From Gemmatimonadota bacterium (GTDB lineage Bacteria > JBHIER01 > G020348925), in contig CP070758.1 in NCBI GenBank assembly GCA_020348925.1, positions 3,252,402 to 3,316,401 on the forward strand: a stretch of DNA of 64,000 bases, given 5' to 3'. The position numbers were made by a program, and so were the translations under genes. This document shows, one piece after another, positions 1 to 64,000 of this stretch (its first letter is position 1; the number at the start of each line of letters is the position of its first letter). The notes beneath the pieces are model-generated. The model was given only the letters and a program-made list of their open reading frames with translations, had not been told where the DNA came from and did no database searches.

Positions 1-363
1 CATTCGCAAATCTCCGTAAACTCAACGTAACATAAATATAATTATGGAATTAAAATGAACCTTGGTCTTCAACTTTATTCCAGAGCATCCTCCGCAACAC
101 CCTGCTCTGACATTTCCAGGCCTGTCGGACAATCTCCTGAATAGAGGATCTGTTGCATCAATCGAGAAGATTCCCCGAGACTTCGGGGCCGGAATGAGAG
201 TTATTGAAGAAACCAGGAGATCAGGAAAATATGTCGGGGAGAGGTTCCTTTTTATCTTTTTTTTTAAGTTTTTTTATATATATTTTCACACTTTAAACTG
301 AACGGTTATCAACTGAAGTGAAAAGATAACACATTTGTATTTTAGTGAATTGCGAGGAGTGCT
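1..363. other. Non-coding leader upstream of sugar locus
   Basis: No convincing gene is visible here. A 79-codon frame at 62-301 has low-complexity sequence and no ribosome-binding site, so it is not accepted. The second half is very AT-rich with long T runs at about 250-285. A short inverted repeat (TTTTCAC at 283-289, GTGAAAA at 318-324) precedes the first gene. A promoter for the downstream operon is likely here, but no clean -35/-10 pair was found. Confidence 0.4.
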
Positions 364-1401
364 ATGTCTGGAACCATTACCGTTGCCGTTCTCGGATGCG
401 GATACTGGGGACCAAATATCATTCGGAACTTCCATCAGCTTCCCGGAGCGCACCTTCTCTCTGTGTGCGATCTCAGACAGGACCGTTTGGATTATGTCAA
501 AGAACATTTTCCCAATGTGGAAACCACCCTGGAGGTCGAATCTCTTTTGGCCCGCACGGATATTGATGCCTTCGTTGTCACGACACCCGCCGATAACCAT
601 TTTTCACTGACCAAGAGAGTATTGGAGGCCGACAAGCACGTCTTGGTGGAGAAGCCTCTCGCGCTCACGAGCGACGAATGCAGAGAGCTCATCGAACTGG
701 CCGAGTCGAAGGGCAAGACCCTCATGGTCGGCCATACTTTTCTCTACAATGCGGCTGTCCGAAAATTGAAACAATTTGTTGATAACAATGAACTTGGAGA
801 TATTTACTATGTTTACAGCAGTCGGTTGAACCTGGGCAGGATACGAAGCGATATCAACGCCATGTGGAATTTTGCACCACACGATGTGTCCATCATCTTA
901 TATCTTGTGGGCCAGGAGCCCGTCTCGGTGAGCGCCAAAGGGCAATCGTACATTCAGCCGGGCATTGAGGATGTTGTTTTTATGCATCTCGACTTCGATG
1001 ATGGTATGAAGGCGATGATCCACATCAGTTGGCTCGATCCCAACAAGGTGCGCAGAATGACGGTGGTCGGCAGTAAAAAGATGGTCGTCTATGACGATGT
1101 GAGCAGGGATGCAAAAATTGTGGTGTACGATAAAGGTATTGATAAGATCAATATCAATGAGTCGTTCGGGGAGTTCGAGGGGTTTGGCGAATTTCAGCTG
1201 CGATTGAGAGCCGGCGACATGTTTATCCCGGAGATCGATTTTGTGGAACCGCTGAAGGTGGAATGCTCGCATTTCATCGATTGCATCGTCAACGGCAAGA
1301 AACCCTTAACTGACGGTGAGGAGGGATTGAGGGGCGTCAAAGTCTTGGAGGCTGCCCAGCAATCCCTGAAACATGATGGTGCGGCGGTGAAAATATCGTA
1401 A
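364..1401 (+). CDS. Gfo/Idh/MocA-family NAD(P)-dependent sugar oxidoreductase
   Basis: 345 residues. The N-terminal Rossmann fold shows the dinucleotide-binding GCGYWG at residues 11-16, and the family motif EKPL is at 96-99. The C-terminal half is the alpha/beta substrate domain of the GFO/IDH/MocA family. A GAGGAG ribosome-binding site lies just before the ATG. The next two genes encode a hexapeptide acyltransferase and a DegT-type aminotransferase. This trio matches the WbpB-WbpD-WbpE logic, in which a UDP-sugar is oxidised at C3, aminated and N-acylated to give a 3-acetamido sugar. Family membership is certain. The exact substrate (for example UDP-N-acetylglucosaminuronate) is inferred from context. 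No nucleotide-sugar 6-dehydrogenase (WbpA) is in the window. Confidence 0.9.
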   Translation: MSGTITVAVLGCGYWGPNIIRNFHQLPGAHLLSVCDLRQDRLDYVKEHFPNVETTLEVESLLARTDIDAFVVTTPADNHFSLTKRVLEADKHVLVEKPLALTSDECRELIELAESKGKTLMVGHTFLYNAAVRKLKQFVDNNELGDIYYVYSSRLNLGRIRSDINAMWNFAPHDVSIILYLVGQEPVSVSAKGQSYIQPGIEDVVFMHLDFDDGMKAMIHISWLDPNKVRRMTVVGSKKMVVYDDVSRDAKIVVYDKGIDKININESFGEFEGFGEFQLRLRAGDMFIPEIDFVEPLKVECSHFIDCIVNGKKPLTDGEEGLRGVKVLEAAQQSLKHDGAAVKIS

Positions 1402-1455
1402 AGGGGAACACCGACGGATATGCATTGCCGCGTTCTGAGCATAAAGGAAAGGTGA

Positions 1456-2097
1456 ATGAATACAAATGCGAAAATATACCCCAATGTCCAACTGGGAGAC
1501 GGTTCGGTGGTGGGAGATTTCTCCATCGTCGGGCTGCCACCCAGGGGCCGGGAGCCGGGAGAACTCAAGACCGAAATTGGAGCCGGGGCGGTTCTGCGAT
1601 CGCATACGGTCATTTATGCCGGGAATGTGATTGGGGACAATTTTCAAACCGGACATGGCGTGATGATCAGAGAGGAGAACGAGATCGGTCGTGATGTGAG
1701 TATCGGAACAGGATCTGTGGTCGAGCACCACGTGAAGATCGGCAACCATGTCCGCATTCACTCCCAGGCTTTCGTTCCGGAATATTCGATCCTGGAGGAT
1801 GGATGCTGGATAGGCCCGAATGTTGTGGTGACGAACGCGTTGCACCCGCTCTGTCCCAAGGCGAAGGAATGCCTCAAGGGCGCAACGATACGGCGCGGGG
1901 CAAAGGTCGGAGCGAATGCCACCCTGTTGCCCGACATTGAGATTGGTACAGACGCCTTGGTCGGTGCCGGAAGCGTTGTGGTGAAAGACGTTCCTGCGAG
2001 GGCGGTTGTAACAGGAAATCCAGCCCAGATCGTGAAAACCATTGACGCGTTGCGCTGTCCGTACGCATTGTGTGAGAAGCCGTATTCGAATGAATAA
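1456..2097 (+). CDS. Left-handed beta-helix (hexapeptide) acyltransferase, WbpD-like
   Basis: 213 residues built almost entirely of hexapeptide repeats ([LIV]-G-x4). Examples are the stretches around VQLGDGSVVGDF near the start, IGRDVSIGTGSVVE in the middle and IGTDALVGAGSVVVKDVP near the C-terminus. Such proteins form a trimeric left-handed beta-helix and transfer an acyl group, usually acetyl from acetyl-CoA, to an amino sugar. It sits between an oxidoreductase and an aminotransferase, so 3-amino-sugar N-acetylation is the likely role, by analogy with WbpD. A GGAAAGG ribosome-binding site precedes the ATG. The donor and acceptor are inferred. Confidence 0.88.
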   Translation: MNTNAKIYPNVQLGDGSVVGDFSIVGLPPRGREPGELKTEIGAGAVLRSHTVIYAGNVIGDNFQTGHGVMIREENEIGRDVSIGTGSVVEHHVKIGNHVRIHSQAFVPEYSILEDGCWIGPNVVVTNALHPLCPKAKECLKGATIRRGAKVGANATLLPDIEIGTDALVGAGSVVVKDVPARAVVTGNPAQIVKTIDALRCPYALCEKPYSNE

Positions 2098-2153
2098 GAG
2101 ATACCAAAGAAACGAAAAGGGTTGCATTCGTTTTTATCCGAGAAGGAGGAGAC

Positions 2154-3257
2154 ATGGGTATACCTATGGTCGATCTGAAAAGACAGTATCAAACGATGAA
2201 GGACGAAATTGATCAGGCTATTCAAGAGGTGATCGATACCACGGCCTTTGTCAGAAGCAAGAACGTCAATCGGTTTGAGGAGGAGTTTGCCGCCTATTGC
2301 GGGGCCAAATATGGTGTGGCCTGCAGTTCCGGAACGACGGCCCTGCATCTGGCGCTGAGGGCCTGCGGGATCGGGCCGGGGGACGAGGTCATCACCGTGC
2401 CTTTCACCTTTATCGCCACCACGGAGGCCGTCTCCAACGTCGGCGGCAAGCCCGTTTTCGTTGATATCGAGTTGGACAGTTATAACATCGATGTGTCGGC
2501 TGTCGAGGGGGCCATCACAAAAAAAACCAAAGCCATCATACCGGTCGATCTCTACGGTCAGCCGGCCGATCTCGATCCCATTTTTGAGATCGCCGAGAAG
2601 CATAATCTCACGGTGATCGAAGATGCTGCCCAGGCCCACGCCTCGGAATACAAAGGCAAAAGGATCGGAAGTCTTAGTCCCTTCACGTGTTACAGCTTCT
2701 TTCCGGGGAAGAATCTGGGGGCCTACGGCGATGCCGGCATGATCCTGACCAATGACGAACAGAGCAACGAGAGAATGCGCATGCTGTGCGACCATGGGCG
2801 CAGGGGGAAATACGAGTACGAGATGGAGGGGTACAACTTCCGCATGGACGGTATGCAGGCGGCTATTCTGAGTGCGAAATTGAAGCATCTCGACGACTGG
2901 ACGGAGAAGAGGCGTCGAAACGGTCAGCTGTACAACCAGTATCTGCGAGAGGCAGATGTTGTGACGCCTGTGGAGAAAGAGTACGCCAAGCACGTCTATC
3001 ATTGTTACGTGGTTCGGACGAAAGATCGCCAGAAAATCCAGGATAAGCTGAAGGAGGAAGGGATCGCCAGCGGTGTTCATTACCCCATTGCCCTTCACCT
3101 CCAGCCTGCTTACGCCGATTACGGCTATAAGCGGGGCGATTTCCCAGTGAGCGAGCAATGTGCAGAAGAGGTTCTATCGCTGCCCATGTTTCCCGAGTTG
3201 ACTGAGGCTGAGATTCAGAGGATCTCGGCCTTGGTGGTGGAGGTTACGACCCGGTAA
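2154..3257 (+). CDS. DegT/DnrJ/EryC1/StrS-family PLP sugar aminotransferase
   Basis: 367 residues, the normal length for this family. The pyridoxal-phosphate lysine is Lys186 in SFFPGKNLGAYGDAG. The Asp that pairs with the cofactor pyridine nitrogen is in the IEDAAQAH motif (about 156-162). The phosphate-binding SSGTTALHLAL segment is at 58-68. These enzymes transaminate keto-sugar nucleotides, usually from glutamate. With the two preceding genes it would supply the amination step of an acetamido-sugar pathway (WbpE-like). The GAAGGAGGAGAC ribosome-binding site is strong. Substrate assignment is inferred from gene order. Confidence 0.93.
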   Translation: MGIPMVDLKRQYQTMKDEIDQAIQEVIDTTAFVRSKNVNRFEEEFAAYCGAKYGVACSSGTTALHLALRACGIGPGDEVITVPFTFIATTEAVSNVGGKPVFVDIELDSYNIDVSAVEGAITKKTKAIIPVDLYGQPADLDPIFEIAEKHNLTVIEDAAQAHASEYKGKRIGSLSPFTCYSFFPGKNLGAYGDAGMILTNDEQSNERMRMLCDHGRRGKYEYEMEGYNFRMDGMQAAILSAKLKHLDDWTEKRRRNGQLYNQYLREADVVTPVEKEYAKHVYHCYVVRTKDRQKIQDKLKEEGIASGVHYPIALHLQPAYADYGYKRGDFPVSEQCAEEVLSLPMFPELTEAEIQRISALVVEVTTR

Positions 3258-3308
3258 ATCCTGGTCATGAAGCGCCGGACGGCAACACCCTTCTGAAAGT
3301 GAGAGAAC

Positions 3309-4241
3309 ATGTCCAATCCGGAAGTGTCCGTTTTCGTTCCCGCACTCAATGAGAAAGAGAACATCCACCCCTTAGTGAGCAAAATTGCCAGGACGTTCTC
3401 AGACCACGACATTGACGGTGAGGTCGTCCTGGTGAATGACGGCAGTACGGACGGCACGGGTGATGAGGCGGACAGGGCAGCCGTTCAGTACGATTTCGTT
3501 CAGGTCGTTCATCACCGCACCAATCTCGGATTGACCGAAGCTTTCCGGACCGCTTTCCAACACGTCCGGGGGGATGTCATCGTATTTCTGCCGGCCGATT
3601 TGGAGTCGGACCCGGAAGAGGACATTCCCCTCCTTTTATCGGAGATCCGAAAGGGCTTTGATATGGTGGTTGGGTGGAGACAGGGAAGGCGGGATGTGAA
3701 AATCGTTGCCTCCAAGATATACAATTTTGTCTGCCGTCTCCTGTTTCATGTTTCCGCCCATGACTTGAACTGGATCAAGGCTTTTCGTCGAGTACTGATT
3801 GAAAATTTGCCGTTGCGGTCGGACTGGCATCGTTACATCTACATGCTTGCCGCCTCGCACGGGTACAAAGTAACGGAGGTGAAGACGGGATATCATCCCC
3901 GCAGACATGGGAAATCGAAGTATGGACTCATGCGCATTCCCATCTCATTTCTGGATGTCATCGGCCTCAAATTTCAACTGGTCTTCAGTCAGAAACCGCT
4001 CCTGTTCTTCGGTGGTCTGGGTTCAATATTGATCGGTGTCAGCCTCATCTTTGGCGTCATCTTTCTCGTTCAATGGTTCACACGAACGTTCCATTTCCGA
4101 CCCATCGTTCTCTTGGCGACCATGCTCTTTCTGTCCGGAGTGCAACTGTTTATCACCGGTTTTTTAGCAGAACTAATTGTTGCCCAGAGGGATAAGATTG
4201 AGCATCTGGAAAAGGAACTGAAACATCGCTCAAGAACATAA
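3309..4241 (+). CDS. GT2 glycosyltransferase with two C-terminal membrane helices
   Basis: 310 residues. The N-terminal GT-A domain carries VFVPALNEKENI, the VNDGSTDGTG nucleotide-binding loop and a LPADLESDPE metal-binding region (about 95-105). Two hydrophobic helices follow at about 230-258 and 262-290, then a charged tail (KIEHLEKELKH). This layout resembles polyprenyl-phosphate glycosyltransferases of the DPM1/GtrB/ArnC type, which load a sugar onto undecaprenyl phosphate on the cytoplasmic face. The specific sugar is unknown. It lies between the amino-sugar genes and a GT4 enzyme. Confidence 0.87.
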   Translation: MSNPEVSVFVPALNEKENIHPLVSKIARTFSDHDIDGEVVLVNDGSTDGTGDEADRAAVQYDFVQVVHHRTNLGLTEAFRTAFQHVRGDVIVFLPADLESDPEEDIPLLLSEIRKGFDMVVGWRQGRRDVKIVASKIYNFVCRLLFHVSAHDLNWIKAFRRVLIENLPLRSDWHRYIYMLAASHGYKVTEVKTGYHPRRHGKSKYGLMRIPISFLDVIGLKFQLVFSQKPLLFFGGLGSILIGVSLIFGVIFLVQWFTRTFHFRPIVLLATMLFLSGVQLFITGFLAELIVAQRDKIEHLEKELKHRSRT

Positions 4242-4258
4242 TACGCTCGGATGCCGTT

Positions 4259-5431
4259 ATGCGGATATGTATCATTACCCATTGCTTTCCGCGCTTCAAA
4301 AATGATGTGTTCGGAAACTGGACGCCCGACTTCGCCCACATGCTCATGGAGAAGGGTCAGGAGGTTTCTATCTTGACCCCTCGCATGGCCGCTCCTGTGG
4401 TTCCTGGAGACGTTTCGGACTGGCCGTTTCGGGTTGACTATTTCGATTGGGGCCGGGGGGAGACGCGCCTGGGGAACCTGAGCATCTTCAACCCCTTTCA
4501 CGTTATCAAGCTGGCGACGTTCCTTCGTAACGGTGTTCGTATTCTCAAATCTTTGGTTGAGACCCTCAACATCGATCTCTGTCTTGGGATCTGGGCCATT
4601 CCGGGGGGATATTTGTCGTATCGGGTGCACCAGGAGACAGGTGTTCCCTACGCCGTCTGGGCATTGGGCTCGGACATCAATGTCTACGGGCGCAATCCCG
4701 TATTTCGCCCGGTGATCAAAAAAGTTTTGGTGCATGCGGATTACCTCTTTGCCAACAGTCGAAATTTGATCGCGAAGGTATCCCAGTGGTCTGGAAAAAC
4801 GTGTGCATTCATGCCGACGAATAGGGTCTTACCGCAGGAACGCGTTGCGCCGTTGGAAAAGACCGGAGGAAAGAAGACATTTGTCTATATTGGGCGCCTG
4901 GAGAGGGTCAAGGGGGTGGATGTTCTGATAGAGGCCCTGGCAAAACTTCGCCAGGAAGGGTGTCAGGCTGAGCTTCATATTGTAGGCGACGGAGAGGAGA
5001 AATCGGTTTTGGAGAAATCCGTATCAGAGGCGCGGTTGGGTGATCGGGTCTCCTTTGCCGGATGGGCCTCCCCAGCGGAGGTTACCTCGTATATCCGAGC
5101 CTCCGATGCTGTCGTCCTTCCGTCGCGGAGTGAGGGCATGCCCGTTGTCTTCTGGGAAGCGATGCAGATGAATACACCGGTCATTGTGACGGATGTTGGA
5201 GATATGGCTGAGTACACTCGAAAATACGGTGTGGGAAAGGTCGTACCTCCTGAGAACCCCGCTGCGCTGAAAGAGGCGTTGCGGGAATTTATCGAGGATC
5301 ACGTTCACATCAACTATGCAAATATTGCCGTGTTGGCCGAAGAATCAAGTTTGGCCAAGGCGACCGACACCTTCTTGCACACGATCTCACCACCACGACG
5401 TAATGTGAATGAGGGACATGAGAATCCATAA
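4259..5431 (+). CDS. GT4-family glycosyltransferase
   Basis: 390 residues with GT-B fold features. The C-terminal donor domain starts at FVYIGRLERVKGVDVLIEAL (about 205). It contains HIVGDGEE and the GT4 E-x7-E motif in SEGMPVVFWEAM (about 288-300). The N-terminal acceptor domain begins MRICIITHCFPRF. It probably adds a hexose to a lipid-linked or surface glycan. Its last codons overlap the start of the downstream UPF0104 membrane protein, which suggests translational coupling. Confidence 0.9.
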   Translation: MRICIITHCFPRFKNDVFGNWTPDFAHMLMEKGQEVSILTPRMAAPVVPGDVSDWPFRVDYFDWGRGETRLGNLSIFNPFHVIKLATFLRNGVRILKSLVETLNIDLCLGIWAIPGGYLSYRVHQETGVPYAVWALGSDINVYGRNPVFRPVIKKVLVHADYLFANSRNLIAKVSQWSGKTCAFMPTNRVLPQERVAPLEKTGGKKTFVYIGRLERVKGVDVLIEALAKLRQEGCQAELHIVGDGEEKSVLEKSVSEARLGDRVSFAGWASPAEVTSYIRASDAVVLPSRSEGMPVVFWEAMQMNTPVIVTDVGDMAEYTRKYGVGKVVPPENPAALKEALREFIEDHVHINYANIAVLAEESSLAKATDTFLHTISPPRRNVNEGHENP

Positions 5432-6314
5432 GACGACAAAGCAAATAGTACAGTACGCGGTTGTCGGAGCGATATTCTTTTTTCTGTTTCGCAACATTTA
5501 CAGAAACTGGGATGCTCTTCGCGATTATGAGTGGAATCTCGATTACATCAGATTGTGTATCTCCTTCCTGTTTCTCTTTCTCGCTCTGACATGCATGGTT
5601 CAGATCTGGAGGTATATCCTGAGCACGTTGGGGAGCCATCTTCCTTTCAAGGCCTCGTGGAGGATTTGGTTCTTTTCGAATTTGGGTCGCTATTTGCCCG
5701 GCAAAGTGTGGCAAATTATGGGGATGGTGTACCTGTGCGAGAAGGAGAATGTACCCAAGGTTCGGACGTTTACGGCCATTGTTCTGGGGCTGTCCCTGTT
5801 CTCTCTCTCCGGTCTCCTGTTGATGTATGCCTATATTCTGATGAGTGGGACGGTCCAATTCGCGCAATATACTTATGTGTTTCTGTTCTTTATCCCGTGT
5901 TGCGTTGTTGTTCTGTATCCTTCCGTGTTTGAGAAGATATTGAATTTCTTACTCCGACTCTTCAAAAAAGAGCGCATTGAGATTCGTATTCGCTTCAAAA
6001 CAATGGTCACCCTGTTTCTGCTCTATGTACTCATTTGGGGTGTGTACGGGCTCGCTTTTTTCTTGTTTGTCAACTCAGTATACCCGGTTTCCTATCGTCA
6101 CTTTCCTGATTTTGTGTGTATCTTTTCGGCCTCATACGTCATCGGACTCTTGGCGGTTTTTGTTCCTGCGGGTATCGGTGTTCGGGAGAGTATTCTGACG
6201 ACGTTTTTAAGCTTTCTCATTCCGATACATTTCGCCACCGTTGTCGCTTTGTTGGCGAGACTATGGTTTACGGCCGGCGAGTTGGCCGGTGCCGCTATTG
6301 GTTTGAAGCTGTGA
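5418..6314 (+). CDS. UPF0104 / lysylphosphatidylglycerol-synthase-TM family membrane protein (copy 1)
   Basis: About 298 residues with roughly eight membrane helices. The family signature is seen in the segment around NLGRYLPGKVWQ (about 90-100) and the C-terminal VFVPAGIGVRES. An ATG at 5409 is also in frame. The ATG at 5418 is preferred because GAGGG lies just upstream; either start overlaps the GT4 gene. Relatives include the membrane half of MprF and the archaeal AglD membrane domain, so export or flipping of a lipid-linked substrate is possible but not shown. It is one of three such proteins here, each next to a glycosyltransferase. Confidence 0.85.
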   Translation: MRIHKTTKQIVQYAVVGAIFFFLFRNIYRNWDALRDYEWNLDYIRLCISFLFLFLALTCMVQIWRYILSTLGSHLPFKASWRIWFFSNLGRYLPGKVWQIMGMVYLCEKENVPKVRTFTAIVLGLSLFSLSGLLLMYAYILMSGTVQFAQYTYVFLFFIPCCVVVLYPSVFEKILNFLLRLFKKERIEIRIRFKTMVTLFLLYVLIWGVYGLAFFLFVNSVYPVSYRHFPDFVCIFSASYVIGLLAVFVPAGIGVRESILTTFLSFLIPIHFATVVALLARLWFTAGELAGAAIGLKL

Positions 6315-6330
6315 ACGTGTCTCGGTGAGC

Positions 6331-8805
6331 ATGGCAATCACTATGGGATCTCAGAAATCATCAAAGAGAAGAAAGCCCAAAAGGGGAACACCGTCTCGAG
6401 GTCATGTGTCCCCCAAAAGGTCTTCGCGCGCTCTCTCATCGCGGACCTTTGATTGGATCGTCATGGGCCTCTACGTGCTCCTGGTCGTGCTCCTCTTCAA
6501 TCAATTTCTCTTCTCCGAGGGGATGCTCTTCGGTACAGATTCGATTCCCTCGGGGGTCTTCTTTCGGGGTGTCTATCGGGATTTCGTGCGTCAGTATCAT
6601 GAACTTCCCACATGGGATCCTTACATACTCGGCGGTTTGCCTTTCATTGATGCGATGCACGGGGACACCTTTTATCCCACCTCCCTTCTCAAATTTTTCA
6701 TGCCGTTGCACCGGGCCATGGGTTTCAAGCTTATCCTGCATGTTTTTCTCGCCGGAGCGTTCATGTTTCTTTTTTTGAAAAGCGCCAAGCTGAATCGATA
6801 TGCTGCGGCCTTCGGCGGTTTGTGTTACATGTTCGCTTCGATTTTCGTCTCTCTCGTTTATGCCGGACACGATGCGAAGATGTTCGTTATGGCCCTTCTC
6901 CCCTTATGTTTTTTTCTCCTTGAGCGTGGTCTCGAGACGCGCAGGTTCTTTTATTTCATCATGTTGGGCGGTGCAGTCGGATTGCTGATCCTGAGCTCTC
7001 ACGTACAAATGGCCTATTTTGCCCTGTGGGGTCTCGGCCTCTATTTTCTGTTTCGATTGGTCCTGTTCTGGCGGGACAAAAAGGAGTCGAGAACTGCCAT
7101 TGGAAAAATGACGCTCTCTTTTGTCTGTTCGTTGCTAATCGGATTGGGCTTTGGACTTGTGCAGCTTTTGCCCTCCTATGTTTTTGTCAACAATTTCTCC
7201 GTGCGCGAGGAAAAGACAGGTTTCGCCCACGCCACGTCCTGGTCTCTTCACGCGGAGGAGGTTGCCTCTCTCATTGTGCCAGAATTTTCGGGGGACAGTG
7301 TGACGGAGCAAAATACGTACTGGGGGCGAAACCCTTTCAAATTGAATTCGGAATATTCGGGAATCATCCCAATCATCTTTGCCGTGTTTGCCCTCGTTCT
7401 TTTTCGATCGCGGCGCATCATCTTCTTCTCGATCTGCGCCATAATAGCAGTCATTTACGGATTGGGCGGGGATACGCCCGTCTTCTATCTCTTCTACGCT
7501 TTCATGCCGGGGGTGAAACTCTTCCGCGGACCGTCCATGATAATGTTTCTTTTTTCCTTTGCGATGTGTTTCATGGGAGCGGTCGGTTTTCATTCCCTCC
7601 TGGAAATCCCCCTTGAGGCAAGAAGACGGGATCGAGTGACAAAGGGGATCGCTGTCGCCTGCGGAGTCGTTCTCCTGACAGGGATTGTTCTCACGGGAGC
7701 GCGGTCGGGGTTCTTTTCTCTCTGGACGAACACGATATATATGAACATCGCTTCTTCCAAACGTGAAGCGATGTTCGTCAATATTCCAAGATTTTTAGAG
7801 GGCCTGTGGATCGTGATGTGTCTCGGTCTGGCAACGGCTGGATTGGTGTGGGCCAGATTGAAAGGGAAGATTTCGTCTCTTCTTTTTCTCGGCGTGCTGG
7901 TTCCTCTTGTTCTCATCGATACGTGGCGGATCAATGCTCAGTTCATCAAGGTCGTGAACCCGAATACCTATTTGGGGGCGGACCGCGTCATCGGCTTTCT
8001 TCAACAGAGGGAGAAAGAAGAGGGCCCTTTTCGTGTCTTTCCCTTAGGTCGAGCTTACGGTGAGAACATGCTCGGTGTCCACCGTATAGAATCGGTGACA
8101 GGGTTCCACGATAACGAATTGAAGTGGTACAATGCTTTTACCGGAAAGGATCGAAGAAACCTGCTCATGCCTCCGTTCCTGGATGTGTTGAATGTCAGAT
8201 ATCTCCTCTGGGACCCGAGAGAAAAAGCGCTGCAACCGTATTTTGACCAGATGAAACAGCGGGGGATCTTTCGGGAAGTGTTCGACGGGGGGCGTGTCAA
8301 AATTTTTGAAAATGTGGGAGCCCTGCCCCGGGCGTGGGTGGCTTCTCACTTCGAGGTGGCGGATAGCAGCGGGATCTTGCAGCGACTATCCGACCCCACC
8401 TTCGACTACCGGAACACGGTTCTTCTCGAAGAGGACCCGGGCGTGGAGCCGTCCAACGTCGATAGCCTCGGTGTCGGTCGTGTCGAGAGGCTTGCGTATA
8501 TCGGCAACCGCCTTGAGGTCGACGTGATGATGGAACGTCCCGGTTTCCTCGTCTTAAGCGATAACTACTTCCCCTATTGGCGGGTCCGCGTCGATGGAGC
8601 GTCTCAAAAAATATTCAAAGCCGATTATACATTGAGAGCCGTTCAGCTTGAACCGGGTAACCACTCGGTCCTGTTCACCTATCATTCACGACCTTTCAGA
8701 ACCGGCTCGCTCGTGAGTGGTTTTCTGCTCCTCTTTTTATGCGGTGCGGTTCTCGCCGAAGCCGGGGGCAAGTATATTCAAAGGAAAGGTGGCGCGAAAC
8801 AGTAA
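6331..8805 (+). CDS. YfhO-like polytopic membrane protein
   Basis: About 824 residues. A strongly basic N-terminal tail (residues 1-40) is followed by about 12-13 membrane helices. The hallmarks are a first loop with FGTDSIPSGVFFRG and PTWDPYILGGLPF, a later segment PGVKLFRGPSMIMF, and a C-terminal extracytoplasmic domain with LSDNYFPYWRVRVDG. These match the bacterial YfhO family (GT-C-like fold), linked in Firmicutes to lipoteichoic-acid glycosylation. A GTG at 6325 is an alternative start. Here it is embedded in a glycan locus, so a lipid-linked-sugar glycosyltransferase role is plausible. Confidence 0.8.
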   Translation: MAITMGSQKSSKRRKPKRGTPSRGHVSPKRSSRALSSRTFDWIVMGLYVLLVVLLFNQFLFSEGMLFGTDSIPSGVFFRGVYRDFVRQYHELPTWDPYILGGLPFIDAMHGDTFYPTSLLKFFMPLHRAMGFKLILHVFLAGAFMFLFLKSAKLNRYAAAFGGLCYMFASIFVSLVYAGHDAKMFVMALLPLCFFLLERGLETRRFFYFIMLGGAVGLLILSSHVQMAYFALWGLGLYFLFRLVLFWRDKKESRTAIGKMTLSFVCSLLIGLGFGLVQLLPSYVFVNNFSVREEKTGFAHATSWSLHAEEVASLIVPEFSGDSVTEQNTYWGRNPFKLNSEYSGIIPIIFAVFALVLFRSRRIIFFSICAIIAVIYGLGGDTPVFYLFYAFMPGVKLFRGPSMIMFLFSFAMCFMGAVGFHSLLEIPLEARRRDRVTKGIAVACGVVLLTGIVLTGARSGFFSLWTNTIYMNIASSKREAMFVNIPRFLEGLWIVMCLGLATAGLVWARLKGKISSLLFLGVLVPLVLIDTWRINAQFIKVVNPNTYLGADRVIGFLQQREKEEGPFRVFPLGRAYGENMLGVHRIESVTGFHDNELKWYNAFTGKDRRNLLMPPFLDVLNVRYLLWDPREKALQPYFDQMKQRGIFREVFDGGRVKIFENVGALPRAWVASHFEVADSSGILQRLSDPTFDYRNTVLLEEDPGVEPSNVDSLGVGRVERLAYIGNRLEVDVMMERPGFLVLSDNYFPYWRVRVDGASQKIFKADYTLRAVQLEPGNHSVLFTYHSRPFRTGSLVSGFLLLFLCGAVLAEAGGKYIQRKGGAKQ

Positions 8806-9706
8806 AAGAGTGCTTCTTGTTGGGTGTAACGGCCTTTTGGGCCAGAAGCTTGCAACGGCGGCCTCCCGGTCATACCGCGTTTATGGGATTGGATTGCGGG
8901 AGCAATCTCCTGTGCGAGGGTTCCTAGAGCAGTACGTCCGGCTCGACATCACGACTCGGGGAGACGTCCTGGAGGCCCTGCATGCGATCCGTCCTGAGTG
9001 GACAATCAATGCTGCGGCCATGACCGATGTGGATGCCTGTGAACGCGATCCTGAGGGGGCGTGGGGAGTGAATGTGGAGGGGGTGCGTCATTTGGCGACC
9101 GGATGTGAACGGTGCGCCTCGAAGTTTCTTCAGCTTTCAACGGATTACGTTTTCGATGGCACGTCAGGCCCCTACGCTGAGGACCAAGAGCCGCATCCGG
9201 TGAATGTTTACGGTCGCACAAAATTGGAATCGGAAAAGCTTTTAGACCACATGGCCCTTGAATATTCGATCGTTCGTACGGCCCTGCTCTACGGTTCCGT
9301 TGCCACAGCGCGGGCCAATTTTGTACAGGGGGTATGTTCCGCCTTGGCCAGAGGTGAAGCGGTGCATGCGGCCACAAATCTCTACGGCAATCCCACCCTG
9401 GTTGATGATCTGGCCGACGGCATCGTGATTGCCCTTCGAAAGGAGGTTCGGGGCATCTTGCATTTGGCCGGAAGTGAGTGGCTGAGCAGGTACGATTTCG
9501 CCATGAAGATCGCACGTACTTTCGGATTAAACGAGGATCTGATTATGCCGGTCTCTTTTCAAGAGCTCAATCTGCACGCCCCGCGTCCTCTTCGGGCAGG
9601 TCTGGGCACCGATAGGGCGAAGCGGAAGTTCGGGATTGCGTTTGCCGCGGTGGAGGAGGGGCTGAGGCGGATGATGACACAGCATGACGAATTTTCAAAG
9701 AGGTAG
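8789..9706 (+). CDS. rfbD: RmlD-like dTDP-4-dehydrorhamnose reductase / SDR epimerase
   Basis: 305 residues from a GTG start at 8789, which has AAGGAAA just upstream and overlaps the YfhO-like gene by 17 bp. The open frame runs further upstream, but those residues do not look like family sequence. The NAD(P)-binding motif GCNGLLG is at 12-18. The catalytic Y-x3-K is Tyr141-Lys145 in VYGRTKLESEK, with LSTDYVFDG just before it. The RmlD substrate domain follows. It would reduce a dTDP-4-keto sugar, classically in the last step of dTDP-L-rhamnose synthesis. No rmlA, rmlB or rmlC is in the window, so the substrate is uncertain. Confidence 0.8.
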   Translation: MARNSKRVLLVGCNGLLGQKLATAASRSYRVYGIGLREQSPVRGFLEQYVRLDITTRGDVLEALHAIRPEWTINAAAMTDVDACERDPEGAWGVNVEGVRHLATGCERCASKFLQLSTDYVFDGTSGPYAEDQEPHPVNVYGRTKLESEKLLDHMALEYSIVRTALLYGSVATARANFVQGVCSALARGEAVHAATNLYGNPTLVDDLADGIVIALRKEVRGILHLAGSEWLSRYDFAMKIARTFGLNEDLIMPVSFQELNLHAPRPLRAGLGTDRAKRKFGIAFAAVEEGLRRMMTQHDEFSKR

Positions 9707-9716
9707 GAGTGTGGGC

Positions 9717-10589
9717 ATGCTCTCAGCACTCATCATTTCCATGCGACCCCGCCAATGGACGAAGAACCTCTTCATTTTTGCGGGGTTGATCTTTTCTCAA
9801 AATGTCTTCGCCGGATACCTTTTTCTGAAAACATGCTTGGCTTTCGTGGCGTTCTGCGTATTGACCGGTTCGGTCTACCTGATCAACGATATTGTCGATA
9901 TTAAGCAGGATCGGGCCCATCCGACGAAGAGGATGAGACCTCTTGCTTCGGGTCTGCTTTCGAGGAAAGGTGCTCTTGTTTTCGCCGTCCTGTTGAGCCT
10001 CATTTCCATCGTGTTCTCGTGTCTCCTCAGCCTCTCTTTTGCGTTAACTGCTCTGGCCTACTTTATCCTCATGGTTTGTTATTCTCTCTATTTAAAACGG
10101 GTCGTTCTTCTTGATGTATTGGCCATTTCGACGGGTTTCATCCTTCGCGTCGTAGCAGGAGCCGTGCTGGTGGAGGTCCATATTTCTTCGTGGCTGCTCA
10201 CGTGCACCATTTTCCTGTCGCTCTTTTTGGCCCTGGGTAAAAGGCGGCATGAACGTGTCATCCTGGAATCGGGTTCTGCGGAGCACCGAGAGGTGCTTCA
10301 AAAATACAGTCTCACGCTTTTGGACCAGCTCATTGCTGTGGCCTCAGCCTCAACGCTCCTCTCGTACGCATTGTACACGATGTCCGAGGCAACGGTACAA
10401 AAATTTGGTTCGGAGAATTTGAAGTTTACGATTCCTTTTGTCGTATACGGTCTGTTTCGTTATCTCTACCTTATTTTTGTCAAAGAGGGGGGAGGCAATC
10501 CTGACAAGGATCTTTTCGCTGACCGTCCGCTCTTGATCGATGTCATTCTGTGGATTGTGGCAGTAGGGTTCATTCTTTACATTCAGTAA
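9717..10589 (+). CDS. UbiA-family prenyltransferase, decaprenyl-phosphate phosphoribosyltransferase-like
   Basis: 290 residues from the ATG at 9717, chosen because AGGAG ends 7 nt upstream; a longer frame starts at 9684. About nine membrane helices. The first Asp-rich motif has the form NDIVDIKQDRAHPTKRMRP (about 53-71), the variant found in phosphoribosyltransferases that make polyprenyl-phosphate-ribose. The N-terminal MRPRQWTKNLFIFAGL also matches that subgroup. It probably transfers phosphoribose to a polyprenyl phosphate, giving a lipid-linked pentose precursor. No DprE1/DprE2 epimerase is nearby, so the final sugar is unknown. Confidence 0.82.
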   Translation: MLSALIISMRPRQWTKNLFIFAGLIFSQNVFAGYLFLKTCLAFVAFCVLTGSVYLINDIVDIKQDRAHPTKRMRPLASGLLSRKGALVFAVLLSLISIVFSCLLSLSFALTALAYFILMVCYSLYLKRVVLLDVLAISTGFILRVVAGAVLVEVHISSWLLTCTIFLSLFLALGKRRHERVILESGSAEHREVLQKYSLTLLDQLIAVASASTLLSYALYTMSEATVQKFGSENLKFTIPFVVYGLFRYLYLIFVKEGGGNPDKDLFADRPLLIDVILWIVAVGFILYIQ

Positions 10590-10603
10590 TTGAAGGGCTT
10601 GAG

Positions 10604-11689
10604 ATGTTGAAACCAAAAGTGGCGGTTTTAAAGACGACACCGGAGACGGTCTTGGATGATTACGCCCGACTCATGCACATGGCGGAGTACAGGGGCTCCA
10701 TTGACATGAGCAGGGAGACCATTCTCAAGATCAACATTTCCTGGCATAAGTATTTCCCCGCCTGTTCGACGACCCCGTGGCAACTGGAGGGTGTCATTCG
10801 GACGCTTATAGAGGACGGTTTTTCGAAGGATCAGCTCGTTCTGGTCCACAACGACACAGTGGTGGTCAAATCGAAAGTCGGGGAGATCAGGAACAGATTG
10901 GCTCCGGTCGGCCGCCGATACGGCTTGCGGACCCTCTACCTTCAAAATGGTGCCCAGTGGAGCCCGTATGAACCGAACCACCCCATGATGGTCCTGGACA
11001 AGGTCTATCCCAGAGGGATCGAGATCCCGGAATTCTTCATCGGGAAAAATATCATTCATCTTCCCACGATGAAGACCCATGTTTTTACGACCATGACAGG
11101 GGCGATGAAGAACGCCTTCGGGGGATTGCTTCAAACCCACCGGCATTGGACGCACAGCGTCATTCATGAGACCCTCGTTGATCTGCTCACCATTCAGAAG
11201 GAGATACACCCCGGTATCTTTGCCGTGACCGATGGCACGCTTGCCGGTGATGGTCCGGGCCCCCGGGCCATGATACCGAAAGTAAAGAATTATCTGTTGG
11301 CCTCGAGTGATCAGGTCGCACTCGATGCCTGCGCTGCTCACATGATGGGATTTGATCCCCTGTCTCTTGATTTTCTTCGATTGGCTCAGGAACGGGGATT
11401 GGGATGCGGGTCTGTCTCGGACATTGAGATCATTGGCGAGGATATTTCCGATGTCAATTTCGGCTTCCATTGCGCCGACACCTTCGCCAGCCGCGGCCAG
11501 AAAGCGATCTATCACGGCTGGTTGAAACCGTTTGAAAAGATTCTTCTGAGAAGTCCCCTGGTCTTCTGGTCCTATATTGCTTCGAAGGTCTATCATGACT
11601 GTTTTTGGTATCCATTTGTGGGGCGGAAGCGGGTCAACAAGATCCTGGAAACGGATTGGGGGAGACTGTTTCAAGAATATGCAGGCTGA
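10604..11689 (+). CDS. DUF362-domain protein
   Basis: 361 residues from ATG 10604 (GAAGGG 6 nt upstream). The DUF362 family is recognised by segments such as LKINISWH (about 46-53), NIIHLPTMKTHVFTTMTGAMKN (about 149-170) and the late LASSDQVALDACAAHMMG. No Cys-rich ferredoxin-like cluster is present, unlike some DUF362 proteins. The biochemical role is unknown. It directly follows the prenyltransferase and is the last gene before a 290-bp gap with a palindromic repeat. Confidence 0.8.
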   Translation: MLKPKVAVLKTTPETVLDDYARLMHMAEYRGSIDMSRETILKINISWHKYFPACSTTPWQLEGVIRTLIEDGFSKDQLVLVHNDTVVVKSKVGEIRNRLAPVGRRYGLRTLYLQNGAQWSPYEPNHPMMVLDKVYPRGIEIPEFFIGKNIIHLPTMKTHVFTTMTGAMKNAFGGLLQTHRHWTHSVIHETLVDLLTIQKEIHPGIFAVTDGTLAGDGPGPRAMIPKVKNYLLASSDQVALDACAAHMMGFDPLSLDFLRLAQERGLGCGSVSDIEIIGEDISDVNFGFHCADTFASRGQKAIYHGWLKPFEKILLRSPLVFWSYIASKVYHDCFWYPFVGRKRVNKILETDWGRLFQEYAG

Positions 11690-11721
11690 AGTGAGCAATT
11701 CTTTAAGAGACTACGACTTCC

Positions 11722-11869
11722 TTGTCATTCTGGGTCCGAGGCACTGCGCGGAGCCCGCGCCTTCACTTTATTCAGGACAGGTCCTGAACGAGAGAAGGGT
11801 CAGGGCAACGGATGCTTCGACCCGGCGTATTTATCCCGAACGTGATTCGGGCTCCGGTCAGAATGACAA
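11722..11869. repeat. REP/MITE-like palindromic element with 11-bp terminal inverted repeats
   Basis: TTGTCATTCTG at 11722-11732 is exactly complementary to CAGAATGACAA at 11859-11869. Inside are three further perfect hairpins: GCGCG/CGCGC (11746-11760), TTCAGGAC/GTCCTGAA (11771-11788) and CCCGAA/TTCGGG (11835-11851). No coding sequence is credible in the 11690-11980 gap. The layout resembles dispersed palindromic or miniature inverted-repeat elements found between genes in many bacterial genomes. Only one copy is in the window, so dispersal is not shown. Confidence 0.7.
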
Positions 11870-11980
11870 TTCCTGGAAACTCGTCTGGGAAAAGCGCGCA
11901 GCGGTGGCCGAATCCTGTGAAGGACACCTGAACCCTGAGAGGACCGCCTTGAGAGCAGGGGGCTGATTTCACAAAAGATT

Positions 11981-12958
11981 GTGTGGCACAAATTCAAAGG
12001 AAGATTGATCATTACGACGGCTGGTGCGATCGGTATTTTTTTTCTCCTGGGAATGTACGCCGATTTTCAAGAGGTCCGGACGTCATTTCGCCACTTCCAA
12101 TGGGACTTTCTGCCTTTGATTTTGGGTTTGGCTTTCGTAAATTATGTCTTGCGTTTTTTCAAGTGGAATTTTTATTTGAGAGTGTTGGGTGTACCCCTGA
12201 ATGCAAAGGAGAGTCTGGCCATCTTTTTCGCGGGATTAGCTATGTCATTGACACCTGCAAAGTTCGGGGAAGTGTTGAAATCGTTTCTGGTGAAGCAACG
12301 ATGCGGGGTCCCGATGAGCAGGACGGCTCCCATTATATTCGCCGAACGGTTTACGGATTTTGTCGCCTTGGTGGTCCTGGCTCTCATAGGGCTTGTCAGT
12401 TTTCATTACGGCTGGTATGTGCCGCTTGCAAGCCTTGTGTGTATCGTTCTCTTTTTTGGGCTCATCTCCTGCCGGAGATTTTGGGAGGGGTTGCTCTCCA
12501 GGGGCGGACGGTTTCCCAAAATCGCAAAATGGGCGGAGAGGGTGCGGATCGCGTATGAGAGTACACGACATCTGCTCAGTATCAAGCGGTTGGGCCTGGC
12601 CGTGGGATTGAGCATTCCGGCGTGGCTTGCCGAAGGCTTCGCATATTTCTTTGTCTTTCGAGCTCTGGACGTGCCGTTCTTGCTCCTCGGTGCCATCTTT
12701 ATATACTCTTTTTCGACCCTCGTCGGTGCAGTCACAATGTTGCCCGGAGGGCTGGGAGGGACTGAGGGTTCGCTCGTGGCCCTGGCTATGATGAGGGGAG
12801 TGACAAAACCCGTGGCCGTGTCGTCAACACTTCTCGTCCGTGGGTGTACTCTGTGGTTTGCAATCCTCCTCGGGATCTCGGTCCTGCTGTGGCATCGGAG
12901 AAAATGGGAGACGGCCGCTGTCTTTGATACGATGACTGAAAAGGAAACCGCACGTTGA
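11981..12958 (+). CDS. UPF0104 / LPG-synthase-TM family membrane protein (copy 2)
   Basis: 325 residues, GTG start, about seven to eight membrane helices. Family features include FVNYVLRFFKWNFYLR (about 47-62), SLTPAKFGEVLKSFLVK (about 89-105), and MLPGGLGGTEGSLVALAMMRG near the C-terminus. No strong ribosome-binding site is visible, and the gene follows the palindromic repeat. A polyprenol-phosphate mannose synthase-like gene starts 27 bp after the stop. It may help move or modify a lipid-linked sugar, by analogy with MprF/AglD membrane domains; this is inference. Confidence 0.85.
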   Translation: MWHKFKGRLIITTAGAIGIFFLLGMYADFQEVRTSFRHFQWDFLPLILGLAFVNYVLRFFKWNFYLRVLGVPLNAKESLAIFFAGLAMSLTPAKFGEVLKSFLVKQRCGVPMSRTAPIIFAERFTDFVALVVLALIGLVSFHYGWYVPLASLVCIVLFFGLISCRRFWEGLLSRGGRFPKIAKWAERVRIAYESTRHLLSIKRLGLAVGLSIPAWLAEGFAYFFVFRALDVPFLLLGAIFIYSFSTLVGAVTMLPGGLGGTEGSLVALAMMRGVTKPVAVSSTLLVRGCTLWFAILLGISVLLWHRRKWETAAVFDTMTEKETAR

Positions 12959-12985
12959 AAATTGCACAAAGAGGAGCGTAATCAT

Positions 12986-13705
12986 ATGGCGAAATCTTTG
13001 ATAGTTGTTCCGACGTATAACGAAAAAGATAATGTCGAAAAGATTGTTGAAACAGTTTTCTCGGTTGAACCGGGCCTTGAGATCCTCGTCGTCGATGACA
13101 ACTCACCTGATGGCACAGGGCGAATTGCGGATGAATTGTCTCAGCGGGACAAGCGCGTTCATGTTCTCCATCGGCCGGGGAAATCGGGCCTGGGCTCGGC
13201 CTATATTGCCGGTTTTAAATATGCCCTCGAGCGGGATTACGAATACATCTTCGAGATGGATGCGGATTTTTCCCACGATCCGAAGTACATACCCCACTTT
13301 CTTGAGAAGATTCGAGACTTCGATCTCGTCTTAGGGTCGCGATATATCAGGGGCGTCAATGTGGTCAACTGGCCTATGACACGCTTGCTGCTGAGCTATT
13401 TCGCCAATGTTTACGCCCGATTCATAACCGGCTTGCCAGTGAGGGATGCCACGGGCGGGTTCAAATGTTTTCGGCGTCACGTGTTGGAGGCTATCGACCT
13501 GGATGCCGTCCAGTCTGACGGCTATTCATTTCAGATTGAAATGACCTTTAAGGCTTGGAAGAAGGGATTCACGATCAGCGAAATTCCCATCATCTTCGTT
13601 GATCGGCTGGTCGGCTCCTCAAAGATGTCGAAGAAAATTGTCCGTGAGGCGATCGTCATGGTGTGGAGACTCCGCTTTCAAAGCCTTCTCGGCCGGATGA
13701 AATAG
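12986..13705 (+). CDS. Polyprenol-phosphate mannose synthase-like GT2 (DPM1 type)
   Basis: 239 residues, starting at ATG 12986 with GAGGAG 9 nt upstream. VVPTYNEKDN opens the domain, VVDDNSPDGTG (35-45) binds nucleotide, and MDADFSHDP (91-99) supplies the DxD metal site. The later GSRYIRGV and GGFKCFRR are typical of the bacterial DPM1 family without membrane helices. It would transfer mannose from GDP-mannose (or a similar sugar) to a polyprenyl phosphate, giving the donor used by GT-C enzymes such as the large membrane proteins in this window. Confidence 0.88.
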   Translation: MAKSLIVVPTYNEKDNVEKIVETVFSVEPGLEILVVDDNSPDGTGRIADELSQRDKRVHVLHRPGKSGLGSAYIAGFKYALERDYEYIFEMDADFSHDPKYIPHFLEKIRDFDLVLGSRYIRGVNVVNWPMTRLLLSYFANVYARFITGLPVRDATGGFKCFRRHVLEAIDLDAVQSDGYSFQIEMTFKAWKKGFTISEIPIIFVDRLVGSSKMSKKIVREAIVMVWRLRFQSLLGRMK

Positions 13706-13873
13706 CGAAATGCTTCACCGAAGAGACACTTAAAACACACTGCGATATGAATTCCGAATGCAAAAGATTGTTCAGATCAGATCAGAGACGGAAGCTTCAG
13801 GCGTACATTTCTGTTTGTTGCACACCTTCGTTGTTTAGGCATTCTTAAAGACAGAACAGAAGGACGACGATGC

Positions 13874-16036
13874 ATGATTGACGTCACCATCATAATTGTC
13901 AATTACAATGTGAAAGATTATCTCGAACAGGCTCTGCGATCCCTCCGGCGGACAGTGAAAGGGCTCTCCTCGGAAATTATGGTCGTTGACAATAGCTCCT
14001 CTGACGGTTCGGTGGCCCTTATCGAGTCCGAGTTCAAGGAAGTTGTGCTGATCGAGAACAGGGAAAATCTCGGATTTGCCAAGGCCAACAATCAAGCCCT
14101 GAAACTGGCCCGTGGCCGGTTCATCCTGTTGCTCAATCCCGACACGATCGTCCAAGAAGATACGATCCGCGTCATGATGGATTTCATGGAGAATCATTCG
14201 GAGGCAGGCGCGGTGGGATGTAAGGTCCTCAACCCCGATGGGTCGTTGCAAGCCGCCTGCCGCAGGAGTTTTCCAACACCCAGCGTCGCCTTTTTCAAGT
14301 TGATTGGCTTGAGTCGACTTTTTCCGAAAAGTCGGCTCTTCGGCCGGTACAACCTGACCTTCCTCGATCCCGACGAGGTCAATGAAGTGGACGCTCTTTC
14401 AGGGTCGTGTATGTTTCTCAGGCGTGAGGTTATCGATGACGTGGGTCTTCTGGATGAGGACTTCTTTATGTTCGGGGAGGACCTCGATTGGTGTTACCGT
14501 ATCAAGAGGCGTGGCTGGAAGATCTATTATGTTCCGACAACTCAGATCGTACACTACAAAGGTGAGAGCATCCGCAGGAGTGAGGTGAACAGCCTCTTCG
14601 CTTTCTACAACGCGATGTATATTTTCGTCCAAAAGCACATGAGACGGCGGTATTTGATCCCCTTCAAATGGTTTATCACCTTGGGGATCATTCTCAAGGC
14701 CACTTTTTCAATTGTCGGCCGTCTCTTTCGAAAAAGTGTTGTTCCGCTGATCGACCTGATGCTCATCAACGGGGCCGTCTCCCTGGCTATCGTTCTCCGG
14801 TTTGGTGCCCTCGTGTCTCTGCCGCCACACTATTCTTTGAAATCCTATGGCGTTGTCCACGGAGTCTCGTCGATCGTGTGGATGCTCAGCTTGGCCATCA
14901 TGGGTCTGTACGGACGGAGAAAACACTCAATTTCCCGGGCTTTCACTGCAGCCGTGGCGGGAGCATTGCTGGTGGGATTCATCTATCTTTTCAAATTTGA
15001 AGAATATGGATTTTCCCGAAGAGCGCTGGCCTACGCCGCAGTGGGCGTGACGTTCCTCCTGCCTGGGTGGCGAATCCTCTTTCGTCTCTTCTCACGGCAA
15101 GCCTTAGGAAGAGCTCTCCGTCGGAGAAGGGCGGTTGTCGTTGGCACGGATGATCATGGAAGGGCTCTCGTGGAGCGCCTCCGGCGTCATCCGGAGGTCG
15201 GATACGACGTCGTAGGTCTGGTCAACGGGGATAGAGCTCGCGTCGGTGAGACGGTTGACGGTGTGGAAGTGTTGGGCACGGTCGAAGAATTGCCCCAGAT
15301 CGTGCGGACCTGTCAGGCCGAGGAGGTCATCCTGTCCACCGATTCGTTGCCGTATCGGCAGACACTTCAACTTATGTCCTCCGTGCGTGATCCGAAAGTC
15401 CATGTGAAACTCGTTCCATCACCCTTCGAGATAATGATCGGTCAGACCAGCATCGAGAACTTGGGGATGATGTCATTTGTTGACGTCTCTGATAAGCCGC
15501 CTCATCCGTGGCCTCGTGTGATCAAACGAAGTTTCGATATCGTTGTCGCCGGCATGGGTTTCGTCCTCCTTTCCCCCCTCCTGATCGTGCAGGTGCTCAT
15601 GGTGAGAATTGGCAGAGGAGCGTTCAACTTCCAGAGCAGGGAGTATTGCGGTGTGAAGAACTCACGGGTTACTTTAAGGGAATTTTCGAGGGGAACTGCC
15701 ACCGATGGCCGAGTTTCTCCTGTCTATCGTTTTATGGAACGATGGTACGTCCATCGGGTGCTGTGGTTGTGGCCTGTTTTAAAAGGTGACATCAGTTTGG
15801 TCGGTTCCTGCCTGAGGCCCAGCACCGCCCGGAGTGGGAACAACGGTTGGAATGCATATCACAAACCTGGTCTCACAGGATTAATCCAACTCGAAGAAAA
15901 ACTCAATCTGGATCCTGAGGAGAGGTTGAAGTACGAACTGTATTACCGCCGAAATCAGTCTTTTCTGTTGGATGGAGAGATCGTGTTGAGATTCTTGTGG
16001 CACCTCATTTCCGGGTCAAAGGGGATTCAGGGATGA
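13874..16036 (+). CDS. GT2 glycosyltransferase fused to a degenerate polyprenyl phosphoglycosyltransferase
   Basis: 720 residues. Residues 1-260 form a rhamnosyltransferase-like GT2 domain ([24 protein letters not shown] at 86-90, [10 protein letters not shown] at 200-209). Helices at about 265-400 are followed by a Rossmann-like segment ([17 protein letters not shown], about 420). The end is a bacterial sugar-transferase domain ([20 protein letters not shown] at 551-570; [10 protein letters not shown] at 635-644; HKPGLTG). The catalytic Asp-Glu expected just before the VLKGD segment is His627-Arg628, and the PVFFRQ-type segment is also lost. The transferase half is therefore probably inactive. 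The stop overlaps accA (ATGA). Confidence 0.82.
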
Positions 16037-17022
16037 ACGAGACCGGTCATGATTTTGAGCGAAAGATTATTGCGCTTCGCAGGGAACTCGACGACGTGCG
16101 AGCCCGTTCGCTGGATCACGATCCCGCCTTCAAAGATGACTTGAAGCAACAGGCGCAGAAGCTGGAGAAGGCCATCAGAGACATCCATTCGAAGTTGAAC
16201 CGGTGGCAACGTGTTCTGCTCGCCAGGCACCCCCAGCGTCCGTACACCATGGATTACATACGATTCATGATAACCGATTTTGTAGAGCTCCACGGCGATC
16301 GCCTTTTCGCCGATGATAAGGCTATCGTCGGCGGTCTGGGGAAGTTGGCCCACAGGACGGTTGTGATAGTGGGGCATCAAAAAGGCCGCAGTACTAAGGA
16401 GAACTTGTATCGAAATTTCGGAATGGCCAATCCTGAGGGCTATCGAAAGGCCCTTCGGTTGATGCGATTGGCGGCCAAATATAAACGACCCGTTGTGTGC
16501 CTCATCGACACACCGGGTGCATATCCCGGTATTGGAGCTGAGGAGAGGGGCCAGGCCGAGGCCATTGCCCGAAACCTCTTCGAGATGTCACGACTCCCCG
16601 TGCCCATCATTGTGGTCGTCATAGGCGAAGGGGCGAGCGGTGGAGCTCTGGGTATTGGTGTCGGCGACAGATTGCTCATGATGGAAAACACCTGGTACTC
16701 GGTTATTTCACCCGAAGGGTGCGCATCTATCTTATGGCGTAGTGCCGAAAAAAAGGAACAAGCTGCAGAGGCCTTGAAACTGACCCCTCAGGATCTGATG
16801 GTCCAGGGGCTGATCGATGAGATCATTCCGGAACCGCTGGGCGGAGCGCATTTTGACCACGAGGAGGCGGCCTCGATTCTGAAAAGGACCCTCGAGAGAG
16901 TTTTAGGGGAGTTGGGAGGGATGCCTCCTCAAGAGTTGTTGGACAAACGGATCGAAAAATTTTCCCGTATGGGTTTGTTTCAGGAACCGAACGCCGAAAA
17001 GGAGGAAACGAATGTTGGATAA
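16033..17022 (+). CDS. accA: Acetyl-CoA carboxylase carboxyltransferase subunit alpha
   Basis: 329 residues, full length. An N-terminal helical region carries [14 protein letters not shown], followed by the crotonase-like carboxyltransferase core with [45 protein letters not shown] and [11 protein letters not shown]. With AccD it transfers the carboxyl group from biotin to acetyl-CoA to form malonyl-CoA for fatty-acid synthesis in the cytoplasm. ATG 16033 gives an ATGA overlap with the fusion gene; the same frame is open 12 codons upstream. accD is not in the window, so the pairing with glycan genes is a location effect. Confidence 0.97.
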
Positions 17023-17179
17023 AGCCCTCTTGGAAATCCTGGCCTGTCCGGCGTGTAAGGGTGACCTCGAATATGATCGGGAACGCCAGAAACTCAACTG
17101 TCATGCGTGTAAACTCCGGTACAGCATCAAGGACGATATCCCCATCATGCTTATCGACGAGGCTGAACAGTTCGAATAA
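17012..17179 (+). CDS. Trm112-family zinc-ribbon protein
   Basis: A 55-residue gene that overlaps the 3' end of accA by 11 bp, with an AAGGAGGAAACG ribosome-binding site. The sequence begins [17 protein letters not shown]. Two Cys pairs, C12-x2-C15 and C30-x2-C33, would bind zinc. The fold matches the bacterial Trm112/YcaR group (about 55-65 residues), small partners of methyltransferases or of envelope enzymes. Its partner here is unknown. Confidence 0.85.
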
Positions 17180-17218
17180 TTCCTGGTTCATGAAGCCGGT
17201 TGCGGCAGGCAGGTGTGT

Positions 17219-20023
17219 ATGGGGCAAAAGAAATTCACTCAAAGCAATCACATTCCTGATAGGTCCTATTATGTCTTACTTGTTCTCTTCGTCTTCTCCG
17301 CGTTCTTTTTCCTCAAACCTGCACTCTTTAATCCTGACGGTATAGGCTATTACTCATACCTCCGATCGTTGGTCATTGATGGCGATTTCTCTCTTTTTAA
17401 CGAATTTTCGCACTATCAGACGTCCAAATATTTCTTCCATCTCACCTCTGAAGGCCACGTCCGGAACGTCTTCGCCTTCGGTTCTGCCCTGGTATGGGCT
17501 CCATTTTTTCTCATAGCCCATGTGCTGACACTTGGATTGAATCTTTTTGGGTTCCATATTCCCCCTGACGGGTACTCCTTTCTGTACATATTCATGACCA
17601 ATTTCGGCACGTGTTTCTATGGTTTCCTGGCCCTCATTTTGGCCTACGAGGTGGCCAAGGACTACGTTTCCCGAAGAGCAGCCTGTGTTTCTGTCCTTGC
17701 CATCTGGTTTGCTACCAATTTCTGGAATTACATGTTCTTCGACGGGACGTTCTCACACATACCTTCGGCCTTCTCCGTTTCACTCTTCATCTATATCTGG
17801 CACAAAACCAGGCATGGTCGGACGTCCTTTCAATGGATACTGTTGGGAGCTGCGGGGGGACTTATGTCGATGATCAGATGGCAGAACGTTCTGTATGTCA
17901 TCATCCCGATTCTGGAAGCGCTCTCGGCCTTTCTGCGAAGTTCGATACATGAAAAAGCTGTCAAACCGAACGATGCAAGATGGAGAGGGATCATCGGGCC
18001 TATTGAACTGCGCGTGCATTCAAAATTCTTTGGTGGGAGTGGGCGGGAGGAGCTTCGCCGCATTCCGTTCTTCGTCAAGAGAACCCTCTTTTTTCTGTCA
18101 GCTTTTCTGTTCGCTTGTCTGCCCCAGATGATCGTCTGGAAAGTCCTGTACGGCTCCTTTATCACCATTCCACAGGGAAAATGGTTTTTGGAAGCGCACG
18201 ACGCTGCGATCAACGCCGTTCTCTTTTCGTCCCACCACGGTCTCTTTGCCTGGTCGCCGGTATTAATCCTGGCGACACTGGGCTTTTATTTCCTGTACAG
18301 GAGAGACAGATTTCTATCCCTTGCGCTGCTTGTGGCCTTTTGCCTCCAGGTCTACATAAATTCAAAAGCCCTTGATACCTATGCGGGTGTATCCTTCGGA
18401 CATCGCAGATTTATCAATTGTCTGCCCCTCTTTGTTTTTGGATTGGCAGCCCTTTTCGATAGGCTCAAACCCCTCCCTCAATATCTCATCACATCTCTTT
18501 TTGTTTTTTGGAATTATCTTCTCTTTCTTCAATTTCATTTTGGCTTGATCGAACCCCACTGGTACGTCTCTTTTTCTCAGATTTTTCAGGGGCAGGTTGG
18601 AGTTTTCGGCAGATTCTTTGAGCTCAGTCCGTTGGTTGTGAGAGACACCATGTTGGATCAATTAAAATATCTGGGAGCCTTTCGCTGGTTCGTCCTCTTC
18701 GTGGTGCTCTTGATATCATGTTTCACCCTCTTTTTCATGAAACGGCTCTCGAGCTGGTTTCGTGGACAGCATACGAGGCATCTCCGTGTATCCACTGTTT
18801 TCTTTTTTCTTGTTTTGATTTCAGCGAATGTTTTGGTTCTTCTGGGTGGGATGAATACGTCTCCTGCCCCTGTCAATTACAAGATGCAAGACAATTTTGC
18901 CATGGTGGACTTCGGCTGGTATGTCAATTCCAAGTACCATCGCGATCCGTTTCGATCCGATTGGACCGAAGGTGTCATGAACCACTTCCCGGATTTGAAG
19001 GCCGACACGATTGTTTGGAATTCTGTGCCCTTTCGAATACTTCCTCCTTTTCGCAATCCGGAGGATCGCGGTTCAACCATTACGACCGCTTACCGTCCCG
19101 ATTTCAGAATTGATGTCCCTCTGAAAAAGTTCCCGACGCAGGCCATCTGGCTGGCCATCGATGGCGGACTCATGTTGGGCTTGAAGGTTGCGTGTACGGA
19201 CATCGTGGTCCATTACGCGGACGGATCCGTGACGACAAAGGAGGTTTTCTCCAGTGTTGACGTTTGGGATTATCGCGAATTGCCACCGGAGGAGAATGTG
19301 TTGTGGCAGGGAGATGGTGCGCAGAGTCTGACACCGCTGCAGATTGTGACCGAGTCCGACAAGATACCCGAGCGCATAGAGTTCATGAGTGTCACCAATG
19401 TGGGAAATGAGAATAAGAATGCCGGTATTGCTGTTTTTGCCATCACCCAGGTATTGACGGATGGTACGTTTGAGACTCTCGATTTCAAAGAGCTCAGTAA
19501 CTCCGATTATCGTCAGGACCCTTTCAAGCCGGAGATCGTGCAGAACCATTTCGCTGATCTTGAGGGGGGCATGATGAAATGGCAAGGTGTCCCCTTCTCA
19601 ATTTTATCGGAGTCCGACTTTCCATGGCGGGGGACGACGATTACGACCGCCTATATGTCGGATTACCGGATCAAGATCCCATTGAAAAGAGTCCCTACGA
19701 GGAGTCTGTGGTTGGCCGTCGACGGGGCTGCTGTCGTGGGCTTGATAATGCACTGCGCGGATATTGTTCTTCATTACACGGACGGTACGTCTGTCAAGAA
19801 AGAGGTTGTTTCGGGGATCGACGTCTGGGATTACTGGGAGGATCCGCCGAAGAGCAAGCTGATCTGGAAAGGTGACGGGAGGCAGAGTCTCACGGTCTTG
19901 GAGATTGAGACAGATGCCAGGAAGATGCCAGCGTATCTTGAAATCAGAAGTGTGAGGGGTGTGGGAAACAATTTTCAAAATCCGGGCATTGCCGTTTTTG
20001 CCATCACGCAAGGGCTCGAATAA
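17219..20023 (+). CDS. GT-C-like membrane protein with two tandem C-terminal beta modules
   Basis: About 934 residues. Residues 1 to about 550 contain some 11-13 membrane helices. They carry a first loop with FNPDGIGYYSYLRSL and a later LFSSHHGLFAWSP segment and FGHRRFINCLP motif, as in GT39-like glycosyltransferases that use lipid-phosphate sugars. Residues about 557-745 and 754-934 are two copies of the same module. Shared blocks include DPF..., W-x-GVPF.IL, TTITTAY, W-LA-DG and VWDY, each ending NPGIAVFAITQ. The modules are probably periplasmic and beta-rich, and I did not match them to a named family. A paralogous membrane domain is encoded at 21365-24868. Confidence 0.75.
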   Translation: MGQKKFTQSNHIPDRSYYVLLVLFVFSAFFFLKPALFNPDGIGYYSYLRSLVIDGDFSLFNEFSHYQTSKYFFHLTSEGHVRNVFAFGSALVWAPFFLIAHVLTLGLNLFGFHIPPDGYSFLYIFMTNFGTCFYGFLALILAYEVAKDYVSRRAACVSVLAIWFATNFWNYMFFDGTFSHIPSAFSVSLFIYIWHKTRHGRTSFQWILLGAAGGLMSMIRWQNVLYVIIPILEALSAFLRSSIHEKAVKPNDARWRGIIGPIELRVHSKFFGGSGREELRRIPFFVKRTLFFLSAFLFACLPQMIVWKVLYGSFITIPQGKWFLEAHDAAINAVLFSSHHGLFAWSPVLILATLGFYFLYRRDRFLSLALLVAFCLQVYINSKALDTYAGVSFGHRRFINCLPLFVFGLAALFDRLKPLPQYLITSLFVFWNYLLFLQFHFGLIEPHWYVSFSQIFQGQVGVFGRFFELSPLVVRDTMLDQLKYLGAFRWFVLFVVLLISCFTLFFMKRLSSWFRGQHTRHLRVSTVFFFLVLISANVLVLLGGMNTSPAPVNYKMQDNFAMVDFGWYVNSKYHRDPFRSDWTEGVMNHFPDLKADTIVWNSVPFRILPPFRNPEDRGSTITTAYRPDFRIDVPLKKFPTQAIWLAIDGGLMLGLKVACTDIVVHYADGSVTTKEVFSSVDVWDYRELPPEENVLWQGDGAQSLTPLQIVTESDKIPERIEFMSVTNVGNENKNAGIAVFAITQVLTDGTFETLDFKELSNSDYRQDPFKPEIVQNHFADLEGGMMKWQGVPFSILSESDFPWRGTTITTAYMSDYRIKIPLKRVPTRSLWLAVDGAAVVGLIMHCADIVLHYTDGTSVKKEVVSGIDVWDYWEDPPKSKLIWKGDGRQSLTVLEIETDARKMPAYLEIRSVRGVGNNFQNPGIAVFAITQGLE

Positions 20024-20129
20024 CTCCCCTTCCTTTGTGACGATGACGGAGGGTATGGCGGGTGAATTTTTAACATCCATTCTCAGGTCCTTGTGAGAGG
20101 GGAACCAGAGGGATCGCCTCAGAGTTCTT

Positions 20130-21284
20130 ATGGCTGCAAAGGGGTACAAAAGGATGCGCTTCATCGATCGAAATGTCGGCGTACCTCTCTGTTTTTTGTT
20201 CGGACATTTCGACAGACTTCTGGGGTTGATCAGAAGACGGAGATCCGTTCATCCGCTCGAGAAGATTTTGGTCGTAGCTCCTCCGGCGATTGGCGATGCC
20301 GTCCTCTTACTCCCCTCGCTCCGTTCGATACGGGAGGGATTTCCCGAGGCGGAAATTCATCTCGTCGCCTATCCCGTCAATGAGGAGATTTTCGAGAACT
20401 GCTCCTATTTCGATCAACAGTTGGTTTTCAATAATCAAGAGTATTTACAAGAACCACTCAAGGTTTTTCGGTTTCTGCACACGCTCCGCGAATCGAAATA
20501 TGACCTGGCCATCGATTTCGGCCAATGGTTGAGAACGAGCGCTTTGATCACGTTTTTAAGCCGAGCCCCGAGGAGAATCGGTTTCCGAACGGTTGGTCAG
20601 CATCGCCATTGGGTGTTCACCGAGACAGTCACCCATAAGAATGACCTTCACGAAATGGAGTGTTTCCTGGAGCTCGTTCGGGTTCTCGGCCTTTCCGGCG
20701 AAGCGACACCACCCCGGCTCTCCTATGATGCATCACACGTCCATTTTGCGAAGAATCTCTCGGGGCAGCTCAAAAAGCGTTCAAAACTGTTGGTCGGAGT
20801 TCATCCTGGGGGGGCTCTCCAGGGAAGCTTAAGACTGTGGGATACGGACAAATTCGCTCTGGTTTGCGATCGATTGATCGAAACATACGAGGCTGCCGTC
20901 ATCTTGACGGGCGATTGTGACGATCGGAGGTTCACCCATTCTGTTATTTCGAAGATGAAATGCCCGGCGTTGGACGTTGCAGGCAAGACTTCTCTCAAAC
21001 AGTTGGCCGCGCTCATTGCCGAATGTGACGTGTACATCTGCGGGAATACGGGGGCAATGCATATTGCAGCCGCCGTGGGCACACCTATCGTAGCATTGCA
21101 CGGGCCGTCGGATTCCAGGAAGTGGGGACCGGTCGGCTCCGACCATGTCATCGTCCGAAAGGATCTGTCATGCGTCCCCTGTACCTCGCTGGGATGGGAG
21201 TATCGGTGTACCTCCGGGAGGTGTATGGAGATGATTACCCCGGATGATGTGTTCCAAGCCGCGACCCAGCTGCTTCAACTGTGA
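20130..21284 (+). CDS. GT9 ADP-heptose:LPS heptosyltransferase-like
   Basis: 384 residues. KILVVAPPAIGDAVLLLPSL opens the GT-B fold. The C-terminal domain has VGVHPGG, the DVAGKTSLKQLAALIAECD segment, and GNTGAMHIAAAVGTPIVALHGPS (about 308-330), the GT9 signature. CVPCTS and RCTSGRCM near the end match the Cys-containing tail of many members. It would add heptose (or a related sugar) to a lipid A core or similar acceptor on the cytoplasmic face. The start codon is uncertain (ATG at 20130 or 20154). Confidence 0.9.
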   Translation: MAAKGYKRMRFIDRNVGVPLCFLFGHFDRLLGLIRRRRSVHPLEKILVVAPPAIGDAVLLLPSLRSIREGFPEAEIHLVAYPVNEEIFENCSYFDQQLVFNNQEYLQEPLKVFRFLHTLRESKYDLAIDFGQWLRTSALITFLSRAPRRIGFRTVGQHRHWVFTETVTHKNDLHEMECFLELVRVLGLSGEATPPRLSYDASHVHFAKNLSGQLKKRSKLLVGVHPGGALQGSLRLWDTDKFALVCDRLIETYEAAVILTGDCDDRRFTHSVISKMKCPALDVAGKTSLKQLAALIAECDVYICGNTGAMHIAAAVGTPIVALHGPSDSRKWGPVGSDHVIVRKDLSCVPCTSLGWEYRCTSGRCMEMITPDDVFQAATQLLQL

Positions 21285-21297
21285 GAGCGCGCTCTCA
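21282..21297. terminator. 16-bp palindrome between convergent genes (weak terminator candidate)
   Basis: TGAGAGCGCGCTCTCA is a perfect palindrome starting at the stop codon of the heptosyltransferase gene. It lies in the 80-bp gap between two converging operons. There is no T run on either side, so intrinsic termination is doubtful. Confidence 0.3.
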
Positions 21298-21364
21298 TTC
21301 CGGTCTTGCGGAAAATGCTGTGGTGGCTTGTGCGAACAACGTCGCGCACCTGTCGTGCGTCTGT

Positions 21365-24300
21365 TCAGAGCTCTTCACCTCGGTTTGATATCCCACGTCC
21401 GTGAGAGGCGGAGTCACCCTGAGGCACGAATTGTGAGGCGCTGTCCCTCAGTTGGAGAAGAACGGCGTCGAGAAGTTTCCGGGCACCCGAGTGAAAGGGA
21501 TCTCTCCGTAGCAGCGCTCTGCATTTTTGCCGTGCCTCATCGTAGAATCGGTGGCGCTGATACAACGTTGCCAGCTGGAAATCCCGGTCGTTGAGACTTC
21601 TGATTTCAGAGATGAAGAGAACTTCCCCGGGGATCAAGGTTTCCCTGGTCTCGCCAGGAGGAATCCAGGTGAGACAGAGCTCAGCGTTGCCGATACCGTT
21701 ATCCATGTACCGAACTTCGATTTTATGAAATCCTTTTGACAATCGTCGCAAACCAAATCTTTTCTGTATGGGATGGAATCCTCCGTTATTGACCACTTCT
21801 TCGTCATCCACATAGAAGTGCGATCCATCGTCTGAGGTTAAAGCGAATTGGTACTCGCCCTCTGTCTCGATGAAGATGGTTCCTGTCCATTTTGCGCTCA
21901 AAGAGTCCGGCAGGGGCCGCGTCTGTTTATCCGTCCAATTGATTGAGATTTCAGGATATCTTGTGGTCATTACGGGCTGACCCTGGAAGGCGGTTCCGGA
22001 ATAGATTTCCCCTGTCAGACCGTTGACATAGGTTTCTTCAACGGCCCGGAGGATCGCGTTTTTCGAACCAGGAGTCAACGCGGCAGTGGTGAGCCATGCC
22101 TCCACGGCTCTGGGCATGTTCCCTTGAGCATGATAATATTCGGCAGAACTCCAGTTGAAAAAAGACAAAGCATCCTTCTCATTCAAACTGTGTGTCCAGA
22201 GATAGATTTCCGGCAGTGGGGTCATCTCCTCATCCGGGGGTCGCCACAGAAGCTCAATCTGAGCACCTTCTGTTGAGCTGCGATATTTTATTTCGATGTG
22301 ATGGAGGCTGTGGTCTAAAAACACCGCTGCTGTGTGGACGGCGCCTGTTGCATCGTCGCATTCCGGAGTTTTCAAGAGCGGCTCACCATTCAAACTGACG
22401 GAAGCTTTGCCCTGTGCCTTCAGCTTGAAATTATACTCCCCGCTTCGTGGCACCCACAGTTCCCCTGTCCAATGGACAGAGAAGTCCTGACCGGAGTGAA
22501 AGGGATGCTTGAGACTCTCACTCCCGAAGGATATGGGCGCATCTCTGCGAGTTAAAAACGGCTCTTGATCCTTTTCGGGATCCCAGAAATACGTTCCGTT
22601 CAGTCCTGATTCCACCGGCGGTTGATGCTTTTCGGCTCTCTTCACATTGATCATGGCACCAACGTGAGAGGGATTCTTTTGCAGCACTCCTTCATATTTC
22701 ATCCTGGCAGATTGAAAGAGAGCATGCCGGTGATAGATGAGACCGAGCTCGTAATGCTTTTTTTCCTCGCTGTTGATTTCAGGAATGTAGAAAGCATCTT
22801 CCGGGATGATCTCTTTCAACCTTCTGCCCGGTTTCACCCACCACAGATACATTTGTCCGTCCCCAAGACCATTTTCGAAATACTCGACTGTGACCGGATG
22901 AAATCCCTCGGACAGATGCAATGTCACAATACGTTTTTGTCTCTGATGCGTGCCACCGTTGTCAATGAGATAGACACCGTCCAGAAAGAGTTGTGAGCCG
23001 TCATCGGAGTCCAACATGATTTTATATATGCCTGATTGTTCTACGAAGAGGTTGCCGTTCCACTGCACTGACAGCTCACCGGGTATCGGTCTCGGTTTCT
23101 TGTGTATCGTGGCGATATCGATGGCGATGTGAGGGTCCTGTTGTCTGAATTTTTTCTCTCCGTAATAGTTTTCATAGTAGTCGCCAACCAGGCCGTGGAT
23201 TTTACCCTGCAGCTGCTGGATGTTTTGGGATCGCCTGTCGAAAACCCTGGGTTCATCGAGAAACGGTTTTCTGTGAAACGTGTAGGTGTGAGTCGATTGA
23301 TATATCTGCCATCCGAACAAAAGAGCGATGAGAATGACGAACGATATCAACGTCTCACGCCGGTACCTTGTGAACAGGCGTGACATCTCTTTGGTTTTCT
23401 CCCTCAGAAAGATTTTGTCCCTGCTGAAATGGAAGAGGGTGAAACTTTCCTTGAGCGCACTGCGCATGGCGATGAGTGTCGTGAGAAGACTTAGGATAGG
23501 AATGAGGATGATGGATTTCAAAGAGAGCGGTGCATCTGACCTGAGCAGGTCATAAAACCAGTACAACACATCGCCATTTTTAATGTATTCGTTCCAGTAG
23601 ACGATGAGGGGGGACCAGTGGGGAACGAATCGAACCGATTCGATAATATGCCAGCGGACGAAACAAAAGTGATCGAAATTCACAGAGGCACCGACCATTT
23701 GGACAAATATCCCTGCAAAGCATACGCCGAAGAAGAGAAGCTTCAACGGCAGACTGGTCTTCATGTGTGCGCTTGTGAGGAGTTGGCCCACCGGAAGGAT
23801 CATGAAGGGAATGATGGGAACGATGTATCGCGGGCCAAATCCCGCGTCTCCGTGCCAGAAATCGCTTTTGGAATAGAAGACGATTTGAAAGAGAATAATC
23901 CACAGGAACAGGAGGGATTCGAACTTATGGTCGTGATAGAATTTCTTTATGGAAAAGAAGAACAGGATCACCGGGGGGGACCAGATGAAAATGCTTTTCC
24001 CAGGGCTGAAAAGATACCCGTAGAGACCGACATACACCTTTCCCGAGAAGTGGCGAAGGCCTGTGCCGGAAACATCAAAGATATCGAGGAATCTCACATA
24101 ATTGTAATAAAAGAGGATAGTCATGGGAAGCATGAATCCGACGCCGAAGAGGAGTACATCCCTCACAATTTCAGGCAAACCTCTTCTTCGGCCCTGGTCA
24201 AAAATCACAGCCGCAAGCATGTATAATGTGACCGCCGGAAATGCCACGAAAAATCCTTGGAATCGCGCCAGTGATGACGCTCCCAAAAAGAATCCGGCCA

Positions 24301-24868
24301 GAAAGAGGTGATAGGGCTTCCTCTCGAGCTTATAACCCAGCAGAAGGTAGAGGGAAAGCCAGATCAGGAGCATGAGCAGACCCGTCCCGTAAAAGAATTT
24401 TGACATGGGGAGTACGTTCGTGCCCAGGCCTACAATGAGCGTGAGAATCATTGATACGGATATCGGATACCCAAACTTGCAGCAGAAGAGAAAGAAGACC
24501 ATACAGAAGAGGGCCATGATGAACTGATTCGTGGTGGTGGTGAAGAAGTAGGGGAGATCCCCGTTGGCGAAGTACTGATGGAGCTCGGGAGGGATCACCC
24601 TTTCCATGACTTTTCCCCAGGAATAAAAGATTCCCGCCACGGCCGAAAATCCGAGGCCGTAGGGACTAAAGATCTTGTCGTCGTGTCGGGATTCAGTGGC
24701 CATAACGCGCCACGGGATAGCGATACTCCTCCTCTCGACCAAGCTTTTCGTCAGTTCGTATTTGGGACCGGAATCGACCGAGACGTTCCGACCACCCATG
24801 GCCAACAGGTAGACCGAGAGAAAGAAGAAAAAGAGGAGGAGCGCGCACCTTTTTTTTCGATCCCACAT
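21365..24868 (-). CDS. GT-C-like membrane protein with three PA14 domains
   Basis: 1167 residues. Residues 1 to about 540 hold some 12 membrane helices with SVDSGPKYELTKSLV, FSPGKSIFIWSP and GFGPRYIVPIIPF, equivalent to motifs in the gene at 17219. After the last helix come three PA14 domains at about 556-692, 752-892 and 949-1084. The first and third show the SDDGS-x-L/F-x-DG core and W-G signatures; the second has diverged (KAQGKASVSLNGE). TPR-like helical pairs (for example LGLIYHRHALFQSARMKYEGVL) separate and follow them. PA14 modules commonly bind sugars, so the C-terminus may hold a glycan acceptor in the periplasm. It is the last gene of a minus-strand operon. Confidence 0.8.
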   Translation of the reverse strand: MWDRKKRCALLLFFFFLSVYLLAMGGRNVSVDSGPKYELTKSLVERRSIAIPWRVMATESRHDDKIFSPYGLGFSAVAGIFYSWGKVMERVIPPELHQYFANGDLPYFFTTTTNQFIMALFCMVFFLFCCKFGYPISVSMILTLIVGLGTNVLPMSKFFYGTGLLMLLIWLSLYLLLGYKLERKPYHLFLAGFFLGASSLARFQGFFVAFPAVTLYMLAAVIFDQGRRRGLPEIVRDVLLFGVGFMLPMTILFYYNYVRFLDIFDVSGTGLRHFSGKVYVGLYGYLFSPGKSIFIWSPPVILFFFSIKKFYHDHKFESLLFLWIILFQIVFYSKSDFWHGDAGFGPRYIVPIIPFMILPVGQLLTSAHMKTSLPLKLLFFGVCFAGIFVQMVGASVNFDHFCFVRWHIIESVRFVPHWSPLIVYWNEYIKNGDVLYWFYDLLRSDAPLSLKSIILIPILSLLTTLIAMRSALKESFTLFHFSRDKIFLREKTKEMSRLFTRYRRETLISFVILIALLFGWQIYQSTHTYTFHRKPFLDEPRVFDRRSQNIQQLQGKIHGLVGDYYENYYGEKKFRQQDPHIAIDIATIHKKPRPIPGELSVQWNGNLFVEQSGIYKIMLDSDDGSQLFLDGVYLIDNGGTHQRQKRIVTLHLSEGFHPVTVEYFENGLGDGQMYLWWVKPGRRLKEIIPEDAFYIPEINSEEKKHYELGLIYHRHALFQSARMKYEGVLQKNPSHVGAMINVKRAEKHQPPVESGLNGTYFWDPEKDQEPFLTRRDAPISFGSESLKHPFHSGQDFSVHWTGELWVPRSGEYNFKLKAQGKASVSLNGEPLLKTPECDDATGAVHTAAVFLDHSLHHIEIKYRSSTEGAQIELLWRPPDEEMTPLPEIYLWTHSLNEKDALSFFNWSSAEYYHAQGNMPRAVEAWLTTAALTPGSKNAILRAVEETYVNGLTGEIYSGTAFQGQPVMTTRYPEISINWTDKQTRPLPDSLSAKWTGTIFIETEGEYQFALTSDDGSHFYVDDEEVVNNGGFHPIQKRFGLRRLSKGFHKIEVRYMDNGIGNAELCLTWIPPGETRETLIPGEVLFISEIRSLNDRDFQLATLYQRHRFYDEARQKCRALLRRDPFHSGARKLLDAVLLQLRDSASQFVPQGDSASHGRGISNRGEEL

Positions 24869-24871
24869 TTC

Positions 24872-25807
24872 TTAAATCCTTTTACCCATAAGGGATAGAA
24901 CTCCGTAGGAGAAAAGAGTGTAAGAGCCGAGAAGGCCGACCCACATCATGGTGTAAAACGAGGCGAAGGATATGCTTACTGGATAACTGTAACCAAATTG
25001 TATCAGGAGCGAGGAGGCAATGCCCTCGGTCGGTCCCACAGGGATGACCATAAAAGTACCGGCCAACGTAGAAAGGGAGGAAACAAAAGCTGTTTGTGAC
25101 AGATTCAAGTTCATGTCCAACGACCGGAGAAGGAGATGATAGGCCAGGATCACGCACCCCCAGAAAAGGAAGGACAGGATGAAGAGCATGGCCATGTGTG
25201 AACCTGTTCGCGAAAGGGCCGTGACGGTCTCGAGGAACAGATCGACGTGATGACTCGTCTTTTCAAAAGAGAGGAGCTTCTGCCTGATTTTGCCAATGAT
25301 CCAACCTCTTTTCATCCAGAGGATCACTCCAAGCGCAAGTGCGAAGAGAATCCAGGCGAGAGGATAGAGTCTCTTTTGGGATCCCAAGAGAAGGTCGAGG
25401 TTGATCAGAGTGGAGCAGGTCATGATGATAAAAAGGACCAACATGTGGGCGATGCGCTCACAGAAGAGAATAGCGACGACCTTCCCAAACGGAAGTTTGG
25501 CCGATGTGCTGACGATCCAGGGTCCGACCAATTCGCCACTTCTCACGGGCAGCGCTATGCCTGAAAAGAAGGCGATGATCAACAACGGCAGCAATCTGAA
25601 GAACGTGATGGATTCCTGCGCTCTTCTCAAGAGGTATTGCCAGGCGAAAACCCTGGCCAGAATCGTAGAGGAGAGGAGTCCTCCTGCTGCCAGAGCATAG
25701 TCCAAACGGACCATCTGCCACGTGCTCCAGACGGTCTTGAAATCGGCCAGCTTCAGAAGCACAAACATGATGACGATGGACAGAACCAGTGTCAGCCATT
25801 TACTCAC
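24872..25807 (-). CDS. UPF0104 / LPG-synthase-TM family membrane protein (copy 3)
   Basis: 311 residues, GTG start, about eight helices. Family features are FFSGIALPVRSGELVGPWIVS (about 79-99) and FMVIPVGPTEGIASSLLIQFGYS near the C-terminus. It sits between a GT2 gene (76 bp upstream) and the PA14 membrane protein, whose ATG starts 3 bp beyond its stop, so co-translation is likely. The repeated pairing of this family with glycosyltransferases in the window supports a part in lipid-linked glycan assembly, but no activity can be read from the sequence. Confidence 0.83.
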   Translation of the reverse strand: MSKWLTLVLSIVIMFVLLKLADFKTVWSTWQMVRLDYALAAGGLLSSTILARVFAWQYLLRRAQESITFFRLLPLLIIAFFSGIALPVRSGELVGPWIVSTSAKLPFGKVVAILFCERIAHMLVLFIIMTCSTLINLDLLLGSQKRLYPLAWILFALALGVILWMKRGWIIGKIRQKLLSFEKTSHHVDLFLETVTALSRTGSHMAMLFILSFLFWGCVILAYHLLLRSLDMNLNLSQTAFVSSLSTLAGTFMVIPVGPTEGIASSLLIQFGYSYPVSISFASFYTMMWVGLLGSYTLFSYGVLSLMGKRI

Positions 25808-25883
25808 AGCGTATCTCGACGGTTCTTGAAATTATTCTGAAAGAGTCTGTTTGCGGATTGCACCATCTGTAGGGAATGCCGGC

Positions 25884-27074
25884 CTATTCTTTCGAAATAC
25901 CCAAAATTCCCAAGAGAAATGATGAAAAAATAATCCTGACGCCAATGACAATGCAAACGAGTGCGAGCAAGGCCGCTCTCACTTCTTGCAGAGGACCGAA
26001 TCCACTGGCGATCCATTTGTAGAGAATCCAGGCGTCGATGAGAACACCAATGAGGAAAAGTCCACCGCCTGAATACAACCCTTTTTCGAGGGAAAATGAA
26101 CTCTTCAGCATTTTGAAAATTTTGTCCTCCTGTTCAAAGCTGTGTTGTATGGCATAGGCCTTGGCATAGAGTCCCAAATTTATCACTTCGAATCCCAACA
26201 GACCGATCATGCTTCCCAGAACCATGAAGTGTATGTCATACCCATGGCCTCCTATCTTCAGAGGGCCGGGTAATAACACGATCGTCATCAGCAGCCCAAG
26301 AAGAAACAGACTCAAGCCGGGGATGAGAAAGAGATAGGTCGGACAGTGCATCAACATGAATCTCAGATGCCGCCAGCCGTCTTGAAAAGAATGGAGATGC
26401 GAGGGAGTACCGGGTCTGGGATGAAGGGTGATTGGAATTTCAGTGATCTTGAGCCCGGCTTTCGAAGCTTTGATGACCATTTCCGATGCGAACTCCATAC
26501 CCCTGGTCTGTAAATCCATCGTCTTGTAAGCCTCTTTGGTGAACGATCTCATGCCGCAATGCGCGTCGGAGACGCCGGTTTTGTAAAAGAGGTTCAGGAT
26601 TCCGGACAAGAGAGGATTGCCAAGGCGGTGGAGAGCGGTCATGGCTCCGGGCAGAATCTGTCCCTTGAGCCGATTTCCCATGACCATGTCGAAACCCTGT
26701 CTGAGCGGCCGGATGAACCTCTCGATTTCGGAGAAATCGTAGGTGTTGTCCGAATCCCCCATGACGATGTATTTCCCCCTGGCGGCTTCGATGCCCTTCA
26801 TGTACGCGCTGCCGTACCCCTTAACGTTTTGATGGACGACTCGTGCACCCATCGATGCTGCGACCTCGGCGGACGTATCGGTGGATCCGTTATCCGAGAT
26901 GATGATTTCACCCCGTATGTCGTTTTCCTCGAGCGCTCTTTTCGCTTTCTCGATACAGATGCCGACCGTCTTCTCCTCGTTCAGACACGGCATGACGACG
27001 GAGACTTCAACCTCATGAAGCCGTCGGTAGTCCGCCCCGGGATTTTCGGATTTCTCGCTCGATTTCGCTGACAT
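25884..27074 (-). CDS. GT2 glycosyltransferase with C-terminal membrane domain
   Basis: 396 residues. The GT-A domain has VVMPCLNEEKTVG, ISDNGSTDTSAEVA and the metal-binding MGDSDNTYDF (about 109-118), then GNRLKGQILPGAM. From about residue 255 onward there are four hydrophobic helices. The arrangement is that of polyprenyl-phosphate glycosyltransferases with a membrane extension. It is the first gene of the minus-strand operon, about 70 nt downstream of the predicted transcription start. No clear ribosome-binding site precedes the ATG. Confidence 0.87.
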   Translation of the reverse strand: MSAKSSEKSENPGADYRRLHEVEVSVVMPCLNEEKTVGICIEKAKRALEENDIRGEIIISDNGSTDTSAEVAASMGARVVHQNVKGYGSAYMKGIEAARGKYIVMGDSDNTYDFSEIERFIRPLRQGFDMVMGNRLKGQILPGAMTALHRLGNPLLSGILNLFYKTGVSDAHCGMRSFTKEAYKTMDLQTRGMEFASEMVIKASKAGLKITEIPITLHPRPGTPSHLHSFQDGWRHLRFMLMHCPTYLFLIPGLSLFLLGLLMTIVLLPGPLKIGGHGYDIHFMVLGSMIGLLGFEVINLGLYAKAYAIQHSFEQEDKIFKMLKSSFSLEKGLYSGGGLFLIGVLIDAWILYKWIASGFGPLQEVRAALLALVCIVIGVRIIFSSFLLGILGISKE

Positions 27075-27151
27075 CGTAGTTGCTGCTCGTGTCGGTGTGA
27101 AAATTTTATTGTATTACACATCAATTGTGGTATATTAATTGTAATTTTACT

Positions 27152-27180
27152 ATTATAGTGTGATATTCAATAATTGTCAA
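27152..27180 (-). promoter_or_regulatory. Perfect sigma70-type promoter for the minus-strand operon
   Basis: On the minus strand TTGACA (27180-27175) is followed after exactly 17 bp by TATAAT (27157-27152). Both hexamers match the housekeeping consensus exactly. A start near 27145 would give a leader of about 70 nt before the GT2 gene at 27074. The surrounding gap (27075-27395) is AT-rich and divergent. A weaker + strand pair, TTGTAA (27139-27144) and GATATT (27162-27167), could serve the TTG-started gene at 27396. Confidence 0.75.
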
Positions 27181-27395
27181 GGGCAAAACGGGCGACCGTT
27201 CCAAATATTCGGAGGGAAAAAGATTTCACCGCAGCAGGAATGCTTCATCTTTGTTCCGGTTGTTGGAATGGGGCTTCAAAGAGTCCGGATCTGTTGGGCA
27301 TGATGAGGCGCAGCACGTTCAGGTCTCAGATATGAGATGGAACACATGTCTCAAGAAAGACGGAGAGAAATTCCCCTGCCCGAGGAGATATCACT

Positions 27396-28925
27396 TTGAG
27401 AACGAAAACACTTGTCTGGTTCAATGTATGTTTTATCTGTGCGCTCTTTCTCCGACTGTTTCTCTTTGACCTCAAGCCCCTCCATTCAGACGAGGGGGTG
27501 CATGCCTGGAACCTGGTCACCCTGTATCGCACCGGTGTCTACCTTTACGATCCCACCATGCATCACGGGCCGTTTCTCTCTTACCTGGGTCTTGTCCCTT
27601 TTTATCTGCTGGGCATCAACACCTTTTCGCTGCGTTTTTTTCCTGCTCTTTGTAACAGTGGTCTTCTTCTCCTTTTGATTCCTCTTCGGCGACGTATCGG
27701 CGAAGCCGGGGTGGTTGCGGCCGGGATTGTGCTCGCGCTGTCTCCCATTAACGTCTACTACTCCCGGGAGATTATTCACGAGAGCTATTTCATCTTTTTC
27801 ACCTTGACGGCCATTGTTTTTGCTTCCCGTTATTTGGAGAACAGAAAATTGTGGCTGGTCATTGGATTCGGTGCAAGTCTGGCGTTTCTGTGGACGATCA
27901 AAGAAACCTTGATAATAACTCTTGCCGCATGGACAGCTGCTTTGACCGGCACTGTCATTATTGGCATCTTTTCTGTTGATGGGGGAATGCGAAAGGCAAG
28001 ACTCAGGGAGACTCTCGCAAGTATTTGGGCGGAGGCACGGGGACTGAGATCCGTCCTGATTTTCTGTTTTTTCTTAATATTGGCAATAGGCGTCCTTCTC
28101 TATTCATCCTTTTTCACCAATTGGCATGGGGTGGACGGCTTCTTCTCCGGGGTGAGGATCTGGGCGAGTCAGGGGATCGCCGGTCAAGGGCACCAGAAAC
28201 CGTTCTTTTACTACCTAGAGCTTATGATCCGGTTCGAGCTGCCCGTACTCCTGTTCGGTCTCGTCGGGATGTATTACAGTTTTCGTCGAAGCACTCGGTT
28301 CTCAATCTTTATCTCGTTGTGGGCGCTCTTTATCTTCGGAGCTTATTCCATCATCCCCTACAAAACCCCGTGGCTGCTGATGAATATCGTTCTCCCCTTC
28401 GCTCTTTCAGCCGGATATGCGGCCAATGAGATATTGAACAGCCTCGTGAGGAGGAGAGGACTGCTCATCTTCGCCGTGGATATAGCAATCATCATGACCT
28501 GTTTTTTGGGCTATCACTCAATACGGGTGAGTTTTTTCGATTATGATAACGATACGCATCCATTAACCTACGTTCAGACGAAACGGGATATTAAGAAGTT
28601 GGTCTCCAGGATAGAGCAGGTCTCCGGTGCTTTGCCGGAGGGCACTGGAGTCGAGATCAAGGTTCTATCTCCTGACTATTGGCCTCTGCCGTGGTATTTG
28701 AGAGATTACTCCAGTGTGGGCTATTTTAGTCGCATCATTGACGATGCGGATGCCCCTGTCATTATAGGATCTCCCGCCCAGCAGAAGGATCTGGAATCCA
28801 TGCTTGAAGAAAAGTATCATATTGAAAATTATGAGTTACGGCAGGGTGTGCGCTTAGACCTTTACATCAGAAACGACGCCTGGGAAAAGTGCTGTGCTTT
28901 CCCTGACCGAGGAAATGATCCATGA
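27396..28925 (+). CDS. TIGR03663-family membrane glycosyltransferase (GT39-like)
   Basis: 509 residues with about 10 membrane helices. The first loop has LHSDEGVHAWN (about 29-39), where the acidic pair is the expected catalytic/metal site of GT-C enzymes, then YDPTMHHGPFLSYL. Later SPINVYYSREIIHESYF and YKTPWLLMNIVLPF are typical of the TIGR03663 family. The start is a TTG with GAGGAG 8 nt upstream (27382-27387). A C-terminal soluble tail of about 130 residues follows the last helix. It probably transfers a sugar from a polyprenyl-phosphate donor to an envelope acceptor. Confidence 0.85.
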   Translation: MRTKTLVWFNVCFICALFLRLFLFDLKPLHSDEGVHAWNLVTLYRTGVYLYDPTMHHGPFLSYLGLVPFYLLGINTFSLRFFPALCNSGLLLLLIPLRRRIGEAGVVAAGIVLALSPINVYYSREIIHESYFIFFTLTAIVFASRYLENRKLWLVIGFGASLAFLWTIKETLIITLAAWTAALTGTVIIGIFSVDGGMRKARLRETLASIWAEARGLRSVLIFCFFLILAIGVLLYSSFFTNWHGVDGFFSGVRIWASQGIAGQGHQKPFFYYLELMIRFELPVLLFGLVGMYYSFRRSTRFSIFISLWALFIFGAYSIIPYKTPWLLMNIVLPFALSAGYAANEILNSLVRRRGLLIFAVDIAIIMTCFLGYHSIRVSFFDYDNDTHPLTYVQTKRDIKKLVSRIEQVSGALPEGTGVEIKVLSPDYWPLPWYLRDYSSVGYFSRIIDDADAPVIIGSPAQQKDLESMLEEKYHIENYELRQGVRLDLYIRNDAWEKCCAFPDRGNDP

Positions 28926-29287
28926 TCTCCTCCAATGAAATGAATACATTGGGTTGTTCTCTCAATGGTTGGTTCTATCATCGACGGTCGCTGTCCCCTC
29001 GTCGAAGAGCCCTTTTCAGATTCATGTCTCCGGTACTTTGGTGCGAACGATCGCTCGGCTCAGGGAACAATCTGCGGCCCAATCCACAATCAGTGGAGAA
29101 CCAACGGAACAGGCAGCTCGGGTGGTTTCTAATGTGCGCTCTGGTGAGAAATTACCTGAATCTTGAAAAATGACACGGGTCGAGGGCTCCTGTGGGATAT
29201 GGTTTCAAAACAGGCGGATTGGATTTCTCGGATAAGTTTTTCAGAAACATATAAATAGATGGTGTAACTAAAAGATGAAAAAAAGAC
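28926..29287. other. 360-bp stretch without a convincing gene
   Basis: Two short overlapping frames exist. One starts at ATG 28922 (83 codons, ATGA-coupled to the preceding gene). The other starts at TTG 28954 (70 codons; part of it, AARVVSNVRSGEKLPES, faintly resembles the helical end of small regulators such as FlgM). Neither has a ribosome-binding site or a family match I can support. It may be a decayed gene. Confidence 0.4.
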
Positions 29288-29316
29288 TTGACATCAAGAA
29301 GCCGTCCCTCTATTTT
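29288..29316 (+). promoter_or_regulatory. Putative sigma70-type promoter for the secreted protease gene
   Basis: TTGACA (29288-29293) is separated by 17 bp from TATTTT (29311-29316). The predicted start near 29323 leaves a leader of about 50 nt before the ATG at 29376. TATAAT at 29325-29330 also occurs but lacks a properly spaced -35. Confidence 0.5.
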
Positions 29317-29375
29317 ACCTATTGTATAATCCTTTGATGGAGTTTCAAGGACGTGTCGTATTCAAAGGGGTCGAT

Positions 29376-31700
29376 ATGATTCGAGGCGGACGAAAGGGAT
29401 ATAAGACATTACTCGTCTTTTGCCTCTCTCTCATTTTTCTGTGCGCACCACATATCGAAGGCTCGGTTGTCAAGGTTGGTGAGTACGATGACGCACCCTT
29501 TGCGCCCGGCAAGACATCGCTGTCAGCAGCCGAGACGTTCTCCCCGGTCCTCCCCAAGGCCGCCCTGTCACCGGATTCCCTTGTTGTTCACCATTTTACC
29601 TTTACCGAGATGGTCTGGTCGAGTCATGATGTTCTTTTCGGCAACGGCGAGCAACTTTTCGCCTATCAGGATCCGACGGCCATGGATTTTCCGGATAGGA
29701 TCAATCCCTTCGAGGTGAAAGAGATCTGGATCGGGCCCCTCTGTTTTCCAACCCCATGTTTGTTCGAAGCCAGGGCCCTTGTGTGTGAAGCCGACATGAG
29801 CTTTCCCGAGTGTCCGGAGATAGGACCTGTCATTTCTGAGACGGCCGTTCATTCGGACGCCATTGAGGAACCCGGCTGGTACTATTTCTACTATCCTCTG
29901 GAAGAACTGGTCTGCGTCGATGCGCCCTACTTCTCGTCCATCCAGATCCTCTCCCCACTATGTGAAGGGGTCTGTGTCACCTCCGATTACGATGGCTGCA
30001 CCCCGTGTCTGAACTGGACGTTCCGCTACGAGATGTGGTCCGATATGTGCTCATTACTGCCGGGAGATATCCGCATGTGGTCCTGGGGATTTACGGCAGA
30101 TACCAACGAATGCGAACCTACCCCAGAGGTGGAGCCTGTGGTCATTTATGTCGGGATTATCTGGCACATCCCCTGTCCGGAGCCGGAACCATCGCCGACA
30201 CCGTCCCCCTCTCCGAGCCCTTCACCGAGCCCCTCACCAAGCCCGTCTCCGTCACCCTCACCGAGCCCTTCACCGAGCCCCTCACCAAGCCCGTCTCCGT
30301 CACCCTCACCGAGCCCATCTCCGTCACCCTCGCCCAGTCCCTCACCCAGTCCTTCGCCGAGCCCTTCACCGACACCGCACTGTGTCGTCTTGTCCGTGAC
30401 ACCCAGCGGCGATACCAAGGTGATGATCTCAACGCTGCATGACAACGTCTACCGGACCACTGAACAGACTCAGGATCGTATTGTCAAGGTCACCGCCACG
30501 ACGAACAGCGGTTCCGGGCAAATCGTATACTTCAGAACGAGGGATCCGGATGATCGATCGTCCTATGAGACGGATAACACTGATAACGATAATCACGACG
30601 CCACGTTTCGAAGAGGAAATCTGGGTTCTGCCACCGGTTTCACGGAGGCGCCGGGAACGAGAAAGACCGATGGCAATGGCCGTGTCATCAGGATCGGTAT
30701 TCGGACCAATGCCCAAGGGAAAGCCGCCGTGAACTTGACCGTCACCAACCGATACGCCGGCGACAACTATATTGTCGACGCCAGTTGCGGAGATTCCACC
30801 TTCACTGAAAAGAAATCTTCAGGGCTTCTCGTCGCTTGGAAGAGAATCTATATTGAAGAGGACCAGATGTATCAATTCGGGACAGATCTAACAGCCGATT
30901 TTAATGCCGATGCGGACAACAATCCCGATAATATTTCGGTTCGGAGCACTAATGGAATAAATGTGGGTGATACGTTGACTCTCTTTGATGCCAATAGTCC
31001 CAATGGGGAGGGAATAGTGGTGAGAGGAATAGCCGGCAACACTCTGACTGTGGTAAGTGCTGCAGATTCCAACAGAGACATCCAAAGTAACTATGACGCA
31101 GAATATCCACGGGCAAATGGACGAGGTGCTGCTGTTGCTGATCCAAGACGAGGCGTTTACGATGCGGATGTTACAGGCCGCACGGACAATGCTTTTGGCG
31201 GGAGAGCTGACGGCTCAGATGGAGGATGTTTTGTCGAGGTGAGTATTCTTGCCGATGGTGGAAATAGAGTGCCCTATCGGCGGGACTGGACGGGGGGTGT
31301 TTCGCGAGCAGACTACACCGATGTCTGGTTCAAAAACAGGGGGGATGTCAATTACATCCATGTGGTAGGCTGTGCCTACAATCAGGTAGGGGATAATGTT
31401 TATGGAGTATCTCATGCGGGGAATAACTATAATTATATTTTCCTGGAAGAAATACAGGATGATTTTGCCGCGAATGCCCCTACTGTTAACGCAGATACCG
31501 ACGCTCATGAAATCGGTCATCATTTCAACTTAGCCAATACTGATAATGCGCACCCAGCCGGCGTATGGTGTCATGAGGGCAACGGCACAGATTACTGTCT
31601 GATGAGTTATCAAAGGGATAGAACAGATGGCGTTACGGAGTTCTGCCACAGTGCTCCGAATCACCTTGATGAAGTCCGAGATGAAAATGATAGCCTATAA
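29376..31700 (+). CDS. Secreted metzincin-like metalloprotease with Ser-Pro linker
   Basis: 774 residues. ATG 29376 is chosen because AAAGGGG lies just upstream and a signal peptide follows (basic MIRGGRKGYK, then LLVFCLSLIFLCA). Residues about 30-270 are Cys-rich. About 272-334 is an almost pure Ser-Pro repeat. A beta-rich middle section follows. The C-terminus has the zinc motif HEIGHHFNLAN (His711, Glu712, His715) and a CLMSY Met-turn (Met743), as in metzincins. The third ligand position, usually His or Asp, is Asn; a nearby Asp or His could substitute. It is presumably an extracellular protease. There is no T9SS tail. Confidence 0.75.
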   Translation: MIRGGRKGYKTLLVFCLSLIFLCAPHIEGSVVKVGEYDDAPFAPGKTSLSAAETFSPVLPKAALSPDSLVVHHFTFTEMVWSSHDVLFGNGEQLFAYQDPTAMDFPDRINPFEVKEIWIGPLCFPTPCLFEARALVCEADMSFPECPEIGPVISETAVHSDAIEEPGWYYFYYPLEELVCVDAPYFSSIQILSPLCEGVCVTSDYDGCTPCLNWTFRYEMWSDMCSLLPGDIRMWSWGFTADTNECEPTPEVEPVVIYVGIIWHIPCPEPEPSPTPSPSPSPSPSPSPSPSPSPSPSPSPSPSPSPSPSPSPSPSPSPSPSPSPSPSPSPSPTPHCVVLSVTPSGDTKVMISTLHDNVYRTTEQTQDRIVKVTATTNSGSGQIVYFRTRDPDDRSSYETDNTDNDNHDATFRRGNLGSATGFTEAPGTRKTDGNGRVIRIGIRTNAQGKAAVNLTVTNRYAGDNYIVDASCGDSTFTEKKSSGLLVAWKRIYIEEDQMYQFGTDLTADFNADADNNPDNISVRSTNGINVGDTLTLFDANSPNGEGIVVRGIAGNTLTVVSAADSNRDIQSNYDAEYPRANGRGAAVADPRRGVYDADVTGRTDNAFGGRADGSDGGCFVEVSILADGGNRVPYRRDWTGGVSRADYTDVWFKNRGDVNYIHVVGCAYNQVGDNVYGVSHAGNNYNYIFLEEIQDDFAANAPTVNADTDAHEIGHHFNLANTDNAHPAGVWCHEGNGTDYCLMSYQRDRTDGVTEFCHSAPNHLDEVRDENDSL
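30215..30310 (+). repeat. Two perfect 48-bp tandem repeats in the Ser-Pro linker
   Basis: Copy 1 is 30215-30262 and copy 2 is 30263-30310, with no mismatch. They lie within a longer 6-bp-periodic tract (about 30190-30377) that encodes the Ser-Pro linker. Because the unit is a multiple of three, copy-number change would keep the frame. The low complexity also opens long false frames on both strands. Confidence 0.85.
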
Positions 31701-31739
31701 TTGAAATTTATAATACCTTCTGTTTTGAAAGGCAAGGTT

Positions 31740-32402
31740 ATGATTCGAGACATAAAATTGAACTTACCGATAGCCGGCTTCTTTGTTCTCACCATAATGC
31801 TCGCGATAGCAGTTGATTCTGTTCTGTGGAGGGGGAGAGTGGAAGCGGGAATGCAGGAAGACAATCAACAGAAAACACCGACAGCTCAGAATTCAGAACA
31901 ATTGTCGGAAGAAACTGTGGTCGAGATTAAGAGGAGATTGGAGCAAAAGGATCTTGAGATTCCAGAAAAACGGAGAGAATTTCGAGACTTTTTTAAGAAT
32001 TTGGAAGGGAGAGCCTTTCCTGTATTGGAGGACTCATTAAACAGTACGAATATCGCAATACGGAGAAATGTAACTCTTGCTTTAGGATATATGACTCGAC
32101 CCCGGGAATTGCGTGATGATGAATACATGCAAACTGAGAAGATCCTGGCGAAATTGCTCATCGTGGCTCTTGAGGATACGAGTGCTGAGATCCGGAGGAG
32201 TGCTCTTGGACCACTTCGAGCAATTGCCTATTGTGGCTTACCGTCTCCCGAGCCGAGTGTCGTGGAGGCATTGAAGTCCATGCTCACGGATCCGGAATCC
32301 TCGATTCGGGAATTGGCAGCAAGCTACCTTATGAGTCTTGGTATGAAGGAAGCTGTCCCTGAAGAGTTGATTGAAAAAGTGAAGGGGGAACATATCGACT
32401 GA
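31740..32402 (+). CDS. Membrane-anchored HEAT-like repeat protein
   Basis: 220 residues from ATG 31740; a TTG at 31701 is an alternative. One N-terminal hydrophobic segment (IAGFFVLTIMLAIAVDSVLW) could be an anchor or uncleaved signal. A charged region (about 60-90) and paired helices follow, with HEAT-like patterns such as IAIRRNVTLALGYM, AEIRRSALGPLRAIA and SSIRELAASYLMSLG. No catalytic motif is seen. Such proteins are usually scaffolds. It lies between the secreted protease and the dockerin protein and may belong to the same transcript. Confidence 0.6.
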   Translation: MIRDIKLNLPIAGFFVLTIMLAIAVDSVLWRGRVEAGMQEDNQQKTPTAQNSEQLSEETVVEIKRRLEQKDLEIPEKRREFRDFFKNLEGRAFPVLEDSLNSTNIAIRRNVTLALGYMTRPRELRDDEYMQTEKILAKLLIVALEDTSAEIRRSALGPLRAIAYCGLPSPEPSVVEALKSMLTDPESSIRELAASYLMSLGMKEAVPEELIEKVKGEHID

Positions 32403-32511
32403 AGTTGGAAACTATAGATTTCGCTGATATGATTCAAAAATTCTAGGAAGTAGCAATGTAATGTAAGGCGAGGAGGAATAATTATTTTTCTGATATAAGG
32501 GTGTGTTGAGA

Positions 32512-34236
32512 ATGTCAAAGAAAACATCGTTTCTTATCACTGTCATTCTGTGTTGCCTGTGTTTGCTGATATCGGGCGTGCGGGATTGTGTCCCTCAGAA
32601 TGCTGTTGAAGTTGGATCTTCGGATAATATTCTTATTATTGAAATCTGGAACATATGTGTGTGGTGTGGTATTCCGTTCGTTACCATTTCAGTGATTCAT
32701 ATTCCCTGGTTTTTACCTCGAATCTGGCCGCTGGAAATAACAACAGTTCCAGAGAATATTGTCAAAGGAGACAAAGGAAGAGCGGTCTTTACGTTCGATG
32801 TCGCTTCGGATTTAGGACTCAGAGGGAAGAGTGATGGCGAGCTCACCGGGTCTCTCGTTTTCCACATATCATCAGGTAGTGGCTATGACACAACACAAAC
32901 TGTGGAGTTGGTTGTTTCGGCCGAGCAGATACTCTCTGCTGAGACTGGGTATGGAATTCCCGGAATGATAAGCCAGGCTGTCAACATGGATCTGGAAAAT
33001 GAGGCTGATGTGAGCTTTGTGCATTTTACATTGAATTATGTGGGTGATCTCATGGAAGTGTCCGAAATAAGTCCCACTTCTCGGACATCGGGGATGAAAT
33101 TAAGTTGGGAGGAAATCGAGCCGGGTAAAACTCGGGTGAGTATGGCAGCTCCTGAGATTATTGGTCCTGGAGAGGGCCCTATCGCCCAATGTTATTTCAA
33201 TGTCTATCAAGCGACGACACCTGGTGAGTCTATTTTTGTAACCTTGTCAGATGTATTTCTCCAGGACCCCGAAGTAAGCCCTCTCAGTGTCGGCTTAAAG
33301 TCCGGCCAGTTTCTGTTCGGTAAAAAGGGAGAGGTCAACGGGGATGGGGCGATCAATGTGCTGGACCTCCTGACGGTTGTCAATATAATTTTGGAAATCC
33401 ACGTGCCGACAGGATACCAATTATGGGCCGCCGATTGTAACGGGGACGGAGTGATCAATGTTCTGGACGTTCTGGGCATTGTCCGTGTCATTTTGGGTTT
33501 GGGTCCGTGTTCATCGCTCGCGCCACCCTTGAAGGGGACGTTTGTCCAGACCCAGGTGACCGTCTCAAATCCCTTGGTGCACACCAGGGGAGAGGTGTTG
33601 ATACCGATTGATGTCAGGGCAACCCAACCGGCAGCCGGTTTTCAGTTGCGGATGTCCTACGATGCCAGCAAGCTCGTCCCCGGAAAACCTCAGAGCACAC
33701 CGCGCAGCGCCGCCATGACTCTGGCATCGCAGGCCCAATCCGGGGCGATCACGCTGCTCCTTTACGGCCAGAGAGGAGAACGGATACCTGTCGGCGCCGG
33801 ACCGGTTGTCGTCCTGCCGTTTCGAATTCTTGACGGGGTTCGGGGGGATGCCGGACTGGAGTTTGAGGACATTCTTGTGGCCGGTCTTGACTGCGCTTCC
33901 ATGCCCGTTGAAGTGCCTTATCCCGACATCTCATTGGATCTGGGGCTGCCGCTGCCGACCGTCTATTCTCTCGCCCAGAACTACCCCAATCCTTTCAATC
34001 TGCAGACGGTGATCGAATATCAGCTTCCCCGCGAGGGTCGTGTCGTTCTGACAGTTTACAACATTGTGGGCCAAGAGGTGTGCACTCTGACCGATGAGGT
34101 CAAGGAGGCCGGCTACTATACGATCAGATGGGACGGCAGAGACACCAGTGGGGTATCGGTGGCCAGCGGGCTCTATTTCTACCGGCTCCAGGCCGGCACC
34201 TTTAGGCAGACGATGAAGATGTTGCTTCTCAAGTAG
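32512..34236 (+). CDS. Cohesin-like/dockerin protein with T9SS C-terminal sorting domain
   Basis: 574 residues with an N-terminal signal peptide (SFLITVILCCLCLLISG). Residues about 145-265 and 345-460 look like two cohesin-type beta-sandwiches. Between them, about 272-330, is a type I dockerin with two calcium loops (VNGDGAINVLDLL and CNGDGVINVLDVL). The end (about 483-574) is a type A T9SS/FlgD-like domain: NYPNPFNLQTVIEY, VYNIVGQEV, ASGLYFYRLQAG, then a basic KMLLLK. It is probably exported and anchored at the surface by the type IX route, where it could hold other proteins. The partner is unknown. Confidence 0.78.
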   Translation: MSKKTSFLITVILCCLCLLISGVRDCVPQNAVEVGSSDNILIIEIWNICVWCGIPFVTISVIHIPWFLPRIWPLEITTVPENIVKGDKGRAVFTFDVASDLGLRGKSDGELTGSLVFHISSGSGYDTTQTVELVVSAEQILSAETGYGIPGMISQAVNMDLENEADVSFVHFTLNYVGDLMEVSEISPTSRTSGMKLSWEEIEPGKTRVSMAAPEIIGPGEGPIAQCYFNVYQATTPGESIFVTLSDVFLQDPEVSPLSVGLKSGQFLFGKKGEVNGDGAINVLDLLTVVNIILEIHVPTGYQLWAADCNGDGVINVLDVLGIVRVILGLGPCSSLAPPLKGTFVQTQVTVSNPLVHTRGEVLIPIDVRATQPAAGFQLRMSYDASKLVPGKPQSTPRSAAMTLASQAQSGAITLLLYGQRGERIPVGAGPVVVLPFRILDGVRGDAGLEFEDILVAGLDCASMPVEVPYPDISLDLGLPLPTVYSLAQNYPNPFNLQTVIEYQLPREGRVVLTVYNIVGQEVCTLTDEVKEAGYYTIRWDGRDTSGVSVASGLYFYRLQAGTFRQTMKMLLLK

Positions 34237-34301
34237 CGGCAGTCATAATGCTGAAGAGGGATGGCGAGCGAAACACCTTTTTGAACTTGTGTTGCATGAG
34301 G

Positions 34302-34330
34302 CCGCGGGAGGAACTCTCGCGGTGGCTTTT
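34302..34330 (+). terminator. Intrinsic terminator after the dockerin protein
   Basis: CCGCGGGAG (34302-34310) pairs with CTCTCGCGG (34314-34322) with one G-T wobble and a GAA loop. A short T run follows at 34327-34330. It lies 66 bp after the stop codon. Confidence 0.6.
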
Positions 34331-34394
34331 CGTCTAAGAATTGTGATGTGAATACGGCGCGATGGAGCGACTCTGCTCGACTGAGAAAAAATGC

Positions 34395-34423
34395 TTGACA
34401 TGATCTTTTTTCATTTATATCTT
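34395..34423 (+). promoter_or_regulatory. Sigma70-type promoter for the PorU/PorV operon
   Basis: TTGACA (34395-34400), a 17-bp spacer and TATCTT (34418-34423). A start near 34430 would give an unusually long leader, about 235 nt, before the C25 peptidase ATG at 34666. Confidence 0.6.
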
Positions 34424-34510
34424 AGTGCACGCATTTTGCATGAGATCGTGTGGAGAATTGATAAGAGAATAGAAGAGAAAAGGATTAGCGTATAAAAGTT
34501 CGTTAAAGGG

Positions 34511-34658
34511 TTTGGTTGTATCGCTCTTTTGAGCATGTTTTTCAAGAGTCACGAGAGGCTCAAAAGGAAGAAATACTAAGGCATCCAACCACAGGCCCTG
34601 AGGCGAGCTTTCTTTTTTAGAAGGCCGGGTTGGAGAGAGTACCAGACCCGGTATTTTT
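34511..34658 (+). promoter_or_regulatory. Structured 5' leader with competing pairings (riboswitch/attenuator candidate)
   Basis: CTTTTGAGC (34526-34534) pairs perfectly with GCTCAAAAG (34558-34566). CCAACC (34585-34590) sits in two competing pairings: TGGTTG (34513-34518) with CAACCA (34586-34591), or TCCAACC (34584-34590) with GGTTGGA (34628-34634). The second would disrupt the terminator stem at 34625-34651. Three short blocks faintly recall c-di-GMP-I (GEMM) aptamers, but the expected helices are absent. No known class is assigned. Confidence 0.5.
34625..34658 (+). terminator. Leader terminator just before the C25 peptidase start codon
   Basis: CCGGGT (34625-34630) and ACCCGG (34646-34651) form a perfect stem followed by TATTTTT (34652-34658). 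The structure ends 7 nt before the ATG at 34666, so it could stop transcription or hide the start region. Confidence 0.6.
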
Positions 34659-34665
34659 ATGTTCT

Positions 34666-37600
34666 ATGAATTTTGGACGAAACATAGCCGTGGTTTTCGG
34701 AGTACTCATGTGGGGTGCTCCCTTGAACAGCGCCCTGGAGACGGCCCGATCCGGAGAGACGGGGCTTCTCCTGCGGAGAACCGATGAGACAGGAGTAACC
34801 TTCGACTATTACGTGCCGGAGATTGAGGACATGACCTTTCCCTTCGATGGTCAGATATACCATCGCGTCAGGCTCGCCGGTTTCGGGTGTACGGATCAGG
34901 TGGGCGCTCCTCAATTGCCTCAGATGAGGCTTCTGGTGGGTGTTCCCCTGGAGGGTGATGTTGAGGCAGCACTTATTGATGCCGCGTATGAGGAGAGGGG
35001 GGGCTATCGCGTTGGTCCGGTTCCGACACTCGTTCGTCCCACCGAAGCTGAGGATACCTTCTTTCGGGAGGAGTACATCCCTCATCCGGAGTTTTACTCC
35101 GAAGACGCCTTTACCCCGGAGCGTGTCATCGAGGTTGAACAACCCTCCTTTCTCAGAAATCAACGGGTCGCGGCAATCATTCTCCGCCCCCTTCAATTCA
35201 ATCCGGTTACAGGTATCCTCCGAATTCATTCCAAAATATCCGTGTCCATCCGCTTTCGAGGAAGCGGGACTGTATCGCCCTATCCCCAAGGGTCCTCGGT
35301 GGATCACTTCGAGAACGTCTATCAAAGGACGCTCATCAATTATGAGACGTCCAAGCGATGGCGAAAGCGACCGCACGTACGACTGGAAAAGGGCTCTCTT
35401 TTTCAAGACGATGCGGAATGGATCAAGATGACGGTCAGAGAAGATGGTATCTATCGAGTGGATTTTGATGATCTGTCGGAAGTCGTTGAAGATATGGCGG
35501 CCATCGATCCCGCCACAATCAGGATCTCCTATGGGGGTGGGAGGGAGCTCCCGAGAGATGTCTTTGAGCCGCGTCCGGATTCTCTCACAGAGATTGCCAT
35601 CATTGTGAATGGGGAGGAGGATGGGACTTTTGATGCTGGGGATCACATCATTTTTTATGGGCAGGGGGTCTCAGGTTGGGATTACGACCCCGATGTGGAT
35701 GACTACGCGCACTACTTCCACAGGTTTACGGACGACAACGTCTACTGGTTGACCTTTGGGCCGAATGGGCAGCAGGGCAAGCGGATGACCGCCAAAGACG
35801 GTTCGCCGACCGCTCCCAATCCAGAGCGCTTTCATGGCTTTCGAGACAGGATCCACGAAGAACATGAGGGCATCAACCCCAAGGCTTCGGGCTTGACGTG
35901 GTATTGGCGGACCTCCTCCGGAGGAGAGACGGGGTCCTTTCGGGCGGATTTGCCCGGGGCCCTGCAGGACTCTGTGTGCACGGTATCGCTCAGGATGAAG
36001 GGGAAGACGAGGGGTCAAGTGGCTGTCCATGAGGTCAAGGTCTCCTTCAATAATCGACTCATTTCCCACGAAACGTTTCACAGTGAAAACGTACTCACGA
36101 TTCAAGAGAGTGGGCGTGGTTGGGTCGTTGACGGGGAGAACGAGCTGAGAGTCGAGCATGTGCGACAACCGGGCTCAGATCCCACGATCCAGGATCAGTT
36201 CTATTTCGACTGGTATGAAATCAGATACTGGAGGCGCTTTGAGGCTCATCACGGCTCGCTTGCGTTTTCGGCTCCGCGGGGCTCGGAGGTTGTCGAGTAT
36301 CGTCTGTCCGGTTTCCCGGAGGATTCAATCCTGGTGTTCGATGTCACCGATCCGGAGAATGTGGCCGCCCTGTATCATGTGACTCGAGACGAGACGCTTG
36401 CATTTCAGGATGTTCAAGATCCTTTCATCGAGAAACGATACCTGGCTGTGGCATTGGAGCGGATGAAGAGTCCCATAAGTATCGTCGGAGCAGAGCCCTG
36501 GGAACTGAGGGATCCATCGAACAGGGCCGACTATCTTATTGTGACCCACGAGGGTTTTGTCCCGGACGTGGAGCCGTTGAGAGCCCATCGCCGGGATTTT
36601 GACCCCGGATACGAGGCGAAAGTGATCACCACCTCCGCCATTTATGACGAGTTCTCCTGGGGGCTCTTCGATCCGACGGCGATCCGGGATTTTTTGAAAT
36701 ATGCTGCCGGAAACTGGGAGGTTCAGCCGGAATATGTCCTTTTAGTGGGGGACGGTAATTACGATTATAAGAACAACTCTCTCACAAGTCCTGGAAACTG
36801 GGTCCCGCCCTACGAGAACGGCAGTGAGGCCTACGATGACTGGTACGTCTATCTGGATGCAGGTATCCTGCCTGATATGTGTATCGGTCGGCTCCCGGCC
36901 CGGTCGAGACAGCAGGTGCAACATATGGTGGCGAAGATCATCGACTACGATCTTCGGCCCACGTTCGGACAGTGGCGGAACCGAATGCTCTTCATGGCCG
37001 ATGACGAACTGGTTGGCTGCCAGGAGGAATCCTGGAACGTCCGTCATACCAATGACTCCGAGACGGTGTCCGACACTCTTCCGAAGAATTTCCAGCAGAT
37101 CAAAATCTATCTCATGGGGTACGAGCTCGGCCAAAACTGCGAAAAACCCTCGGCCAACGAGGATCTGTTGACGCATTTGAACAAGGGCGTTCTTCTCTTC
37201 AATTATATCGGTCACGGGGGATACAACGTCATGGCCGACGAGCATGTCTTTCGAAGTTCCAGAGATCTGCCGAGGCTGACGAACGAATCGATGCCATTTC
37301 TTTTAGCCGCCTTCACCTGCGATGTGGGGGTGTTTGATCATCCCATTGAGGAGAGTATGGCGGAGGATCTGGTCAGGCTGGAGAACCGGGGAGCCATTGC
37401 CTCGGTTGCCGCTTCGCGACTGACCTCGTCCGGACCGAACCTTGACCTGAGCCAACAATTTTATTCCAATCTTTTCTTGAGTGGTTTTGGGCATGGGAAA
37501 ACCCGGCCCCTCGGGATGGCCCTGTTGGAAGGAAAGGTGGAAGCGGCCAGCGCCTCAAACGGCCGTCTGTACCTCCTCTTCGGAGATCCGGCCCAGACGC

Positions 37601-38655
37601 TTGGTACCCCCCGTCATGAAGTCGTTCTGACGCACCTCGAGCCGGCGACGTTGCAGGCTTTAAATATGATCACCCTTGAAGGAGCTGTGGTTGATAGTAC
37701 TGGAACGATCCTGCAAGAGTTCGAGGGGACAGCGATTGTGGATGTTTTCGATTCGCTCAGAGATATTATCCACATCACTCCGGAGACGAACAGGGAGGTC
37801 CGCTATCAGCTCCCAGGTGCGGTCCTTTTCCGAGGGTTCGTGCCCGTGACACAGGGAACGTTTCGGACGCAGTTCGTTATTCCGAAAGATATAACATATG
37901 ACGGTACGACGGGGCGACTGTGTGTCTACGCGTTCAGAGAAGCGTCGGACGGAGTCGGCTACAGAGACTCCTTATCCACGGTTGGGGGGAGTGTTGAGGT
38001 CGTCGATTCCGTCGGACCCCTGATCGAATTGACCATCAAGGGACGTGAGGAGACGTTCGCCGAAGGCGATTACGTTCGATCCGATGAGATCTTGACGGCG
38101 ACACTCTTTGACAGCAGCGGCATCAATCTTACCGGGGAGACGGGCCATTGGATTGTGCTGCGAATAGATGGAGACGATGGCACCCGCCAGGATCTGACCT
38201 CCTCCTTCGTCTACGAGGAGGGCAGTTATCAGAAGGGTACCATCGAGTATGAATTGTCGGATCTGAATGCCGGCGATCATACGATAGAAGTCAAAGCCTG
38301 GGACAATCATAACAACGCCTCGGTACAGTTGCTTTCGCTGCGAGTGGCTTCGGCCGAGGATTTTCGTCTCCTGCATGTGATGAATTATCCCAACCCTTTT
38401 TTCAGAGAGACGAACTTCACGTACGAGTTGACAGGACCGGCCAGAGAGGTTCTCATCAAGATCTATACTGTGGCCGGACGCCTGATCGAGACCTTTTCTG
38501 CTCCCGGTGATCTCGGTTTCAATCATATCTCGTGGGAGGCGTATGATAGAGATGGCGATGCCCTGGCCAACGGTGTCTATCTGTACAAAATGATCGCATC
38601 AGGGATCGAAGGGAGACGCCACGAGGTCATTGGGAGACTTATCATTATGAAATAA
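34666..38655 (+). CDS. porU: C25 (gingipain-type) cysteine peptidase, PorU-like T9SS sortase
   Basis: 1329 residues from ATG 34666, which opens a signal peptide; the frame extends upstream to a TTG inside the terminator. An N-terminal beta-rich region precedes the caspase-like C25 domain. The catalytic His850 is in NYIGHGG and Cys885 in AFTCDVG, both intact. After further beta domains, residues about 1246-1329 form a T9SS-type tail (NYPNPFFRETNF, GVYLYKM). Size, architecture and the immediately following PorV-like gene point to PorU, which removes T9SS signals and attaches cargo at the cell surface. A secreted gingipain-like protease is the alternative. Confidence 0.8.
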   Translation: MNFGRNIAVVFGVLMWGAPLNSALETARSGETGLLLRRTDETGVTFDYYVPEIEDMTFPFDGQIYHRVRLAGFGCTDQVGAPQLPQMRLLVGVPLEGDVEAALIDAAYEERGGYRVGPVPTLVRPTEAEDTFFREEYIPHPEFYSEDAFTPERVIEVEQPSFLRNQRVAAIILRPLQFNPVTGILRIHSKISVSIRFRGSGTVSPYPQGSSVDHFENVYQRTLINYETSKRWRKRPHVRLEKGSLFQDDAEWIKMTVREDGIYRVDFDDLSEVVEDMAAIDPATIRISYGGGRELPRDVFEPRPDSLTEIAIIVNGEEDGTFDAGDHIIFYGQGVSGWDYDPDVDDYAHYFHRFTDDNVYWLTFGPNGQQGKRMTAKDGSPTAPNPERFHGFRDRIHEEHEGINPKASGLTWYWRTSSGGETGSFRADLPGALQDSVCTVSLRMKGKTRGQVAVHEVKVSFNNRLISHETFHSENVLTIQESGRGWVVDGENELRVEHVRQPGSDPTIQDQFYFDWYEIRYWRRFEAHHGSLAFSAPRGSEVVEYRLSGFPEDSILVFDVTDPENVAALYHVTRDETLAFQDVQDPFIEKRYLAVALERMKSPISIVGAEPWELRDPSNRADYLIVTHEGFVPDVEPLRAHRRDFDPGYEAKVITTSAIYDEFSWGLFDPTAIRDFLKYAAGNWEVQPEYVLLVGDGNYDYKNNSLTSPGNWVPPYENGSEAYDDWYVYLDAGILPDMCIGRLPARSRQQVQHMVAKIIDYDLRPTFGQWRNRMLFMADDELVGCQEESWNVRHTNDSETVSDTLPKNFQQIKIYLMGYELGQNCEKPSANEDLLTHLNKGVLLFNYIGHGGYNVMADEHVFRSSRDLPRLTNESMPFLLAAFTCDVGVFDHPIEESMAEDLVRLENRGAIASVAASRLTSSGPNLDLSQQFYSNLFLSGFGHGKTRPLGMALLEGKVEAASASNGRLYLLFGDPAQTLGTPRHEVVLTHLEPATLQALNMITLEGAVVDSTGTILQEFEGTAIVDVFDSLRDIIHITPETNREVRYQLPGAVLFRGFVPVTQGTFRTQFVIPKDITYDGTTGRLCVYAFREASDGVGYRDSLSTVGGSVEVVDSVGPLIELTIKGREETFAEGDYVRSDEILTATLFDSSGINLTGETGHWIVLRIDGDDGTRQDLTSSFVYEEGSYQKGTIEYELSDLNAGDHTIEVKAWDNHNNASVQLLSLRVASAEDFRLLHVMNYPNPFFRETNFTYELTGPAREVLIKIYTVAGRLIETFSAPGDLGFNHISWEAYDRDGDALANGVYLYKMIASGIEGRRHEVIGRLIIMK

Positions 38656-38723
38656 GGAACAATTGTGTTCGGGATGTGTCTAATAGAAATGTTTCACAGT
38701 ACATCTTTGAAGGAGGTAACGTC

Positions 38724-39779
38724 ATGAAAAGACTTCTTCTTATCATGGTATTGGGAGCGGTCCTCATGGTCTGCTCGTCCGAGGTCTATGCCCAAAGCGA
38801 GGCAGCGGTTCTGTACCTCATGATCAAACCGGGTGCTCGGGCCGCGGGATCTGGAGAGGCCTTTGTCGCTACGGCCGATGATGCCTGGGCAACCTACTAT
38901 AATCCGGCGGGTTTGGGTTTTCAGAAAGGAAAAGTATTTGGAATGTCTCATACGAATTGGCTGCCTGCCTTCGCCAACGACCTCTATCATGAATTTTTCG
39001 CCTACGCCTGGGAGCAGGAGGGTTGGGGTAATTTTGGCGTGAGCGCTATTTACATGTCGTACGGTGAACAGGTGAGGACGAGCGAAGTCGGAGATATCTT
39101 GGGGACCTTTCGCTCATTTGATACGGCGGTCGGACTCTCGTACGGAGCGCTCCTGTCGGATCGGTCATCGGCGGGCGTCACGATGAAGATTCTTTACAGT
39201 CGTTTGGCTCCCGAGGGGACGGGGGGCGAGAAGGGTTCCGGCACCGGGACGTCCTACGCCATCGATTTGGGTTTTCTGAAAAAAAAGTTTCTGCTCAGCG
39301 GCCTCTCCTTGGGGATTGCGCTTCAGAATGTCGGACCGTCCATTGCTTACATCGACGCCGAACAGGCTGATCCGTTGCCCCAGAATTTAAAAATCGGATT
39401 TGCCTATGAAATCTTCAAGACCGAATATAACAGCCTCATCCTGTCGGCCGATTTCAGCAAGATACTGGTCAAGAAAGAGGAGGATAAAGCCGATGTCTTC
39501 TACAAAGCACTCCTTACCTCCTGGTTTGATAAACCCTTTAAAACCGAAATGGACGAAGTGATCGAAAATATCGGTTTCGAGTATTGGTACGGATCCTGGG
39601 TCGCATTGAGAGCGGGATTCTTCCGGGATACCTATTATAATACAGGAGAGGGGAAGCCCTATTTAACCTTTGGGGCAGGGCTGAAATACAGCATGTTCGT
39701 CTTCGACGCCGCTTTCATACCGGCACCGGATTCTCCCCTGGCCGACAATACCCGTTTTTCATTGAGCATCAGATTCTGA
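38724..39779 (+). CDS. porV: PorV/PorQ-family outer-membrane protein
   Basis: 351 residues from ATG 38724, with AGGAGGT 6 nt upstream and a clear signal peptide ending near VYAQ (about 24). The family signature is at about 33-66: KPGARAAGSGEAFVATADDAW followed by YYNPAGLGF. The rest alternates short strands typical of a FadL-like 14-strand barrel and ends in Phe (LSIRF). In Bacteroidetes PorV shuttles T9SS cargo from the translocon to the PorU sortase. Gene order porU-porV is preserved here. PorV versus the related PorQ cannot be settled by eye. Confidence 0.83.
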   Translation: MKRLLLIMVLGAVLMVCSSEVYAQSEAAVLYLMIKPGARAAGSGEAFVATADDAWATYYNPAGLGFQKGKVFGMSHTNWLPAFANDLYHEFFAYAWEQEGWGNFGVSAIYMSYGEQVRTSEVGDILGTFRSFDTAVGLSYGALLSDRSSAGVTMKILYSRLAPEGTGGEKGSGTGTSYAIDLGFLKKKFLLSGLSLGIALQNVGPSIAYIDAEQADPLPQNLKIGFAYEIFKTEYNSLILSADFSKILVKKEEDKADVFYKALLTSWFDKPFKTEMDEVIENIGFEYWYGSWVALRAGFFRDTYYNTGEGKPYLTFGAGLKYSMFVFDAAFIPAPDSPLADNTRFSLSIRF

Positions 39780-39850
39780 TGGAGATGGCCAAGTGAGGAC
39801 GCTTGATGTAGGAAATGATGCTGCAGAGATTCAATAGAAGGGAAGGGCAC

Positions 39851-42800
39851 ATGGCTTTCAAACGACTGGCATCTGTCATACTCTCCGTCGGGATCAGCCT
39901 CCTGAGTTCCACCGGCGTCAAGGGAGACGGGCAAGGCGATGACTCTGGGAAGCTCCATGCACTCCGGAAGAGCGGTGTCTCGACGTCAAACCTTTTGGGG
40001 TTGAACCGGCAGGGACCCGGACGTCTCCCCAAAGTGTTCGCTTCGGAGGAATCCGACACCATAAGACTCTTGGCCTTGCGGATTGAATTCCAGCCGGACA
40101 GCAGCGATCCTGAAATCACCGGAGATGGTACCTTCGATCTTTCCACGGATTCTGAGGCCGAGATCGATCCGCCGCCTCATGATTACGACTACTTCGAACG
40201 CCATTTGCGATTCTTGAAGAATTACTACGATGCCGTGTCTCACGGAAGATTGATTCTTGCGTACGATCTCTTTCCGCAGGAAGCCGAAGCTCCCTTAGTT
40301 CTTCCAGGCACCATGGCTCGTTATACCTCAGGTGCGACGGAGGCGGAGAACGACAGTCTCTTGGCCGTCTTCTTCCGCGACGCCATTCAATTGGCCGACT
40401 CGTCCCTTCAGGAATTGACCTTCTCCTCGTACAACAGCTTTCTCGTCTTTCACGCAGGGGTAGGGCGCGAGAGCGACCTGCGGCGGGACTCCAAAAAAGA
40501 TATTCCTTCAGCCTTTTACAATTTCGATGAATTCAAAAAATATTTGGCTGGCGATGCTCCTAATTATCAGGGCATTCCGTTTCAAGGCGGGTTTGTCCGG
40601 GAAGGATGGTGGTTGCCGGAGACGGAGAGTCAGGACGGATATGAACTGGGGCTCAATGGGATCGCAGCGCATCTGTTCGGGTATCAATTGGGATTGCCGA
40701 GTCTGTTCGATTCCAATACCGGTCGGTCCGGTATCGGCTTATGGGGACTCATGGATCATGGGTTCGAGAACTATGCAAGCCGCATTCCGGCGCAGCCCTG
40801 TATCTGGTCTAAGGCTTTTCTGGGATGGGTGGCGCCTTTCGAGGTTCGGAACAGAAGGGAGGATCTCGAGATTGCAGCATGGGCCCTGAATAGCGGCAGC
40901 GCCGAAGCCGTCAAGGTGAACATCACGCCGACCGAATATTTCTTGATCGAGAATCGGCAGCGGGATGTTGACGGCGATACGACAATAACGGTCGAAGGGG
41001 GCGTCGTTGTGGCTGCCGATGATTACGATTGGGGCCTTCCCGGATCAGGACTGCTGATCTGGCATATCGATGAGCAGGTCATTGCCGATGGGCTCTCGAG
41101 CAATGCGGTCAATGTCGATGCCACACACAAGGGCGTTGATCTCGAGGAGGCCGACGGCGTGCAGGAGATCGGGGCCAGCTACGGATGGATTTTCGGCCAT
41201 GATGAGGACGCCTACTATGCCGGGAATGAATCAGCGGCGTTGGCCAACGGGATCTCCTTCACCCCGACATCGGTTCCCGACAGCAGGAGCTCTTCGGGGG
41301 CGAACAGTCATATTCACGTGACGCATATCAGCGAGTCCGGTCCTGTCATGAGTCTCAAAGTGTCCCTGGATACGTACCAGGACGGCTGGCCGCAATTCCT
41401 GGGTGCAACGATCGGTACGAATTCGCCGGTTTCTGGTGATCTGAACAATGATGGAGATATAGAAGTTGTGTTGGCTTCAGAGGAGGGAAAAGTTTTTGTC
41501 TGGAATCACGATGGATCGAAGTTCATCTCGAATGCTGACTCGGTATTTATGATTGATCCAAAAGGCGACACAACCTGGGTGCAAGCGGCGGTCTTCGCGG
41601 AGACCGAGGATTCCATCCTGTCTTCCCCGGCATTGGGTGATCTGGATGGGGACGGGACTTTGGAGATTGTCGTGGCCACGGCTCAGGGTGCCGTTTATGT
41701 CTGGCATCCCCGGGATACTGATGCGGATGGACGTGCGGACATTAAAAATGGATTTCCCGTTCTCATAGAAAGTGGCATTGTGGGATCTCCGGTGCTGGCT
41801 GACGCGGGGCGGGGGGCGGAAGGTTTCGAAATCGTCATGGCCATCGAGGATGGTCTCGGCGTCGCTTTGGAGGCAGATGGGGATACGTATTGGACGGACG
41901 CGAGCCGGTGGTCTAATTCGACAACGCCTTCGGCTTCGGATCTGAATGGTGATGGATTTTCTGAAGTCGTGTTCGGATCTGACGACGGGTTCACGAAGAT
42001 CTGTGATATTGATTTGATGCAACCCAGTCTGACGCTGGGTTCGAGTGATGGGCCTGTTGTTGGCTTGGCCATCGGTGATCTTGACAGAGTTGAAGGAAAT
42101 GACGTCGTGACTGTTCTGCAAAATTCGATAAAAATGCATTACGATTTTGCTTCAGGCGATGGAGACAGAGGCAACGCTGTGGACGCGCCTCTCCAGAGCC
42201 CACCGGCGTTGGGTGACCTCGATGGCGATGGTTTCTTGGAGGTCGTGGTCTCGGGATCAAACAAAATCCATGTTTTCAACTATAATGCGTCCTTTTCCCC
42301 AAATTGGCCGGTGACGGTGAATCGAGCGAGCCCGAGAGACGGCCCGTATTCTTCGGCGGCAATCGGTGACATTGATGGTGATGATGAACTCGAGGTTCTT
42401 GCCGGATCACCAGGGGGACAACTCCTGGCCTATCATCACGATGGAAGTGTGGTTGATGGTTTTCCTTTAGCCTGCGGTGGAGCGGTGCATTCGACGCCGG
42501 CTCTGTTGGATGTCGACGGTGATGGGGATGTTGAGGTGATGGTCGGAGCCGATGACGGGTACCTGTATATGTGGGACCTTCCCGGGATATACGATGTAGA
42601 AAATATACCCTGGCCCATGTATGCCCACGATGCGCAGCATACTGGGGCATATCCGGCATCTCACCTTCCGCCGGATATTCCTGAGGAGGAATTGCTCTCG
42701 GAGGCATCGGTCTACAACTTTCCCAATCCGACGGAGGGGAATTCGACATTGATCCGATATCGACTGGGCCGTGAGGCATCGGTCACGATTAAAATTTTCA

Positions 42801-42973
42801 ATCTCGCTGGGGAACTGGTGGACGAATTCACAGGACCCGGTTCCGCGCATACCGAAAACGAGGTGCGCTGGGATCTCACCGACTTTGCCTCAGGGGTATA
42901 CATCTGCCGGGTTGAGGCGAGCGGTTCCCAGGGGACAGAGGCGGCTTTCTGTAAAATAGCCGTGACGAAATAA
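39851..42973 (+). CDS. M6-peptidase-like surface protein, catalytic motif lost, with FG-GAP repeats and T9SS tail
   Basis: 1040 residues from ATG 39851, with a signal peptide. Residues about 70-500 align by eye with M6 (immune-inhibitor-A-like) peptidases, but where HEFGH is expected the sequence is HLFGY (His274-Tyr278). The flanking LGLPSLFD and GIGLWGLMDHG are conserved, so the glutamate and second zinc ligand are truly replaced. About seven FG-GAP/VCBS-like repeats (ALGDLDGDGTLEIVV type) form a predicted propeller at about 518-920. A T9SS tail ends the protein (YNFPNPTEGNSTLIRY, ASGVYICRVEASG). It is probably a non-catalytic surface protein. Confidence 0.8.
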   Translation: MAFKRLASVILSVGISLLSSTGVKGDGQGDDSGKLHALRKSGVSTSNLLGLNRQGPGRLPKVFASEESDTIRLLALRIEFQPDSSDPEITGDGTFDLSTDSEAEIDPPPHDYDYFERHLRFLKNYYDAVSHGRLILAYDLFPQEAEAPLVLPGTMARYTSGATEAENDSLLAVFFRDAIQLADSSLQELTFSSYNSFLVFHAGVGRESDLRRDSKKDIPSAFYNFDEFKKYLAGDAPNYQGIPFQGGFVREGWWLPETESQDGYELGLNGIAAHLFGYQLGLPSLFDSNTGRSGIGLWGLMDHGFENYASRIPAQPCIWSKAFLGWVAPFEVRNRREDLEIAAWALNSGSAEAVKVNITPTEYFLIENRQRDVDGDTTITVEGGVVVAADDYDWGLPGSGLLIWHIDEQVIADGLSSNAVNVDATHKGVDLEEADGVQEIGASYGWIFGHDEDAYYAGNESAALANGISFTPTSVPDSRSSSGANSHIHVTHISESGPVMSLKVSLDTYQDGWPQFLGATIGTNSPVSGDLNNDGDIEVVLASEEGKVFVWNHDGSKFISNADSVFMIDPKGDTTWVQAAVFAETEDSILSSPALGDLDGDGTLEIVVATAQGAVYVWHPRDTDADGRADIKNGFPVLIESGIVGSPVLADAGRGAEGFEIVMAIEDGLGVALEADGDTYWTDASRWSNSTTPSASDLNGDGFSEVVFGSDDGFTKICDIDLMQPSLTLGSSDGPVVGLAIGDLDRVEGNDVVTVLQNSIKMHYDFASGDGDRGNAVDAPLQSPPALGDLDGDGFLEVVVSGSNKIHVFNYNASFSPNWPVTVNRASPRDGPYSSAAIGDIDGDDELEVLAGSPGGQLLAYHHDGSVVDGFPLACGGAVHSTPALLDVDGDGDVEVMVGADDGYLYMWDLPGIYDVENIPWPMYAHDAQHTGAYPASHLPPDIPEEELLSEASVYNFPNPTEGNSTLIRYRLGREASVTIKIFNLAGELVDEFTGPGSAHTENEVRWDLTDFASGVYICRVEASGSQGTEAAFCKIAVTK

Positions 42974-42982
42974 GGAACAGAC

Positions 42983-45900
42983 ATGCGTCGAATAGGCTTT
43001 CAAGGAGCGAAACTCATACTTCTGACTGTCGGAGTGATGTGCGCATTGCAGCTGCAAGCTCACGGATACAACCACCCGGAGTTGAACTGGCGGACTTTTG
43101 AGACCGAGCACTTTCTCATCCACTACCATGAGGGGGTGGAGCGCACGGCGGGGAAAGCGGCCCAGATTGCCGAGGAAATTTACGGCCCGGTGACCTCCCT
43201 GTACGACTATGAGTTTGAGGACAAAATACATCTCATCTTTCGCGATGATGATGACTACGCCAACGGAATTACGTATTACTACGATCACAAAATCGTCATC
43301 TGGGCGACGAGCATGGATTACGAATTGCGCGGCACGAGCGATTGGCTGTGGAACGTGATCACCCATGAGTTCACCCATATGGTCAGCCTGAATGCTGCGC
43401 GAAAAATCTATCGTCAGATTCCGGCCTTCTATTTTCAGTATATCGATTATCAAGAAGAGAAGCGACCCGATGTGTTCATCGGTTATCCCAATCGTCTCGT
43501 CTCGTATCCCTTTGCCATGACGGTCGTACCCATGTGGTTCGCCGAGGGGATGGCCCAGTGTCAGGCTCCGAGTTGCAGTTACGATTGCTGGGATTCCCAT
43601 CGGGATATGATCCTGCGCATGGCCGTTCTCGAGGGGAACATGCTCAGCTACGACGAAATGTGTGTTTTCGGGAAATCGGGTCTGGGGAACGAACAGGTGT
43701 ACGATCACGGTTACGGATTGGCACGGTATATTCTCGACGCCTACGGTCCTGAAAGCCTGGGGAAAATATGTCGGGCGATGAGGCCGTTGCACCGCATTAA
43801 TTTCGACGGAGCGACAAAGCGGGTCCTGGGGAAAACGGGGGAGGACCTGTACCAAGAGTGGGTCGTCAAAATGAGGGACACGTATGAAGCCGTCAGGCGG
43901 GAGCGCGGTGAGCCTCAGATCGAAGGGGAGATGCTCACGACGACGGACGATGGCTACCTGAATATTCATCCCTGTTGGTCGCCGGACGGCAAGTCACTGG
44001 TCTATCTGTCCAACAGAGGCAGTGACTACAGTGCTCTCGGTCTGTATCTGCTCACGTTTCCCGACAGGCACGCCCAAAAAATTACTGGTGGTATCAGCTC
44101 TCCACCATCGTGGTCGTCGGACGGTACGGAGATCGTGTACTCCAAGCGGAACCGCCCGAACAGGCACGGCTCCCGTTTCAACGACCTCTACATATATACT
44201 ATTGGAGAACGCAGACAGAAGAGAATTAGCCGCGATCTTCGGGCCAAGGATCCCGCCTTCTCGGCCGATGGAAGACAGATTGTGTTTGTGTCCAACAGCG
44301 ATGGGAGCAATAACTTGGGGATAATGAACGTTGATGGGTCTGACATACGATATATAACCAATAGTGATGATGGCACCCAGTACTACAATCCGCAGTGGTC
44401 CCCGGATGGCCAACGGATCGTCTTTTCAGAATCGAAGGGGACCCACAGGAACATTGCCATGATCGCACCTGACGGTTCCGACTTCCGATACCTCGTCGTC
44501 TCTCCGGGTGACGATCGAGATCCCTGCTGGACGCCTGACGGAAAGGAGATCATTTTCAGTTCCGATATCGACGGCATCTTCAACCTCTATTCCTACTCCC
44601 TGGAGAACGAGCAGTTCTCTCGCCTCACCAACGTTCTGGGCGGAGCCTTCATGCCCTCTTATTCGTCCAAGAAGCAGATCTCCTACGCCTCGTACAGTTC
44701 GAAGGGTTACAGCCTTGTCGTTTTCGCGGATACGTTCGAACGTCATGAGGTGGCCTTTGCCCAGTATGATCCTTCGGAGGTCGCCGAGTGCGTTCCCAAT
44801 CCCGGGGACCCGGTTGATGTGACATCCGTCTCCGAGCCTTACAAGATGACCTTTTCCAGCTTCTTCATCTATCCCCGAATTGCCGTCGATTACGGGACGC
44901 TGAAAGGCGGATTCTACTTCTCGAACGGCGATATCCTTGAGAAGCAATCGCTCTTCGCCGGGGCTCAGATGAACAGGGACAAGGATCTTGACCTCTTCAT
45001 TTTGTATGAGGTGCGACAATTTGCCCCAACGCTCTTTCTTGAATTCTACAAGCAGACGAGACACGAGAAGATCGCCGGGATCGACTCGTTCTACTATGAG
45101 GACCAAGATTACCAGACCCGGTTGGTCGAGTATTTGGATCAAGAGCGCTCGTTTAATTTGAATGAAGCGAATGTCGGATTACGCCACAATCTCAATATTC
45201 TGCCCCTATTCTCCAATAATCAGGAGGTCAGTTTCACGGCACGATACAGCTCCTACGCCGGTGATTATCAGGCCATCGCAAAAAACTATGTCCATCCGGA
45301 CACGGCAGAAGCCTTCGTCGATTTTTTCAAGTATACTTATTTTAAAGGTTTTGATTTTATACTGAGCTGGAAAGACCGGTTCCTGAATGGGACATTCGAT
45401 GAGGAAATTAATCCCTCGGCCGGACATAATATTGAGCTGACCTACGCGCGCCTCTATCACAAATTCCTCGATCCCGAGAATCCCTTTAAATTGGGGACGT
45501 TTGGGATTCAATGGATCTATCGGAACTATTTCTACAATCGGCTCACCCTCGACTGGGAGCAATATATTCCGATGCCCCTGGACCGGCACACCCTCACGGC
45601 CAAACTTCGGGCCGGAATCATTCGGGCCGGGATCTTAGACGACCCGGAGATCGATGATTTCTTCAATTTTTTCGTCGGCGCTATCGACGGATTGCGGGGC
45701 TATTCGTACTACAGCATCGAAGGCAAGAAAATGCTGCTGGGACGGTTGACGTATCGGTTTCCTATCTTCAAGAGCATGGGGAAACAACTTCTTCATCTTC
45801 ATTTCGACAAGCTGTACGGGGCGGTCTTCGCTGATGCGGGGAACGCCTGGAACGGCGATAAGCTCGATCTGTGGGAGTTCAAGAAGGATGTGGGGGCCGA

Positions 45901-46075
45901 ACTTCGTCTGGAAACCTACTCCTTCTATACATATCCCACAAGGGTTTTCTTTCAAGCGGCCTACGGCTTCGATCGTATAGTGAAAGAAGAGCGGGTCAAC
46001 GGGAACGTTTTACGGGACGTCATATCGGAGCCGGGATGGCGTTGTTATTTCGGCGTTCTTTTCGGATTTCTGTAG
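42983..46075 (+). CDS. Gluzincin-TolB propeller-outer membrane barrel fusion
   Basis: 1030 residues with a signal peptide. Residues about 35-310 form a peptidase-MA-like domain with HEFTH (His128, Glu129, His132) and the third ligand Glu188 in MWFAEGMAQ. About 315-575 hold six TolB/PD40-type repeats (WSPDGKSLVYLSN pattern). The remaining 400 residues are strand-rich and end in a BamA/Omp85-like C-terminus (GAIDGLRGYSYYSIEGKKMLLGR region; FADAGNAW; terminal FGVLFGFL). It is predicted to sit in the outer membrane with a protease and propeller in the periplasm or outside. It follows the M6-like gene by 9 bp. Confidence 0.8.
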   Translation: MRRIGFQGAKLILLTVGVMCALQLQAHGYNHPELNWRTFETEHFLIHYHEGVERTAGKAAQIAEEIYGPVTSLYDYEFEDKIHLIFRDDDDYANGITYYYDHKIVIWATSMDYELRGTSDWLWNVITHEFTHMVSLNAARKIYRQIPAFYFQYIDYQEEKRPDVFIGYPNRLVSYPFAMTVVPMWFAEGMAQCQAPSCSYDCWDSHRDMILRMAVLEGNMLSYDEMCVFGKSGLGNEQVYDHGYGLARYILDAYGPESLGKICRAMRPLHRINFDGATKRVLGKTGEDLYQEWVVKMRDTYEAVRRERGEPQIEGEMLTTTDDGYLNIHPCWSPDGKSLVYLSNRGSDYSALGLYLLTFPDRHAQKITGGISSPPSWSSDGTEIVYSKRNRPNRHGSRFNDLYIYTIGERRQKRISRDLRAKDPAFSADGRQIVFVSNSDGSNNLGIMNVDGSDIRYITNSDDGTQYYNPQWSPDGQRIVFSESKGTHRNIAMIAPDGSDFRYLVVSPGDDRDPCWTPDGKEIIFSSDIDGIFNLYSYSLENEQFSRLTNVLGGAFMPSYSSKKQISYASYSSKGYSLVVFADTFERHEVAFAQYDPSEVAECVPNPGDPVDVTSVSEPYKMTFSSFFIYPRIAVDYGTLKGGFYFSNGDILEKQSLFAGAQMNRDKDLDLFILYEVRQFAPTLFLEFYKQTRHEKIAGIDSFYYEDQDYQTRLVEYLDQERSFNLNEANVGLRHNLNILPLFSNNQEVSFTARYSSYAGDYQAIAKNYVHPDTAEAFVDFFKYTYFKGFDFILSWKDRFLNGTFDEEINPSAGHNIELTYARLYHKFLDPENPFKLGTFGIQWIYRNYFYNRLTLDWEQYIPMPLDRHTLTAKLRAGIIRAGILDDPEIDDFFNFFVGAIDGLRGYSYYSIEGKKMLLGRLTYRFPIFKSMGKQLLHLHFDKLYGAVFADAGNAWNGDKLDLWEFKKDVGAELRLETYSFYTYPTRVFFQAAYGFDRIVKEERVNGNVLRDVISEPGWRCYFGVLFGFL

Positions 46076-46089
46076 ACTGCAATTTGCGT

Positions 46090-46197
46090 GTCATGAAAGG
46101 AGGGATCGTGGGACTGTTTTTGACTGTCATGAAGGGAGAGATCAGGGGACTCTTTTCCACTGTAATGAAAGGGGACGTCATGCGACTTAGTATATGG
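46090..46197 (+). repeat. Three 36-bp tandem repeats around a translation start
   Basis: Units at 46090, 46126 and 46162. The first two match at 29 of 36 positions and the third is more diverged. Each begins GT(C/A)ATGAA(A/G)GG, so each carries an ATG next to a purine-rich ribosome-binding-like segment. The 12-codon unit keeps one frame (VMKGxIxGLFxT in the first two). Confidence 0.8.
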
Positions 46198-47205
46198 ACG
46201 GTTATGCTGTGCGCTGCGATAGCAGGTGGAGGTTTGACCGATACGAGCAGAGCGAACCAGACCTTCGGGCCCAGAGCGATCTATTCGCCATTTCAAGCTA
46301 TCGGAGACGGTTCGGAAACGGCGGAACAGGCTTCTCTTTCCCAGGCCACCGCGGGGCAGGATACGGTGGCAGAGGAGAAGGTCGAAATCGTTGAGGTGAA
46401 GAAACCGGGCAGGGCCTTTTTCATGTCGGCGCTGGTTCCCGGCTTGGGTCAGTGGTACGCGGAAGCGAAAATTCGGGCCGCCGTTTTTTTCGGCCTTGAA
46501 ACCGCGGCGACAGCGTGGGCCATCATGGCTCAACTTTCTGGTAATGATAAGGAGGATGAGTACAAGGTCTTTGCCGACAAATATTGGGATGTTGAGAAGT
46601 ATAACGATCAAAGATATGACGAGGTTCAGAATAGAGTGATTCCCCCTACGGCCGCAAGCTGGTATGGAGCGTGGAGTCAGTGGTATGAGGATAATAGCGC
46701 CTTGATCACGCTGGATGAAGAGCTGACCCACAGGTTACCGGAGATTGAGGTCGACAGAACGTTTCGGGGCTGGGATAAAACTCATGATTACTACGAAATG
46801 ATCGGGAAGTACGACCAGTTCGTTTACGGCTGGGATGATGTCTGGGGACCTCCTCTGAATCTTTTGCCCGGGGATAGCACGTTGGCTCCGAACCATGATA
46901 TAGGTATTTGGGTGTTGGCCGGAGTCGATTCTGCCCATTTTGACCCCTATATTGCTGACGTGAAATCGGCGCACCGCGATCAATATATGAACATGCGCCA
47001 CGAGGCCAACAAGGCCTTCAAACGGGCCAAGACAATGTTTGGCGTCATCCTCTTCAACCATGTGATCAGCGCCATCGATGCGGCTCGGTCCGCCAGAAGT
47101 TACAATCTGAAACACGCCGAGAATAAGACGAGCGTGCGCTTGCGCATGAAGAAGTATGAAGGTGAGTATATCCCGCAACTTGTTCTATCACATAAATTTT
47201 ACTGA
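46180..47205 (+). CDS. DUF5683-like envelope protein (copy 1)
   Basis: 341 residues from ATG 46180, which has AAAGGGG five nt upstream and opens a signal peptide (LSIWTVMLCAAIAGG). In-frame ATGs at 46093, 46129 and 46165 lie in the tandem repeat. The core motif GRAFFMSALVPGLGQWYAEAKIRAAVFF (about 89-116, shown in part by PGLGQWY) and the late NHVISAIDAARSARSYN match the DUF5683-type small envelope proteins. A long middle insert of about 170 residues separates the two halves. Function is unknown. The downstream gene is a shorter paralog. Confidence 0.7.
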   Translation: MRLSIWTVMLCAAIAGGGLTDTSRANQTFGPRAIYSPFQAIGDGSETAEQASLSQATAGQDTVAEEKVEIVEVKKPGRAFFMSALVPGLGQWYAEAKIRAAVFFGLETAATAWAIMAQLSGNDKEDEYKVFADKYWDVEKYNDQRYDEVQNRVIPPTAASWYGAWSQWYEDNSALITLDEELTHRLPEIEVDRTFRGWDKTHDYYEMIGKYDQFVYGWDDVWGPPLNLLPGDSTLAPNHDIGIWVLAGVDSAHFDPYIADVKSAHRDQYMNMRHEANKAFKRAKTMFGVILFNHVISAIDAARSARSYNLKHAENKTSVRLRMKKYEGEYIPQLVLSHKFY

Positions 47206-47294
47206 TCACTGTGACGGTTCTTCAGGCTTGGAGTTGGGCCCGTGCCTTTTCCGAAATCCTGCGGGATTCACTCTGTCACATTAGCTGAGGGCTT

Positions 47295-48065
47295 ATGAAA
47301 ATACTATCGACAATTCTCATTGGTGTTTTTACGTTTTGTGCAGCGCACGTTTTCGGCGAAGCGAATTCGGGCTGTGATGGCCTGGCCCGAAGGACATCTG
47401 CCAAATTTCCCGCTGTGGTCGAGTGCATCTCGACCCCGGATCCTCAATCGCCATCTCTGCCCCAGGACAGGCGCGAGGCTCCCAAATCTCCGGGCAAAGC
47501 ATTTTTTCTGTCTCTCCTTGTGCCGGGTTTGGGCGAATGGTACGCCGGATCGCCCCAGAAGGGAAAGATCTTTTTGGCTGCCGAGGCGGCCGTGTGGTCA
47601 AGCTTCGCAGCCTTTGAACACTATAGCGCCTGGAAAAAGAGAGATTACGAACTTTACTCCGTGGCTCACGCAAACGTTTCCCTGGAGGGGAAGGATGACG
47701 ATTTTTTTAAGCATGTCGCGGCATACACTGATGTCAGGAGCTACAACGAGGATCGGTTGCACGCCAGAGAATGGAATGACGTTTACTGGGACGAAGACTT
47801 CTACCATTGGCAGTGGGACAGCCCAGAATCACGGGAAAAGTTCAACGAGGTTCGGGATGCCAGCCGCAAGGCTCATCGGCGTGCCCTCAACATGGTCGGA
47901 GCAGCCGTGTTGAATCGGGTCATCAGTGCCATCGACGCGGTTCGGACAGCCAAGACCTTCAATAAGAAAGTTCGGGAAAATGATACCGGTTTTCACCTCG
48001 GCTTCAAAGTACGCGGTAGCATTCGAAATCCCAAAGCCCTCATTGTCCTGAATAAGAATTTCTGA
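47295..48065 (+). CDS. DUF5683-like envelope protein (copy 2)
   Basis: 256 residues with a signal peptide (LSTILIGVFTFCAAHVFG). It shares PGKAFFLSLLVPGLGEWYAG (about 66-85) and NRVISAIDAVRTAKTFN (about 206-222) with the preceding gene but lacks most of its middle insert. The pair therefore arose by duplication. It is the last gene before the division cluster; the 89-bp gap upstream contains only a small AATCC-TGCG-GGATT hairpin. Function is unknown; family members occur in FCB-group bacteria. Confidence 0.68.
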   Translation: MKILSTILIGVFTFCAAHVFGEANSGCDGLARRTSAKFPAVVECISTPDPQSPSLPQDRREAPKSPGKAFFLSLLVPGLGEWYAGSPQKGKIFLAAEAAVWSSFAAFEHYSAWKKRDYELYSVAHANVSLEGKDDDFFKHVAAYTDVRSYNEDRLHAREWNDVYWDEDFYHWQWDSPESREKFNEVRDASRKAHRRALNMVGAAVLNRVISAIDAVRTAKTFNKKVRENDTGFHLGFKVRGSIRNPKALIVLNKNF

Positions 48066-48299
48066 CGGACTTCGGAGGGGGACTCCACTCTCACTATGCC
48101 CGCATCCCCCCCCAAAAAATAACGCCCCTTTGCCATCCATCCGTTCTGAAGGCGCGGACAGATCTCGCTGGTACATTCCTGCGCATGGTGCGGGATGCGA
48201 CGAGGATCTGCCAATACCTTTCATCTTGTACTCCCTCGGCATAACACATACCACATATAGTTAAGTCCCAAAAAATTTTGGTTTTCCTTCATTTTTTCC
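48066..48299. other. Gap between envelope genes and dcw cluster
   Basis: No gene is supported. It contains a run of eight C residues at about 48105-48112 and a large foldback (CAGATC about 48161-48166 with GATCTG about 48204-48209, with inner complementarity). An AT-rich stretch leads into the mraZ promoter. Confidence 0.4.
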
Positions 48300-48328
48300 T
48301 TGACAATTGGAAAAAATTGGTTTACTTA
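48300..48328 (+). promoter_or_regulatory. Candidate dcw promoter
   Basis: TTGACA (48300-48305) abuts the first operator box. The hexamer 17 bp downstream is TACTTA, a poor -10. Alternatives are TATAGA (48342-48347) or TATTAT (48383-48388). All place RNA polymerase across the box array. The exact start is unresolved. Confidence 0.4.
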
Positions 48329-48372
48329 TGGCACAATATGGTATAGATTGGAATGAATTGGACGTCGATTGG
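48306..48372 (+). promoter_or_regulatory. MraZ operator array: seven phased WWTGG boxes
   Basis: Boxes end at 48310, 48320, 48331, 48341, 48351, 48361 and 48372, so the steps are 10, 11, 10, 10, 10 and 11 bp. The sequences are ATTGG, ATTGG, TATGG, TATGG, ATTGG, ATTGG and ATTGG; a degenerate ATCGG ends at 48382. MraZ in other bacteria binds three or four direct repeats with a TGGG-like core and a 10-bp period upstream of its own gene. This array has the same geometry but more boxes. Confidence 0.8.
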
Positions 48373-48429
48373 AAGACATCGGTATTATGCTTCATTGAAT
48401 CCGGATGGTTTCAAAAGGAAAGACTTGCT

Positions 48430-48828
48430 ATGTTCCATAATCTCTGCGGCCAATATCGTTGTTCAATTGAGAGCGGCAGGTTGAAACTGCCCGCTCCACT
48501 CTGTCGGGCCCTGAAAATAGAATCCAAGCAACAATTTCATATGACGAGAGAGAAGAGTGATAGACTCCATCTCTACTCGCAACAACTTTGGGAAGAGCGG
48601 GTCGATGAATTGATGCGGCTGCGAAAGCAGCACGGGGGGGAGGAGAAATTCAGGGAGATTGTCGACTCATATTGTCCCATCGATGTGGACAAAAACGGGC
48701 GCATGACGATACCCCAGGACATTCGGGAAAGGGCCGGATTGGACAAAAAAGTGGTCGTCGTAGGTATGCTCGATCACATGGAGATCTGGGACTTTGAGAA
48801 ATACGAAAGGAGTTTCCGAAGAATGTAA
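48430..48828 (+). CDS. mraZ: Transcriptional regulator MraZ
   Basis: 132 residues from ATG 48430, where family similarity begins; AAAAGGAAAG lies about 10 nt upstream. The open frame continues upstream to 48307, but that part is the operator. Two SpoVT-AbrB half-domains are present. The second is well conserved (IDVDKNGRMTIPQDIRERAGL at 84-104; GMLDHMEIWD at 112-121). The first is diverged (CSIESGRLKLP at 11-21 where DxKGR is usual). MraZ forms a ring and regulates the dcw operon by binding direct repeats at its own promoter. Confidence 0.92.
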   Translation: MFHNLCGQYRCSIESGRLKLPAPLCRALKIESKQQFHMTREKSDRLHLYSQQLWEERVDELMRLRKQHGGEEKFREIVDSYCPIDVDKNGRMTIPQDIRERAGLDKKVVVVGMLDHMEIWDFEKYERSFRRM

Positions 48829-48840
48829 CTGGTACGGAAT

Positions 48841-48863
48841 AGGCATGGCTCCGTTACATGCCT
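48841..48863 (+). other. Small hairpin between mraZ and rsmH
   Basis: AGGCATG (48841-48847) and CATGCCT (48857-48863) form a perfect 7-bp stem. No T run follows, so it is more likely a stability or attenuation element than a terminator. Confidence 0.3.
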
Positions 48864-48894
48864 CTATCTGAGTGAACCCTTCTGTTTTCGCGAC

Positions 48895-49881
48895 ATGAAT
48901 ACTCTGTACACGTTGCCATCTCTAGGCGAGCCAACATTGAATCCAGGTTCTCGTGAGCCGGAACATATCCCGGTACTCAAAGAGACGGTTGTGAGTTCCC
49001 TTATCACAGACCGTGAAGGGATCTATGTCGATTGCACCGTGGGCGGCGGCGGTCACGCGGAGGCGATTCTGGACCGTTTGGGAGCGTCGGGAACCGTCAT
49101 TGGTCTCGATCTTGACGCTGATGCGGTCGAGGCGACCCGAAAACGACTCGCCCGTTTCAGGCAGAACGTGAGCCTGTTTCAGGCGGACTTTTCTGCCCTT
49201 GGAGAGACTTTGGAGGAGAATGGAATATCTGAGGTGGCCGGAGTTCTCTTCGATTTGGGGCTCTCGTCCCTGCAGCTCGATGCGCCGGACAGGGGGTTCA
49301 GCTACAGCCATGATGGTCCTTTGGATATGCGCCTGAACCGGTCTCAATCGAAAACGGCACGGGATGTCGTAAACTGGTATACGAGGAATGAGTTGACACG
49401 TATTTTTCGGGACTACGGGCAAGAGCGGTACGCCAGCACGATCAGCAGGGCTGTCATCAGAGCGCGCGAGGGAAGGCCCATTGAGAGCACGTCCCATTTG
49501 GCCCATCTTGTACAATGTGCGATTCCAACGAGAGGTCCTCAGGTGAAGACGCTTTCAAGAATTTTCCAGGCCATTCGAATCGAGGTCAACGATGAATTGT
49601 GCCGTCTGAAAAAGGGTCTCTTGAACGCTATAGCTGTTGTGAGGGGTGGGGGGCGCATTGTGACGATTTCATATCATTCTTTGGAGGACAGAATCGTGAA
49701 GTCGATCTTCTCCGAAAAGTCGAAGGGATGTATCTGTCCTCCTGATCTGCCGGTCTGCGCCTGTGATCGGGCGGTGGAGTTGAACGTGCTGACGAGAGGT
49801 GCCCTGCGACCGGATGATGAAGAGGTGCGAAGAAACAATCGGGCCCGAAGCGCCCGCCTGAGGATCGCTGAGAAAATATAA
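48895..49881 (+). CDS. rsmH: 16S rRNA (cytosine1402-N4)-methyltransferase RsmH
   Basis: 328 residues. EHIPVLKETVV precedes the SAM-binding VDCTVGGGGHAEAIL (about 43-57). The family segments FDLGLSSLQLD, GPLDMRLN, FQAIRIEVNDEL and ISYHSLEDRIVK are all present. It methylates N4 of C1402 in the ribosomal decoding centre and is a constant member of dcw clusters. The N-terminus is extended by some 20 residues compared with typical members, so a start a little downstream is possible, though no better ATG with a ribosome-binding site was seen. Confidence 0.96.
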   Translation: MNTLYTLPSLGEPTLNPGSREPEHIPVLKETVVSSLITDREGIYVDCTVGGGGHAEAILDRLGASGTVIGLDLDADAVEATRKRLARFRQNVSLFQADFSALGETLEENGISEVAGVLFDLGLSSLQLDAPDRGFSYSHDGPLDMRLNRSQSKTARDVVNWYTRNELTRIFRDYGQERYASTISRAVIRAREGRPIESTSHLAHLVQCAIPTRGPQVKTLSRIFQAIRIEVNDELCRLKKGLLNAIAVVRGGGRIVTISYHSLEDRIVKSIFSEKSKGCICPPDLPVCACDRAVELNVLTRGALRPDDEEVRRNNRARSARLRIAEKI

Positions 49882-49889
49882 GGGGGAAC

Positions 49890-50297
49890 ATGGTCCGACA
49901 TCACATGGGGCTTGTCAAGCGCCACGCAAAACAGCGCTCTGGCGTTCGGAATGCGGTCCTGTGGAAATATATGGCTATTCTCTTCGCTGTCGTGTTTCTG
50001 ATGGTGTTCTATCTCTGGGAACAGTATCAGGTCATCTCTTTCGATTCCACGATTCATACCTTGAGGGGCGAGATCCAAGAAGTAGACGATGAGAACAGCC
50101 GGCTTTTCGTGCAGGTGGTCTCCTTGTCTAATGGACAGGAGATCACAGCGCGGGCGCGACATGATTTGAAAATGACGTTTCCTGAAAGAGAGCGCGTTCT
50201 TCTCATTGAACGCTCGCCTGCTGATTGGACAAAGATGCATATCGATCTGGGTGCGGATCAAGCGCTTGGTTTCGCTCCCGAAGACTTTTCCGAATGA
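49890..50297 (+). CDS. ftsL: Cell division protein FtsL
   Basis: 135 residues. A basic cytoplasmic tail, one membrane helix at about 23-43 and a heptad-patterned periplasmic coiled coil (about 50-85) give the classic FtsL layout. Sequence similarity in this family is weak, so position between rsmH and ftsI is the main support. It would bridge FtsQ/FtsB and the FtsWI synthase. AAGGGGG precedes the ATG, and its stop overlaps ftsI (ATGA). Confidence 0.85.
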   Translation: MVRHHMGLVKRHAKQRSGVRNAVLWKYMAILFAVVFLMVFYLWEQYQVISFDSTIHTLRGEIQEVDDENSRLFVQVVSLSNGQEITARARHDLKMTFPERERVLLIERSPADWTKMHIDLGADQALGFAPEDFSE

Positions 50298-52093
50298 TGA
50301 TTGAGAAAACACACATCCGACGGTACCGCCTCATTCTCATGGGTGGACTGTTCTTCTGGCTCCTTTTGGTTGGTCGACTGGTCTACATCCAATTGGAGCG
50401 GAGCTCCATTTTTCAGAGCGTCGCCGCGCAGCAGCAGTTGCGCTTCCGGGAGTTGAAGCCGAACCGGGGTACGGTGTACGACCGGCGGTTGACTCCACTC
50501 ACGTTAAATCTTGTGTATGATTCTTTCGGCGTCCGTCCGGACTCCTTAAAGGACCGAAGCCGCGCCGCCTCTCTTCTCTCACCCCTCTTGGGAAAGAGTC
50601 GGAAATGTGTGTCGGAGGTTCTGAACAAGTCCGGCGATTTTATCTGGCTGGCCAAAAAAGTTGAGCCCTCAGTCGGCGAACAAATCAGATCCCTGAACAT
50701 ACCCGGAATTTGTCCTCAAAGAGATGTCTTGCGATACTATCCCTTTGGAAAGCTCGCCGGCCAGGTGATCGGCTTCACCAACACAACGAATTGCGGCATC
50801 GAGGGGATCGAGATGGATATGAATTCCGCGCTGACGGGGACACCTGGGAAATGCATCATATTGATGGATGCCAATTGCCGACGGTATTCCGACGTGACGC
50901 TTCCCTATGATCCGCCGCAGGACGGGTGTGATATCGTCTTGACTCTGGACGCCCGCTGTCAATCGATCGTCGAGGAAGAACTCCTGGCCACTGTGGACCA
51001 ATACGGGGCCAGAGGGGCCATGGGTGTCGTCATAATCCCCCGGACCGGTGAGATCCTTGCCATGGCCAATATCCCGGAGTTTGATCCCAATCATGTCAAT
51101 CGTTACAACAAGGCCCAACGAAAGAATCGGGTTGTCACGGACCTGTTCGAACCCGGCAGTATCTTCAAAGTGGTCACTGCGGCTGCGGCCCTGCAGGAGG
51201 GGATCGTCCAGCCCGAGGATTCGATCTATGCGGAGAACGGCTCTTTCCTCTATGCGGGAACGGTTCTCCACGACTGGAAGAAATTCGGTTGGGTCACCTT
51301 TCGTGAGGCCATTGAACACTCTGTGAACATAGCTGTGGCGAAGATTGCCTTGAAGCTCGGACCCACGACCTTTTACACGTACGCGACCAATTTTGGATTC
51401 GGTTGTAAAACAGGGGTTCAGTTTCCGGGGGAGGTCAACGGTGTGCTGAGGGATCAAACACAATGGTCGGGGCGATCCTTGATAACCATGGCGCTGGGGC
51501 AAGAGGTCTCCGTGACGGCTCTCCAGATGGCGTGTGCGTACGGCGCAGTGGCCAATGGTGGCTGCCTCATGCAACCGCAGATTGTGAAAAGAGTGGTCGA
51601 CCACAATGGCGATGTGATCAGAGAGATGAATGTGAAACAGATTCGAAGGGTGCTCAGACCGGAGATTGCGGAACTGGTGACCCAGTTTTTAAAGGGGGTG
51701 GTGGATCGCGGCACCGGGGTGAAGGCTCAGGTGGATCACATCACCGTCGCCGGGAAGACCGCCACAGCCCAAAAGGCCGACCGCGAGGGGTACAGGGAAG
51801 GCAAGTATATGGCCTGCTTTGTTGGATTCCTGCCGGCCGAAGACCCTCAGCTTGTGGGAGTTGTCGTCATCGATGAACCTCAACAAATCTATTGGGGCGG
51901 GGAGGTCGCGGCGCCCACCTTCGGGCGGATTATGAAGCGAATCGTCCACCTCCCTGACGGCCCTGTCGAGAATTTTCTGTTGGCCCAGGTCGAGAGATTG
52001 ACCGACGACATGCTCGTCTCAATTCATCGGGAAGCGGGGCTTGCCTCACAGGGAAGAGGGGAGCTGTTGTCCCAGGTTCTCACAGATGAATGA
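50294..52093 (+). CDS. ftsI: Division-specific transpeptidase (class B PBP, FtsI/PBP3)
   Basis: 599 residues from ATG 50294. One membrane helix at about 11-30, then the N-terminal dimerisation domain (RGTVYDRRLTPL at 58-69) and the transpeptidase domain. Catalytic Ser289 and Lys292 are in PGSIFK and the SxN motif is SVN 343-345. The third motif reads KTA (488-490, AGKTATAQ) instead of the usual KTG. It crosslinks septal peptidoglycan together with FtsW. There is no PASTA domain. Confidence 0.95.
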   Translation: MMIEKTHIRRYRLILMGGLFFWLLLVGRLVYIQLERSSIFQSVAAQQQLRFRELKPNRGTVYDRRLTPLTLNLVYDSFGVRPDSLKDRSRAASLLSPLLGKSRKCVSEVLNKSGDFIWLAKKVEPSVGEQIRSLNIPGICPQRDVLRYYPFGKLAGQVIGFTNTTNCGIEGIEMDMNSALTGTPGKCIILMDANCRRYSDVTLPYDPPQDGCDIVLTLDARCQSIVEEELLATVDQYGARGAMGVVIIPRTGEILAMANIPEFDPNHVNRYNKAQRKNRVVTDLFEPGSIFKVVTAAAALQEGIVQPEDSIYAENGSFLYAGTVLHDWKKFGWVTFREAIEHSVNIAVAKIALKLGPTTFYTYATNFGFGCKTGVQFPGEVNGVLRDQTQWSGRSLITMALGQEVSVTALQMACAYGAVANGGCLMQPQIVKRVVDHNGDVIREMNVKQIRRVLRPEIAELVTQFLKGVVDRGTGVKAQVDHITVAGKTATAQKADREGYREGKYMACFVGFLPAEDPQLVGVVVIDEPQQIYWGGEVAAPTFGRIMKRIVHLPDGPVENFLLAQVERLTDDMLVSIHREAGLASQGRGELLSQVLTDE

Positions 52094-52103
52094 GAAGGAT
52101 GCG

Positions 52104-53576
52104 ATGGTTTCAAACCTGAAACAGATACTCTCAGTTCTTCCGGATGCCGACGTTATCGGTGAGTCCGATATCGGGTTCCGAAAAATTGCCTATGATTCCC
52201 GTGCGGTCGAGCCCGGTGATCTGTTCGTCGCGTTGAAGGGGATCGGTCAGGATGGCCATGCATTCATCCCCCAAGCCGTGCAGCAGGGAGCTGTGGCCGT
52301 GGTGGTGGAGGAGGCGTATCGAGCGCATGGGGTCGTTCAGGTGAAGGTTCCAAATACACGACGGGCCTTAGCGCTGTTGGCGGCGGAATACTACGGAGCC
52401 CCGGCCCAAGAGCTGAGTTTGATCGGAATAACCGGAACGAACGGAAAAACGACCATCTCGCGCCTGGTGAAGAGTATTTTGGAGGCTGCCGGTCACAAGG
52501 TCGGCCTTATCGGTACGATCGAATATTGGATGGGCGATGAACGGCTGCCGGCAGGTTTGACGACGCCGGAATCCCTGGATCTCCACGGTCTGTTCAAAAA
52601 AATGATCGCCAATGGCATCGGTTCTGTGGTCCTGGAAGTCTCGTCCCATTCCTTGAGCTTGGACCGTGTCTTCGGACTAAATTTTGACGTGGGCGTCTTC
52701 AGCAACCTGTCCAGGGATCATCTCGATTTTCACAAGACCCTCGATGAGTACGAGCGGGCCAAGAGTATGCTCTTCCAATCCCTCGATTGGGCCAGAGCCA
52801 AGGCAGTCATTAACCGCGACGATCCTTCCGGGCGTCATATGATGGAGGTTTCCAAGGCACCTGTCCTCTCCTACGGTTTTGATAGAGAGAGTTCCGTCTG
52901 GGCGAACGGCTTCTCTCTGACAGCGCAGGCGTCCCATTTCACCGTTCATGCCCCTGACTGCGAGTTTGCGGTCGATTTCAGGCTTCTGGGAAGGTTCAAC
53001 GTTTACAACGCCCTGGCGTCGGTTGGGGTCGGGTATGCCTTGGACATAGAACCATCAGTGATCAAAGAAGGATTGGAGCGCATCGGTACGGTTGAAGGGC
53101 GTTTTGAGCGGATCGACCGAGGTCAGCCGTTTACGGTCATCATCGATTACTCGCATACCCCGGATGCACTGGAGCACTGTCTCACCGCTGCCCGAGAGTT
53201 GAGCCGGGGCGAGGTGATCGTAGTCTTCGGGTGCGGGGGGGATCGTGATAGCGGGAAGCGTTCGCTCATGGGGGAGGTGGCCAGCCGACTGGCCGATCGT
53301 ATTATTATCACTTCGGACAATCCGAGAAGTGAGGATCCGGAACTGATTTTGCGCGACATTGAGGAGGGTTTCCCCCCTCACAGCGCTTACGAAAAAATTG
53401 CGGATCGGCGGCAGGCCATTGAAAAAGCCCTGGGGTTGGCCCGGCAGGGTGACTGCGTCGTTATTGCCGGCAAGGGGCACGAAGCGTATCAGATTATTGG
53501 CAGGGACAGGATACCGTTCAGTGATCGAGCCGAAGTTGAACGGATTTTGAGAACATACCGCGAGACGGTTTCATGA
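52104..53576 (+). CDS. murE: UDP-MurNAc-tripeptide synthetase MurE (meso-DAP type)
   Basis: 490 residues from ATG 52104, with GAGAAGGA upstream; an ATG at 52086 overlaps ftsI. The ATP-binding GTNGKTT is at 111-117. The third domain carries DNPR (405-408, in SDNPRSEDP), the motif that selects meso-diaminopimelate. It adds the third peptide residue to UDP-MurNAc-L-Ala-D-Glu in the cytoplasm. The wall is therefore predicted to be DAP-type, as in most Gram-negatives. It is coupled to murF by an ATGA overlap. Confidence 0.96.
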   Translation: MVSNLKQILSVLPDADVIGESDIGFRKIAYDSRAVEPGDLFVALKGIGQDGHAFIPQAVQQGAVAVVVEEAYRAHGVVQVKVPNTRRALALLAAEYYGAPAQELSLIGITGTNGKTTISRLVKSILEAAGHKVGLIGTIEYWMGDERLPAGLTTPESLDLHGLFKKMIANGIGSVVLEVSSHSLSLDRVFGLNFDVGVFSNLSRDHLDFHKTLDEYERAKSMLFQSLDWARAKAVINRDDPSGRHMMEVSKAPVLSYGFDRESSVWANGFSLTAQASHFTVHAPDCEFAVDFRLLGRFNVYNALASVGVGYALDIEPSVIKEGLERIGTVEGRFERIDRGQPFTVIIDYSHTPDALEHCLTAARELSRGEVIVVFGCGGDRDSGKRSLMGEVASRLADRIIITSDNPRSEDPELILRDIEEGFPPHSAYEKIADRRQAIEKALGLARQGDCVVIAGKGHEAYQIIGRDRIPFSDRAEVERILRTYRETVS

Positions 53577-55009
53577 TGGAACACCTGACGATCGGTGATG
53601 TGGTCAAGGCCACGGCCGGGACGCTTCGGGGCGAGGACCTGAAGAGGGCGGGCAAGGTCCGTCCGACGGGGGTGAGCATCGATTCCCGGACGGTGAACAA
53701 TGGAGATCTTTTTTTCGCTCTTCAGGGTGAACGGTACGACGGCCATGACTTCACCGAGGAAGCTTGGCACAAGGGGGCCGTCGCAGCGGTTGTTTCTGAA
53801 GATTGGGCCAAGGCCAAGTGTGGGGAGCCAACTCGCGGAGGAAGGTCCATCGTCGTGAAGGATACGCTCGAGGCGTTTGGTGCGTGCGCCCGATACTATC
53901 GCTCCCGATTTTCACTTCCCGTGGTCGCTGTCACGGGGACGAACGGCAAGACGACGACGAAAGATATGGTGGCTGCTGTTCTGTCAACGCACGGCGTGTG
54001 TCTGAAAACCGAGGGCAACTTGAACAACCACATCGGACTTCCCCTGACGCTTTTTCGCCTCAGATCCGCGCAGAATTTTGCCGTGGTGGAATTGGGCATG
54101 CGGAGCTCCGGGGAGATTGAACGGTTGGCAACGATTTGCGATCCTCAGATCGGTGTTATTACCAACGTGGGTCCGGCACACATCCAATTCTTTCCCAGTG
54201 TGGAGGAGATTGCGCGGGCCAAGGCCGAACTCCTGGATTGTCTCGGCCCCTCGGGAACGGCCGTCCTCAATGCGGATGACGAACTCGTGATGGGACAGCG
54301 TCGGCGCATGAGGGGTCGGATCGTGACCTTCGGTCTCAAAGGAGAGGCGGATGTCCGCGGGACGGGCGTCCGCATAACGGCCTCCGGGGGGATCGCCTTT
54401 GAAACGGATGACGGTCTGGATATTGCCCTGCACACGCCCGGGCGGTCGATGGTGTATAACGCGCTGGCGGCCATTGCCGTCGGGCGGGAGTTCGGTATTC
54501 CGAGGGAGCGCATGAGGGCTGCTCTCGGGGAATTTCAAGCGCAGCCAATGAGAATGGAAATGCGCGCGATGAATGGCCTTCGAATTATCAACGATGCGTA
54601 CAACGCCAATCCGGTCTCGATGCGAGGCGCGGTGCAAACACTGATGGACATACCCTGCAGCGGGAAAAGAATCGCCGTTTTAGGGGATATGCTTGAACTT
54701 GGCGATTGGGCCAGGCAAGCCCATCAGGACATTGGGAAGGTCGTCGGCGAATCCGGTGTCGATTACCTTTTCGCCCTGGGGGACCTCGCGCACTTCGTCG
54801 CGCAAGAGGCAGTCGCAGCGGGGATGGCTCAGGAGCGGGTCCAACGGTGTGAGAACAGAGATGAGGTTGTTGACAGACTCAGAGAGATCGGACGCAGCGG
54901 TGACCTCATATTGGTCAAGGGATCGCGGAAGATGGGCCTGGAGGAGATCGTTGAGGGACTCCTGCGGGGGAGCTCAGAGGTTGCACAGACATCGGCGGAG
55001 ACAGGCTAA
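53573..55009 (+). CDS. murF: UDP-MurNAc-tripeptide:D-Ala-D-Ala ligase MurF
   Basis: 478 residues. The N-terminal Mur ligase domain has SIDSRTVNNGDLFFAL. The ATP loop is TGTNGKTTTKDM (about 121-132). ELGMRSSGEIERLA and NDAYNANPVSMRGA are MurF signatures. It joins D-Ala-D-Ala to the tripeptide precursor. The D-Ala-D-Ala ligase gene (ddl), often in this cluster, is absent from the window. The start overlaps the murE stop. Confidence 0.96.
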   Translation: MMEHLTIGDVVKATAGTLRGEDLKRAGKVRPTGVSIDSRTVNNGDLFFALQGERYDGHDFTEEAWHKGAVAAVVSEDWAKAKCGEPTRGGRSIVVKDTLEAFGACARYYRSRFSLPVVAVTGTNGKTTTKDMVAAVLSTHGVCLKTEGNLNNHIGLPLTLFRLRSAQNFAVVELGMRSSGEIERLATICDPQIGVITNVGPAHIQFFPSVEEIARAKAELLDCLGPSGTAVLNADDELVMGQRRRMRGRIVTFGLKGEADVRGTGVRITASGGIAFETDDGLDIALHTPGRSMVYNALAAIAVGREFGIPRERMRAALGEFQAQPMRMEMRAMNGLRIINDAYNANPVSMRGAVQTLMDIPCSGKRIAVLGDMLELGDWARQAHQDIGKVVGESGVDYLFALGDLAHFVAQEAVAAGMAQERVQRCENRDEVVDRLREIGRSGDLILVKGSRKMGLEEIVEGLLRGSSEVAQTSAETG

Positions 55010-55011
55010 CC

Positions 55012-56097
55012 ATGTTCTATCACCTGTTATATCCTTTAAAAGAATTTATGAGCGGTTTCAATCTGTTCCAGTATATAACCTTTCGGGCAGCATACGCCGC
55101 CGTCACCGCGCTTCTCATGAGCTTCTTTTTGGGTCCGTACGTCATCAAAAGACTGAAAAGGACCCAGGTGATCGAGAAGATCAGTCAGTACGCGCCAAAG
55201 ACCCATCAGAGAAAAACGGGCACTCCGACCATGGGGGGTATTCTCATTCTTATCTCCGTCTTGGTCCCGACGCTGTTGTGGGCGAAACTCACGAATCCGT
55301 ATACGTGGCTGATCGTTTTTGTGACCGCCTGGATGGGAATTCTGGGTTTCATTGACGACTATCTCAAAGTCGTGAAGGGATTTTCGAAGGGTCTGGTGTT
55401 TAAGTATAAAATATCAGGGCAGATTGTACTGGGTATCATAGTCGGCCTTCTTCTGTACCTCTTTCCCCTGGCACCGGAGGCGGCGACCCAGACGAGCGTC
55501 CCCTTTCTGAAGGATTATCGAATCGATTTCTTTTGGCTGTATGTTCCCTTTGTCGTCCTCGTCATTACGGGGGCATCCAATGCCGTCAATCTGTCTGACG
55601 GACTCGATGGGTTGGCCGTAGGACTCGTGGCTGTGTCGGCCGCAGCCCTGGCCGGCATGTGCTACGTCACGGGTCACATGAAGTTTAGTGGGTATCTGAA
55701 TATCATGTACTTGCCGGGGAGCGGTGAATTGACCGTCTTCTGCGCTGCGCTCCTGGGCGCCTGTCTCGGTTTTTTATGGTTCAACACGTATCCGGCCGAG
55801 GTGTTCATGGGCGATACCGGAGCCTTGGCCCTGGGCGGAGCTTTGGGGATGCTGGCCATCCTGGTGAAAAAGGAGTTGCTCCTGATCATAGTGGGGGGGG
55901 TTTTCGTGGCAGAAGCCCTGTCCGTTATTCTCCAGGTGGCGTACTTCAAATGGAGGGGAAAGCGGATCTTTCGTATGTCTCCCCTGCATCATCATTTTGA
56001 GCTGAAGGGGTGGAAAGAGCCGAAAGTGGTGGTGCGATTCTGGATTACGGCAGTCCTTCTGGCTCTTTTAACGTTGAGCACCTTTAAGATACGGTAG
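55012..56097 (+). CDS. mraY: Phospho-MurNAc-pentapeptide transferase MraY
   Basis: 361 residues with about ten membrane helices. Diagnostic segments are APKTHQRKTGTPTMGG (about 62-77), FIDDYLKV with the catalytic-region Asp pair (about 117-124), NLSDGLDGLA, FMGDTGALALGG and SPLHHHFELKGW. It transfers phospho-MurNAc-pentapeptide to undecaprenyl phosphate, forming lipid I on the inner face of the membrane. The ATG follows the murF stop by 2 bp. Confidence 0.98.
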   Translation: MFYHLLYPLKEFMSGFNLFQYITFRAAYAAVTALLMSFFLGPYVIKRLKRTQVIEKISQYAPKTHQRKTGTPTMGGILILISVLVPTLLWAKLTNPYTWLIVFVTAWMGILGFIDDYLKVVKGFSKGLVFKYKISGQIVLGIIVGLLLYLFPLAPEAATQTSVPFLKDYRIDFFWLYVPFVVLVITGASNAVNLSDGLDGLAVGLVAVSAAALAGMCYVTGHMKFSGYLNIMYLPGSGELTVFCAALLGACLGFLWFNTYPAEVFMGDTGALALGGALGMLAILVKKELLLIIVGGVFVAEALSVILQVAYFKWRGKRIFRMSPLHHHFELKGWKEPKVVVRFWITAVLLALLTLSTFKIR

Positions 56098-57489
56098 GTG
56101 CGGAGCAAGAGTGTGTCTCTGGGCAATGTGCGAAAAAAAAAGTGTGTCGTTCTTGGTTTGGCCAGCAGCGGTGTGGCCGTGGCTTCACTGCTCGCACGGA
56201 AAGGAGCAGAGGTGGTGGGAAGCGACGTGCTGACAAAGGAGCAGTTGCCGGAGACGGCGGAAAAGCTGGAACGTCAGGGCGTTCACATCGAATGGGGCGG
56301 GCATCCTGATACTCTTCTGGAGGGTGCGGAGTATGTCGTGATCAGTCCGGGTGTTCCCCAAAATGTTCCGGTTGTACAACGGGCGCATGAGAGGGGAATT
56401 CCTGTCGTTGGAGAGATTGAGGTTGCCTCCTGGTTCTGTCGCGCCCCCATCATTGCCGTGACGGGTTCAAACGGGAAGACGACGACGACCGCGCTCCTGG
56501 GAGAGCTCTTCACCGGGGACGGCTGGGTTGTGACCGTAGCAGGAAATATCGGATCGCCCTTTTCAGACAGTGCCGACAGCATTCCGCCCGAGGGGATCGC
56601 CGTTGTGGAAGTGAGCAGTTTTCAATTGGAGACGATCGTTGCCTTTCGGCCCGAGGTGAGCGTTCTGCTCAATCTCTCGCCGGATCATCTTGACCGGTAC
56701 GCCGGCTACGAGGCGTACGTTGCGGCCAAAGCGCGGATCTTTGAAAATCAGGATGAGAGGGATGTGGCTGTCTTGAATGCCGACGATTCAGGGGTTATGG
56801 GACTGGCCGGGCAGATCTCGGCCAAAATCGTTCCCTTCAGCATTGCGCGAGATCTCGAGGAGGGGGTGTTCGTCTCAGGAGGGGTTCTCACGGCTCGCCT
56901 CTCAGGGCAGGAGGAACAGATGTGTTCGGTGGAGGAGATTCGGGTCCCCGGACCCCACAATCTTTCAAACGTTGCAGCGGCCCTGGCTGTTTCTAAGACG
57001 AAAGGTCTCGGGACCTCCAAACTTCGAAAAGTACTGCGGACCTTTGCAGGTGTTGAGCATCGGCTCGAATGGGTGGCCGATGTCGGAGGAATAGCGTTTA
57101 TCAATGATTCGAAGGCGACCAACGTCGTCTCCGTTCAGTGTGCCTTGCAGAGCTTTCAAACACCCATCATCCTGATTGCCGGTGGTCGGGAGAAAGGGAC
57201 CGATTTCGGTCCACTCCGTCGGTCTGTGGCTGAAAAGGTGAAACTCTTGATCCTCATGGGAGAAGCGGCCCCGAAATTGAGGCATGCCCTAAGTGGTGTC
57301 GTTGAGACGGTTGAAGCGGGATCGATGGAGGAGGCCGTGGACAAGGCTTTTCAGTCGGCGCGGGAGGGCGACACCGTCCTGCTCTCACCGGCCTGCGCCA
57401 GCTTCGATATGTACCACAATTATGAGGAGCGCGGGGCTCGCTTCAAGGACGCCGTGCGCCGCATACGTGACCGAGAGCATCATGGTTGA
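56098..57489 (+). CDS. murD: UDP-MurNAc-L-alanine:D-glutamate ligase MurD
   Basis: 463 residues with a GTG start directly after the mraY stop; GTG at 56113 or 56128 are alternatives because the ribosome-binding site is weak. CVVLGLASSGVAVA opens domain 1, TGSNGKTTTTALLGE is the ATP loop (about 121-135), and NDSKATNVVSV plus SPACASFDMYHNYEERG are MurD motifs. It adds D-Glu to UDP-MurNAc-L-Ala. A run of nine A residues near codon 12 is a possible slippage site. Confidence 0.96.
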   Translation: MRSKSVSLGNVRKKKCVVLGLASSGVAVASLLARKGAEVVGSDVLTKEQLPETAEKLERQGVHIEWGGHPDTLLEGAEYVVISPGVPQNVPVVQRAHERGIPVVGEIEVASWFCRAPIIAVTGSNGKTTTTALLGELFTGDGWVVTVAGNIGSPFSDSADSIPPEGIAVVEVSSFQLETIVAFRPEVSVLLNLSPDHLDRYAGYEAYVAAKARIFENQDERDVAVLNADDSGVMGLAGQISAKIVPFSIARDLEEGVFVSGGVLTARLSGQEEQMCSVEEIRVPGPHNLSNVAAALAVSKTKGLGTSKLRKVLRTFAGVEHRLEWVADVGGIAFINDSKATNVVSVQCALQSFQTPIILIAGGREKGTDFGPLRRSVAEKVKLLILMGEAAPKLRHALSGVVETVEAGSMEEAVDKAFQSAREGDTVLLSPACASFDMYHNYEERGARFKDAVRRIRDREHHG

Positions 57490-58642
57490 AAGAAGATTCC
57501 AGCCCGATTTCATACTCTTTGCTGTAACCCTTATTCTCCTGGGCATAGGTACAATTATGATTTACAGCGCGAGTGTTCCCTTTGCTGAAGAGCGATTCGG
57601 GTCCACCCATTTCTTTCTGTTTCGACATGTGGTGCGGGTTCTCCTGGGATTGATGGTCATGTTCGTTTTGATCAGAGTCGACTATCATATTTGGGAGAAA
57701 TTGTCCCTGCCCTTCCTCTTTTTGGCTTTTGCACTTTTGGTCTGGCTGCTCATTCCGAACCTTCCCTTCACTTCGGAAGGCATCAAGGGGGCGAAGAGCT
57801 GGCTCAGATGGGGCCCTTTTACGCTGCAGCCGTCCGAGGTGGCCAAACTGGCCCTGGTGGTGTATCTTGCCGATTCTCTGGCGAGACGTCAGCTTCACCT
57901 GTACAGTTTTACAAAAGGGTTCCTGCCACCTTTCATAATCCTGGGTGCTGCCTGCGGACTTATTATCAAACAACCCGATCTCGGGATGGCGGCCATCGTT
58001 GTGATGATCGGCATGATTCTGCTCTTTGTGGGGAGAGCGCGATTGAAACATCTGGCTGTCGTCGGAACGACTCTGGTCTCCATCTTGGCTCTGTTCGTGT
58101 ATCGGTCGCCATACTGGTGGGGGAAGATCGTTGCCTTTCTCAATCCGGAATTGGATCCCAGGGGAATATGCTATCACGCCAACCAATCCCTGGTGAGCTT
58201 GGGGTCAGGAGGATTGTGGGGCCTCGGTTTGGGTCAGGGGCGGCAGAAGCTGTTCTATCTGCCCGAAGCCCACACCGACTTCGTCTTTTCAGTCATCGGT
58301 GAGGAATTGGGATTTATCGGAACAATGATTGTCATGATGCTGTTTCTTGTCTTCCTGTGGCGGGGGTTGAAGATCGCGCGGTCGGCTCCGGATCTCTTCG
58401 GGTTTCTCCTCGGTTTCGGCCTGACCTTCATGATTTTCGGCCAGGCCCTTATTCAGATCGGTGTGGCCTGTGCGGTTCTCCCCACGACTGGTTTGCCGCT
58501 GCCGCTGGTGAGCTATGGAGGATCGTCGATTTTGGTTTCACTGGCAGGGATCGGGATACTCCTGAACATTTCAACACAGGCGGGTCACGTGCGGGTTCAT
58601 AAAAGAGATATGAGGACACGGCTACAAGTGTTCAATCGGTGA
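57482..58642 (+). CDS. ftsW: Septal peptidoglycan glycosyltransferase FtsW (SEDS)
   Basis: 386 residues from ATG 57482, overlapping murD by 8 bp; the longer open frame reads through the murD gene out of phase and is rejected. About ten membrane helices. SEDS family motifs are GAKSWLRWGPFTLQPSEVAKLALV, KQPDLGMAAIV, the segment around PEAHTDFVFSVIGEELGFIG, and LPLPLVSYGGSSILV. It polymerises lipid II at the septum with FtsI. Confidence 0.96.
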   Translation: MVERRFQPDFILFAVTLILLGIGTIMIYSASVPFAEERFGSTHFFLFRHVVRVLLGLMVMFVLIRVDYHIWEKLSLPFLFLAFALLVWLLIPNLPFTSEGIKGAKSWLRWGPFTLQPSEVAKLALVVYLADSLARRQLHLYSFTKGFLPPFIILGAACGLIIKQPDLGMAAIVVMIGMILLFVGRARLKHLAVVGTTLVSILALFVYRSPYWWGKIVAFLNPELDPRGICYHANQSLVSLGSGGLWGLGLGQGRQKLFYLPEAHTDFVFSVIGEELGFIGTMIVMMLFLVFLWRGLKIARSAPDLFGFLLGFGLTFMIFGQALIQIGVACAVLPTTGLPLPLVSYGGSSILVSLAGIGILLNISTQAGHVRVHKRDMRTRLQVFNR

Positions 58643-58649
58643 GGGAGAA

Positions 58650-59792
58650 GTGTCTTTCCCTGGAGACCATCTTGATTGTGAAACGCTGAAAGTACTCATT
58701 GCTGCGGGCGGGACGGGGGGCCATGTGTTTCCCGCCCTGGTCGTTGCACAGGAACTTATGAAGAGAGCGCCCACATCGAAAATGCTCTTTGTCGGAACTC
58801 GGAAGGGGATCGAGGCGTCCCTTGTTCCCAAAGCGGGTTTCGATATCACCTTCATTTCCATTTTTGGATTGAAACGACGGCTGGCTCTTTCAAATGTTCT
58901 TCTGCCTTTCGTGGGAGTGAGAGGTCTTGTTCAGAGTTTTCGTCTCATACGACGCTTTTCACCGGATATTGTTTTCGGGACCGGGGGATATGTGGCCGGT
59001 CCGGTCCTTTTGGCCGCGGTCCTGGGCAGGCTGCCAACGATGCTTCACGAGCAGAACAGTCGTCCGGGTGTCACGACCAAATGGCTGGCCAGATGGGTTT
59101 CGATGATGCTCCTGAGTTACCCCCAATCCCGAGTTTTCTATCGGAGAAAAGACAATCTGCGGGTGACGGGCAATCCGACTCGGATCGGTTTCCGTTCAAA
59201 TGATCGCAAACAGTCACGTCTCCTCTTCGGGCTCAGGGAGGATCTCGACACGGTTCTTGTTTTTGGAGGCAGTCTGGGGGCCCGCAGTATCAACATGGCT
59301 CTTCTCGCGGCACTGGAGGGCCTCATGGCTGACGGATCCCTGCAGCTTCTGTGGCAGACGGGGCTGGCCGATTTCGAGGACGTTAAAAGGAAAGCCTCGA
59401 AGTACGGGTTACGGGTCAAGGTTTTGCCCTTCATCGATTCCATGGTTGATGCCTATCGCAGTGCAGATGTGGTGCTGTGCAGGGCCGGGGCAAGTACGTT
59501 GGCTGAGATCACCAGGCTTGGGGTTCCGGCGATTCTCGTCCCCTATCCGTATGCCACAGGAAACCACCAGGAGCTGAACGCGAGAATTCTCCTTGACGAG
59601 GGAGCGGCCACAATGATCTTGGACCGAGCCTTGACCGGAGAAAGGGTCGTTCACGCCATCCAACATCTTCTCCAGGACAGGGGGAAAAGAAGGCGCATGA
59701 TCGAAAGATGTAAAGCCTTGGGATACCCGCAGGCTGCCGCACATATTGTGGGGGCCATGTTTGAACTCGCAGGGGGCCAGGAGAAGCCATGA
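58650..59792 (+). CDS. murG: UDP-GlcNAc:lipid I GlcNAc transferase MurG
   Basis: 380 residues, GTG start with GAGGGAG close upstream. GT28 features: IAAGGTGGHVFPALVVAQEL (about 17-36), FGTGGYVAGPVLLAA, HEQNSRPG, VFGGSLGARSIN, and the donor-site CRAGASTLAEITRLGVPAILVPYPYA. It converts lipid I to lipid II on the inner membrane surface. Its stop overlaps murC (ATGA). Confidence 0.97.
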   Translation: MSFPGDHLDCETLKVLIAAGGTGGHVFPALVVAQELMKRAPTSKMLFVGTRKGIEASLVPKAGFDITFISIFGLKRRLALSNVLLPFVGVRGLVQSFRLIRRFSPDIVFGTGGYVAGPVLLAAVLGRLPTMLHEQNSRPGVTTKWLARWVSMMLLSYPQSRVFYRRKDNLRVTGNPTRIGFRSNDRKQSRLLFGLREDLDTVLVFGGSLGARSINMALLAALEGLMADGSLQLLWQTGLADFEDVKRKASKYGLRVKVLPFIDSMVDAYRSADVVLCRAGASTLAEITRLGVPAILVPYPYATGNHQELNARILLDEGAATMILDRALTGERVVHAIQHLLQDRGKRRRMIERCKALGYPQAAAHIVGAMFELAGGQEKP

Positions 59793-61174
59793 CGCACGAG
59801 AGTAACAAAAACAAACATATCCATTTCATCGGCATCGGTGGCGAAGGCATGAGCGGAATTGCAGAGGTGGTGGCCAACGTCGGGTATCGGGTTTCCGGAT
59901 GCGATCTGAGGTGCAGCGAAGTGACCGAACGATTGCAGGAGCTCGGTGTTCATGTCTATCAGGGACACGACTCTTCTCATCTCGGGGATGTCGATTTCGT
60001 CGTTTACTCGGCCGCCGTCAGTCGATCCAATCCGGAGATTGTGGAGGCTCAGAACCAGAACATTCCGATCATTCCCCGGGCGGAGATGCTGGCCGATCTG
60101 ATGCGCATCAAATTCGGCATCGGTGTCGCAGGAACCCACGGCAAGACGACGACCACGTCTCTCATCGGCTCGGTGCTCACACGGGGGGGGCTCGATCCGA
60201 CAATTGTCGTGGGGGGAAAGGTGAGGAGCTTTGAGGCGAACGCGAGATTGGGGGAGAGTGAATATTTTGTTGTTGAGGCGGATGAATTCGATCGGTCCTT
60301 TTTAAGACTGTCACCGTCCATTGCCGTGATCACCACCTTGGAGGCGGAACATCTGGAATGTTATACCGATCTCGACGATCTCAAGTCGGCCTTTGTGGAG
60401 TTTGCCAATAAGGTGCCGTTCTACGGGTCGATCATCCTCTGTATCGATGAGGAAAGCTTGATGAATATCGTACCGAGAATGGAACGGTCGATTGTCTCGT
60501 ACGGTCTGTCACCGGAGGCCGATGTGAGAGCCGTGGATATCGAGTTTATCAACTTCGGTTCCCGGTTTACGGTTGTCACAGCCTCGGGAGCAGCGGGAAG
60601 AGTCCAATTGCGTATCCCTGGAATTCACAATGTGAAGAACGCGCTGGCCGCTGTTGCCGTGGGGGGCGAATTGAAGATTCCATTTGAGACGATCAGGCAG
60701 GGGATTGAGGAATTCACCGGTGTTCACCGGAGGTTTGAGATGAAGGGAGTGGAGCGTGGTGTCACGGTGGTGGATGATTACGGACACCATCCTACCGAGA
60801 TTCAGGCCGCCCTGAAAGGTGCACGGCACGGGTGGGACGGTCGCATCATCGCCGTGTTCCAGCCCCATCTCTACACCAGGACGTGGCATTTTTACCGGGA
60901 ATTTGGCCGCTCTTTCTTCGATGCCGATGTGCTCGTCGTGACCGATATCTATCCGGCTCGGGAAAAGGAGATGAAGGGGGTCACAGGGGAGCTGGTGGCG
61001 AAAGCGGCCCGGGAGGTCAATCATCCCTCAGTCCTCTATATCCAAAACATGACCGAAGTCCCTGAAACGCTGTTCAAAGGACTGAAGGAAGGGGATCTTC
61101 TGATCACCTTCGGTGCCGGCGATATATGGACGGTGGGAGAGCAGATATTGGAAAAACTGAGAGGCCCCGAATGA
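59789..61174 (+). CDS. murC: UDP-N-acetylmuramate:L-alanine ligase MurC
   Basis: 461 residues. IHFIGIGGEGMSGIAEVV (about 11-28), the ATP loop AGTHGKTTTTSLIGSV (about 114-129), EADEFDRSFL, and DDYGHHPTEIQAAL all match MurC. It adds L-Ala to UDP-MurNAc, the first peptide step. The ATGA overlap with murB matches the sequential chemistry of the two enzymes, with MurB supplying the MurC substrate. Confidence 0.97.
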   Translation: MTHESNKNKHIHFIGIGGEGMSGIAEVVANVGYRVSGCDLRCSEVTERLQELGVHVYQGHDSSHLGDVDFVVYSAAVSRSNPEIVEAQNQNIPIIPRAEMLADLMRIKFGIGVAGTHGKTTTTSLIGSVLTRGGLDPTIVVGGKVRSFEANARLGESEYFVVEADEFDRSFLRLSPSIAVITTLEAEHLECYTDLDDLKSAFVEFANKVPFYGSIILCIDEESLMNIVPRMERSIVSYGLSPEADVRAVDIEFINFGSRFTVVTASGAAGRVQLRIPGIHNVKNALAAVAVGGELKIPFETIRQGIEEFTGVHRRFEMKGVERGVTVVDDYGHHPTEIQAALKGARHGWDGRIIAVFQPHLYTRTWHFYREFGRSFFDADVLVVTDIYPAREKEMKGVTGELVAKAAREVNHPSVLYIQNMTEVPETLFKGLKEGDLLITFGAGDIWTVGEQILEKLRGPE

Positions 61175-62097
61175 ATACCTGTGGCCCGCTGGCATTCATT
61201 GAAAAAAAGTGTCAAGGGCGTGTGCTTCACAACGAACCGCTTTCGTCTCACACCTCCTTCGGGATAGGCGGTCCGGCGGATGCCTTTGTGTGGGCCGACG
61301 GCGTGGAGGATGTGGAAATTGTACAGGACGCTGTTTTATCGAACGAGATCCCCTTTCTTGTGATAGGGAACGGAACAAATCTCCTGTTCCATGATGAGGG
61401 ATTTCGAGGCGTCGTTCTGCGCCTCGGTCGGCACTTTAAAGGGATCGTAAGTGAAGGGACACGCGTCACAGCAGGAGCTGGGGCAAATCTCTCGAAAACG
61501 TTGAGCTTTTGTGCCGAACATGATTTGGGAGGTTTCGAATTCGCAGTCGGCATTCCGGGTACTGTGGGTGGTGCGGTGTCGTCCGCAGCGTGGACGCGAT
61601 CCGGGGGGATTCGGGATCGACTCTCGCGCGTCACCGCCATGGGGCCCAAGGGAGATGTCGTGACAAAAGATGCACCATCCCTGGGAAACGAGCATGGAGA
61701 CCTCGTTCCGGATGGCTGTATTATTACTGAAGTCTCGTTTCAACTTGAGCCTGCGCCTGAAAATGCTATTCGTCTGGAAATGGAACGTCTTATGGCCCGT
61801 CGCAAACAAACGCAACCGTTGAACAAACGGAGTGCCGGCTGCGTCTTCAGAAATCCGGAACATCAATCTGCCGGTCGGATCATCGATGAATGCGGATGTA
61901 AGGGGATGAGGGTGGGTGGGGCGGTCGTTTCCGAGAAGCACGCCAATTTCATCATCAACAGCGGTGGGGCGCGATCGGAGGATGTGCTCGAGTTGATCGA
62001 GCGCGTCCGGGAGCGGGTCCACAGCGCGACCGGTGTTCTCCTCGGATTGGAAATCGATGTCGTCGATCCTTGGGGCGGTATGAGGAGAGATGCGTAG
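61171..62097 (+). CDS. murB: UDP-N-acetylenolpyruvoylglucosamine reductase MurB
   Basis: 308 residues from ATG 61171. FAD-binding segments are HTSFGIGGPADAFV, GNGTNLLFHDEGFRGVV and VGIPGTVGGAVSS. The substrate domain has SAGCVFRNP (221-229), with Cys224 as the likely proton donor, and VSEKHANFIINSGGA. The usual YRxS segment is replaced by EHGD (174-177), and the MNAGAYG stretch after GGAV is also altered. It reduces the enolpyruvyl group to lactate to give UDP-MurNAc. These changes are unusual but the enzyme otherwise looks intact. Confidence 0.93.
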   Translation: MNTCGPLAFIEKKCQGRVLHNEPLSSHTSFGIGGPADAFVWADGVEDVEIVQDAVLSNEIPFLVIGNGTNLLFHDEGFRGVVLRLGRHFKGIVSEGTRVTAGAGANLSKTLSFCAEHDLGGFEFAVGIPGTVGGAVSSAAWTRSGGIRDRLSRVTAMGPKGDVVTKDAPSLGNEHGDLVPDGCIITEVSFQLEPAPENAIRLEMERLMARRKQTQPLNKRSAGCVFRNPEHQSAGRIIDECGCKGMRVGGAVVSEKHANFIINSGGARSEDVLELIERVRERVHSATGVLLGLEIDVVDPWGGMRRDA

Positions 62098-62932
62098 TAC
62101 GAAAAAAATGTATTTCAATGAGATTGCGGTGAGAGAACCGAGACACGTCCTGCTCGCCCTTATCAAAGCCTTCAACCGGACGACGGTCGTAGTTACCGTG
62201 TTGGGGTTCCTGGCCCTTATGGGCCATCACGTCTACACGTGGGCTCTTCAGACGCCGTTCTTTGAGATCCAAGAGATTCGTGTGCGGGGACATCATATCA
62301 TTTCCGAGGAGAGGGCCTTGAGCTTGATTGGGATCGAGGAGGACTGTAATATCTTCCGGTGCGATGTCGATGCGGTGGAGCGGAGGGTTGCCCAGGATCC
62401 TTTTGTGCGAAAGGCGGACGTGAAACGTCGTTTGCCCTCAAAGCTTCTCCTTTCGATCGAGGAGAGAAAGCCCTTGGCCTTTTTGGCCGATATGATCGGT
62501 ATGGTCGACGACGAGGGCGTACTGCTTCCACCCATTGCTCCGGAACAGTGGTCCGATCTCCCGCTCTTGACAGGGATTGGGGTAGAAAAGATCCGCTTTG
62601 GGGAGCCGCTTCAGTCTGAGCCGGTAGCGTGGGCCGTCTCTTTTCTCAAGGCCGCGGCCGCATTGAACTCGAACGGAGCTCTTGAAATTACCGAGATCGA
62701 TCTGAGCGATATGGCACATCCGCTTTTGTACGCCGGTGACAGGAGTGTTCCCGTCAGGATTGGGGTGACGGGCTCTCTGTCACAATTGACCAGTCTTCCT
62801 GTCGTCCTGGCGGATTTAGAGCGGAAGGGGATAGAGGCCGAATATATCGATGTGCGCTTTTCGAATCAGATTCTTGTCAGGCCGAGAAGATTTACGAACA
62901 TGGGGCTGGAATCAAAGGCAGTGAAAGGTTGA
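62090..62932 (+). CDS. ftsQ: Cell division protein FtsQ
   Basis: 280 residues. A short cytoplasmic tail, one membrane helix at about 31-51, a POTRA domain (about 58-126, FFEIQEIRVRGHHIISEE onward) and the FtsQ beta domain follow. TGAGGAGAG sits upstream of the ATG, which overlaps murB by 8 bp. FtsQ recruits FtsL/FtsB and regulates FtsWI. The last codons form one arm of a 15-bp inverted repeat with downstream DNA. Confidence 0.92.
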   Translation: MRSTKKMYFNEIAVREPRHVLLALIKAFNRTTVVVTVLGFLALMGHHVYTWALQTPFFEIQEIRVRGHHIISEERALSLIGIEEDCNIFRCDVDAVERRVAQDPFVRKADVKRRLPSKLLLSIEERKPLAFLADMIGMVDDEGVLLPPIAPEQWSDLPLLTGIGVEKIRFGEPLQSEPVAWAVSFLKAAAALNSNGALEITEIDLSDMAHPLLYAGDRSVPVRIGVTGSLSQLTSLPVVLADLERKGIEAEYIDVRFSNQILVRPRRFTNMGLESKAVKG

Positions 62933-62990
62933 CGCCCAATAATCACACTAAAACTCAAGAAAGGAGAAAATTTCTTTTGATTCCAGCCCC
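62902..62990 (+). repeat. 15-bp perfect inverted repeat spanning the ftsQ stop
   Basis: GGGGCTGGAATCAAA (62902-62916, inside ftsQ) pairs perfectly with TTTGATTCCAGCCCC (62976-62990), with a 59-nt loop that includes the stop codon. A G-T and a G-C pair extend it to 17. No T run follows, so an mRNA processing or stability structure, or the scar of an inverted duplication, is more likely than a terminator. Confidence 0.8.
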
Positions 62991-63043
62991 TGATAAAACG
63001 TCTATGGAGAACAGCGAAATGGTTTAAACGTGAACATAAAAAA

Positions 63044-63161
63044 TCTGAGCAGGTGACTGGCCAGGGTTCATTGACAAAACGATAAGCAAGCCTACCATTC
63101 CTGTCACATCACATTCTCTCTCCGTATTTTGTCCCTCTCAAATGGCCATAGCCTGCTCAGA
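63044..63161. repeat. Foldback element, unit 1, in the ftsQ-ftsA gap
   Basis: Bounded by TCTGAGCAGG (63044-63053) and its exact complement CCTGCTCAGA (63152-63161). Near the 3' arm it has TTGTCCCTCTC, then TGGCCATAGCC, where GGC/GCC close a four-base loop. The 5' arm, the pyrimidine block and the GGC/GCC mini-hairpin recur in unit 2, 16 bp downstream. Could be a structured RNA or a MITE-like repeat. Confidence 0.75.
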
Positions 63162-63177
63162 GTCCTGACATGCCGTT

Positions 63178-63280
63178 GTTGAGCAGGTGAGTAGTCGGTG
63201 ATTGTGACTATTCTACCCGTAACGCTTTGATGTTGAAACAATCGCCATTGTCCCTCTCTCGTGGCGAAAGCCTGCTCAAC
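63178..63280. repeat. Foldback element, unit 2, in the ftsQ-ftsA gap
   Basis: Bounded by GTTGAGCAGG (63178-63187) and CCTGCTCAAC (63271-63280); one more flanking pair extends the stem to 11 bp. The end matches unit 1 (TTGTCCCTCTC, then TGGC-GAAA-GCC, a GNRA-type mini-hairpin). The middle differs from unit 1 and is 15 bp shorter. The outer stem changes TCTGAG to GTTGAG on one arm and compensates on the other, which argues that pairing is conserved. Confidence 0.75.
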
Positions 63281-63323
63281 ACCGCATGTTTTCTGCAGTA
63301 CGGGAGGAGGAACGGTTTCGAGC

Positions 63324-64000
63324 ATGGGGAATGAAAACTCGGTCATTGTGGGTCTCGATATAGGCACGACGAAGATCGGCGTCATTGTGGCTGAGATCGG
63401 TGCCGATGGTGAGGTGCGCATTGTGGGTGTCGGCACGAGCCCTTCGGAAGGGCTCAGGCGCGGTGTCGTGGTCAATGTGGAGAAAACGGTCCAGTCGATA
63501 AAGACTGCCGTGGCCAGGGCTGAGCGCAGTTCCGGGAAAAAGATTTCGTCCGTCTACGCCGGGATTGCCGGGGACCACATTCGGTCCATTAACAGCCGGG
63601 GTGTTATTGCGGTCTCCAGGGGTGATCATGAGATCACCCCCGGTGATGTGAGACGGGTCATCGACGCTGCCAAGGCCGTGGCCATTCCCATGGACCGAGA
63701 GATTATTCATGTTCTTCCGCAGGGTTACGTCGTGGACGACCAATCCGGTATCAAAGATCCCGTTGGCATGGCCGGAGTGCGATTGGAAGCGGAGGTCCAT
63801 ATCGTGACAGGGGCGGTCACTTCGGCTCAGAACATATACAACAGTATTAGGAAGGCGGGATTGGAAGTGAAGGATCTCGTGCTCCAACCCCTGGCTTCGA
63901 GTTACGCTGTCCTGTCTCAAGATGAAATGGAGCTTGGTGTCGGACTGCTGGATATCGGGGGCGGGACGACGGATATCGCTCTCTTCTTTGAGGGAAGTAT
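63324..64000 (+). CDS. ftsA: Cell division protein FtsA (5' part, cut by window end)
   Basis: The first 225 codons are visible with no stop before the window edge. The start is ATG 63324, with GGAGGAGG about 13 nt upstream. IVGLDIGTTKIGVIVAEIG (about 8-26) is the phosphate-1 motif of the actin fold. SSVYAGIAGDHI and the 1C subdomain (VIDAAKAVAIP to VLPQGYVVDD) follow, then LLDIGGGTTDIALF, the phosphate-2 motif. FtsA tethers FtsZ to the membrane. It is separated from ftsQ by 391 bp, unlike the tight packing elsewhere in the cluster. Confidence 0.95.
   Translation, partial: MGNENSVIVGLDIGTTKIGVIVAEIGADGEVRIVGVGTSPSEGLRRGVVVNVEKTVQSIKTAVARAERSSGKKISSVYAGIAGDHIRSINSRGVIAVSRGDHEITPGDVRRVIDAAKAVAIPMDREIIHVLPQGYVVDDQSGIKDPVGMAGVRLEAEVHIVTGAVTSAQNIYNSIRKAGLEVKDLVLQPLASSYAVLSQDEMELGVGLLDIGGGTTDIALFFEGS

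Follow-up and report, generated by a model that had tools for sequence, protein, structure and literature searches.

Results

The window, the whole 64,000-nt stretch of DNA that was analysed, carries two foldback units (u1 and u2) on the forward strand between the cell-division genes ftsQ and ftsA. Both units of the original prediction were confirmed, as were the blocks common to them, namely the outer stem TGAGCAGG/CCTGCTCA, TTGTCCCTCTC, and TGGC-N4-GCC, with middles that are unlike. The units are separated by a spacer of 18 bases, and the folds of u1 and u2 are more stable than those of all 200 dinucleotide shuffles (z of −3.2 and −4.1, respectively). The parts of the gap are listed below, where bit scores refer to R1, a covariance model trained on seven copies of the element.

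62090–62932, +: ftsQ, gene 5′ of the gap
63045–63160, +: u1, full element, 100.9 bits (an R1 training sequence)
63045–63054, +: u1 outer stem P1, 5′ arm CTGAGCAGGT, partner 63151–63160
63058–63063, +: u1 inner stem P2, 5′ arm TGGCCA, partner 63143–63148
63065–63089, +: u1 hairpin region P3, with the conserved tip ATTG-ACAAAA-CGAT
63090–63139, +: u1 linker, pyrimidine-rich and G-poor, with TTGTCCCTCTC at its 3′ end (63129–63139)
63143–63148, +: u1 P2, 3′ arm TGGCCA, partner 63058–63063
63151–63160, +: u1 P1, 3′ arm GCCTGCTCAG, partner 63045–63054
63179–63279, +: u2, full element, middle unlike that of u1, 36.7 bits (outside the R1 training set)
63179–63188, +: u2 P1, 5′ arm TTGAGCAGGT, partner 63270–63279
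63190–63193, +: u2 AGTA strand of a bulged-G-like module, facing GAA at 63266–63268
63248–63258, +: u2 TTGTCCCTCTC block, conserved (mean pairwise identity of 0.77)
63266–63268, +: u2 GAA, facing AGTA at 63190–63193 in the bulged-G-like module (the two go together in seven copies)
63270–63279, +: u2 P1, 3′ arm GCCTGCTCAA, partner 63179–63188
start near 63324, +: ftsA, gene 3′ of the gap

Between ftsQ and u1, at 62958–63028, there is also a possible 16-codon frame with a TTG start near 62977, reading LIPAPDKTSMENSEMV-stop and preceded by AAGGAG, which may encode a leader peptide or have arisen by chance.

A search of the source genome (G000, a single contig of 5.04 Mb) for further copies, as had been proposed with the prediction, placed u1 and u2 among eleven dispersed copies at ten sites. 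A DNA search of G000 gave relatives of u1 at 82% and 73% identity, and this search together with a two-ended pattern yielded the first copies beyond the tandem pair. The remaining copies came from covariance models built here: R1 recovered an eighth copy (915534) at 59 bits, and a second model, R2, trained on ten copies, recovered the eleventh (893381) at 41 bits (E = 5e-6). A score carries independent weight only where the model was not trained on the sequence, which applies to R1 for 915534 and u2 and to R2 for 893381; the 47.1 bits of u2 with R2 belong to a training sequence. Some copies are close kin, L117 and L121 being 94% identical. One further candidate, L126, was rejected for its position inside a coding gene. 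All eleven copies are intergenic, the apparent overlaps with protein genes being over-extended ORF starts. They are given here by G000 position and strand, with the next downstream gene.

675491, +: next gene on the opposite strand
774461, −: cNMP-binding protein, same strand
893381, +: no clear next gene
915534, +: next gene on the opposite strand
1402932, −: NtrC-type regulator, same strand
1798139, −: next gene on the opposite strand
2881350, −: CheY-like protein, same strand
2973679, +: CarboxypepD_reg-repeat protein, 30 nt downstream, same strand
3315446 (u1) and 3315580 (u2), +: ftsA, same strand
3347486, +: no clear next gene

The element is about 100–116 nt long and consists of P1, an AGUA/GAA or Watson-Crick module, P3 with its ACAAAA tip, the linker, and UUCCCUC. 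In the alignment of all eleven copies (A6), which was fitted to the model and thus favours the structure, and in which some copies are close kin, so that the figures are not probabilities, pairing is present in 89.4% of cells (78.9 ± 1.7% once partners are shuffled), and nine pairs are altered on both sides, against 4.5 in the shuffles. Sliding the partners by one to three columns brings pairing down to 26–44%. For P1, 93.9% of cells are paired over the eleven copies and four pairs are altered on both sides; its versions include TGAGCAGG, CCGCAGG, GCGGG, and GAGCGGG, each with a matching 3′ arm. The suggestion that outer-stem bases change together under selection for pairing, first made from u1 and u2, thus gains support across the genomic copies. 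Departures from Watson-Crick pairing are G·U in 21 cells (nine columns) and A·C in two cells (one column), and the sense strand is therefore taken as the strand that folds.

Adjoining P1, AGUA faces GAA in seven copies, which we take to be the sequence signature of a bulged-G (sarcin-ricin or loop-E) module. Three copies, including u1, have Watson-Crick pairs there (ACU(G/A) facing (C/U)AU), so that P2 of u1 is the Watson-Crick counterpart of the module; L142 has GCGG/CCGC at this position, and P2-type arms are also found in L118 (TAGCCG/CGGCTA) and L122 (TGGCA/TGCCA). The TGGC-N4-GCC block had been read as a conserved mini-hairpin, and here the other copies speak otherwise. In four of them the halves match only in part (TGC..GCC in L122, CGC..GCC in L123 and L124, CGT..GCC in L125), and GCC pairs with the 5′ GGY of the outer stem. 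The other half of GGC-N4-GCC pairs with a 5′ partner of its own (TGGCCA/TGGCCA, TAGCCG/CGGCTA, TGGCA/TGCCA, or GCGG/CCGC), and the pairing of GGC with 5′ GCC adjoins the AGUA/GAA bulged-G-like module. This alternative pairing, together with the AGUA/GAA or Watson-Crick module, overturns the mini-hairpin. Predicted folds also contain a hairpin GAGUAG/CUAUUC in u2 (8 bp, GAGUAGUC/GACUAUUC), L117, and L121, which would compete with the AGUA/GAA module.

Conservation is uneven along the element. P3 and its loop have a mean pairwise identity of 0.75, against 0.41 for the linker that joins P3, with its ACAAAA tip, to UUCCCUC, and the parts outside the linker range from 0.70 to 0.77. The linker is scrambled in sequence and is 73% pyrimidine and 10% G, a composition matched by 1.7% of 45-mers in the intergenic background. 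The exceptions are u2 and L125, with 60% pyrimidine and without the typical hairpin. Against the ftsA ribosome-binding site, the linkers of u1 and u2 showed no better pairing than their shuffled versions. A tip-linker pairing (ACAAAA/UUUUGU) is perfect in u1 but is shorter elsewhere and of low complexity, and is not claimed.

Around the copies we searched for signals of transcription. A T-run of at least five lies within 17 bases 3′ of six of the eleven copies, against 5% of background sites, and it falls within the portion common to L117 and L121; neither u1 nor u2 has one. Since A-runs of at least five precede five of the eleven copies, the T-run signal is not strand-specific, and its excess may stem from terminators that work in both directions or from AT-rich flanks. 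Sigma54-like sites lie 93 bases upstream of copy 3347486 (11/12 positions) and 9 bases upstream of copy 915534 (10/12), where the usual spacing would put the start near the first base of the element. Such sites occur at about 3.6 per 100 kb of strand searched, and given this rate the two are suggestive only.

Copy 3347486 is also followed shortly 3′ by a strong hairpin with a T-run and, about 190 bases downstream, by another sigma54-like site (TGGCACGGAACTTGCG, 11/12, L117 5284–5299, +). Perfect 12/12 sites were seen in L120 (3152–3167, −) and L121 (2849–2864, +), which fits a genome encoding NtrC-type regulators near element copies. Hfq (PF17209) had no match in G000, which is 96% complete, whereas the same search was positive in five of 14 control genomes.

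Beyond the source genome, the family models had no convincing match in 386 genomes across the domain, none of them from the phylum of G000, in 20 genomes of the FCB group and its neighbours that have the nearest ftsA genes, or at 34 of the ftsA loci retrieved from FCB-type relatives. As the Infernal filters scored only part of the candidates in these scans, weak relatives could be missed. The closest ftsA matches are in Zixibacteria and their neighbours, so that the host probably belongs to an isolated FCB-like lineage. Rfam has no family at its gathering threshold over the window gap or any copy, as the statement that no known class fits had anticipated; its two sub-threshold matches in the gap lie on the opposite strand and are taken as chance. 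Other candidates were set aside: a weak model match in another genome (L138) is low-complexity pyrimidine-rich sequence, a second one (L141, E = 0.07) includes the string GACAAAACGATAAG, yet inspection by eye revealed no closing structure, and an exact 16-mer of the hairpin tip gave three chance matches in viral contigs with no surrounding element.

Discussion

The eleven copies constitute a lineage-restricted family of elements, structured on the sense strand and not described before. Our leading explanation, to which we give somewhat less than an even chance, is that most of them are lineage-specific multicopy small RNAs acting in trans in the manner of LhrC, with u1 and u2 as two of the eleven members. 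Several copies would terminate at their own P1/T-run terminator, and the single-stranded C/U-rich stretch would pair with mRNAs at their purine-rich ribosome-binding sites and so block translation. As neither u1 nor u2 has a T-run, these two would arise as part of the transcript of the division genes or by its processing, and they may also influence ftsA expression locally. Such a family should consist of homologous copies at several loci, with a CU-rich, G-poor stretch, and this is what we find, more weakly in u2 and L125. On the other hand, a terminator whose closing stem spans a 100-nt loop would be unusual, and the genome gave no Hfq match, although LhrC acts without Hfq.

The family also has the outline of bacterial MITEs, which are about 100–150 bp, dispersed, and intergenic, with ends that pair into a long stem (PMC2229807). 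Terminal inverted repeats, a length of about 100–116 bp (within the 100–200 bp typical of the class), and dispersal between genes are all present here, one pair of copies (L117 and L121) is 94% identical, and two Y1-type transposases are encoded in the genome. It is conceivable, if on the unlikely side, that the elements were dispersed in the past as MITE-like foldbacks and are now immobile, some copies being kept as folded transcripts that affect the processing or stability of neighbouring mRNAs. For ERIC and Correia/NEMIS, folded transcripts have been proposed to act in this way. Scattered copies had been named in advance as support for a MITE, and the dispersal is indeed there; what is missing is any target-site duplication, since flanking direct repeats are no better than in shuffled flanks at all eleven copies, and any longer, autonomous element with the same ends in the genome. 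Other matches to the 5′ end of the element are isolated, and none of five inspected has the element structure. Moreover, u1 and u2 do not have 5′ TA 3′ termini, and neither Y1 transposase locus bears a copy. Terminal repeats that a transposase recognises would be expected to stay constant, whereas the closing stem here varies among copies with compensating changes, and it is the stems and loops that are conserved, the linker sequence being scrambled.

A cis-acting role would make the element a leader or attenuator that senses a ligand or protein, in which P1 and the T-run halt transcription and the u1-u2 tandem tunes ftsA/ftsZ. We regard this as rather unlikely for the family. The tandem arrangement itself suits it, as do the five sites where the next gene (for ftsA, CarboxypepD_reg, NtrC-type, CheY-like, or cNMP-binding proteins) lies on the same strand, and RNAs that bind proteins often contain bulged-G modules (PMC7247131). 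Yet the next gene is on the opposite strand at three sites and is not clear at two, the downstream genes are unrelated in function, and a consistent same-strand position upstream of related genes, as riboswitches have, is thus not seen. In contrast to an aptamer core, the largest region of the element, its linker, is poorly conserved, and u1 and u2, the copies next to ftsA, have no T-run. Given the mixed orientation to the downstream gene, the family as a whole does not serve as an ftsA leader, and a dedicated tandem aptamer for ftsA/ftsZ is not supported as its role, with nine other copies beside unrelated genes and no convincing match at the ftsA loci scanned in FCB relatives; a striking tandem foldback beside ftsA need not regulate ftsA. 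The occurrence in one genome only, among the genomes scanned, might also be expected of foldbacks that arose by chance or of decayed repeats that no longer have a function, but pairing kept with compensating changes, strand-specific wobble, and the strong contrast between structured parts and linker make this very improbable.

The reading as LhrC-like small RNAs draws on likeness to a described system. LhrC1–5 of Listeria monocytogenes are a small homologous RNA family of five copies, G-poor, with CU-rich UCCC-type motifs in loops and single strands and an end terminator (PMC4132741). The likeness seen is in composition and in the presence of several homologous copies, and descriptions of LhrC include neither the closing stem nor the AGUA/GAA module of the present family. 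The Qrr RNAs of Vibrio are likewise multi-copy, driven by sigma54 with an NtrC-type regulator, and Hfq-dependent. Two copies here have upstream sigma54-like sites and one lies 0.7 kb after an NtrC-type gene; unlike Qrr, however, such sites are found at only two of the eleven copies, and Hfq was not found. A bolder variant, which we consider quite improbable, is a hitherto undescribed class of multi-copy, Hfq-independent regulatory RNAs from an isolated bacterial phylum, with an interchangeable basal module (AGUA/GAA bulged-G or Watson-Crick), some copies being controlled by sigma54/NtrC-type regulation and the tandem, as part of the division operon, coupling ftsA/ftsZ output to the network. 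If the RNA reading is true, an isolated lineage without detectable Hfq owns a large homologous family of structured RNAs, two members of which are placed within the cell-division cluster, and it would offer a tractable, sequence-defined case for the origin and diversification of multicopy small RNAs.

Among repeat families, ERIC, Correia-NEMIS, and RUP resemble the element in size (about 100–150 bp), dispersed intergenic position, and ends forming a long stem (PMC2229807), and differ in that the present family has no target duplication, TA termini, or matching transposon, and has a compensated closing stem. REP/REPIN sequences with their RAYT are foldback repeats too, and Y1-type transposases are at hand in this genome. 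The element is several times longer, however, no copies lie beside transposase genes and no linked RAYT gene with flanking copies was found, and the GTAG motif is not invariant here (ACTGG/ACTAG in three copies). Upstream of one Y1 transposase gene (L151, G000 1247004) we also observed a repeated unit like AAGTAGGGGTCACATCTTTAATCTTTGATCTT, and the similar AAAGATTAAAGATG recurs 3′ of the same transposase and in L147; these repeats are possibly a separate family.
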